In this document: piece by piece, positions 1-35,710 of the stretch
How the letters are laid out: each line of letters opens with the position of its first letter
Numbering within the stretch: position 1 is the stretch's first letter
NCBI GenBank assembly: GCA_037143175.1
Contig: JBAWZF010000029.1
Coordinates: 1 to 35,710 of the forward strand
DNA from: a bacterium
GTDB lineage: Bacteria; Verrucomicrobiota; Kiritimatiellia; CAIKKV01; CAITUY01
Direction: 5' to 3'
DNA: 35,710 nucleotides
The notes under the pieces: model-generated
Database searches by the model: none
Seen by the model: only the letters and a program-made list of their open reading frames with translations
What the model was told of the DNA's origin: nothing
Made by a program: the position numbers and the translations under genes

Positions 1-94
1 TTCCGGTAATCTGTATCGTCTTGTGGGATTCCGCCACATCATCCAGAAGAGAGTAGAGTGATTTCCGCGCCTCGGTCGCTGTAAGTGTTGTCAT
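1..94 (-). CDS. Phd/YefM-type antitoxin, N-terminal part (gene runs off the window)
   Basis: Reading the minus strand from the ATG at 94-92 gives an open frame that begins MTTLTATEARKSLYSLLDDV and continues through AESHKTIQITG to the window edge. The opening (T-x-x-EAR-x-x-L, then an acidic stretch and I-x-I-T) is the N-terminal DNA-binding pattern of the Phd/YefM antitoxin family. Such proteins neutralise a RelE/YoeB- or Doc-type toxin and repress their own operon. A good ribosome-binding site (GAAAGGAA, about 6 nt upstream) supports this start. Only 31 residues are visible, so the toxin gene, expected downstream beyond base 1, cannot be confirmed. Confidence 0.8.
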   Translation of the reverse strand, partial: MTTLTATEARKSLYSLLDDVAESHKTIQITG

Positions 95-107
95 ACTAAA
101 TTCCTTT

Positions 108-146
108 CGTACGCAATACCGTACGACACTTCATCGGTTTTGTCAA
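108..146 (-). promoter_or_regulatory. Promoter and likely autorepression operator of the antitoxin gene
   Basis: On the minus strand a perfect -35 TTGACA lies at 146-141 and, after 17 bp, a weak -10 TACGGT at 123-118. Two copies of the palindrome CGTACG (125-120 and 113-108), 12 bp apart start to start, overlap the -10 and the expected transcription start. YefM-family antitoxins are known to bind palindromes with a GTAC-type core over their own promoter, so these are good operator candidates. The binding itself is inference. Confidence 0.6.
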
Positions 147-388
147 AATGTCTTTGGCGAACGCCCTTGAGCTGCGGCGCGGAAGCGCCGTCGCGCTCAA
201 AGGGCTGGTTGGCCTTTCATTTCTGCAGTCGGGTGTGAACCCATTTTGGGTCTCACCGGCAATCAAGGACGGCTCGTATCCGAATCTTGTGAGAGACTTC
301 TTTAATTTGTTTGAGCGGTGTGATATGGCGGGGCTAAAAAGAGGTCTCTCACTCACAAGGTTTCATGCAAGTCTGTGAAAATTAAAAG
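147..388. other. Non-coding stretch with a strong hairpin (163-205)
   Basis: No convincing gene lies between the antitoxin promoter and tRNA-Pro. Short frames exist on both strands, but none has a ribosome-binding site or a recognisable family. A long imperfect hairpin is visible: outer arms 163-172 and 195-205 (one bulged base), inner 6-bp stem CGGCGC/GCGCCG (175-180 and 185-190) closing a GGAA tetraloop. No T-run follows on either strand, so it is not an ordinary terminator. It could be a structured RNA or part of a dispersed repeat. Confidence 0.4.
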
Positions 389-465
389 TGGTCGGGGCGG
401 CGGGATTTGAACCCGCGACCTTTTGGTCCCGAACCAAACGCGCTACCAGTCTGCGCTACACCCCG
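389..465 (-). tRNA. tRNA-Pro (anticodon CGG)
   Basis: The minus strand folds into a full cloverleaf. The acceptor stem CGGGGTG pairs with CGCCCCG, the D arm carries TGGTA, the anticodon loop TTCGGGA gives anticodon CGG (431-429), and the T loop is TTCAAAT within a GCGGG/CCCGC stem. The 3' CCA is encoded (391-389). The anticodon loop matches bacterial tRNA-Pro(CGG). Confidence 0.95.
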
Positions 466-730
466 AAAAAATGACTGACGAATCAATAATTTAGAAAAAT
501 CCCCGGGAAGGACAGTCTTTCCAAACCTCGTCAAAAAGAGGCAGAACCATAACAGCGCTTTTTATCCGCGTCAAGGAAATGCCCAACAGAAAAAGATTGC
601 TGGAAAAGATTGCCCTAAAGGACCGGTTGTCAGGCATGTCGCGATACAGACTCAGAGAATGCCCGTGATTCTAAGATAGGCTGCATGGGCGTTTGAAACG
701 GTTCCGATCCATTTGAACTTTTCCCCGCTC

Positions 731-2533
731 CTACTCTCTTCCAAACTTCCGGGCCAATTCCCTGAATGACGTGTAGATCAGGGTTGGCCGTCCATGGGGG
801 CAGGTATAGGGCATTTCGGTTGAGGCCAACGCCACGACCAATTCTTCGACCTCCCGCAGGCTCAGACGGTCACGGGCCTTCACAGCGGCCTTACAGGCCG
901 CTTGAGCAATGGCCTCCTCACGCCAGCGGGTATGACTGCCTCGCTCACCCAGAGTTTCAAGATGTCGGGCCATATCGATCAAGAGTTCCTGGATGTTCAT
1001 GCCCTCCATCCCTTGCGGCAAGGCATCCACAACAAACGTATCGCCACCAAATTCCGAAACGCCCGCACCCATTTTCTTGATCAATTCAAGATTCTTGCGG
1101 ACATACATGGCATCACGCGGCTGAAGTTCAACCGTCACCGGAGGCAGTAGGCCCTGACTCTCGACTGTACCCTTGTCCAATGACTGCAGGATCTCTTCAA
1201 ACAACACCCGCTCATGAGCGGCATGGGGATCCATTACCACATAGCCATCCTCGGTTTCGAGCAACACATAGAGCCCGCCAATCTGCCCGATAACCCGACA
1301 CCAGGTCCACGGCCCCTTCTGCGCAGGTGGCTTTACCCCGACTGGCGCAACCTCAGGGGCCGCCCTTTCCCCGGGATGAAGTTGGGGAGGTCTGGGTTCA
1401 ATGGGGGGTAACCGGGGATAAGAAAAGACACGCGAGGGCGGAAGATCATCAATTTTAAGGCAAGGCAAAACCACCTGCTGCTCCTGAGCGGCCGCCGGTG
1501 CGGGCGCCGTAGCCTGCCCTGCCACAAACGCCGCACCCGCCCCAGACAACGCCGCGCGAATGGTGCCGATAATAGCGTCCCTCACCTCGGAAGGATTCCG
1601 GAACCGCACCTCCTTCTTGGTCGGATGCACATTCACATCTACCAACTCAGGATCTAGTTCCAGATATAAAAAGATGTAGGGATGGCGACCATCCGCAATC
1701 AGGGCATGAAAGGCCTCATTAATGGCATAACTGACCACCGGCGCGGTGGCGGGGCGCCCATTTACAAACACATATTGCTCGGTTCGATCACCCCGGGTTA
1801 ATTCTGGCAAGCTGACATATCCGGACAACTTCACCTCACCGGAGGTTTTTTCGATCGGGCATAATTTCGCCACGATCTCTTTACCGAAAAGCTCACGAAT
1901 CCGTTCCTTCGGGCTCGCTCCGCCAGCCAATGACCAGGAGCGACGCCCATCCAGCGTCAAGCTCATACCCACCGCCGGCCAGGCCAGTGCCTGCAACAGA
2001 AACATCTGCCGGACATGCACGGTCTCCGTCTGGGGCGACCGCAAGAACTTTCGACGTACGGGAATATTAAAAAATAGATCCCTTACTTCAATCATGGTTC
2101 CCGGCGGGCAACCCGCCTCCTTTACATCAAGAAGTTTTCCACCGCTGACGACCAACTCCGAGCCCTCCAGGTCATTATGACGGCGGGTCTGGAGTCGGAA
2201 ACGGGCCACCGACGAGATAGCGGCCAGCGCCTCCCCACGGAAACCCAACGTGTGAATGTGCTCGATATCGGCTGCCGTATAGATCTTACTGGTGGCATGG
2301 CGCTCAATGGAAAGGAGCGCATCATCGCGATTCATGCCGGATCCGTTATCTGCGACAGAAACGAGACGGGTACCGCCCGAGATGACCTCCACATCAATTT
2401 GTGTGGCCCCGGCATCAATGGAGTTTTCCAGAATTTCCTTAAGAATCGAGGCGGGACGTTCGACAACTTCCCCGGCAGCGATTTTATTCGCGACATCGGT
2501 TGGCAGCAGTCGAATATGCCCGCCCTCGTTCAT
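731..2533 (-). CDS. mutL: DNA mismatch repair protein MutL, endonuclease-type
   Basis: MutL couples mismatch recognition by MutS to strand incision. The N-terminal GHKL ATPase motifs are all present. Counted on the longer 603-aa form they are: KEILENSIDAGAT with catalytic Glu36 and Asn40, DNGSGM at 65-70, and GFRGEAL at 100-106. The C-terminal domain carries endonuclease and metal-site motifs, namely DPHAAHER from residue 438 (the usual DQHA has become DPHA), ACKAA near 550 and CPHGRP at 581-586. It therefore resembles the nicking MutL of bacteria without MutH, not the E. coli type. The frame could open at a TTG (2542) overlapping the previous stop, but the ATG at 2533 (MNEGGHIRLLP) fits the family better. 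There is no clear ribosome-binding site, so translation is probably coupled to the upstream toroid gene. Confidence 0.96.
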   Translation of the reverse strand: MNEGGHIRLLPTDVANKIAAGEVVERPASILKEILENSIDAGATQIDVEVISGGTRLVSVADNGSGMNRDDALLSIERHATSKIYTAADIEHIHTLGFRGEALAAISSVARFRLQTRRHNDLEGSELVVSGGKLLDVKEAGCPPGTMIEVRDLFFNIPVRRKFLRSPQTETVHVRQMFLLQALAWPAVGMSLTLDGRRSWSLAGGASPKERIRELFGKEIVAKLCPIEKTSGEVKLSGYVSLPELTRGDRTEQYVFVNGRPATAPVVSYAINEAFHALIADGRHPYIFLYLELDPELVDVNVHPTKKEVRFRNPSEVRDAIIGTIRAALSGAGAAFVAGQATAPAPAAAQEQQVVLPCLKIDDLPPSRVFSYPRLPPIEPRPPQLHPGERAAPEVAPVGVKPPAQKGPWTWCRVIGQIGGLYVLLETEDGYVVMDPHAAHERVLFEEILQSLDKGTVESQGLLPPVTVELQPRDAMYVRKNLELIKKMGAGVSEFGGDTFVVDALPQGMEGMNIQELLIDMARHLETLGERGSHTRWREEAIAQAACKAAVKARDRLSLREVEELVVALASTEMPYTCPHGRPTLIYTSFRELARKFGRE

Positions 2534-2538
2534 TAAGC

Positions 2539-4032
2539 TCAAATCACATCCACAACCACGTCATCAGACTTCGTGGCAGATGGAGCGGCCTTTTCGCCCT
2601 CGACATGCTTGAACGTCGGCAGATAGCGATAATAGACTTCCAGCATCAGACAGCAAAGCGCGGTGGTGTAAACAGCCCCACCATGATCGCCTCCCTCCCA
2701 ATGCCCCAATGTCCCTTCCACGATTTGATTTTGGACCAAGGTCTTGGTAAATCGTGGATTCCATGAAGCCCAATCCTTTTCGCCCTTCTGGAATTTCGCC
2801 TGAGTGGCATAATACCAAGTATAAACAGGTTGCGTGGCCGCTTTCGCATCCGCATTTGCGCCGGGATTTGCTTTTTCAGCTTTTTTGCCACCAGCCCAAA
2901 CACATGCCATATCTTCCAAGTATTTCAGAGCCGTACGTACCTGCGGCGCATTGGGTTTTCCCATCAACTGCAAACACAAGGTACCGGCGGATGTCATACT
3001 GGGAGTGGAATTGGGTGACGAATAACCAAACCCGCCCCCTTTGGGGTCGTATGCAATGTCTGTTAGGAAGTCCATACCCTTTTTGATGGCATCCTCAAGC
3101 TTGGGATTGCTGCAACCGGCCATTTTTGCCGCCTTCATCGCCTGAAATTGCCAGCCCGCCACAGATAAATCCCATCGTTCTTTTTTTGCATAACCATAGT
3201 CATAACCTCCGCCCGTCTGCTGCCCATCGACGATGATCTTGATGCCCTTATCCATCGCCTCCTTGAGCGCCATGATCTTGGTTAAGCCGTACCCCTCACT
3301 AATGGCATAAGTACAAATGGCATGCTCGTAAGAGTTCCCAGAAAAAGCACCGCTGGCTTGCTGCTTCGACACGACATACTTCATGGCTTTTTCAACCGTC
3401 TGCCCGAATTCCTGCGAGGCAGGGGTTTCGCCGTGGGCCAGAAAAGCGAGCAAGGCCAAACCGGTAAACGCAAGCGGAGCAGAAGCCTCCCCCTTGGAGA
3501 AAGAGCCATCGTCGCTCTGATTGGCCTTGAACCAACGCAAGGCTCTCAGCACAGCATCTTCGCCACGTGAGGATCCACCAAAGGCACTTAAAGCACCCTT
3601 GCGACCACCTGCAGTACGTCCGGAATACAAGCCTTTCATGACCAGAGGACTTTTAGCCATCGCGACTTCAAATCCGGCCGCCATGGTGGCATCCCCACTA
3701 CCAATCCCTGCGCCCTCCGCATTTCCTGCTCCGGATCCCGGGGCATCGGAGGGGACATCCATGGTGCTCACTGTCGCCACATCCGGGCGCTCGACAGCCA
3801 CTTCATCCTGTACAGGGGGCGGCTCGACCTTCTCAATTTCAGTTTTCATCACCTCTTCAAGCACATCCGCCTTGGTCTCCATCATCGTGACTTCAACTTC
3901 CGGCGCGGCTTCCGGTGGTGGCGCCGAGGCGAACACCAGTAACATCCCCACAATGATAACGTGGAAAATAACGGATCCGACGGGGCCCCAAATATGTTGT
4001 TTGATCAGTCGCTGTATTTGCGTTACGTCCAT
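2539..4032 (-). CDS. TonB-like membrane anchor fused to a prenyltransferase/squalene-cyclase-like alpha/alpha toroid
   Basis: This is a 497-aa protein with two parts. Residues 1-35 form one membrane segment preceded by a basic cytoplasmic stub. It holds S20-V-I-F-H24, the SxxxH pattern by which TonB couples to ExbB/ExbD. A Pro/Glu/Val-rich, periplasm-spanning-type linker follows (about 36-85), then a Gly/Ala-rich stretch. From about residue 155 on, repeats such as DDGSF, GGGYDYG and GGGFGY look like the toroid repeats of prenyltransferase/squalene-oxidase-like proteins. The cyclase DxDD motif is not seen, so it is probably a binding or structural domain. No TonB C-terminal domain is present. 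It sits directly after exbB-exbD-exbD, with a GGAGAA ribosome-binding site 9 nt before the ATG. The likely role is the energised output subunit of the complex; the substrate is unknown. Confidence 0.8.
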   Translation of the reverse strand: MDVTQIQRLIKQHIWGPVGSVIFHVIIVGMLLVFASAPPPEAAPEVEVTMMETKADVLEEVMKTEIEKVEPPPVQDEVAVERPDVATVSTMDVPSDAPGSGAGNAEGAGIGSGDATMAAGFEVAMAKSPLVMKGLYSGRTAGGRKGALSAFGGSSRGEDAVLRALRWFKANQSDDGSFSKGEASAPLAFTGLALLAFLAHGETPASQEFGQTVEKAMKYVVSKQQASGAFSGNSYEHAICTYAISEGYGLTKIMALKEAMDKGIKIIVDGQQTGGGYDYGYAKKERWDLSVAGWQFQAMKAAKMAGCSNPKLEDAIKKGMDFLTDIAYDPKGGGFGYSSPNSTPSMTSAGTLCLQLMGKPNAPQVRTALKYLEDMACVWAGGKKAEKANPGANADAKAATQPVYTWYYATQAKFQKGEKDWASWNPRFTKTLVQNQIVEGTLGHWEGGDHGGAVYTTALCCLMLEVYYRYLPTFKHVEGEKAAPSATKSDDVVVDVI

Positions 4033-4097
4033 GTTGATATTCTCCTACCCCCTATTACGCGGAAGCACCAAAGCATTACAAAATAATTTCAAACTGC

Positions 4098-4511
4098 TCA
4101 GGCGCCACCGGAGCTGACCACCGAAAGGTTTGTCAATTTGAGTTTGGAACAGAGATCCAGAAGCTCGATCAACTTACCGTGGGGAGAATCGTTCAAGCAC
4201 TGAATCAGAATAGTCTGTGTTTTATCCAGATCCGCCAGTTTGCTAAGCAGCGTGTTTAATCCCCGGCTATCCACCGCACGGTCATTAATGGTAAACCCAT
4301 CAGGAAAGACCGTTACGCGAATCACCTTTGGAGGGGTCGAATTCTGGGTAATGGAGTCCGCCTGAGGACGAAATACGTCCAAATTGGTAACCACATCCAC
4401 GGGCTTCGCCGTCAGGATGAAAAATGCCAGCAACTGAAACGCCACGTCAATCATGGCGGTGAGATTGAGCTCACCCGCCTGAAATGAATTTCTTCTACGT
4501 TTTCTGCCCAT
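4098..4511 (-). CDS. exbD: ExbD/TolR-family proton-channel subunit (second copy)
   Basis: The 137-aa protein has the ExbD/TolR layout: a short basic cytoplasmic N-terminus, one membrane helix (about residues 17-36) containing the conserved Asp of the AMIDVAFQLLAFF segment, and a small periplasmic domain. That Asp is part of the proton path in ExbBD/TolQR motors. It lies 21 bp after the first exbD and 65 bp before the toroid gene, in the same direction. Two different ExbDs in one operon are common where the motor serves a dedicated cargo and may form a heteromer. ExbD and TolR cannot be separated from sequence alone; the TonB-like neighbour favours ExbD. Confidence 0.88.
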   Translation of the reverse strand: MGRKRRRNSFQAGELNLTAMIDVAFQLLAFFILTAKPVDVVTNLDVFRPQADSITQNSTPPKVIRVTVFPDGFTINDRAVDSRGLNTLLSKLADLDKTQTILIQCLNDSPHGKLIELLDLCSKLKLTNLSVVSSGGA

Positions 4512-4532
4512 AAAAATACATCCTTCAACCGA

Positions 4533-4964
4533 CTAGGCTTTTTCGGCTCTTTCCTTGAGTGCGGTGAACTTGATTTTCCAGATCTTGGCGGCCGTACAGG
4601 CATCCATGGCTTTTTTGACGGCCGAGTGTTTGGCTCTGGCATCCGCCATGATCAAGACAGGGACATCCCCTTTCCCCCGCGCATCAGCCCTCGCCTTGTT
4701 TAGGACGAGAGTCAACTCGCTGGCGGTAATCGGCGTACGACCAATCGACAGAACGCCTTTTTCACTCACATAAACCTTTACCGCACGGGGATCCTTCTTC
4801 TTTTCCACAACTCCGTTGGGAGCCGAGGCCAATTTGATCCGGTCATCAACCGCGCTTTCCTGCAAATTGGAGGTACAAACGAAAAAAATGATCAACTGAA
4901 AGACCACGTCGATCATGGCCGTCAGGTTACCATTTAATAATTCTTCTTCTTTTTTCTGGCGCAT
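4533..4964 (-). CDS. exbD: ExbD/TolR-family proton-channel subunit (first copy)
   Basis: The 143-aa protein starts with a charged cytoplasmic segment, then a single helix (about residues 13-32) with the motif LTAMIDVVFQLIIFF that includes the essential Asp, then a periplasmic domain of about 105 residues. It follows the exbB-like gene by 24 bp and precedes the second exbD by 21 bp. The two ExbDs share the membrane motif but little of the periplasmic domain, so they are not a recent duplication. A GGAG lies about 12 nt upstream of the start, rather far for a ribosome-binding site. Confidence 0.9.
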   Translation of the reverse strand: MRQKKEEELLNGNLTAMIDVVFQLIIFFVCTSNLQESAVDDRIKLASAPNGVVEKKKDPRAVKVYVSEKGVLSIGRTPITASELTLVLNKARADARGKGDVPVLIMADARAKHSAVKKAMDACTAAKIWKIKFTALKERAEKA

Positions 4965-4988
4965 AGGATTATCAACTCCAAGGCCGAT

Positions 4989-5825
4989 TTACTCCGAGAC
5001 CACTTCAACGTTACGCAAGGCCTTGATCAGATCCAGCGTCAAAGCCTCCATTCGCAGGATACTGTTCATGGCGCGGTTCTTGAAGAAATAGAAGAAAATC
5101 GTCGCAGGCACCGCGGTACCCAGTCCGATCGCCGTCGCCCACAACCCGTGGGAAATGTTAACGGCAAGCATCGACTGCTGGGCCGCTCCGGCTTCCATCG
5201 TTCCCATCGTATAGAAGGCCATGATCATACCTTGCACGGTACCGATCAGTCCAAGCATCGGGGTAGTATTTGAGATAACGCTCAAATAGGTCACGCGACT
5301 GAGCAATTTTTCGCTCTCCAGATCCGCCGCCACACCAACCGCATCCTGAACCACTTCATACCCTTCCTCAACCTGGGCAAACCCTGCCTTGAGAATATTT
5401 GCAAGGGCACCCGGGGAACTGTCGCAATGCCCGATGGCCTTCAACAGGTCGCCCTGTTCCATGGAGGAACGTACATTGGCAATCAGATCAGGTGGCATAA
5501 TTTTAACGTCCTTGATATTGACAAACGAATCAACAATCAAAGCCACACTGATAATGGAGCAGATAATCAACGCCGCCCAGATAACCATACCGAACCAGCC
5601 GGCACGGGTGATAATTTCCAAGAACCCACCCTCGCCATGCTTAGGAGCTGCCGCAGCCTCGCCGCCCTCGACTGCCAATCCACCATCCGGTGTCGCAGCA
5701 GCAGCCACTGCAGGAGCACCCCCAGCAGGTGCCTTAGCCTCATCAGCAGCCTTCGCCCAGTGGGCTGAACCCAAAACACAGAAAATCGCCATTGCCAACC
5801 CGACCCATACCGCTTTTTTCATCAT
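4989..5825 (-). CDS. exbB: ExbB/TolQ/MotA-family proton-channel protein with cleavable-type signal and Ala-rich periplasmic extension
   Basis: This is the 278-aa channel subunit of a proton-motive-force motor. Residues 1-26 look like a signal peptide ending AKA|AD. An Ala/Gly-rich low-complexity stretch (27-67) follows, then three membrane helices (about 78-100, 180-205 and 228-248). The family hallmark TPMLGLIGTVQGMI lies at 188-201. Signal-bearing, extended ExbB proteins are typical of dedicated Ton-like systems and unlike E. coli TolQ. It is preceded by AAGGAG 8 nt before the start, and two TPR genes lie upstream in the same direction. Confidence 0.93.
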   Translation of the reverse strand: MMKKAVWVGLAMAIFCVLGSAHWAKAADEAKAPAGGAPAVAAAATPDGGLAVEGGEAAAAPKHGEGGFLEIITRAGWFGMVIWAALIICSIISVALIVDSFVNIKDVKIMPPDLIANVRSSMEQGDLLKAIGHCDSSPGALANILKAGFAQVEEGYEVVQDAVGVAADLESEKLLSRVTYLSVISNTTPMLGLIGTVQGMIMAFYTMGTMEAGAAQQSMLAVNISHGLWATAIGLGTAVPATIFFYFFKNRAMNSILRMEALTLDLIKALRNVEVVSE

Positions 5826-5879
5826 GCCATTCTCCTTGCTACGTTTACGTTAAACATTCTTAAACATTAATCATCACAC

Positions 5880-6668
5880 TCACCCGCCCAGCTTCCTTGT
5901 AAAAGGACTATCGGGAAAATTCGCTCTCAACCGCTTCTTCAAATCCTCCGCACGCGGATCGCGCATTTCTTCAAACAATTGCGCGGCCTTGAAAAGGGCT
6001 TCAGGTTGTGAGGCCGCCACATCCTCATACAACAGAATAGAGCGAAGGTAATCCAGTGCCGCATCATCACGCTTGCCATCTGCCTTGTTCATGTCCCCGC
6101 GCTTCACCAATGCCAAGGCTACCAGCGGACGAGACTCCCCCGAAATGGCTTCAGTCAGACTTTGTTTAAGTACGGCGTTCATCTGAGCGCCCGCCAAGGC
6201 AGTCCAATACAAACCATACTGCTCATCCGTCACCAGATTTCTGGCCGTGCCCGCCAGAACATCACCCATCACCTGCGCGCCCTTTTTAAAATCACCCTTG
6301 CCCAAGTACGCCTTCGCCAACAACTCACTGGCCATGCCATCCCATTGCAACCGCTTGTAGCGGGTGATCAAATCCTCGAGAATCGGGATGGCCGCCTCAA
6401 ACTGCCTGGCGGCACAGGCTTGGACCGCCTTATCAAACTCGGCCGGTTTGGCGATATCCATGGAATCAACCTCATCCGCAGGAATCGACACCATTGCCCC
6501 ATCAGCCTGCTCAACCTGATATTCTTGACGGCTCGGAAACCATTTAACTCGAAGTCCCTTGATTTCACTCCCATCGCTTTTCTTGAGGGTGTCGGCACAG
6601 AGTACACTTCGCCCCCCCAGAATCACACTCAATGCCCCTATTAAAATGATTATGTTTTTACGACTCAT
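5880..6668 (-). CDS. Secreted SH3-like/TPR-like protein, paralogue of the 10461-11237 protein
   Basis: The 262-aa protein begins with a signal peptide (cut near VLCA|DTL). A small beta domain (about 26-75) has the DGSEIKG...VSIPADEVDSMDI pattern seen in small SH3-like modules, and a helical repeat region runs to the C-terminus (QFEAAIPILEDLITRY, SQPEALFKAAQLFEEM). It aligns along its whole length with the 258-aa protein at 10461-11237, for example MDIAKPAEFDKA against MNIDRPAELDQA. It lies between the 946-aa TPR gene and exbB, so it is probably a periplasmic accessory of the motor complex. The function is unknown. Confidence 0.82.
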   Translation of the reverse strand: MSRKNIIILIGALSVILGGRSVLCADTLKKSDGSEIKGLRVKWFPSRQEYQVEQADGAMVSIPADEVDSMDIAKPAEFDKAVQACAARQFEAAIPILEDLITRYKRLQWDGMASELLAKAYLGKGDFKKGAQVMGDVLAGTARNLVTDEQYGLYWTALAGAQMNAVLKQSLTEAISGESRPLVALALVKRGDMNKADGKRDDAALDYLRSILLYEDVAASQPEALFKAAQLFEEMRDPRAEDLKKRLRANFPDSPFTRKLGG

Positions 6669-6683
6669 GATATCCTGACCTTT

Positions 6684-9524
6684 TTATCGTCCGGTTGCCA
6701 GTGTGGTCTTTGCGTCATCACGCCCCTGTCGCGCCTTATTCACAAGCCGCCCTTGCGGAAACTGCTTCAAATAGGTCTCGCACGTTTCAATCATGTCCTT
6801 GTACCGTCCGAGTTCCTTCATCAGAGGCAAGGCAGCCTCGAAAGCCTTCTCCACATAGGGGCGCACCTTCATGTTTGAATAATCTGCAAAATCAAGAATC
6901 TTAACCAAAGAGGCCATGGCGGGTAATTTTTCTCCCTGCATGAGCTGAATCAGCGCCATCTCATAGTCGGCATTAATCAGTATTTCCGGTTCCCGTGCAT
7001 ATTGGCGCACTTTCCCCATCGCCATATATGCCTTGTCAAAATACGGCTTAGCCTTCGCCACATCCGGTAATGCTTTCTTCGCCTGCTCGGCATAGGCACG
7101 GCTCAGCGCCATATTGATATCAATGAGATATCCGGACTTAGGATTCTTAGCCAGAAAATTGGTATAGACATTAATCGCATTGTCGTAATCCCCGACTCCG
7201 TTAAGCGCCTGTGCATACCCTACCGTAGCCGCCTGTAAAACGGAAGGTTCAGGCGACTTCATGGCTTCAGTAAACATGGCCTTAGCCGCCTCATACTCCT
7301 TTGCCTCCAGCAGCACCCGGCTTGCACGCAGGAACTGAGACGCAGAATAGGCCTTGGTATTGCCGAGCATCTCGGCATACACCTTAACCGCCTTATCCTT
7401 CTCCCCCATTGCCATCAACGCGTCTGCGCGCACAAAAATCGTGTTTTTAGCCTGATCGCTATTGGGATATTCCTTCACCAGCCGATCGAAACATTTACCA
7501 GCCTCATCCGACTTGTTTAGCAAAAAGTTCAGCGTCCCCATGGCCCCCAAGGCGGCTGGCGCCATTTCGGATTTCGGGAATTCCTTCAGGAAACTCTCAT
7601 AGCCCTCGACGGCCTTCTGCTGATAAAGTGCAATCTGATTAGTTGGCTCACGCAACCGGGAATAACACTGCGCCTTTGAATAAAGAGCATACTCATAGAC
7701 ATGCTTTACCTTCAGCGTGTCTTCAGGAGTCTGGGCATACTTTGGTCCATCCTGCATAATCATCTTGATCAGGCGGGAATATTCATTCAATGCAGGAATA
7801 GTCATGTCTGCCGAACGATACGCATCCGCCAATCTCAATCGGGAGGCAACCATCTCGGGCCCGCCAAAGACCTGAGCGATGTAATTCGTTAAATAAGGTA
7901 TGGCATTGGTGTAATCGTTTTGGGTCGTTAACACATAAGAGGCCCGGCTGAGGGCATCCGGATAGACCCGATGCTTGGGGTAATTCTCCATGATCCGCTG
8001 ATAGTATTTTAAAGCATCAACCGTATTCGTTGCCCGCAGCGCGGCTTCGCCCTGACGGAACATAATGGAGGGAGCTTTGGAATGGTTGGCGAAGCTGATG
8101 AAAAATAAGTTATAGACTTCATCAGCTTTCATCTGTGCCCGCCGCTCTTCATACAGGGAAGATATCGACAGCAAAGCATTTCCCGCCTCCTCATAGCGGT
8201 TCGTAGTCTGACAAAAACGTTCGGCCAAAAACTCAGTCATGGCCCGCGCAAAAGGGGCATCATTAAGTTCGATGTAACTCCTTGCCAATTCACTTACAGC
8301 CAAGGGCACACCCCTGAAATCATTCGCCATCCCAAGCACTTCAAGATATTTCTGGGAAGCCGCCTTGTAATCCTGATTCTGGAAAAGCATCCGCGCCTGC
8401 TTCAACTGTTCCGCCACCAGCTGTGTATCATTACTCGTCGGCCGCTTAAAGACTTTACCCATACTCTCAAGGAGATCGGCAATGCCATCGGCCCGCCGAC
8501 GCGCCTCAGGTGCCCAGCTACTGGCCGGGTATTTCTGTGCCACGGTATAGAGTTGCCCCATGGCCTGAGCAAACAACTTGATGGAATCAGCCTCCGTCGC
8601 TTTATCTTTCACCTTCTCGCGGGCGTCTTCTTCAAGCAACGAGCCAAGCAGAAACTTACACTCCGCCATCGGGCTGAGGCTCATGTTTTCCCCGGCATCA
8701 CGCAGCATATTGTCCACATCGTTCAGCATGCCCATATAGTCCGTGATTGCCTTGCGAGCCAGATCTTTGTTCCCGTTCACCAAGTGAACGTGCGCCAGAA
8801 TCACTACGGTCTTGGCAAACCAGAGATCCGTCCCCTTCCACTGAACGTCATTACATATCTTGATGGCGTCAGCGAGGAGCGCTTTCTTCTTATCCGGAGC
8901 CGTGCCGGGCAACTCCGCCACACGCAGCAAGAGTTCAGCCATCTCCGTTTTGACACGCCGCTCAATGTCGGTTGAATTCAATGGACAGGTCAAAACCCGG
9001 CGATACGCCTCCACAGCGCCAGGCAGATCGCCGGAGAGCATCAACATTTGGGCAAATTTATAGGCAGACTCTCCATAAAGTCGGGCAATTTGTTCCGGCG
9101 GTCCCTTGGGGAACTGCTTGAAAAAGCCCTCATAGATCCGCTGAGCGTCCTTCATGCGTTGCCAGGCATAATACTGATCACCAAGGGCAAGCTGCATGAC
9201 CATGGTTTCAGGCGCACCGGGAGGCAAAGTCTTAAGAAACGCTTCCGCCTCATCAAATTTACCGCGGGAAGTCAAAATTTCCACACGCACCTTGGCCGCC
9301 TCCGCCTTGGCGTTTGGATATTTCACAATCAACCTATCCACGGCCTTTTGGGCATAGTCAGGAAACCGGAACTTGATCAGCTCGGACGCAAACTTAAGTT
9401 CAAGCTGCGTTTCTGTTTGTTCATCAGCAGCCGACGCTGAAGTGGCGGCCAAAATGACCACTAATCCAGTCGCCAACTGACGCACCGCCCAAAGGCCCAG
9501 TATATAGAGCTTTTTAGTCACCAT
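6684..9524 (-). CDS. Large periplasmic TPR-repeat protein
   Basis: This 946-aa protein opens the Ton-like operon. A signal peptide (about residues 1-33, ending SASAADE) is followed by helical tetratricopeptide-type repeats along almost the whole chain. Typical repeat pieces are AEAFLKTLPPGAP, AVEAYRRVLTCP, ALKYYQRIMENYPKHRVYPDAL, AGKCFDRLVKEYPNSDQAKN and AINVYTNFLAKNPKSGY. The repeats resemble those of YbgF/CpoB- and BamD-like scaffold proteins, which act in the periplasm with Tol/Ton or outer-membrane machines. AAGGA stands about 7 nt before the ATG. It most likely scaffolds the ExbBD/toroid complex in the envelope; a precise role cannot be read. Confidence 0.85.
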   Translation of the reverse strand: MVTKKLYILGLWAVRQLATGLVVILAATSASAADEQTETQLELKFASELIKFRFPDYAQKAVDRLIVKYPNAKAEAAKVRVEILTSRGKFDEAEAFLKTLPPGAPETMVMQLALGDQYYAWQRMKDAQRIYEGFFKQFPKGPPEQIARLYGESAYKFAQMLMLSGDLPGAVEAYRRVLTCPLNSTDIERRVKTEMAELLLRVAELPGTAPDKKKALLADAIKICNDVQWKGTDLWFAKTVVILAHVHLVNGNKDLARKAITDYMGMLNDVDNMLRDAGENMSLSPMAECKFLLGSLLEEDAREKVKDKATEADSIKLFAQAMGQLYTVAQKYPASSWAPEARRRADGIADLLESMGKVFKRPTSNDTQLVAEQLKQARMLFQNQDYKAASQKYLEVLGMANDFRGVPLAVSELARSYIELNDAPFARAMTEFLAERFCQTTNRYEEAGNALLSISSLYEERRAQMKADEVYNLFFISFANHSKAPSIMFRQGEAALRATNTVDALKYYQRIMENYPKHRVYPDALSRASYVLTTQNDYTNAIPYLTNYIAQVFGGPEMVASRLRLADAYRSADMTIPALNEYSRLIKMIMQDGPKYAQTPEDTLKVKHVYEYALYSKAQCYSRLREPTNQIALYQQKAVEGYESFLKEFPKSEMAPAALGAMGTLNFLLNKSDEAGKCFDRLVKEYPNSDQAKNTIFVRADALMAMGEKDKAVKVYAEMLGNTKAYSASQFLRASRVLLEAKEYEAAKAMFTEAMKSPEPSVLQAATVGYAQALNGVGDYDNAINVYTNFLAKNPKSGYLIDINMALSRAYAEQAKKALPDVAKAKPYFDKAYMAMGKVRQYAREPEILINADYEMALIQLMQGEKLPAMASLVKILDFADYSNMKVRPYVEKAFEAALPLMKELGRYKDMIETCETYLKQFPQGRLVNKARQGRDDAKTTLATGR

Positions 9525-9650
9525 GGTTTTTCCTTGTTACCAAACCACTCCAATCAAGTCAAGAATTCAGAAGTTAAAATTCTTAAAAAATACTCCCAAA
9601 TCCGCGTTCTCAGCGCCAAATTCACACCAAATTCTTCTTTTTCTTTCTAT

Positions 9651-9679
9651 TTGTCGGCATACCCCCACTAAAGTATATT
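9651..9679 (+). promoter_or_regulatory. Promoter candidate for the zinc-ribbon/GspG-like gene
   Basis: TTGTCG (9651-9656) and TATATT (9674-9679) are separated by 17 bp. They predict a start near 9686 and an AT-rich leader of about 33 nt without a clear ribosome-binding site. The 194-bp gap 9525-9718 lies between divergent genes. Confidence 0.45.
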
Positions 9680-9718
9680 CCCATTAATCCGGAATACATT
9701 ACAAGAAATCAACTAATT

Positions 9719-10339
9719 ATGAAATTTCGTTGCCCCCATTGCCACCACCTTTTCGAAACTTGGGAAAAGGCTCACTGTCCGAACTGTAAAAAAGGGTTGC
9801 GCCATCCTGATAAATGGAAAACACCCAAATCGGAAAAAGCCAGACGGGAAGGCATTCAACAGCGCCTGCCGAGTACTCAGGATCTCCGTAAACCCATTTG
9901 GATGGTATTTTTAACCCGTCCCCGCTTCTTCGTCTGGGTACTCGGCGGTTGTATACTCGTAGGCGGGGTGATCATCTCATCCAGTAAAAACGTGACAAGA
10001 CCCTACCAGCCCCCCAGCAAAGTGATCCAAACACGCAAAGAGTTGATGGTCATCCGTACGGCTTTGGAGTGGTTTCGGATTCACTGCCAAAGATTCCCTA
10101 CGACCGAGGAGAGCCTAAAGGCACTTGTCAGAGATCCTGGAATCCACGGCTGGAAAGGATTTTATCTCGAGGCCCTTCCGCCAGATCTTTGGAATCATCC
10201 GTTTGTATACTCCAGCAGTAACGACACCGTCCGCCTCTCCTCCATGGGCCCCGACGGGAAACCCGACACTGCGGATGATGTGCTATCCCCGCCGCCAGAC
10301 TATAAAGCGCTCATGAAAAGGCTGGCGAAAGACAAATGA
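9719..10339 (+). CDS. Zinc-ribbon, membrane-anchored protein with a GspG-like (type II secretion pseudopilin) domain
   Basis: The 206-aa protein has an unusual three-part build. Residues 5-23 form a C-x2-C...C-x2-C zinc ribbon. One membrane helix follows at about 71-90. From about 105 comes a domain resembling the globular part of the major pseudopilin GspG: an initial helix (RKELMVIRTALEWFRIHCQRFPTTEESL, residues only partly conserved), LPPDLWNHPFVYSS, and the calcium-loop-like SMGPDGKPDTADDV. A real GspG has a prepilin leader and a hydrophobic N-terminus ahead of this domain. Here a zinc ribbon and a distant membrane helix replace them, so assembly into a pseudopilus is unlikely. The cellular role is unknown. 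Confidence 0.8.
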   Translation: MKFRCPHCHHLFETWEKAHCPNCKKGLRHPDKWKTPKSEKARREGIQQRLPSTQDLRKPIWMVFLTRPRFFVWVLGGCILVGGVIISSSKNVTRPYQPPSKVIQTRKELMVIRTALEWFRIHCQRFPTTEESLKALVRDPGIHGWKGFYLEALPPDLWNHPFVYSSSNDTVRLSSMGPDGKPDTADDVLSPPPDYKALMKRLAKDK

Positions 10340-10346
10340 GAAAAAC

Positions 10347-10438
10347 AGTGGGCAGTCAGCAGTTGGCAGTAAACAATGCACATAAAGAGAGGGAAGGCTA
10401 GCACGTCTAAAAAGCCACCAACTGCTTGCTGCCCACTG
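10347..10438. repeat. Long inverted repeat between convergent genes
   Basis: Arms at 10347-10367 and 10418-10438 (21 nt each) are complementary with about two mismatches and enclose a 50-nt loop. The right arm runs into short TGACTA-type direct repeats (10435-10463) that reach the stop codon of the minus-strand gene. It sits exactly between two convergent genes. It may act as a two-way terminator or be a small dispersed (REP/MITE-like) element; there is no T-run to settle this. Confidence 0.6.
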
Positions 10439-10460
10439 ACTACTGCATACTGACTATTGA

Positions 10461-11237
10461 CTACTTCAGCTTCGCGGCAAATTCGCTGGTTTTGTAGTCT
10501 TGCAGAAGAATCTTGCGCAAATCTGCAGCGCGTGGATCTTTGGCATTGGCTTTCTCCAGCAATTCCGCTGCGTTGTAAAGCGCTTCAGGCTGAACGGCCT
10601 TTTCTCCCTTGAAAAGCGTCACGATCTTCAAAAAGTCAGACAAGGCAGCGTCTTGATTTCCATCCTGCAGATAGGAATTTCCTCGAATCAAGTAAGCGGC
10701 GGCAACCAGATCCGAAGGTCCAGTCCCCAAGGTCCGGTTCAAATCCCGTTCCAACTGCTTGATATCCCCCGTTTTCTGTAAAGCCTTCCAGTAGTTCATC
10801 TGTACTGAAGCAGGCATGGTTCCGCCAGCCGTAAACACCCGATCCATAGCTTCGGACGCCTTTTTGAGGTCATTCATTTCCACGTAACACTGGGCCTGCA
10901 GCTTCATGGCATCGACATCCCAACTCAACTTCCTATAGGCCTTGATCATCCCATCCAACACGGGAATGGCCTGGGCATACTGTCCCGAGCTCACCAATTT
11001 TTTGGCCTGATCAAGCTCGGCCGGTCTATCAATGTTCATCGACGCTATCTGGTCTTCGGGAACCGGCATACTGGCCCCCTCATTAATCACCAGATAATCA
11101 CGGGTATCTTCACGCCACTCAATGGATTTACCCGTCACAGTGCGCCCGTTTTTCATAACAATCACACTCGCCTGGGCCGCCAGGGCTAATCCGCTACTCA
11201 CGACCGCCGCCGCCACAAGAATTCTGCCGATGTTCAT
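10461..11237 (-). CDS. Secreted SH3-like/TPR-like protein, paralogue of the 5880-6668 protein
   Basis: The 258-aa protein has a signal peptide (about residues 1-23, ending AAQA|SV), an SH3-like beta module (VIVMKNGRTVTGKSIEW ... MPVPEDQIASMNI) and helical repeats (QYAQAIPVLDGMIKAYRKL, QPEALYNAAELLEKA, DPRAADLRKILLQDY). It is a full-length paralogue of the 262-aa protein inside the Ton-like operon, but lies outside that operon, 33 bp after the 487-aa gene. AAGGAG occurs about 8 nt before the ATG. The duplication suggests two interchangeable or differently expressed accessories. The function is unknown. Confidence 0.82.
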   Translation of the reverse strand: MNIGRILVAAAVVSSGLALAAQASVIVMKNGRTVTGKSIEWREDTRDYLVINEGASMPVPEDQIASMNIDRPAELDQAKKLVSSGQYAQAIPVLDGMIKAYRKLSWDVDAMKLQAQCYVEMNDLKKASEAMDRVFTAGGTMPASVQMNYWKALQKTGDIKQLERDLNRTLGTGPSDLVAAAYLIRGNSYLQDGNQDAALSDFLKIVTLFKGEKAVQPEALYNAAELLEKANAKDPRAADLRKILLQDYKTSEFAAKLK

Positions 11238-11270
11238 TGCTTTCTCCTTACCTTGTCAGATTTGAAGATA

Positions 11271-12734
11271 CTACCGTCGGCCTTTTCCTTTGGGCCGCGC
11301 CATCTGCACTCTAGCAACCGCCGTGGCTGGCACCGCCATGCGCCCATCGGAAAATTCAATCACATGTCCCTTTTCAACCAACCACTGAACCTGACGTTTG
11401 AATTCCGATTCCCGGGGATTCGTCGCCTGCGCCACCGGCTCAGCGGGTGCCACAACTACGGCAGGTTCCTCGCCCGCATCCACCACAGGAGTTTCAACCG
11501 ACACAGGGACGTCAACGCCCTCACCCGCAGGAGCCGCACCCGGCACCAGTTGGGCGAAAAGTTCTGCTTTGGTACATCCCGGGTTGGCGGTAACGAAATC
11601 AAGGATCTCACGGATTCCTTCCACGGCATGAGCGGGATCAATGGCACTGGGGGCGACCGAAGTGACAAACGTAAAGCCCCCTGCTGCTTTAAACGTATGC
11701 AGGCCTAGATGGCGGAAAGCCAACCTTAAGGTCACGGACAACTTCAAGGGGAAGCGGGATTCTTTCTGCCAGGCCTCCTCGATTACCTTACGCAAGGAAC
11801 CGGGATCCATCGCATGGGCAATCACACCGGACACCACCACGCTCCGTGACTCCTTGATGGCGCCCGTCAGACAATGCTCACGGAAATAGGCTTCCGCATC
11901 GGTAAACCGGGTAAATGTTACAGCGTTTTCGTTCTCGCCGAACTGGTACACCGTCTGCTTGCACATCTCTTCTTTCCACTTCTCAATCACTGCCGGATCA
12001 TGAATTGTCTCAATCCGCTTGCGATAAGCCTCCATCGGCATATCCGCAAAACGCGAACGATGCACTTCCGCTACCTTGTCGTTATATCCATGGTAATTCG
12101 ACGGGCCCAGTAAGATGCTGGAAAGACCGCATTTGGCAACACACACAAAATTGCCTTTTGGCGCCTCAACTTCTTTGACTTCTTTCTTGCAAAACTTCTC
12201 GAAATGCTTTGCAAACACATGGGCGCCAGCCGCTTCCTTATCCAGGAAGATCGTCTTGCAATCCGTGCATTGGAAAAAAGAAAAATTCTCGAGCGTAGCT
12301 GGCGCATCGATTTTAATGAGATAATAGTCTGGCTTGCTAAGGAACAGCGCCGCCACTTCAAATAATGAATACGCACGTCCGGAACGTCCCAACCGGTGAG
12401 CCAACGGCGTCAGGCCGCGACGTTCAGGCAAAAAGGTGACTTCCAGTGACGCCAACCGCTCATCCATGGGGTCGGGCTTGGGTTGAGGCAGGGCGAAATC
12501 ACTACGCGGCCGATCTCGGAATTCAGGCCGACGGGCACCCGAACTCGGACGCCGATCTGTACGCTCAGGTCGTTCACGCCGCCGGGAATCATTCCCACGG
12601 TCATCCCGCTGTTGACCATTAAAACGGTCTCCCCCTCCTGTTGGCCGTGCATCGGGAGGCCGCCGCGCCCAACTGGGAACGAAGTTTAAATCAATGATCA
12701 ATTGCTCTTTGTTTTCGGATACCGGTTCAGTCAT
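11271..12734 (-). CDS. Unknown 487-aa protein with Arg/Gly-rich N-terminus and C2H2 zinc finger
   Basis: I do not recognise a named family. After a conserved-looking start (QLIIDLNFVPSWAR) comes a disordered Arg/Asp/Gly-rich region (about 25-90) of the kind that often binds RNA. A classical C2H2 finger follows, with C156, C159, H172 and H177 (C-x2-C-x12-H-x4-H). Mixed alpha/beta sequence and an Ala/Val/Pro linker (about 420-450) lead to a C-terminal helical piece with a basic tail (ESEFKRQVQWLVEKGHVIEF ... KGKGRR) that could be a winged helix. A nucleic-acid-binding role is inferred. The gene has a strong promoter whose -10 ends 8 nt before the ATG, so its mRNA may be leaderless. The paralogous TPR-like gene follows in the same direction. 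Confidence 0.75.
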   Translation of the reverse strand: MTEPVSENKEQLIIDLNFVPSWARRPPDARPTGGGDRFNGQQRDDRGNDSRRRERPERTDRRPSSGARRPEFRDRPRSDFALPQPKPDPMDERLASLEVTFLPERRGLTPLAHRLGRSGRAYSLFEVAALFLSKPDYYLIKIDAPATLENFSFFQCTDCKTIFLDKEAAGAHVFAKHFEKFCKKEVKEVEAPKGNFVCVAKCGLSSILLGPSNYHGYNDKVAEVHRSRFADMPMEAYRKRIETIHDPAVIEKWKEEMCKQTVYQFGENENAVTFTRFTDAEAYFREHCLTGAIKESRSVVVSGVIAHAMDPGSLRKVIEEAWQKESRFPLKLSVTLRLAFRHLGLHTFKAAGGFTFVTSVAPSAIDPAHAVEGIREILDFVTANPGCTKAELFAQLVPGAAPAGEGVDVPVSVETPVVDAGEEPAVVVAPAEPVAQATNPRESEFKRQVQWLVEKGHVIEFSDGRMAVPATAVARVQMARPKGKGRR

Positions 12735-12742
12735 AGCTGGGC

Positions 12743-12770
12743 ATTATAGGTGTAGAAGTCGATTTTTCAA
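12743..12770 (-). promoter_or_regulatory. Strong promoter just upstream of the 487-aa gene (leaderless geometry)
   Basis: On the minus strand a consensus -10 TATAAT lies at 12748-12743, preceded after 16 bp by TTGAAA (5 of 6 consensus bases). Only 8 nt separate the -10 from the ATG at 12734, so transcription should begin at or beside the start codon. No ribosome-binding site fits in that space. Confidence 0.65.
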
Positions 12771-12841
12771 AACGGTTTTTTTATATATATGCATCGAGCG
12801 CAGGGTTCAGGGTTCAAGTCTCAGGCCGGAAAGAAAGAATC

Positions 12842-12870
12842 TCGACACAAAAATAAGACAAAAGTACCAT
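12842..12870 (+). promoter_or_regulatory. Promoter candidate for maf
   Basis: TCGACA (12842-12847), a 17-bp spacer and TACCAT (12865-12870) predict a start near 12877, only about 6 nt before the ATG at 12883. There is no ribosome-binding site. The -35 hexamer and spacer length are the same as in the nfeD promoter at 13485. Confidence 0.5.
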
Positions 12871-12882
12871 GTCCCTGCACCT

Positions 12883-13473
12883 ATGAACCTCATCTTGGCC
12901 TCAAAATCTAAAGGACGCGCCGCCCTCCTGAAGGCGGCAGGGTATCGATTCCGTCAGATTCCCTCCCAGGCTGCGGAACCCGTACCGGCAAAAGGTGAAA
13001 ATCTAGAACACTACGTGCTATCACTTGCCTGCCTGAAAGCGGAGGCCGTAGCGCGACGTTATCCACGCGCCATTGTCATTGGCGCCGATACCGCGCTGAT
13101 TCAGGGCCATAAAATCATTGGCAAACCGAAATCCCTGGCCGATGCCCGCCGCATGCTCGCCCAATTGGGCCGCCAGCCACACCGGATCAGCAGCGCGGTC
13201 TACCTGATTATCCCTTCAAACACCAAAGGCAGGCAACCTCGTTTTGTTAAACTGGTGGAATCCGCCACGGTGACCTTGAGAAAATGGACTCCCGCCCGCA
13301 TCCACAAGCATGTCGCCCTCACACAACCGCTTGACTGGGCAGGCGCCTATGCAGTACAGGACCCCCATTCTGCCGCCATTGTCCGACATATTGAAGGCGA
13401 TCTGGCCCCGGTGATCGGACTCCCCCTAGAGGCTTTGATTAAGGCGCTCAGATATACGGGAACGAGAAAATAA
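12883..13473 (+). CDS. maf: Maf-family nucleoside triphosphate pyrophosphatase
   Basis: The 196-aa protein hydrolyses non-canonical or pyrimidine nucleoside triphosphates to monophosphates, a house-cleaning role often tied to division arrest. Family motifs in order: N-terminal LILASKSKGR (the usual LASxSPRR with changes), IGADT with catalytic Asp69, GKP with Lys81, HRISSAV and the late AGAYAVQ. The start chosen (12883) places the substrate loop at residues 3-12 as in the family. Upstream in-frame sequence (from 12694) overlaps the divergent gene's coding sequence and its promoter, and looks non-coding. Confidence 0.92.
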   Translation: MNLILASKSKGRAALLKAAGYRFRQIPSQAAEPVPAKGENLEHYVLSLACLKAEAVARRYPRAIVIGADTALIQGHKIIGKPKSLADARRMLAQLGRQPHRISSAVYLIIPSNTKGRQPRFVKLVESATVTLRKWTPARIHKHVALTQPLDWAGAYAVQDPHSAAIVRHIEGDLAPVIGLPLEALIKALRYTGTRK

Positions 13474-13484
13474 GGAGTCACCCC

Positions 13485-13513
13485 TCGACACAACCCCTGC
13501 TTGCCCATATAAT
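13485..13513 (+). promoter_or_regulatory. Promoter of the nfeD-floA operon (leaderless geometry)
   Basis: TCGACA (13485-13490), exactly 17 bp, then consensus TATAAT (13508-13513). The ATG at 13522 follows after 8 nt, so the mRNA should start at or within two bases of the start codon. No Shine-Dalgarno sequence lies between. This is the best-scoring promoter by eye in the window. Confidence 0.7.
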
Positions 13514-13521
13514 CCGATGAC

Positions 13522-14952
13522 ATGAAAACGATTCAACTCTTCATCCGTTTGCTCACACTGGCAGCCCTGACGATCGCTCCGCAATGTGCTCAAGCAACGC
13601 CCGACTGGAGTCAACCAGCCCCGACCGGCATGGTTTATATCATCCCTATACATGACGTGATTGACACCGCCTTGATCTATGTCATCCGCCGCGGTCTCAA
13701 TGAAGCCGAAGACGGTGGCGCCGAGGCCATTATCTTCGACATTGACACCCCGGGCGGACGGGTGGACGCCGCCGAGGAGATCCTGAACATGCTTCGTGGC
13801 GTTAAAACCCCCACCTATACCCTGGTCAATCCCAATGCCATCTCGGCCGGCGCGATCATCGCCATGGCAACCGATCACATCTATATGACCCCCGGGAGTA
13901 AAATCGGGGACGCCATGCCCATCATGCTTGGACTCACCGGCGAAGTTCAACCCATGCCGGAATCGGTGGAAGAGAAATCGGTATCCTATGTGGCCGCCAT
14001 GATCCGGGCCGCCGCCCAACACAGAGGCCATGACCCCCAACTCGCCGAGGCCATGGTGCGACGTGACTCGGAATATAAAATCGGAGACGAAGTCATCTCC
14101 AAGAAAGGCCGTCTCCTCACGCTCACTAATAAGGATGCGGAGCGGCTTGTAGGCCCGGAAAAGCGCCCGTTATTATCTGCTGGCACCGTGGAGAACCTCG
14201 CAGCCCTGCTGAAAAAAATCGGCAAAGAAAATTGCGCGCCCATTGAGCTGAAGGTGACCTCCGCCGAGGAGATTGCTCGTTTCATTGAATCGATCTCGAT
14301 CGTCCTACTCGGGCTCGGACTGCTCGGGCTCTATATTGAGTTCAAAACTCCGGGCTTCGGCCTCCCCGGCATTTCAGGAATCTTCCTGCTCGCCATCTGG
14401 TTCTGGGGATCCCATATTGCCGGCCTGGCAGGCATGGAAGAAGTGGCCCTGTTCCTTCTGGGTGTCATCCTGTTATGCGTGGAATTATTTGTTTTTCCAG
14501 GCGTGATACTGCCGGGAATTATCGGGTTAGGACTGATCATCGCGTCCATCCTGATGGGAATGACTCAGCACTACCCTGGAGATCCCTGGTATCCAACCCT
14601 GCCAGCCATCACCACTTCGGCTCTTCGCTTAACCCCTTCATTACTTATCACTCTTGCAGGCGCCGTACTGGCGGCTACATTCCTGCCCAAAGCCCCGCTC
14701 TTCAATAAACTCATCCTGAACGCAACCATAACGCCCCAGACGGGGGACTCCCGTTCCGCCCAAAGCAAGTCCGTCAGAATCGGTCAACAAGGGATCGCAG
14801 AAACCCGCCTGAATCCGGCGGGAGCCGCCCGCTTCGGCGACTTACGACTGAATGTGGTATCGCGGGGTGATTTTCTCGAACCAGGCGATAAAATCGTGAT
14901 TGCCGAAACCCGGGGAAACCGCATAATCGTTGATCACCTGAAAAATGTCTGA
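13522..14952 (+). CDS. nfeD: NfeD-family membrane serine protease (long form, ClpP-like domain)
   Basis: This is a 476-aa long-form NfeD. A signal peptide (about 1-25) leads into a ClpP/SppA-like protease domain with DIDTPGGRVDAAEEIL (73-88) and the nucleophile Ser108 in NPNAISAGA. Lys152 in the following EEKSVSYV stretch is the probable general base of the Ser-Lys dyad, by analogy with archaeal NfeD (PH1510). Four or five membrane helices follow (about 270-400), then the C-terminal NfeD OB-fold domain (QQGIAETRLNPAGAARFGD ... VVSRGDFLEPGDKIVI). Long NfeD proteins cleave membrane-associated substrates such as stomatin-type proteins and pair with flotillins. It is first in an operon with a short NfeD and FloA. 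Confidence 0.93.
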   Translation: MKTIQLFIRLLTLAALTIAPQCAQATPDWSQPAPTGMVYIIPIHDVIDTALIYVIRRGLNEAEDGGAEAIIFDIDTPGGRVDAAEEILNMLRGVKTPTYTLVNPNAISAGAIIAMATDHIYMTPGSKIGDAMPIMLGLTGEVQPMPESVEEKSVSYVAAMIRAAAQHRGHDPQLAEAMVRRDSEYKIGDEVISKKGRLLTLTNKDAERLVGPEKRPLLSAGTVENLAALLKKIGKENCAPIELKVTSAEEIARFIESISIVLLGLGLLGLYIEFKTPGFGLPGISGIFLLAIWFWGSHIAGLAGMEEVALFLLGVILLCVELFVFPGVILPGIIGLGLIIASILMGMTQHYPGDPWYPTLPAITTSALRLTPSLLITLAGAVLAATFLPKAPLFNKLILNATITPQTGDSRSAQSKSVRIGQQGIAETRLNPAGAARFGDLRLNVVSRGDFLEPGDKIVIAETRGNRIIVDHLKNV

Positions 14953-14969
14953 CCAAAGGAGCCTCTGAA

Positions 14970-15443
14970 ATGGATAATACGACTTGGTTGATTACATTGT
15001 TGCTGGTGGGGACATTCCTCATCGGTGCTGAAATTTTCATTCCCGGCGCCGTGGCAGGCACGATTGGCGGGGCCGCCCTGTTTGGAGCCGTCCTCGTTGC
15101 CTTCAATATCAGCAACACCTTGGGATTCTACACCCTTTTTGGCGTCTTTATTCTGGTGGCTCTGACGACCATCGCGTGGATCCGCCTCTTCCCAAAATCA
15201 GGAATCGGACAAAAAATGACCCTGTCAACCGACGGCAAAAACTTCAAATCCACTGATTCACGACAGGCCTTACTTGGTAAAACAGGCGTTACCCACTCTG
15301 ATCTCCGGCCGGCCGGATTCGCCCTGATCGACGGAAAGAGGATTGACGTTGTATCTGAAGGCGGACTGATCGACAGCAACGTCCCCATCTGTGTAATCAA
15401 AGTTGAAGGTACCCGGATTGTGGTGCGAAAGGTTGAGGCATGA
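14970..15443 (+). CDS. nfeD: NfeD-family protein, short form
   Basis: The 157-aa protein has two or three N-terminal membrane helices (about 5-75, with the GAEIFIPGAVAGTIG element) and the C-terminal NfeD OB-fold (LLGKTGVTHSDLRPAGFALIDGKRIDVVSEGG). It lacks the protease domain. Short NfeDs act with flotillin/stomatin partners in membrane microdomains. AAAGGAG precedes the ATG by about 10 nt, 17 bp after the long nfeD gene. Its stop overlaps the start of the next gene (ATGA), implying translational coupling. Confidence 0.93.
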   Translation: MDNTTWLITLLLVGTFLIGAEIFIPGAVAGTIGGAALFGAVLVAFNISNTLGFYTLFGVFILVALTTIAWIRLFPKSGIGQKMTLSTDGKNFKSTDSRQALLGKTGVTHSDLRPAGFALIDGKRIDVVSEGGLIDSNVPICVIKVEGTRIVVRKVEA

Positions 15444-16645
15444 ATTTCCGATTTCTCGTAATCCTCCCTTTGATCTTCATCACCTTGCCAAGTGTCGCCA
15501 TTGATTTCCGGACGGCCAATACGTACACGCTGTCAGCGAACCAGACCCTGACCAATGAACTCTGGATGCAGGCGCGCACCATCACGCTGGCCGGGATAGC
15601 GGATGAAGACTGCTTTATTCTGGCTGACAGCATGGGCCAGAATACCGCGACAAACCCCCCCACGCTCCGCCTTCCGGGCCGCTTCCATGCTGACATCTGG
15701 GGATTTGGCGAGACTGTCGAACTCTCCGGAATGGTATCCAATAATGCCCGTCTTGCCGCCGTCAAAACCATCATCATCACCAGCGACGTGGGACATAATC
15801 TGATGGCCTTCGCCCCCACAATCAGTCTTGGAGAGAATTCAAAAGTATGGGGAAGTGCTCTTCTGGCAGGACAAGACATCATCTTAAACGGAACCATTAA
15901 AGGAGGTACCAGCGCCTATGGAACCAAGGTGACCCTGACCGGCAAATTTGAGGGTGATCTGCATGTCACAGCCAATGAAATCACGGTCATGCCCGGCACC
16001 GAAATCAGGGGGAATTTTTACTATCAAATGGAGGGGGATCTCGTCCTCGATTCCGGTGTTTTGCTCGAAGGGAAAATGATCAAGCAGGAAGCCTACCTAC
16101 CGACCCCCACCCCGCCTTCTTCCACCCTGATGCTCCAATTGACGCTCCTTTGCGGAGCCATCATGGTCGGCATGGCGTTTGTTTCGCTGATGCCTGGAAT
16201 TACCGCTCTCAGCGTACACAAGTTGTCAGAATCCTTCTGGCGCTGCATTTTGTTTGGGTTCATCGCATTTGCCCTCGTGCCACTGATTGCCGTTTTTCTG
16301 ATTTTTACCGTAGCTGGCATACCGCTTAGCGTCATTCTGATCCTCGCCTATACAATCCTGCTCTATGTCAGTAAAATTATCGTGGGCCTGTTCATGGGAC
16401 ATCTCATTATCCGGAAAAATGCACCCGTTCCCCCAAATCTTCTTTTTCCCGTCATGGCACTCGGGCTTCTTGCCCTTTACGCCGCCACCAACCTGCCGTT
16501 TCCCTTTGACATTGTGTTCTGGTTCGCTATTACTCTCTCGGGAATGGGCGCGTTGGTAAGCGCCATACTGGATCGCCGAACGCCTGTTCTGGTATCCTGT
16601 CCCGTGGGAGGGGAAACCAAACCGCCTCCGATTACCGGCGCCTGA
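15440..16645 (+). CDS. Bactofilin-like polymer-forming domain fused to a multi-pass membrane domain
   Basis: The 401-aa protein has a signal peptide (about 1-20). A beta-helix-like region (about 40-205) follows, with repeating short strands of the ISLGENSKVWGSALLAGQD, GTIKGGTSAYGTKVTLTG and FEGDLHVTANEITVMPGTEI type, typical of bactofilin/polymer-forming domains. A Pro-rich linker leads to four to five membrane helices (about 230-380). The beta-helix would lie outside the cytoplasm. It is translationally coupled to the short nfeD and followed by floA, so it probably contributes to the same membrane-organising system. Family-level assignment only. Confidence 0.78.
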   Translation: MNFRFLVILPLIFITLPSVAIDFRTANTYTLSANQTLTNELWMQARTITLAGIADEDCFILADSMGQNTATNPPTLRLPGRFHADIWGFGETVELSGMVSNNARLAAVKTIIITSDVGHNLMAFAPTISLGENSKVWGSALLAGQDIILNGTIKGGTSAYGTKVTLTGKFEGDLHVTANEITVMPGTEIRGNFYYQMEGDLVLDSGVLLEGKMIKQEAYLPTPTPPSSTLMLQLTLLCGAIMVGMAFVSLMPGITALSVHKLSESFWRCILFGFIAFALVPLIAVFLIFTVAGIPLSVILILAYTILLYVSKIIVGLFMGHLIIRKNAPVPPNLLFPVMALGLLALYAATNLPFPFDIVFWFAITLSGMGALVSAILDRRTPVLVSCPVGGETKPPPITGA

Positions 16646-16714
16646 CCGCAGAATGGGATTTGATTTATTTTGGAAAAGTTCAGTTAAGGAAAATAGAAAT
16701 CGAAAGGAAATGTT

Positions 16715-17752
16715 ATGCAAAACGTAGCCGGAATCATCGTCATATTAATTGCAGTTATCGCCCTCATTATGCTTGGGGTGTTTTTCTATTTCATCAAGGT
16801 CTGGGTGCGAGCCCTCATGTCCGGTGCCCGGGTACCGATGCTGACCCTTGTCGGGATGAAACTCCGGCACGTCCCACCCACACTCATCGTGGATGCCCGT
16901 ATCCGGGTAATCAAAGCCGGACTGACATTGTCATCCGACCTGATTGAAGCGCATTATCTTGCTGGTGGTGACGTCATTAATGTCGTCAACGGGCTGATTG
17001 CCGCTGACAAGGCCGGCATCGACCTGACCTTCCAACAGGCGGCCGCCATCAACCTCGCTGGACGTGATGTTCAGGAAGCCGTACGTACCAGCGTCATTCC
17101 GAAGGTCATTGACTGCCCCGATCCGCAGAAGAGCCAGGTTTCCATGCTTGATGCTGTGGCTCGCGATGGTATCCGCATGCTCGTCAAGGCCCGTGTCACC
17201 GTACGTACGAACCTGAACCAACTTGTCGGTGGTGCCGGCGAAGACACAATCATTGCCCGTGTAGGACAGGGAATCGTCAGCGCAATCGGATCTTCTGCCA
17301 CCTATAAGGCGGTACTGGAAAATCCGGATGCCATTAGCCGCCGGGTGCTTGCGAGCGGGCTGGACTCACAAACGGCCTTTGAAATCGTGTCGATCGATAT
17401 CGCGGACATCAGCGTAGCGGGCACGGGGGCCAAGGATGTCGCCAATGTTGGCGCCATGCTGGAAACCGAACGAGCCGAGGCCGACAAAAAATTGCGTCAA
17501 GCTGAAGCCGAAGGCCGACGCGCCATGGCGGTCGCCCGGGAGCAGGAAATGCGCGCCCTGGTTCAAGAGATGCAGGCTCGCGTGGTTGAGGCTCAAGCAG
17601 AAGTTCCCCGCGCCATGGCCGAAGCTTTCCGCAAGGGTAACCTCGGCGTCATGGACTTCTACCGGATGCAGAATATCCAATCCGACACCGATATGCGTAA
17701 AACCATCGCTGGCGAGCCTCATGACCAGCAACAGAAACCCGTTCAACTGTAA
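16715..17752 (+). CDS. floA: Flotillin-like protein FloA
   Basis: The 345-aa protein is a bacterial flotillin that scaffolds functional membrane microdomains. A membrane-inserted N-terminal hairpin (about 4-30) is followed by the SPFH-like core. The core includes the family stretch [17 protein letters not shown], the LEAHYLAGG-like [12 protein letters not shown], and [23 protein letters not shown] charged coiled-coil with Glu/Ala repeats ([23 protein letters not shown]) and a conserved end ([16 protein letters not shown]) follow. AAAGGA lies about 7 nt before the ATG. Its place after two nfeD genes matches the classical NfeD-FloA arrangement of Bacillus. Confidence 0.97.
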
Positions 17753-17773
17753 ACCATCTGCTGGCAGGGCAAC

Positions 17774-18298
17774 ATGAATCTGTTTTTGATAGCCGCCTCG
17801 GATATGGATGTGATCATAGGCATCATCGCTGTGATCGGGTGGATTCTTGCCCAGATTTTCGGAAGAAAGAAAGGTGACCCCTCCCGCCAGGAGGGATCGC
17901 CCTCAGAATCCAGCCCCCCTCTTGATCCCCAGGATGAGTTGCGCAAGTTTTTTGAGGGACTGGAAGAGAAGGTAAAGCCCCCGGCTCCACCACAGCGCCC
18001 TGTTGCTCCGCCCCCGCTCCACCAAAAAACACACAGGGAGAAATCGGTTCGTCGCAGTCATGAGCCGCAAATGGAGACCCTGTCTTCACAGATTCGTGGA
18101 GAAAATCAGATGCTCGAATCTGTCACGGCCTTTCAGGCAACGGTCGTGCAGCCAGCCCTTACACAAGGATGGAACAAACCCACCCGCTGTACATCGGCTA
18201 TGCCCGAGTTACATAACCCCACAACCCTGCGAAAATTCATCATTGCCAATGAAATCCTGGGGAAACCTGTCGCTTTGCGACAAGGCCAAACCTCTTAA
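17774..18298 (+). CDS. Small membrane protein at the end of the floA operon
   Basis: The 174-aa protein has one N-terminal membrane helix (about residues 12-29), a basic stop-transfer GRKKG, a Pro-rich cytoplasmic linker (about 40-100) and a conserved-looking C-terminal box (LRKFIIANEILGKPVALR). I recall similar C-terminal boxes in proteins next to floA in other PVC genomes, which suggests a partner role, but this is memory and inference. The stop codon TAA at 18296-18298 overlaps the TAA of the convergent kinase-like gene (shared TTAA). Confidence 0.7.
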   Translation: MNLFLIAASDMDVIIGIIAVIGWILAQIFGRKKGDPSRQEGSPSESSPPLDPQDELRKFFEGLEEKVKPPAPPQRPVAPPPLHQKTHREKSVRRSHEPQMETLSSQIRGENQMLESVTAFQATVVQPALTQGWNKPTRCTSAMPELHNPTTLRKFIIANEILGKPVALRQGQTS

Positions 18299-20103
18299 AT
18301 TTTCAGAATCCGTTCATCGAAACGTCCGGCTCGTTCCTCACTTGCCGTCAGATAGGGCTCAGTTTCGTACTGGCCTACACCCTGTAAGCGGTGCAAGACA
18401 GTCGCAACATCTTCGGTCGCCGCCTGACATTCCTGAATCATGGCTCTCATCTCTGGCGAAACCTCAGCGCGTTTCATAAGATCCAGATACCCTCGGATAA
18501 TGGTCGCCGGCTGGCCCAGATGATGACAGGCCGCGCCTACCGTTTCCACCATCACACGTTGTTGTTCAGCTTGAACCAAGGCTTTTGACCGGGCTTCAAG
18601 GATCTTAACCTTTTCGGTCCCTTGATTAAGCACAGCTCCGAGCGAGCGTTGTATAGCGGCAAAATCCTCACTGGAATGACCCGCTGTTACCGTCGGAGCA
18701 TCCCCGCGCGATATTTCCTCAAGATATTGCCTCAACCGGCTGACCTCAATCGTGTGGCGCGCCAATAACATCACGCCTAAAGCCATCAGCGTCACAATGG
18801 AAGGCAGAAGAAAGTATAAGGTCTCCAAATCCAATGTGCGGGTCATAATGGCATCTCCCAGCACATACGCAAATGCCAACAAGGGAATCACCGCCATCAA
18901 CGCAACCGCGACAACAAATTGCTGCCGTGTCCCCAGGGACAGCAGGGATCTTTTTTTTCGATCAGCGGGTTTCGAGGTAAACGCGCCCAGATATCGGCGA
19001 GACCGCTCTATCGGAATTGAAGCCGAGGCGTCAATGAGCCCGGACGTCGGCTTTATTCCGACAGCCTCAGGCAACACCACATACAAAAACGCTGGATCAC
19101 CATTCATTAATGGCACCCGGAAATCGCCGCCATGTGCCGCTGATACCAACCGGCAATAGGTGAGGCCAAGCCCGTCCGTTTCCACCGCCGGAGCAGTAGG
19201 CCCCCCTCCGCAGAGGACCATCAATTTGATCCTCCCCGCCAGCTTTTCAATGCGTATCTTCACCGTTTTTTCCGAAGGTTTTGCTTTGATTGCAATTCGA
19301 ATGAGATGCCGGATCACACGGGTCATCTGGGGTTTATCGCACAGCACTGTCGCGCCATCGCCTTCCACGGTCAATGTCATCCCCACCGCCTGAGCAGATT
19401 CAGACAGAGCCTCTGCAATATAACGCGATAACAGCAAAATATCGCACGGATGTTTATCAGGCAACTCCTCCCCGGCCGTCATTTTACGCACACTCATCAA
19501 AAATTCGATCAATTCCTCAAGCGTCTCTGTTGCACCGAGCGCTTCATTGACAAACTTGGACGCATCGGCCTTAAAATGTTTTGGGGTTCCACCCCCTGCC
19601 ATCTCGAGAAGATCGGCCAAACCAGTCAGGGGTGTTTTCATCTCGCGAACCACGAGTTGGGTCAATTCAGAACGAACCTCTTCCAGTTGCTGAATCCGGG
19701 CCGCATCCTGCTTTAATTCGCAAGCCTGCCGGGTTCTCACCACAGCGTTACGCAACCGGATCGCCAATTCATCACTGTCAAATGGCCGGGTGATATAGTC
19801 GTCTGCACCACACTGGATCGCTCTCGATCTCTCGGCCTGGTCACTAACAGGCGAAATAACCAAAAGACTGATCAACGCGGTTAGAGGGTCATTTTTAAGA
19901 GTGCGACACACCTCGAAACTGACTCGGTCGGGCACAACATTAACCAGAATGACATCGGGCGAAATACTTTTGGCAACGTACAAAAGTTCTTCAGATGACT
20001 TCACTAGGCGAAGTTTAAAGCCATAGGAAGCCAGCAGTTGAACCAGCTCAGACTCGGCCTCATCACAGCCCAAAACCAACACATGCCCATTTTCAGAATT
20101 CAT
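18295..20103 (-). CDS. Degenerate receiver/histidine-kinase-like membrane protein
   Basis: The 602-aa protein has four parts. Residues 1-120 have a receiver fold, but the phosphoacceptor Asp is Asn55 (PDVILVNVV) and the conserved KPF Lys is Arg106 (TRPF). Next is a kinase-like region whose H-box reads REMKTPLTG (Arg152 for His). Its ATPase-like part (about 215-330) lacks the N-box asparagines (His265 and Ile269) and shows no clear G-boxes. Two membrane helices lie at about 388-445. The C-terminal piece has a canonical dimerisation H-box, H527-HLGQP, without an ATPase domain after it. It probably binds partners or receives phosphate on His527 from another kinase and does not signal by itself. 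AAGGG stands 7 nt before the ATG. Confidence 0.8.
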   Translation of the reverse strand: MNSENGHVLVLGCDEAESELVQLLASYGFKLRLVKSSEELLYVAKSISPDVILVNVVPDRVSFEVCRTLKNDPLTALISLLVISPVSDQAERSRAIQCGADDYITRPFDSDELAIRLRNAVVRTRQACELKQDAARIQQLEEVRSELTQLVVREMKTPLTGLADLLEMAGGGTPKHFKADASKFVNEALGATETLEELIEFLMSVRKMTAGEELPDKHPCDILLLSRYIAEALSESAQAVGMTLTVEGDGATVLCDKPQMTRVIRHLIRIAIKAKPSEKTVKIRIEKLAGRIKLMVLCGGGPTAPAVETDGLGLTYCRLVSAAHGGDFRVPLMNGDPAFLYVVLPEAVGIKPTSGLIDASASIPIERSRRYLGAFTSKPADRKKRSLLSLGTRQQFVVAVALMAVIPLLAFAYVLGDAIMTRTLDLETLYFLLPSIVTLMALGVMLLARHTIEVSRLRQYLEEISRGDAPTVTAGHSSEDFAAIQRSLGAVLNQGTEKVKILEARSKALVQAEQQRVMVETVGAACHHLGQPATIIRGYLDLMKRAEVSPEMRAMIQECQAATEDVATVLHRLQGVGQYETEPYLTASEERAGRFDERILKI

Positions 20104-20207
20104 CGTGATACCCTTGCCGTAATTCCTGCAAGCTTAGAAGCAGCCCGGCCATCCGTAAAGGGAAATTAGTTCTCAAGGGTTCAAATGGGGTTGTCTTTGA
20201 TGTACCC

Positions 20208-21224
20208 CTATCGGACCGCCATGACTTTGAGCGGAATCGAGAGTTCCTTCAGGGAGTCCAAATCCGTTTCAATGCGGATCGACTTCCCATCCAGACCCAT
20301 CAGAGAACCCCAAGTTTTGATTTCCAAGCGACACCGATCTGGCTTCACGGAGATAACCGCGTTGGTCATACCCTCCCCGGGCAGTTCCACCTTCGTGACT
20401 TTAAAAGGTTTACCTGCCGGGGACCAGAGGCTGACCCAAACCGTTTTGGGCTCGTTTGTGGCGGAGGGAAACAACAACAACTCGGCCGGCGCAGGCACAA
20501 TATCTCCCGCCACAAAACCAGCGACAGGAATGGATAGCATTTTCATCTGCGGATGATCGGTCTCCACTTCCACTGCCGTCATAAAAGTCCCCAACTTTCG
20601 GGCACCAGGACAAGCAATCCTGAGAAGATACTGTTTTCCCGCCTCACGCGGCTCAAACGAAACGGTCACTTGAGGGGAAGCGGATTTCACCGAAAGTACT
20701 TTAAAGGTATTGGTCGATACGGCCGTCAGCAACACCTCACGTTCAAGCAGGCCTTCCGAACTAATCGTTCCGAAATGGACCCCCTCTGGCTGAGCCTCTA
20801 TTGGCACCATCACCACGCCATTGAATCCCAGCCGCACGATTCGATTCTCAGAATCATCGGTCTCAACATAAATCGACTTATTCTGACGCCCACGCCGTCC
20901 TTTAAAATCAAGCACCACATCCACCGTGGTTGCCAGTCCCGGGGCCAATTCATTCGTAGCCACCTGGGCCGTGGTACAACCGCAACTGGGACGCACAGCG
21001 ATTATTTTCACCACACGCCCGCCCTGATTGGTCATTACATAACTGTGTTTCACCACCGCTTCAGGATACACAACCCCAAAATCAAAGTTCGAATCCATAC
21101 AAACAACACCGGGGTGATTGGTTTGCCCCTCCGGTTGAACCTGACCTGCCTCAGAGCACACACACACAACCGGAATCAACCCCATTAGAAGATTGCGTCT
21201 TGCGAACAACTTTTTTGTATTCAT
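20208..21224 (-). CDS. DUF1573 secreted protein
   Basis: The 338-aa protein has an N-terminal signal-like segment and a DUF1573 domain (about 40-135) with the diagnostic FDFGVVYP...V.HSYVMTNQGG...I.AVRPSCGCTTA pattern and a second beta-sandwich half. DUF1573 domains are immunoglobulin-like and common in PVC bacteria and Bacteroidetes; their function is unclear. Two more beta-rich regions follow (about 140-235 and 245-338), probably repeats of the same fold. It lies 104 bp upstream of the kinase-like gene in the same direction. Upstream is a perfect TTGACA, but the matching -10 is poor. Confidence 0.88.
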   Translation of the reverse strand: MNTKKLFARRNLLMGLIPVVCVCSEAGQVQPEGQTNHPGVVCMDSNFDFGVVYPEAVVKHSYVMTNQGGRVVKIIAVRPSCGCTTAQVATNELAPGLATTVDVVLDFKGRRGRQNKSIYVETDDSENRIVRLGFNGVVMVPIEAQPEGVHFGTISSEGLLEREVLLTAVSTNTFKVLSVKSASPQVTVSFEPREAGKQYLLRIACPGARKLGTFMTAVEVETDHPQMKMLSIPVAGFVAGDIVPAPAELLLFPSATNEPKTVWVSLWSPAGKPFKVTKVELPGEGMTNAVISVKPDRCRLEIKTWGSLMGLDGKSIRIETDLDSLKELSIPLKVMAVR

Positions 21225-21348
21225 CCATACCCCGTGATTTATATATTTGCTTCATCTTCCTGTGCAGATTGCATAGTGTCAATAACTTCAAGGACGAAGC
21301 CGCCAGTTTCGTGGACACGGCGACGGAGGTTCGCATCCAGAATCATTC

Positions 21349-22209
21349 CTACGGCATTCCTCGAAAGCGGGAGGGGGGGGCACCATATACGCGACTAAAC
21401 TGGCGCGAAAAAGCGAACTCGTTAGGATAGCCGAGGGCAAAGGCCACCTCTTTGACGGTCACATCCCCCTGAGTCAACATAGACCGCGCCCGCTCCATAC
21501 GGCGCCGGATGCTGTAGTCGCCCGGGGCCATACCAAACCTGTCATGAAACGCTTTACGGAACACCTCATACCCAAGGCCCAATTGTGCGGCTAATGCCGG
21601 AAGTTTGATCCGCCGAGAGGCGTCGGCCGCCAGCGCACGTGCGGCCTCATCAAGCGCCTGAGCGTAGGGATTCGGCCTGCTTCGGTGTCGGTCCAAGGCA
21701 TAGATATCGGCAATCAACGCATGTGCCAACGCCAGCATCCGAGGCAATTCAATTGGAGGCGCGTTACGGAGATCATGAAGCAAGGAGTCAAACCGCTCCA
21801 CCAGAGCCAGACTCAAGCCGGGCACCAACACAGGTTTATTCACATCAAGGCTGTTCATTTCAGCCAGCGTTTCACAAAACGCCTGACTGATATTGACATA
21901 ACACTCGGCCCAGACTGCGGTGTCGGGATGAATCGTACTGTGGGTCCGTCCCGGCAGTCTCTGAAAGAAGCACCCGGGGAAAGTGGAGTACTCCCGCCCG
22001 GCCCAATCAATATATGTCCCTTCCCCCCGCAAAACCAGAACCCCGCTATATTGTGGGAAAACAAAATTTCGATGTTGCCCGCGCCCATCCAACTTCATCA
22101 TAAATCCACAACCCAGCGTGGTTCCCTCAGGATCGTTCCCTCGCATTGCTCGATGAACTATCTCATTCCGGTAATAACGCTCCGGTAGACGGACAACATC
22201 TCTATTCAT
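21349..22209 (-). CDS. AraC-family transcriptional regulator
   Basis: The 286-aa protein has an N-terminal cupin-like sensing domain (about 40-150, with SGVLVLRGEGTY and FPGCFFQRLPGRTHS). The C-terminal AraC DNA-binding domain contains two helix-turn-helix units: LPALAAQLGLGYEVFRKAF and TVKEVAFALGYPNEFAFSRQF, followed by the family end GAPPSRFR. GGAG lies 5 nt before the ATG. It is transcribed away from the adjacent beta-galactosidase gene, and the 100-bp gap holds a direct repeat suited to AraC binding. A sugar-responsive activator of lacZ is the natural reading. The effector is unknown. Confidence 0.93.
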   Translation of the reverse strand: MNRDVVRLPERYYRNEIVHRAMRGNDPEGTTLGCGFMMKLDGRGQHRNFVFPQYSGVLVLRGEGTYIDWAGREYSTFPGCFFQRLPGRTHSTIHPDTAVWAECYVNISQAFCETLAEMNSLDVNKPVLVPGLSLALVERFDSLLHDLRNAPPIELPRMLALAHALIADIYALDRHRSRPNPYAQALDEAARALAADASRRIKLPALAAQLGLGYEVFRKAFHDRFGMAPGDYSIRRRMERARSMLTQGDVTVKEVAFALGYPNEFAFSRQFSRVYGAPPSRFRGMP

Positions 22210-22228
22210 GACTGCTCCATACCAAATA

Positions 22229-22283
22229 TGATATGCACAATACCACCCCTGATATGGACTTCAAGACCTCTATGCGATAGGTT
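22229..22283 (+). promoter_or_regulatory. AraC-type direct-repeat operator with weak lacZ promoter
   Basis: TGATATGCAC (22229-22238) is repeated as TGATATGGAC (22250-22259), nine of ten bases identical and exactly 21 bp apart, two helical turns. This is the phasing of AraC half-sites. The second copy overlaps a weak -35 (TGGACT, 22255-22260), followed after 17 bp by a poor -10 (TAGGTT, 22278-22283). That is the layout expected of an activator-dependent promoter reading into the galactosidase gene. Confidence 0.6.
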
Positions 22284-22297
22284 TCAATGTTATTTAA

Positions 22298-25366
<3,069 letters not shown>

Positions 25367-25378
25367 GGACGCGAGGGT

Positions 25379-25912
25379 TCACTTGGGAATAAACAGTTTC
25401 TGCCCGGCACGCAAGGTGTCGGATTTTAGGGAATTGGCTTTTTTGATGGAACTGGCGCTCACCTTGTAAGCCACGGCTATGGCCGACAAGGTCTGGCCGG
25501 ATTCAACCACATGCTCAACTCCGGACTGAGAACCGCCACTTCGCCCGGAGGACGACCGGCCTGACGAGCCACTGCCAGATGACCCCACAATGGAGGCCAC
25601 CTGATTGACGATCTGTTTGCGATCCGCATCACGGCCTGCCGCTAAAGACTGCACCTGACGTTCCAAAGTATCCAATCTGTTTCGGACAAGCATGTCTTCC
25701 TTGGGCGCCCCTTTCATGGAACCGAGGTCGCGCTGAAGGTTCTGCTGTTCCAACTCCAGTCCGTTAATTTTCTCCTGAATGCGTTGCACATTCTCTTGCA
25801 GCTTCTCCATGTCAGCCTGTTGCTGCGCCACCGTATTCTGATCCACCAGCGTCACACAGCCACTCCCCAGCACCAATACAACGCCCATCAAGCCACTTAA
25901 AATTGTTTTCAT
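25379..25912 (-). CDS. LysM-domain lipoprotein with coiled coil
   Basis: The 177-aa protein starts with a lipoprotein signal (lipobox LGSGC, Cys19). A Gln/Glu-rich coiled coil follows (about 30-105, e.g. MEKLQENVQRIQEKINGLELEQQNL), then a Gly/Ser linker (about 112-130). One LysM domain forms the C-terminus (HVVESGQTLSAIAVAYKVSASSIKKAN ... GQKLFIPK, written in parts). LysM binds N-acetylglucosamine chains, so the protein should tether a membrane to peptidoglycan. GAGGA precedes the ATG. It ends 12 bp from the convergent galactosidase stop. Confidence 0.9.
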   Translation of the reverse strand: MKTILSGLMGVVLVLGSGCVTLVDQNTVAQQQADMEKLQENVQRIQEKINGLELEQQNLQRDLGSMKGAPKEDMLVRNRLDTLERQVQSLAAGRDADRKQIVNQVASIVGSSGSGSSGRSSSGRSGGSQSGVEHVVESGQTLSAIAVAYKVSASSIKKANSLKSDTLRAGQKLFIPK

Positions 25913-25931
25913 GAATTGCTTCCTCTTAAAT

Positions 25932-26639
25932 TCAATTTGTTTTCAATACTTGTTCATCATGTGAAGGCATGATGGCCTGCCCCGGCTCCACAACCAGAAA
26001 TCGATCGGCATCCCATTGGCCACACACAAAATCTTTAATCAGGGAGGCATCACCTGAGAGTTCGTCGCACTTCCACCCCAGCCACTGGGCGCATTCATGG
26101 GTGAATTGCTTATGCCGGGTCGTATCCCCAACCCCAAGATCAACATAGGCGGCGTTGTTATACTCCTTCATCCAGTTCTGTTCCATCTCCATCAGATAAT
26201 CGGCATTTTCCTCCCCATACTTCTCAACATACTCCTTGCGCAGCAGATCGTAGCGCCCCTTCCCGGGTTGCACCGAACATTCGACCCAACCAGGCGTATA
26301 CCAGTAGGTTCCCGGATGAGCGTCAAAATACGTCCGATACCGCTCCTTGGTTCCCAGAAAAAGCGTAATACAGTCATGCGCCTTAGGTATAACCATCTTC
26401 TTCGTGCGGGAAACCACTCCCGCCGCTCCATTACTGCACAAGCCATATCCCAGCAAAATAGCGTCACACTCGTCTGGCGCCTCATCCACCGCAGCCTGAA
26501 GCTGAACCTTCAATAACTCCGGCGTATTGTGCAGGCCCTGCTTGATAAAATTGAACGTGAAGTAATGCGGCGACAAGGATGCAAAATAGCACAATTCCCG
26601 CCACAACACATGACACGCGATTAAATGATATTTAGCCAT
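25932..26639 (-). CDS. DUF1638 family protein
   Basis: The 235-aa soluble protein has the features I associate with DUF1638: an N-terminal YHLIACHVLWREL, the DAILLGYGLCSNG segment, IPKAHDCITLFLGTKERY, and the closing DRFLVVEPGQ. Family members are often encoded near corrinoid and URO-D-like methyltransferase genes in anaerobes; the biochemical role is not established. A URO-D-like gene lies 223 bp upstream in the same direction. GGGAGGG stands 3-4 nt before the ATG. No membrane segment is seen. Confidence 0.85.
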   Translation of the reverse strand: MAKYHLIACHVLWRELCYFASLSPHYFTFNFIKQGLHNTPELLKVQLQAAVDEAPDECDAILLGYGLCSNGAAGVVSRTKKMVIPKAHDCITLFLGTKERYRTYFDAHPGTYWYTPGWVECSVQPGKGRYDLLRKEYVEKYGEENADYLMEMEQNWMKEYNNAAYVDLGVGDTTRHKQFTHECAQWLGWKCDELSGDASLIKDFVCGQWDADRFLVVEPGQAIMPSHDEQVLKTN

Positions 26640-26862
26640 AATACCCTCCCTGCGAAGAAGCAGTCACACATGGATTCAATTTTCCCGATTCATCATCCCT
26701 TAAAATCTTTTGATAATAGTGTCAGAATTCCACCAGAGAGGGAACTGGTAAATCAGCATTGCTCTCATGGCTCCTTGCGCGACCAGAATGGACGATTTGC
26801 TGAAAAGGTCCGTTTTCTCCCCACAATCGCGCTTACCTGCAATGCGAGATTCGCGGGGGACT
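26640..26862. other. Intergenic gap without a recognisable gene
   Basis: The 223 bp between the DUF1638 gene and the URO-D-like gene contain only short frames without ribosome-binding sites or family resemblance. I see no convincing promoter or terminator, although a TATTAT (minus strand, near 26715-26720) could serve as a -10 box. Confidence 0.4.
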
Positions 26863-27855
26863 TCAGACCTGCATCGCATATTCATTAAAGAGGCGCAGGA
26901 ATAAGCGATAGTCCTCCAAGGACACGGCAGGCGGCGTCTGATGGTCCACGGAGATCACAAACCCTCCCTGGCGCGCTACAGGCATCAGCCGTTCAAACTC
27001 TGCTCGCAGGGCCGCCTCGCCATGATGCATCACCATCTTGTCGAAGGCACCCACATACAGTTGCTTCGGGTGGCGTTCACGCAGGATGTTGAGATCGACC
27101 CCGGCCTGCCGTTCCAAGGGAAGAATCCCTTCGATGCCAGCCCGGTCAAACCATGGGGCAGGCTTCGTGATGTTCCCATCAGAATCAACAATCACCCGCA
27201 CACCATATCCCTTTAAGCGGGGCACAACGTGCTGATAGGACGGGAGCAGGAATTCATCAAACTGCTCCTCCGAAAGCATGGGCCCATTGTTGTAGCTCAG
27301 GACTTCGGCAAACGTCATGAAATCCGGCCGGCAGATGGCGCAGATCTCATCGATTACCCGGAGATTAAAGGCGACAAGATCCTCATTCATCCTATGCATC
27401 AATTCGGGCTGATCATAGAATGCATAGAGATGGGGCTCAATGCCCATCAAGGTGCGCGGATACCAGAAAAATCCTTCCAGAGTAAACCAGAGGATATCCC
27501 CATCCTTCCGTTGACGCCGGGCCCAATCCTCCCACCGTGCCACATCGATCAGAGGGCCGGTCTTGGGATAAAGCAAGGGGCGTAACGCCTCGTACTCGTC
27601 GGCTGTCTGCACAACCGGGGCACCATGTAACGCTGGTTGGGGGCAACGCCACTTGTGCGGCGCGATCCAGTCCTGATAGTTGACGTCCATCCCGAAATAG
27701 CGATAGATCCCCTGCCGATCCAATCCGACAGGTAGCCCTTCGCCTTCCCAGCGTCGGATAGTCAAATCCCACCAGGACGCCCATTCCAGAATGGGCAATC
27801 GGGCGAAAAGATCATTCAAATCTCGACTGATTGCGGGTTCAACGACCTGAGCCAT
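26863..27855 (-). CDS. Uroporphyrinogen decarboxylase (URO-D)-like methyltransferase
   Basis: The 330-aa protein has a URO-D-like barrel: GMDVNYQDWIAP, FTLEGFFWYPRTLMGIE, DFMTFAEVLSYNNGPMLSEEQFDEFLLP, VIVDSDGNI and a late GGFVISVDHQTPP. The MLSxxxFxxFxxP and D.DG patterns mark the MtaA/MtbA- or MtgB-like branch, which moves methyl groups to or from cobalamin proteins or thiols and is not involved in haem synthesis. Such genes are very abundant in Kiritimatiellota/Lentisphaerota-like genomes, and their substrates are mostly unknown. No corrinoid protein gene is nearby. The ATG at 27855 has no clear ribosome-binding site. Confidence 0.88.
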   Translation of the reverse strand: MAQVVEPAISRDLNDLFARLPILEWASWWDLTIRRWEGEGLPVGLDRQGIYRYFGMDVNYQDWIAPHKWRCPQPALHGAPVVQTADEYEALRPLLYPKTGPLIDVARWEDWARRQRKDGDILWFTLEGFFWYPRTLMGIEPHLYAFYDQPELMHRMNEDLVAFNLRVIDEICAICRPDFMTFAEVLSYNNGPMLSEEQFDEFLLPSYQHVVPRLKGYGVRVIVDSDGNITKPAPWFDRAGIEGILPLERQAGVDLNILRERHPKQLYVGAFDKMVMHHGEAALRAEFERLMPVARQGGFVISVDHQTPPAVSLEDYRLFLRLFNEYAMQV

Positions 27856-27930
27856 TTCAACCGCTGTTTCCGGCGATTCTGCGGTCTCACCCCGATGGCC
27901 TATCGACGACGCTGAAATCCCATCTCGCTA

Positions 27931-27959
27931 TTGTCCACTACTAAACGGCCTGTTATGAT
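27931..27959 (+). promoter_or_regulatory. Promoter of the aminotransferase-symporter operon (leaderless geometry)
   Basis: TTGTCC (27931-27936), a 17-bp spacer and TATGAT (27954-27959). The ATG follows after 6 nt, so the expected transcription start coincides with the A of the start codon at 27966. No ribosome-binding site precedes it. Confidence 0.6.
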
Positions 27960-27965
27960 CCTGCC

Positions 27966-28946
27966 ATGAAACGTTTTGAACTCTCTGACTGGCCCGCGCT
28001 TGCGGAGTCCCTGCGACGCCCCTACCAGAACACCTATTATGCCATGTATTCCAGCGTTTACGGCGGTATTGTGACGGATCCCCGCCTGATGCTGATCCCC
28101 ATTGACGACCACATGGTTCATCGGGGGGACGGCGTTTTCGAGGCACTGAAATCCGTTGACGGGAACATTTATAACCTGAACGCCCATTTGGATCGTCTCG
28201 TCAACTCGGCACGTGGAATTGCGTTAAATTTACCCGTCAGTTTAACTGAATTAAAACAGATTCTCATTGAAACCGCCCTGGTTGCCAGTCAGCCCACCAG
28301 TATGATCCGGATTTATGTCTCTCGCGGACCAGGCGGCTTTGGGGTCAATCCCTATGAATGCCCGTCCGCCCAACTCTATGTCGTAATCACCGCACTCGGG
28401 ACGCCGTTCATGACTCTTCATCCCGAAGGAGCCCGGCTCTGCACGAGTGCCATCCCCGCCAAATCGGCCGATATGGCTAAAATCAAAAACTGCAACTATG
28501 CGCCCAATGTGCTGATGAAAAAGGAGGCCGTGGACCGGAAATTCGATTTTTCAATGGGGTTTGATGAACGTGGATTTCTCACAGAAGGCGCCACTGAAAA
28601 CATGGGCATCGTCTCGTATGACAACCGCCTGCTGTTCCCCAATCTTGACCGCATTCTCACAGGCACCACCATGCTCAGGACTATGGCGCTTTCGCAAGAA
28701 CTCGTTCGTGACGGCCTTCTGAGCTATTCGGGATTGGCTGACATCACCCTGACGGATATTTTTTCCGCCCGCGAACTGATCATTGCTGGCACCACCCTGA
28801 ATGTGGTGGCGGGCGTGGAGTTTGATGGACGCCCGATTGGGACAGGTAAACCTGGCCCCATTTATCAACGTCTTGCCGCACTGCTGGAAAATGACATGCG
28901 TAAAAACCCCGCCGTACTCACCCCGCTTAAAGGAACTTCAACCTGA
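27966..28946 (+). CDS. PLP-dependent class IV aminotransferase (BCAT / D-amino acid transaminase / ADC lyase family)
   Basis: The 326-aa enzyme has the fold-type IV signature. DHMVHRGDGVFEALK (48-62) is the substrate-side loop, Lys174 in IKNCNYAPN is the PLP Schiff-base lysine, and LTEGATENMGIV (205-216) is the phosphate and cofactor segment. Branched-chain aminotransferase, D-amino-acid aminotransferase and aminodeoxychorismate lyase share these motifs and cannot be told apart here. Its stop (TGA 28944-28946) overlaps the start of an alanine-type symporter gene, favouring a role in alanine or related amino-acid use. Confidence 0.88.
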   Translation: MKRFELSDWPALAESLRRPYQNTYYAMYSSVYGGIVTDPRLMLIPIDDHMVHRGDGVFEALKSVDGNIYNLNAHLDRLVNSARGIALNLPVSLTELKQILIETALVASQPTSMIRIYVSRGPGGFGVNPYECPSAQLYVVITALGTPFMTLHPEGARLCTSAIPAKSADMAKIKNCNYAPNVLMKKEAVDRKFDFSMGFDERGFLTEGATENMGIVSYDNRLLFPNLDRILTGTTMLRTMALSQELVRDGLLSYSGLADITLTDIFSARELIIAGTTLNVVAGVEFDGRPIGTGKPGPIYQRLAALLENDMRKNPAVLTPLKGTST

Positions 28947-30340
28947 TGATTGATACAATTCACCATTGGATTATCGAAGCTAACGGCTTTCTATGGGGCC
29001 CCCCCATGCTGATTTTACTTTTCGGAACCCACATCTTTTTAACCCTCCGTACAGGGTTTATGCAAAGACATCTGGTCAAGGCCCTGAAGCTGTCAGTGAC
29101 GAAAGAAAAGAATGCCATTGGCGACATATCACCCTATGCAGCTTTGACCACGGCTCTCGCGGCCACCATCGGAACGGGTAATATCGTAGGCGTTGCCACG
29201 GCAGTGGCTTTGGGCGGTCCCGGCGCCGTATTATGGATGTGGCTCACGGGGGTCCTGGGAATGGCGACCAAATACTCAGAAGCGCTGCTGGCTGTCAAAT
29301 ACCGGGTCCAGACAGCAGATGGTTCCATGCTGGGGGGACCGATGTATGCGCTCGAAAAAGGGCTCGGCCTTAAGTGGCTGGGTCTATTATTTGCCTTTTT
29401 CACCGTGGTTGCCTCATTTGGCATCGGCAATATGGTTCAAGCTAACTCGATTGCCTCATTGGCACAAGAAACGTTGCATACCCCGCCCCATGTGGTTGGG
29501 TTAATTCTTAGTGCTCTGACCGCTCTGGTCATTCTCGGCGGTATCCGGTCTATCTCGATTTGTTGTGAATTTTTAGTTCCTTTTATGGCCATCTTTTATG
29601 TTGTCGGCTGTTCACTGATCCTATATGCCAATTCCGCCTTCATTTTCCCTGCACTAAAACTGATTGTGGATTCTGCCTTTTCCACCACCGCCGCAGGGGG
29701 TGGATTTGTGGGGGCTACGATCGTTATGGCCGCACGCTTTGGTGTTGCAAGGGGCCTGTTTTCAAATGAATCCGGTATGGGATCCGCACCCATTGCGGCG
29801 GCCGCTGCACAGTCCCGTAATCCTGTGCGACAGGCTTTGGTTTCATCCACGGGAACGTTCTGGGACACAGTAGTAATCTGTGCGATAACAGGACTGGTGA
29901 TCGTCACCAGTGTAATGAAATCCCCTGTGGCACTATCCGGACTCAAAGGCGGGGCCTTGACTAAAGCCGCCTTCGAGTCTTTACCTGGCATTGGCCCTAT
30001 CGTACTAACGGTGGGACTTCTCACGTTTGTCTTTTCCACCATTTTAGGCTGGTCATATTACGGGGAACGATGTGCTGAATATCTTTGGGGCAAAAAAACA
30101 ATCCTACCCTACCGGATTTTATGGGTACTTGCAGTCTATGCCGGATCTGTATTATCCCTCCAATTTGTGTGGGATTTTTCCGATATGGCCAACGCCATGA
30201 TGGCCATTCCAAACTTGATTTCCCTACTCCTGCTTTCCGGTGTGATTGCCAGCGAAACACGCAAATATCTAAGAGAAGGCCACTTGGATGATGCTACCAG
30301 CACCGCAACAGAAACCGCTGGAATCAAAGGTAAGGTTTGA
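28946..30340 (+). CDS. Sodium:alanine/glycine symporter (AGCS family)
   Basis: The 464-aa protein with about ten to eleven membrane helices imports alanine, glycine or related amino acids with Na+. Family signatures are TALAATIGTGNIVGVATA (written as one helix start), MWLTGVLGMATKYSEALLAVKYR, GGPMYALEKGLG and the late FSNESGMGSAPIAAAAA. It starts on the stop codon of the aminotransferase gene (TGATG), so both are translationally coupled, with AAAGGA 11 nt ahead. Substrate choice within AGCS (L-Ala, D-Ala, Gly, Gln) is not readable. Confidence 0.95.
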   Translation: MIDTIHHWIIEANGFLWGPPMLILLFGTHIFLTLRTGFMQRHLVKALKLSVTKEKNAIGDISPYAALTTALAATIGTGNIVGVATAVALGGPGAVLWMWLTGVLGMATKYSEALLAVKYRVQTADGSMLGGPMYALEKGLGLKWLGLLFAFFTVVASFGIGNMVQANSIASLAQETLHTPPHVVGLILSALTALVILGGIRSISICCEFLVPFMAIFYVVGCSLILYANSAFIFPALKLIVDSAFSTTAAGGGFVGATIVMAARFGVARGLFSNESGMGSAPIAAAAAQSRNPVRQALVSSTGTFWDTVVICAITGLVIVTSVMKSPVALSGLKGGALTKAAFESLPGIGPIVLTVGLLTFVFSTILGWSYYGERCAEYLWGKKTILPYRILWVLAVYAGSVLSLQFVWDFSDMANAMMAIPNLISLLLLSGVIASETRKYLREGHLDDATSTATETAGIKGKV

Positions 30341-30347
30341 TAAATTC

Positions 30348-31559
30348 ATGATAAAAAAAGCCTTCATCCACTCACTCCGCTCATTTACCGGATTACTGAT
30401 CTTTCTCGCGGCAGCCGCAGGAGCCTCTGGAGAGGAGCCCGTTACTACTTCGCAAGAAATCATTACGGCCATTCGACCTTTCCCGCCAGAAGCTCAGGGG
30501 TCCGTGGATTCCATGCTTGCCTTCGCCCTATCCCCCTGCACCAACTTCTCCCCAGACACAGTGAAACCATTGGTGGATTTTGTGCGCCAAGCCTGTCTCA
30601 CAGACAGCGGATGGGAACTTCCTCAGTTGAACGGGGCAGCAGGCTCTGCGTATATCATGAAAGTCAGGGTTCCATTGTCACAATATCTAGCCCTGAATTT
30701 TCATCCAGGAATTCCCGACTATGCCGTATTCCCGGTAGCACTACGTTTCTCGGCATGCCTGAATAGTAACGATATGCAGCGCGCCTATGCATGCATAGGC
30801 GCTGGGCCAACGGGGACCTTGCAGTATGTGACAGACCGGATAACCGGTATGGAGGAAATCACGCCCAACCCGGAATCGGGTTGTTATTTTTCCTATACTA
30901 ATTCGCGAGTGTTCCTCCGGTGCAAAGTCGACACACGAGACGTTTTATTCTCCTGCGCTGAGACCCTCGCTCCCTCATCATTCAGCAATCGCGGAATTCT
31001 GGTTGGGCCCCTTGACCAGGCCTTATTTTATTATAGTGAAAAGCCAGGACTGAATGTACCGGGTATGACATGGATGCTCTCTCAAATTAGCCATTCCACG
31101 ACGCTCAGCATCTATATTGCGTTGAACTCCAATGAAACCGCGGTTGCAACGTTTGCCTGGCTGAACGCAGGATGGAAAGGGATGAATGTAACCCGAACCA
31201 CTCATATTCTCAATTCACAGAAAAATGCATTGGATTGTTCACGCAGGATTGCTCAGCATCCCAAAGTTTCCGCTCCTCGCCTCGCCGCCATCGTGGATGA
31301 TGTCAACACCATGCCACCAACCGCCATTGATGTGGAGTATGGGAAATATCTGGCCTATATCACCATGTGGCGCGACAACCCGAAGTCTGACTTCTGTAAT
31401 ACCTCACTGTTAAAAAAGCTTTACGATCCCAAAGCAGCGGAGGCCATACCGCTTTCGCATCAACGAGCGCTCCTCGTTCAGGAACGGATTAGGGTTCTAA
31501 TGGACAGGCCCACTTGGTCCAGCAGGCCCGATTCAGGGAGTCTGGTTTCCCGCAAATAA
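30348..31559 (+). CDS. Secreted protein of unknown function
   Basis: The 403-aa protein begins with a clear signal peptide (MIKKAFIHSLRSFTGLLIFL, then AAAAGASG|EE). The ATG at 30348 was chosen because it begins the signal sequence and lies 8 nt after the symporter stop; an in-frame ATG at 30288 would sit inside the symporter gene. The mature part is mixed alpha/beta, with several cysteines and a paired pattern of PDYAVFPVALRF and NSNETAVATFAW type strands. I recognise no family. It may be co-transcribed with the symporter. Confidence 0.75.
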   Translation: MIKKAFIHSLRSFTGLLIFLAAAAGASGEEPVTTSQEIITAIRPFPPEAQGSVDSMLAFALSPCTNFSPDTVKPLVDFVRQACLTDSGWELPQLNGAAGSAYIMKVRVPLSQYLALNFHPGIPDYAVFPVALRFSACLNSNDMQRAYACIGAGPTGTLQYVTDRITGMEEITPNPESGCYFSYTNSRVFLRCKVDTRDVLFSCAETLAPSSFSNRGILVGPLDQALFYYSEKPGLNVPGMTWMLSQISHSTTLSIYIALNSNETAVATFAWLNAGWKGMNVTRTTHILNSQKNALDCSRRIAQHPKVSAPRLAAIVDDVNTMPPTAIDVEYGKYLAYITMWRDNPKSDFCNTSLLKKLYDPKAAEAIPLSHQRALLVQERIRVLMDRPTWSSRPDSGSLVSRK

Positions 31560-31583
31560 CGTAAACATGAAGAACGGGAATTA

Positions 31584-32843
31584 TCACTCCCTGACTTGGC
31601 CATCCCCGGTAATGACATATTTATAGGTTGTCAACTCCTCAAGCCCCATCGGACCACGACAGTGAAGCTTGTCGGTACTGATCCCGATTTCCGCTCCCAT
31701 GCCAAATTCGGAGCCATCTGTGAAGCGGGTGGATGCATTGACATAAACCACGGCGGACCCCACATCATGGGTGAATTCTTTCTGGGCGTCCTCACATTCA
31801 GAAATGATGGCATCGGAGTGGTTGGAACCGTATTTATTAATGTGCTCAATTGCCGCCGTCACAGAGGGGACCACTTTGACGGCAAGAATGAGGTCCAGAT
31901 ATTCTGCATACCAGTCCTCCTCTATCGCCGGCTTCATGGTCGGCACGATGGCACGAGCTGCCTCATCACCACGAAGCTCAACGTTCAATTCAACACCAAG
32001 CCGTTGGGCAATGATGGGCAGAAACTTCGCCGCAACCGCCTCATGAACCAGGAGTGTTTCCATCGCGTTACACACGCCCGGTCGCTGACACTTGGCATTT
32101 TCGCAGATTTTCAAGGCCTTTTCCAAGTCGGCTGTTTCGTCTATGAAGGTATGGCATACCCCTTTGTAGTGTTTGATCACCGGAATACGGGCCTGCTCAA
32201 CTACGGCACGAATCAGGCTTTCCCCACCACGCGGAATAGCCAGATCCACCATACCCTCCAACTGGACCAATTCCCGAACGGCATCCCGATCAGTAGTCGA
32301 GACCCATTGAATCGCATTTTCAGGAAGGCCGGCTTTACTCCCACCCGCTTTTAAAGCCTGCACAATAGCCCCATTGGATTGAATGGACTCTTTCCCCCCC
32401 CGCAAAATAACCGCATTGGATGTTTTGAAACACAACCCAGCCGCATCAGAGGTCACATTCGGGCGAGCCTCATAAATGATGGCAATCACTCCAATAGGAA
32501 CCCTGACTTTGACGATTTCCAAACCGTTCGGACGAATCCACCGACTGATTACCGCGCCTACGGGATCCTTAAGGCCCGCCACTTCACGTAACCCCCTCGC
32601 CATGTTATTGATACGGGAATCAGATAGAGAGAGTCGGTCTATCATGGCCGCAGCCATCCCATTGGCCTTGGCGGCCTCCACATCAAGGGCATTCGCCCTT
32701 TTAATGGACTCACGTTGAGCTTCAACTTCATCGGCCATAGCCAGTAGAATCGCCGTCTTCTTCCTGGCAGACAGCCTGGCCAACCCTCTGGACGCAATTA
32801 CTGCTTGTTGGCCCATCGCCACCATTTCTTCATGAAGTCCCAT
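31584..32843 (-). CDS. proA: Gamma-glutamyl phosphate reductase ProA
   Basis: The 419-aa enzyme reduces gamma-glutamyl phosphate to glutamate semialdehyde with NADPH, the second step of proline synthesis. Family motifs are VRVPIGVIAIIYEARPNVT (114-131), LRGGKE (148-152), LAIPRGG and CQRPGVCNAMETLLVH with catalytic Cys258. The length is normal for ProA. AGGA lies 5 nt before the ATG, and the gene follows proB by 20 bp. Its product must receive the labile phosphate from ProB, in line with their adjacency. Confidence 0.97.
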   Translation of the reverse strand: MGLHEEMVAMGQQAVIASRGLARLSARKKTAILLAMADEVEAQRESIKRANALDVEAAKANGMAAAMIDRLSLSDSRINNMARGLREVAGLKDPVGAVISRWIRPNGLEIVKVRVPIGVIAIIYEARPNVTSDAAGLCFKTSNAVILRGGKESIQSNGAIVQALKAGGSKAGLPENAIQWVSTTDRDAVRELVQLEGMVDLAIPRGGESLIRAVVEQARIPVIKHYKGVCHTFIDETADLEKALKICENAKCQRPGVCNAMETLLVHEAVAAKFLPIIAQRLGVELNVELRGDEAARAIVPTMKPAIEEDWYAEYLDLILAVKVVPSVTAAIEHINKYGSNHSDAIISECEDAQKEFTHDVGSAVVYVNASTRFTDGSEFGMGAEIGISTDKLHCRGPMGLEELTTYKYVITGDGQVRE

Positions 32844-32863
32844 AAATCCTGCCTTCTCAATGC

Positions 32864-33679
32864 TTACAATGATGCCACCACAAAAGTACCGACGTCCGCC
32901 CCTTGCACGACTCGGGTAATGTTACCCAATTTCCGGCCATCAGCAATCACAACATGGCATCCCGCCTGAGCTGCCAGCTTGGCTGCCCGAAGCTTGGAAC
33001 CCATGCCCCCCTTTGAAAGCGCATTTTTCTGCCCCGTCACCAGCGCCAGGGTGTTCTTGTCAACTTTTTCAAGACAGGGTACCCGCCGGGTTCCCCCATT
33101 GGCTCCAGGCGCACGCAATCCATCCACCGTGCTCAAGATGATCAACAGATCGGCACGGATCATACGCACCACCAGAGAGGCCAGGAAATCGTTGTCCCCT
33201 AGCTTAATGTCCGCACGAATTTCCTCATCGGCCACAACGTCATTTTCATTCACAATCGGGATAACCTTGTGCCGCAACATGTTCTCGATCGTGCGGCGGG
33301 CGTTTGTGAGGCGGATCTTATGATCAAAATCATCGTGTGTAAGTAAAACCTGCCCCACTTTACAGCGTTTTGCCGAAAATAATTTATCGTAGGTTGCCAT
33401 CAAGCGGCATTGCCCCACGGCTGCCGCCATTTGCAGATCCGGTAATTCGGTTGGCCTCGTTGCCATCCCTAAGGCCTCCATCCCTGCCCCAATGGCGCCG
33501 GAGGTCACGAGGACAACCTCGATACCCGCATGGCGAAGTTTCGCCATTTCGTCAACCAAACCCCGGATTCGACGATGTTCCGGTCGGCCTGTTTTCTGAA
33601 CCAATACACGACTGCCAATCTTTACGACTACCCGTCGCACATCGACAATACTTTGCCTTAATTTCAGGGATTCATTCAT
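32864..33679 (-). CDS. proB: Glutamate 5-kinase ProB without PUA domain
   Basis: The enzyme phosphorylates glutamate, the first and feedback-controlled step of proline synthesis. The amino-acid kinase motifs are present: VVVKIGSRVL, VTSGAIGAGM, PIVNENDVVADEEI, KLGDNDFLASLV and the KGGMGSKLRAAKLA nucleotide loop. At 271 aa it ends right after the kinase domain, so the C-terminal PUA domain of the 367-aa E. coli enzyme is absent. A GTG at 33700 could extend it by seven residues, but the ATG at 33679 is preferred because AAGGAG lies between the two, about 12 nt ahead. It is followed by proA. Confidence 0.95.
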   Translation of the reverse strand: MNESLKLRQSIVDVRRVVVKIGSRVLVQKTGRPEHRRIRGLVDEMAKLRHAGIEVVLVTSGAIGAGMEALGMATRPTELPDLQMAAAVGQCRLMATYDKLFSAKRCKVGQVLLTHDDFDHKIRLTNARRTIENMLRHKVIPIVNENDVVADEEIRADIKLGDNDFLASLVVRMIRADLLIILSTVDGLRAPGANGGTRRVPCLEKVDKNTLALVTGQKNALSKGGMGSKLRAAKLAAQAGCHVVIADGRKLGNITRVVQGADVGTFVVASL

Positions 33680-33741
33680 TGCCCAAACCCACTCCTTCAC
33701 TTTACATCATGAACGCATTCAAAACTTATATAACAAATCCG

Positions 33742-34404
33742 TTATTTCTGTCGAGCCGCCGCCCATTTAAAGAAATTACTCAGAATCTTAAACCCATCGG
33801 AATAACCTTCACAGGCCTCCTCCGGATGAAACTGAACGCCATAGAAGGGCTTAGTCCGGTGTCGGAAGGCCTGCACCTGACACGCTTTACTGCTGGCCAA
33901 TATGATGACCTCGCTCCCAATCCCCTTGATTTCACTGCGATGAAACTGCTGAACCCGGACGATCTTACCTAGCCCATCAAACAGGGGGTCTTTTTGCAAT
34001 ATAGTGACAGGGTACACACCCCACTCTTTGTATTCACCAGGATGGTATTTTGGATTATGATCGGCCTCTTCCTCAGAGAGCAAGTGCATGATTCCCAAAG
34101 TGCAGCCGAAGAATTCCGCAGCTAATTGTTGTCCGGCACAAATCCCCAACTGAGGGATTGCTGAGGTCATCACAACCTGCCGATAATTACGAGTTTGTCG
34201 CACATCATACTCTTCAAAAGGGGTAGAAGACCCACTGTAGACGATCGCACGGGGGCGGAGCACCGACAACATCTTCAAATTCAATTGCTTATAATGGATC
34301 ATCAAACAATAATCGCCAGACGTTTCCTCCAAAGTCAATCGCGGGCGCTGCCAGTTCCCGGCCAAATACTTCTCTGCAGTTTCCATGATCACATACAAAA
34401 TCAT
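33742..34404 (-). CDS. Class I glutamine amidotransferase (GuaA N-domain / anthranilate synthase II-like)
   Basis: The 220-aa single-domain amidotransferase carries Cys89 in GICAGQQL (nucleophile elbow) and the His193-x-Glu195 pair in QFHPEE, so the glutaminase triad is complete. It resembles the standalone GATase subunits of GMP synthase (with YSGSSTPFEEY in place of SGGP) more than the TrpG type, but the acceptor partner is not encoded here. The start at 34404 is chosen because GGGGAG lies about 10 nt before that ATG; upstream codons to 34428 would put the ribosome site inside the gene. proB follows after 62 bp. Confidence 0.85.
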   Translation of the reverse strand: MILYVIMETAEKYLAGNWQRPRLTLEETSGDYCLMIHYKQLNLKMLSVLRPRAIVYSGSSTPFEEYDVRQTRNYRQVVMTSAIPQLGICAGQQLAAEFFGCTLGIMHLLSEEEADHNPKYHPGEYKEWGVYPVTILQKDPLFDGLGKIVRVQQFHRSEIKGIGSEVIILASSKACQVQAFRHRTKPFYGVQFHPEEACEGYSDGFKILSNFFKWAAARQK

Positions 34405-34421
34405 AATCGAAATTCTCCCCA

Positions 34422-34451
34422 TTGACACCGTGAAATGAAGTGTAGATTATG
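34422..34451. promoter_or_regulatory. Overlapping divergent promoters with a shared -10 region
   Basis: Plus strand: perfect TTGACA (34422-34427), 17 bp, GATTAT (34445-34450), with a start near 34457. Minus strand: CATAAT (34451-34446) reads the same bases in reverse, with TGGTCA about 18 bp upstream. The minus-strand start would be near 34439, giving a leader of about 35 nt that includes GGGGAG before the amidotransferase ATG. Confidence 0.5.
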
Positions 34452-35633
34452 CCGTACATGCACCTATTTGACCAGAAATTTGGAAAAGCGATGGCCGCTT
34501 CCTGGCTCTATTTAGCCATGTGTCTTCCCTCCTTTGCCGCGGCGCCCCTTTTTGCCCGATTTTCTCCCGATCGTGCCACCATCTATGCAGGCGAAGCCTT
34601 TCAGGTAACATTGGCCATCCACATCACAGGGGAAACGCTTGCCCCACAAATTTCAATTGACGCGCTTCCTGCTCCTGACCAATTACAACTCTATCCATTT
34701 CAGGAACTTCCTATTGAACACGTTACACTTGAAGGGCTCTCCTACGAGGTCCGGAAATTCCGGGCATGGGCGCGAGCCCCTAAAGCTGGATCGGTTGTCT
34801 TCTCCCCTCGCCTTAATGGAACCTTCATCCAAACTACCCGTTCATTTTTCATGATGCAGGAATCAAGGCGTCCAGCCAGTATCCCCATCGAAGCCTTGAA
34901 TTTATCCATTCAGCCTCTACCTGAAGCAGGGCGCCCGACAGATTTCTCCGGGCTTGTTGGGCGGTTTGCCTTCTCAGTCAATCCAATACCTCTCAATATT
35001 GCCCTGGGTGATTTAATTACAGTTGTTTTCACGATCGAGGGGGATTTGTTGCCGGATATCTATCTAAAGCCCGGCATAAAACCTCTCCCTGAACTTAAGG
35101 TATATGAATTGAAGGCAGTGGCGGGTGAGACCACCCCCTCCCGGCAAGTTTTCAACCAAACCATTGTCCCGGTCAGCAGCACCCTCACCGCCATTCCAGC
35201 CTGCTCCCTGAGCTTCTTTGATACTCGCAAAATGCAGTTTATAATCCTGACCGCAGGCCCATTCCCCATCCACTACCACGCAGAGCATACTCCGGCTCAA
35301 TCCGTATACTCACCTACCCAGAACGTCGCCAAGGCTGGGGAAACCAACATCATCAGCCGCAGCGGCTTTGGCAAAAGCCCCAGTATCAGGGATCGCATCT
35401 GGCTGCATTTAACGAATGAGAAATTGCTAACCATTCAGGGAGATGCAGAAATTCAGGTGTTTTTGACTCCCTCAGAATCTTCAAAAAAACTCTTCACATT
35501 GAAGCCGGGCATCTCCGTGATCACGGGTGTCACCAACGAAAATTGGATGTATATCTCCGCGCCAGAGGGTATGGGGTGGATCCCCTTATCGACCATTTCA
35601 GAATCTATCCCTGCCGCCATTTCGCCGAAATAG
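34449..35633 (+). CDS. BatD-like protein with C-terminal SH3-like domain
   Basis: The 394-aa protein has a signal peptide (hydrophobic segment about 16-32, ending SFAAA). Two BatD-like beta-sandwich regions follow: about 35-150 with ATIYAGEAFQVTLAI, and about 165-270 with GLVGRFAFSVNPIPLNIALGD (shown only to mark the start). A bacterial SH3-like module forms the C-terminus (about 330-388, LKPGISVITGVTNENWMYI). BatD proteins belong to the Bat/aerotolerance complex with MoxR and VWA proteins, none of which is in the window. The first ATG is at 34449; the promoter geometry would fit the in-frame ATG at 34458 as a leaderless start, and an ATG at 34491 could also begin the signal peptide. Confidence 0.75.
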   Translation: MPYMHLFDQKFGKAMAASWLYLAMCLPSFAAAPLFARFSPDRATIYAGEAFQVTLAIHITGETLAPQISIDALPAPDQLQLYPFQELPIEHVTLEGLSYEVRKFRAWARAPKAGSVVFSPRLNGTFIQTTRSFFMMQESRRPASIPIEALNLSIQPLPEAGRPTDFSGLVGRFAFSVNPIPLNIALGDLITVVFTIEGDLLPDIYLKPGIKPLPELKVYELKAVAGETTPSRQVFNQTIVPVSSTLTAIPACSLSFFDTRKMQFIILTAGPFPIHYHAEHTPAQSVYSPTQNVAKAGETNIISRSGFGKSPSIRDRIWLHLTNEKLLTIQGDAEIQVFLTPSESSKKLFTLKPGISVITGVTNENWMYISAPEGMGWIPLSTISESIPAAISPK

Positions 35634-35636
35634 ACA

Positions 35637-35710
35637 TGGTGCACCTGGCCGGGATCGAACCAGCAACCTTCAGCTTCGGAGGCTGACGCTCTATCCAATT
35701 GAGCTACAGG
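35637..35710 (-). tRNA. tRNA-Arg (anticodon CCG), missing its first three bases
   Basis: The minus strand gives a cloverleaf with D-arm GCTCAATTGGATAGAGC, anticodon loop CTCCGAA (anticodon CCG at 35679-35677), T arm GCTGG-TTCGATC-CCGGC, acceptor 3' strand CAGGTGC, discriminator A and encoded CCA (35639-35637). The 5' acceptor strand is cut after CCTG by the window end, so three bases (expected GCA) lie outside. The CCA end is only 3 nt from the stop of the convergent batD-like gene. Confidence 0.93.

Follow-up and report, generated by a model that had tools for sequence, protein, structure and literature searches.

A putative toroid-headed force transducer encoded with a TolQ/ExbB-like motor in a Kiritimatiellia bacterium

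The last protein (497 aa) of a six-gene block in the window (the whole stretch of 35,710 nt that was analysed) is, in our judgement, probably a force transducer of the TolA/TonB type. It would carry an alpha/alpha-toroid head and be driven by its own TolQ/ExbB pentamer together with two different ExbD/TolR subunits. In favour of this reading, which we hold to be likely, are an operon that is conserved in an all-or-none manner, an anchor with SHLS and D-box motifs, conserved channel Thr, Pro, and Asp residues, the co-occurrence of motor and toroid across genomes, and a published analogue with a von Willebrand A (vWA) head. Against it stand the 18/69 motor-linked homologues without the exact S..H pair, a Trp38 position that is not conserved, a covariation that amounts to two switches, and motor loci that have no toroid. 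The preliminary description of this DNA had proposed a Ton-like operon with a toroid as its output subunit. Its core, a TonB/TolA-type anchor joined to a toroid in a conserved operon, was upheld, but SxxxH proved not to be universal, and we encountered 29 unlinked toroids and three toroid-less motor loci.

Operon layout and motor subunits

The block had been described as TPR - SH3/TPR - ExbB - ExbD - ExbD - anchor-toroid protein at window positions 2539-9524 of the minus strand. Coordinates, Pfam, AlphaFold, and Foldseek confirmed this arrangement, with all six genes lying where they had been placed (Table 1). Read 5' to 3', the order is TPR (946 aa), SH3-like/TPR (262 aa), TolQ/ExbB-like (278 aa), ExbD-like a (143 aa), ExbD-like b (137 aa), toroid protein (497 aa), and then mutL. 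The gaps along the six genes are 15, 54, 24, 21, and 65 nt, which points to a tight operon; scans for promoters and terminators gave no more sites than expected from shuffles. In homologous loci too, mutL is often the next gene downstream, and its tie to the operon is probably one of co-transcription only. The SH3-like/TPR protein has a paralogue that is encoded just upstream of the operon (window 10461-11237), in close relatives as well.

Both TPR proteins are likely exported, judging by eye from their signal peptides (ending ...SASA in the 946-aa protein). The 946-aa protein matched TIGR02795 (YbgF/CpoB-type TPR) with 120 bits; this is probably generic TPR similarity. The AlphaFold model of the 262-aa protein has a pLDDT of 90, with strands at residues 26-71 and helices after them, and its Foldseek neighbours were BamD and the kinesin light chain TPR.

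The motor had been named ExbB/ExbD. This name is right at the level of the family (Pfam MotA_ExbB once and ExbD twice), but not for the closest kin, as TolQ and TolR scored higher: the NCBIfam models that score best for the ExbB-like subunit and the first ExbD are those of TolQ and TolR, with all scores below the curated cut-offs. Upon alignment of the TolQ/ExbB-like subunit with TolQ structures, the pore residues T196 and T231 were found to be kept in 61/61, and P240 is also conserved. The channel Asp of ExbD-like a (Asp19) is present in 61/61 and that of ExbD-like b (Asp22) in 60/61.

Table 1 Features of the operon and of the toroid protein. Positions refer to the window. Column Basis denotes the evidence used for each feature.
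Feature	Position	Strand	Basis
946-aa TPR protein, first gene of the operon	6684..9524	-	Pfam TPR families; orthologue heads the operon at 61/90 loci
262-aa protein, small SH3/Sm-like beta-barrel (26-71), then TPR helices	5880..6668	-	AlphaFold, Foldseek
TolQ/ExbB-like motor subunit with N-terminal extension	4989..5825	-	Pfam MotA_ExbB 81 bits; best NCBIfam match TolQ
ExbD/TolR-like subunit a, channel Asp19	4533..4964	-	Pfam ExbD 74 bits; aligned with E. coli ExbD
ExbD/TolR-like subunit b, channel Asp22	4098..4511	-	Pfam ExbD 63 bits
497-aa putative transducer: anchor helix, D-box, linker, toroid	2539..4032	-	AlphaFold, Foldseek, profile search
Anchor helix, residues 17-36, with S20-x3-H24-x6-L31	3925..3984	-	Sequence; motif per PMC12215075
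D-box-like strand V46-E-V-T-M-M-E52	3877..3897	-	TonB D-box pattern (PMC10907165)
Conserved pre-toroid segment KSPLVMKGLYSGRTAGGRKGALSAFG, residues 127-152	3577..3654	-	Recurs in A2M-like and YfbK-type vWA proteins
Alpha/alpha toroid domain, about residues 155-475, QW-type repeats, no DxDDTA	2608..3570	-	AlphaFold, Foldseek, SHC profile alignment, motif scan
mutL	731..2542	-	Pfam; overlaps toroid gene by 4 nt

Motor-binding motifs of the anchor

In TonB and TolA, the SHLS motif reads S-x3-H-x6-L-x3-S; through its Ser and His (Ser16 and His20 in TonB) it makes contact with Ser34 and Trp38 of ExbB (PMC12215075). The S20-x3-H24 pair noted earlier in the anchor helix is real, and two elements were found in addition to it. 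L31 brings the SHLS residues present to three of four (the fourth position is A35, not S), and the helix is followed by a D-box-like strand. The D-box of TonB, ISVTMVT, has the pattern hydrophobic-polar-hydrophobic-polar-hydrophobic-hydrophobic-polar and is bound by ExbD (PMC10907165).

Among motor-linked homologues, S is conserved in 57/69, H in 52/69, L in 48/69, and the exact S..H pair in 50/69; 18 have another residue at one of the two positions or at both, and one lacks residues there. Homologues that lack SxxxH, which the preliminary description had counted against its own proposal, thus make up a part of the family, yet those counted here are still motor-linked and most keep the D-box. 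A relaxed D-box pattern is found at the aligned positions of 64/68 motor-linked homologues, SxxxH-less ones among them. A scan with the strict pattern returned 22/50 of the SxxxH type (4.9 expected from shuffles) and 12/18 of the other motor-linked homologues (1.5 expected). We rejected a chance occurrence of SxxxH given the 50/69 above and its presence at the start of the N-terminal TM helix in only 3/60 such genes within the surveyed parts of the window's genome. Besides the 497-aa toroid gene, these are the genes of a vWA transducer and of a TonB encoded next to a TonB-dependent receptor.

In order to assess docking of the anchor on the motor, we considered Ser90 in TM1 of the ExbB-like subunit, which an alignment by eye matches with TolQ Ser28 and ExbB Ser34. 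Position 90 is Ser in 45/45 motors with an S..H toroid, in 4/4 with Asn24, and in 1/11 of the rest. On the tree, this association comes down to only two switches; the pattern is therefore consistent with docking but not significant after phylogeny, and we did not accept it as proof. Several other ExbB columns track the state of His24 as strongly as Ser90 or more strongly, which indicates a clade effect. The equivalent of E. coli ExbB Trp38 is V, I, A, L, or another residue and is not conserved.

Linkage to the motor and nature of the toroid head

A toroid homologue was found in 86/97 related genomes. Those from named records belong mostly to Kiritimatiellae, Lentisphaeria, and PVC MAGs of unclassified position. 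The one cultured strain among them, Oligosphaera ethanolica (DSM 24202), has the six-gene block at locus L112; plasmid records contained no relative. There are 124 distinct homologues, and we scored linkage on the 90 having at least 6.5 kb upstream. All five partners lie upstream of the toroid in 61 of these loci and none in 29, with no intermediates. The proposed link between toroid and exbBD therefore holds for 61/90, in both Kiritimatiellota and Lentisphaeria, but not for the 29/90 without upstream ExbBD. No ExbBD gene was seen within 10 kb of 28 of the 29 unlinked toroids, the exception being an opposite-strand ExbBD pair about 4 kb away. A family motor is present elsewhere in the genome in 11/11 checkable genomes of unlinked toroids, and in all seven such loci that were fetched it is the intact five-gene core. 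A strong toroid match occurs in 69/79 motor-bearing versus 4/18 motor-lacking genomes (Fisher p 1e-7 over the 97 genomes, uncorrected for phylogeny). Because most of the genomes are fragmented MAGs, absences are provisional.

Conversely, the five-gene core runs straight into mutL with the toroid absent in genomes G052 and G089, neither of which has a strong toroid match, and at one of two motor loci in G012, which has a toroid-bearing operon elsewhere. Nearly all motor-bearing genomes have just one family motor; two or three toroids occur in some of them. These toroid-less loci, the 29 unlinked toroids, and the excess of toroids over motors in some genomes would fit a toroid that serves as a regulatory or assembly factor and bears no load, the main output passing via the large TPR proteins and, in the way that TolR binds peptidoglycan, via the periplasmic domains of ExbD. 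We consider this unlikely, since the anchor combines SHLS and D-box, the two motifs by which true force transducers bind their motor, with a long linker after them, and since motor and toroid strongly co-occur across genomes.

The loci with the five-gene motor core, no adjacent toroid, and ExbDb directly before mutL are L177, L178, and L181. Other gene arrangements were observed as well. Two toroid genes follow one motor in tandem at L033:8761-11817, L139, L141, L142, and L165. Three ExbD-like genes come after ExbB at the motor loci L176, L180, L184, and L186, and the genomes of these four have tandem toroids elsewhere with anchors that are mostly SxxxN or SxxxH.

Structure prediction of the 497-aa protein alone showed the expected anchor helix (17-36), disordered linker (disorder at 41-135), and toroid, the latter as a confident helical domain at about 155-475 with pLDDT mostly >90. 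The linker of about 100 residues could, if extended, span a periplasm. In Pfam, the protein matches Prenyltrans below threshold (24.9 bits against a cut-off of 26.5), and 29/32 toroid homologues match SQHop_cyclase_C and 3/32 TED_complement. The profile of the toroid family aligns with squalene-hopene cyclase through the QxxDGxW repeats (E 1e-18). Foldseek neighbours of the toroid were squalene-hopene cyclase, GH76 mannanases, and complement/A2M thioester domains. A motif scan found the catalytic D.DD[TS]A in 0/124 toroid homologues and a bare D.DD anywhere past residue 150 in 17/124, and Pfam did not find the TonB C-terminal domain (PF03544) in the 497-aa protein. The earlier statement that a toroid without the DxDD catalytic motif stands in place of the TonB C-terminal domain is thus borne out. 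Identity as a terpene cyclase or prenyltransferase was rejected on the motif count; identity as a canonical TonB or TolA was rejected since TonB_C is missing and the genome has its true TonB and TolA at other loci.

The toroid head is probably a non-catalytic binding domain. That it is instead an enzyme (a glycosidase, lyase, or transferase on envelope polysaccharide) tethered to the motor and moved or gated by it seems quite improbable to us. The GH76 mannanases, a polysaccharide lyase, and sugar epimerases among its Foldseek neighbours would suit such an enzyme, as would the many invariant polar and aromatic residues of the toroid (Q172, Y235, Y242, E246, D288, S290, Q297, Y337, Y407, Y408, Q411, R469). 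However, in addition to the missing D.DD[TS]A, a thioester-like [CG]GE[QE] pattern appears in only 1/124 homologues, and no Pfam enzyme family matches the 497-aa protein above cut-off.

Ahead of the toroid we observed a segment of about 25 residues, KSPLVMKGLYxxRxxGGRxxAL..FGG, that is shared with an A2M-like 2683-aa protein and with two vWA proteins that have YfbK-type domains and come from related genomes. Besides window 3577-3654, its loci are L087 (aa about 1370-1400), L202, and L211. It is possibly a shared docking motif.

Proposed working and comparison with known systems

The window's genome has other systems of this kind. PF03544 occurs at two loci outside the operon, the TonB beside a TonB-dependent receptor is present as noted above, and a TolA-TolB-Pal set lies at L092. 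The vWA transducer (L091:7797-13081, contig C1) has an S-LLL-H anchor, adjoins TPR and ExbB-like genes, and matches the published type (PMC12204202). A second TPR-ExbB-ExbD-toroid operon is found at L081:8077-16537 (contig C6), its toroid protein having 1273 aa and several hydrophobic stretches at the start. With TonB, TolA-TolB-Pal, and a vWA transducer also present, the toroid system is additional to Ton and Tol and would be a parallel output. It is accordingly very improbable that the 497-aa protein is a TonB/TolA analogue with a replaced head that serves a known Ton/Tol function (nutrient uptake, outer-membrane constriction): the best score of the ExbB-like subunit is with TolQ, and the 946-aa protein has the YbgF/CpoB-type TPR match given above, but that genome already has both TonB beside its receptor and TolA-TolB-Pal, and no receptor, TolB, or Pal gene is seen in the six-gene operon.

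As a force transducer, the toroid protein may work as follows. Proton flow through the motor would cause movement of ExbD, whose two different ExbD/TolR subunits, we infer, form a heterodimeric axle. Via Ser20 and His24, the anchor helix would dock against TM1 in the ExbB-like subunit, while the ExbD periplasmic domains would capture the D-box (46-52). The disordered linker of about 100 residues would bring the toroid close to the cell wall or the outer membrane. There the toroid would grip a candidate partner, be it a glycan, a protein of the outer membrane, or the TPR proteins of the operon, and pass the force on. The TPR proteins may also act as a scaffold, as the preliminary description supposed.

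More tentatively, and with doubt outweighing confidence, these systems may form a further class of PMF-driven trans-envelope transducers, toroid-headed, present in many Kiritimatiellota and Lentisphaeria, and accompanied in the window's genome by Ton, Tol-Pal, and a vWA transducer. In this class, one motor could serve several toroid arms in trans, and the segment of about 25 residues would tie toroid, A2M-like, and vWA proteins of the envelope to a partner that they share. The findings suggest that the SHLS-plus-D-box anchor is a reusable module that was joined in evolution to a TonB domain, a vWA domain, and a toroid, several of them in one genome. They offer a concrete and testable envelope machine for phyla about whose cell envelopes next to nothing is known, and make it testable how much of the TolQ/ExbB superfamily drives things besides Ton, Tol, and flagella.

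Compared to the TonB-ExbB-ExbD system of E. coli, the operon has in common the SHLS anchor, the D-box strand, and a motor of the ExbB/ExbD family; in contrast, it has no TonB C-terminal domain and no receptor gene, but two ExbDs and TPR partners. It resembles TolQ-TolR-TolA/Tol-Pal in a motor that scores closest to TolQ/TolR and in a TPR protein as in CpoB/YbgF, whereas the TolA C-terminal domain, TolB, and Pal are absent from the operon. The head shares QxxDGxW repeats and the alpha/alpha toroid fold with squalene-hopene cyclase and terpenoid-cyclase toroids, but is without the DxDDTA acid motif and is fused to a motor anchor. It shares its fold (Foldseek) with complement/A2M thioester domains, with TED_complement in 3/32 members as given above, but the thioester-like pattern is confined to the single homologue already mentioned.

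The closest likeness is to vWA-headed SHLS transducers of PVC bacteria, encoded after a TPR, a tolQ-like, and two tolR-like genes and initially encountered in the PVC member Tichowtungia (PMC12204202; Williams-Jones et al. 2025). Calling the toroid protein a new kind of effector, as had been done, was overstated because these transducers were already published. Both systems belong to the PVC group, both have an inner-membrane SHLS helix, a disordered linker with a motor box, and a globular head other than that of TonB, and both place the gene after a TPR gene, one tolQ-like gene, and two different tolR-like genes. Toroid heads are not mentioned in that paper (PMC12204202), and we found no toroid-ExbBD system in the open-access papers that were searched. 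The differences are that the head is a squalene-cyclase-like toroid here and a von Willebrand A fold there, and that the conserved block here also includes an SH3-like/TPR gene. The toroid-headed protein appears to be a form, not described until now, of a class of force-transmitting proteins that was proposed only recently.
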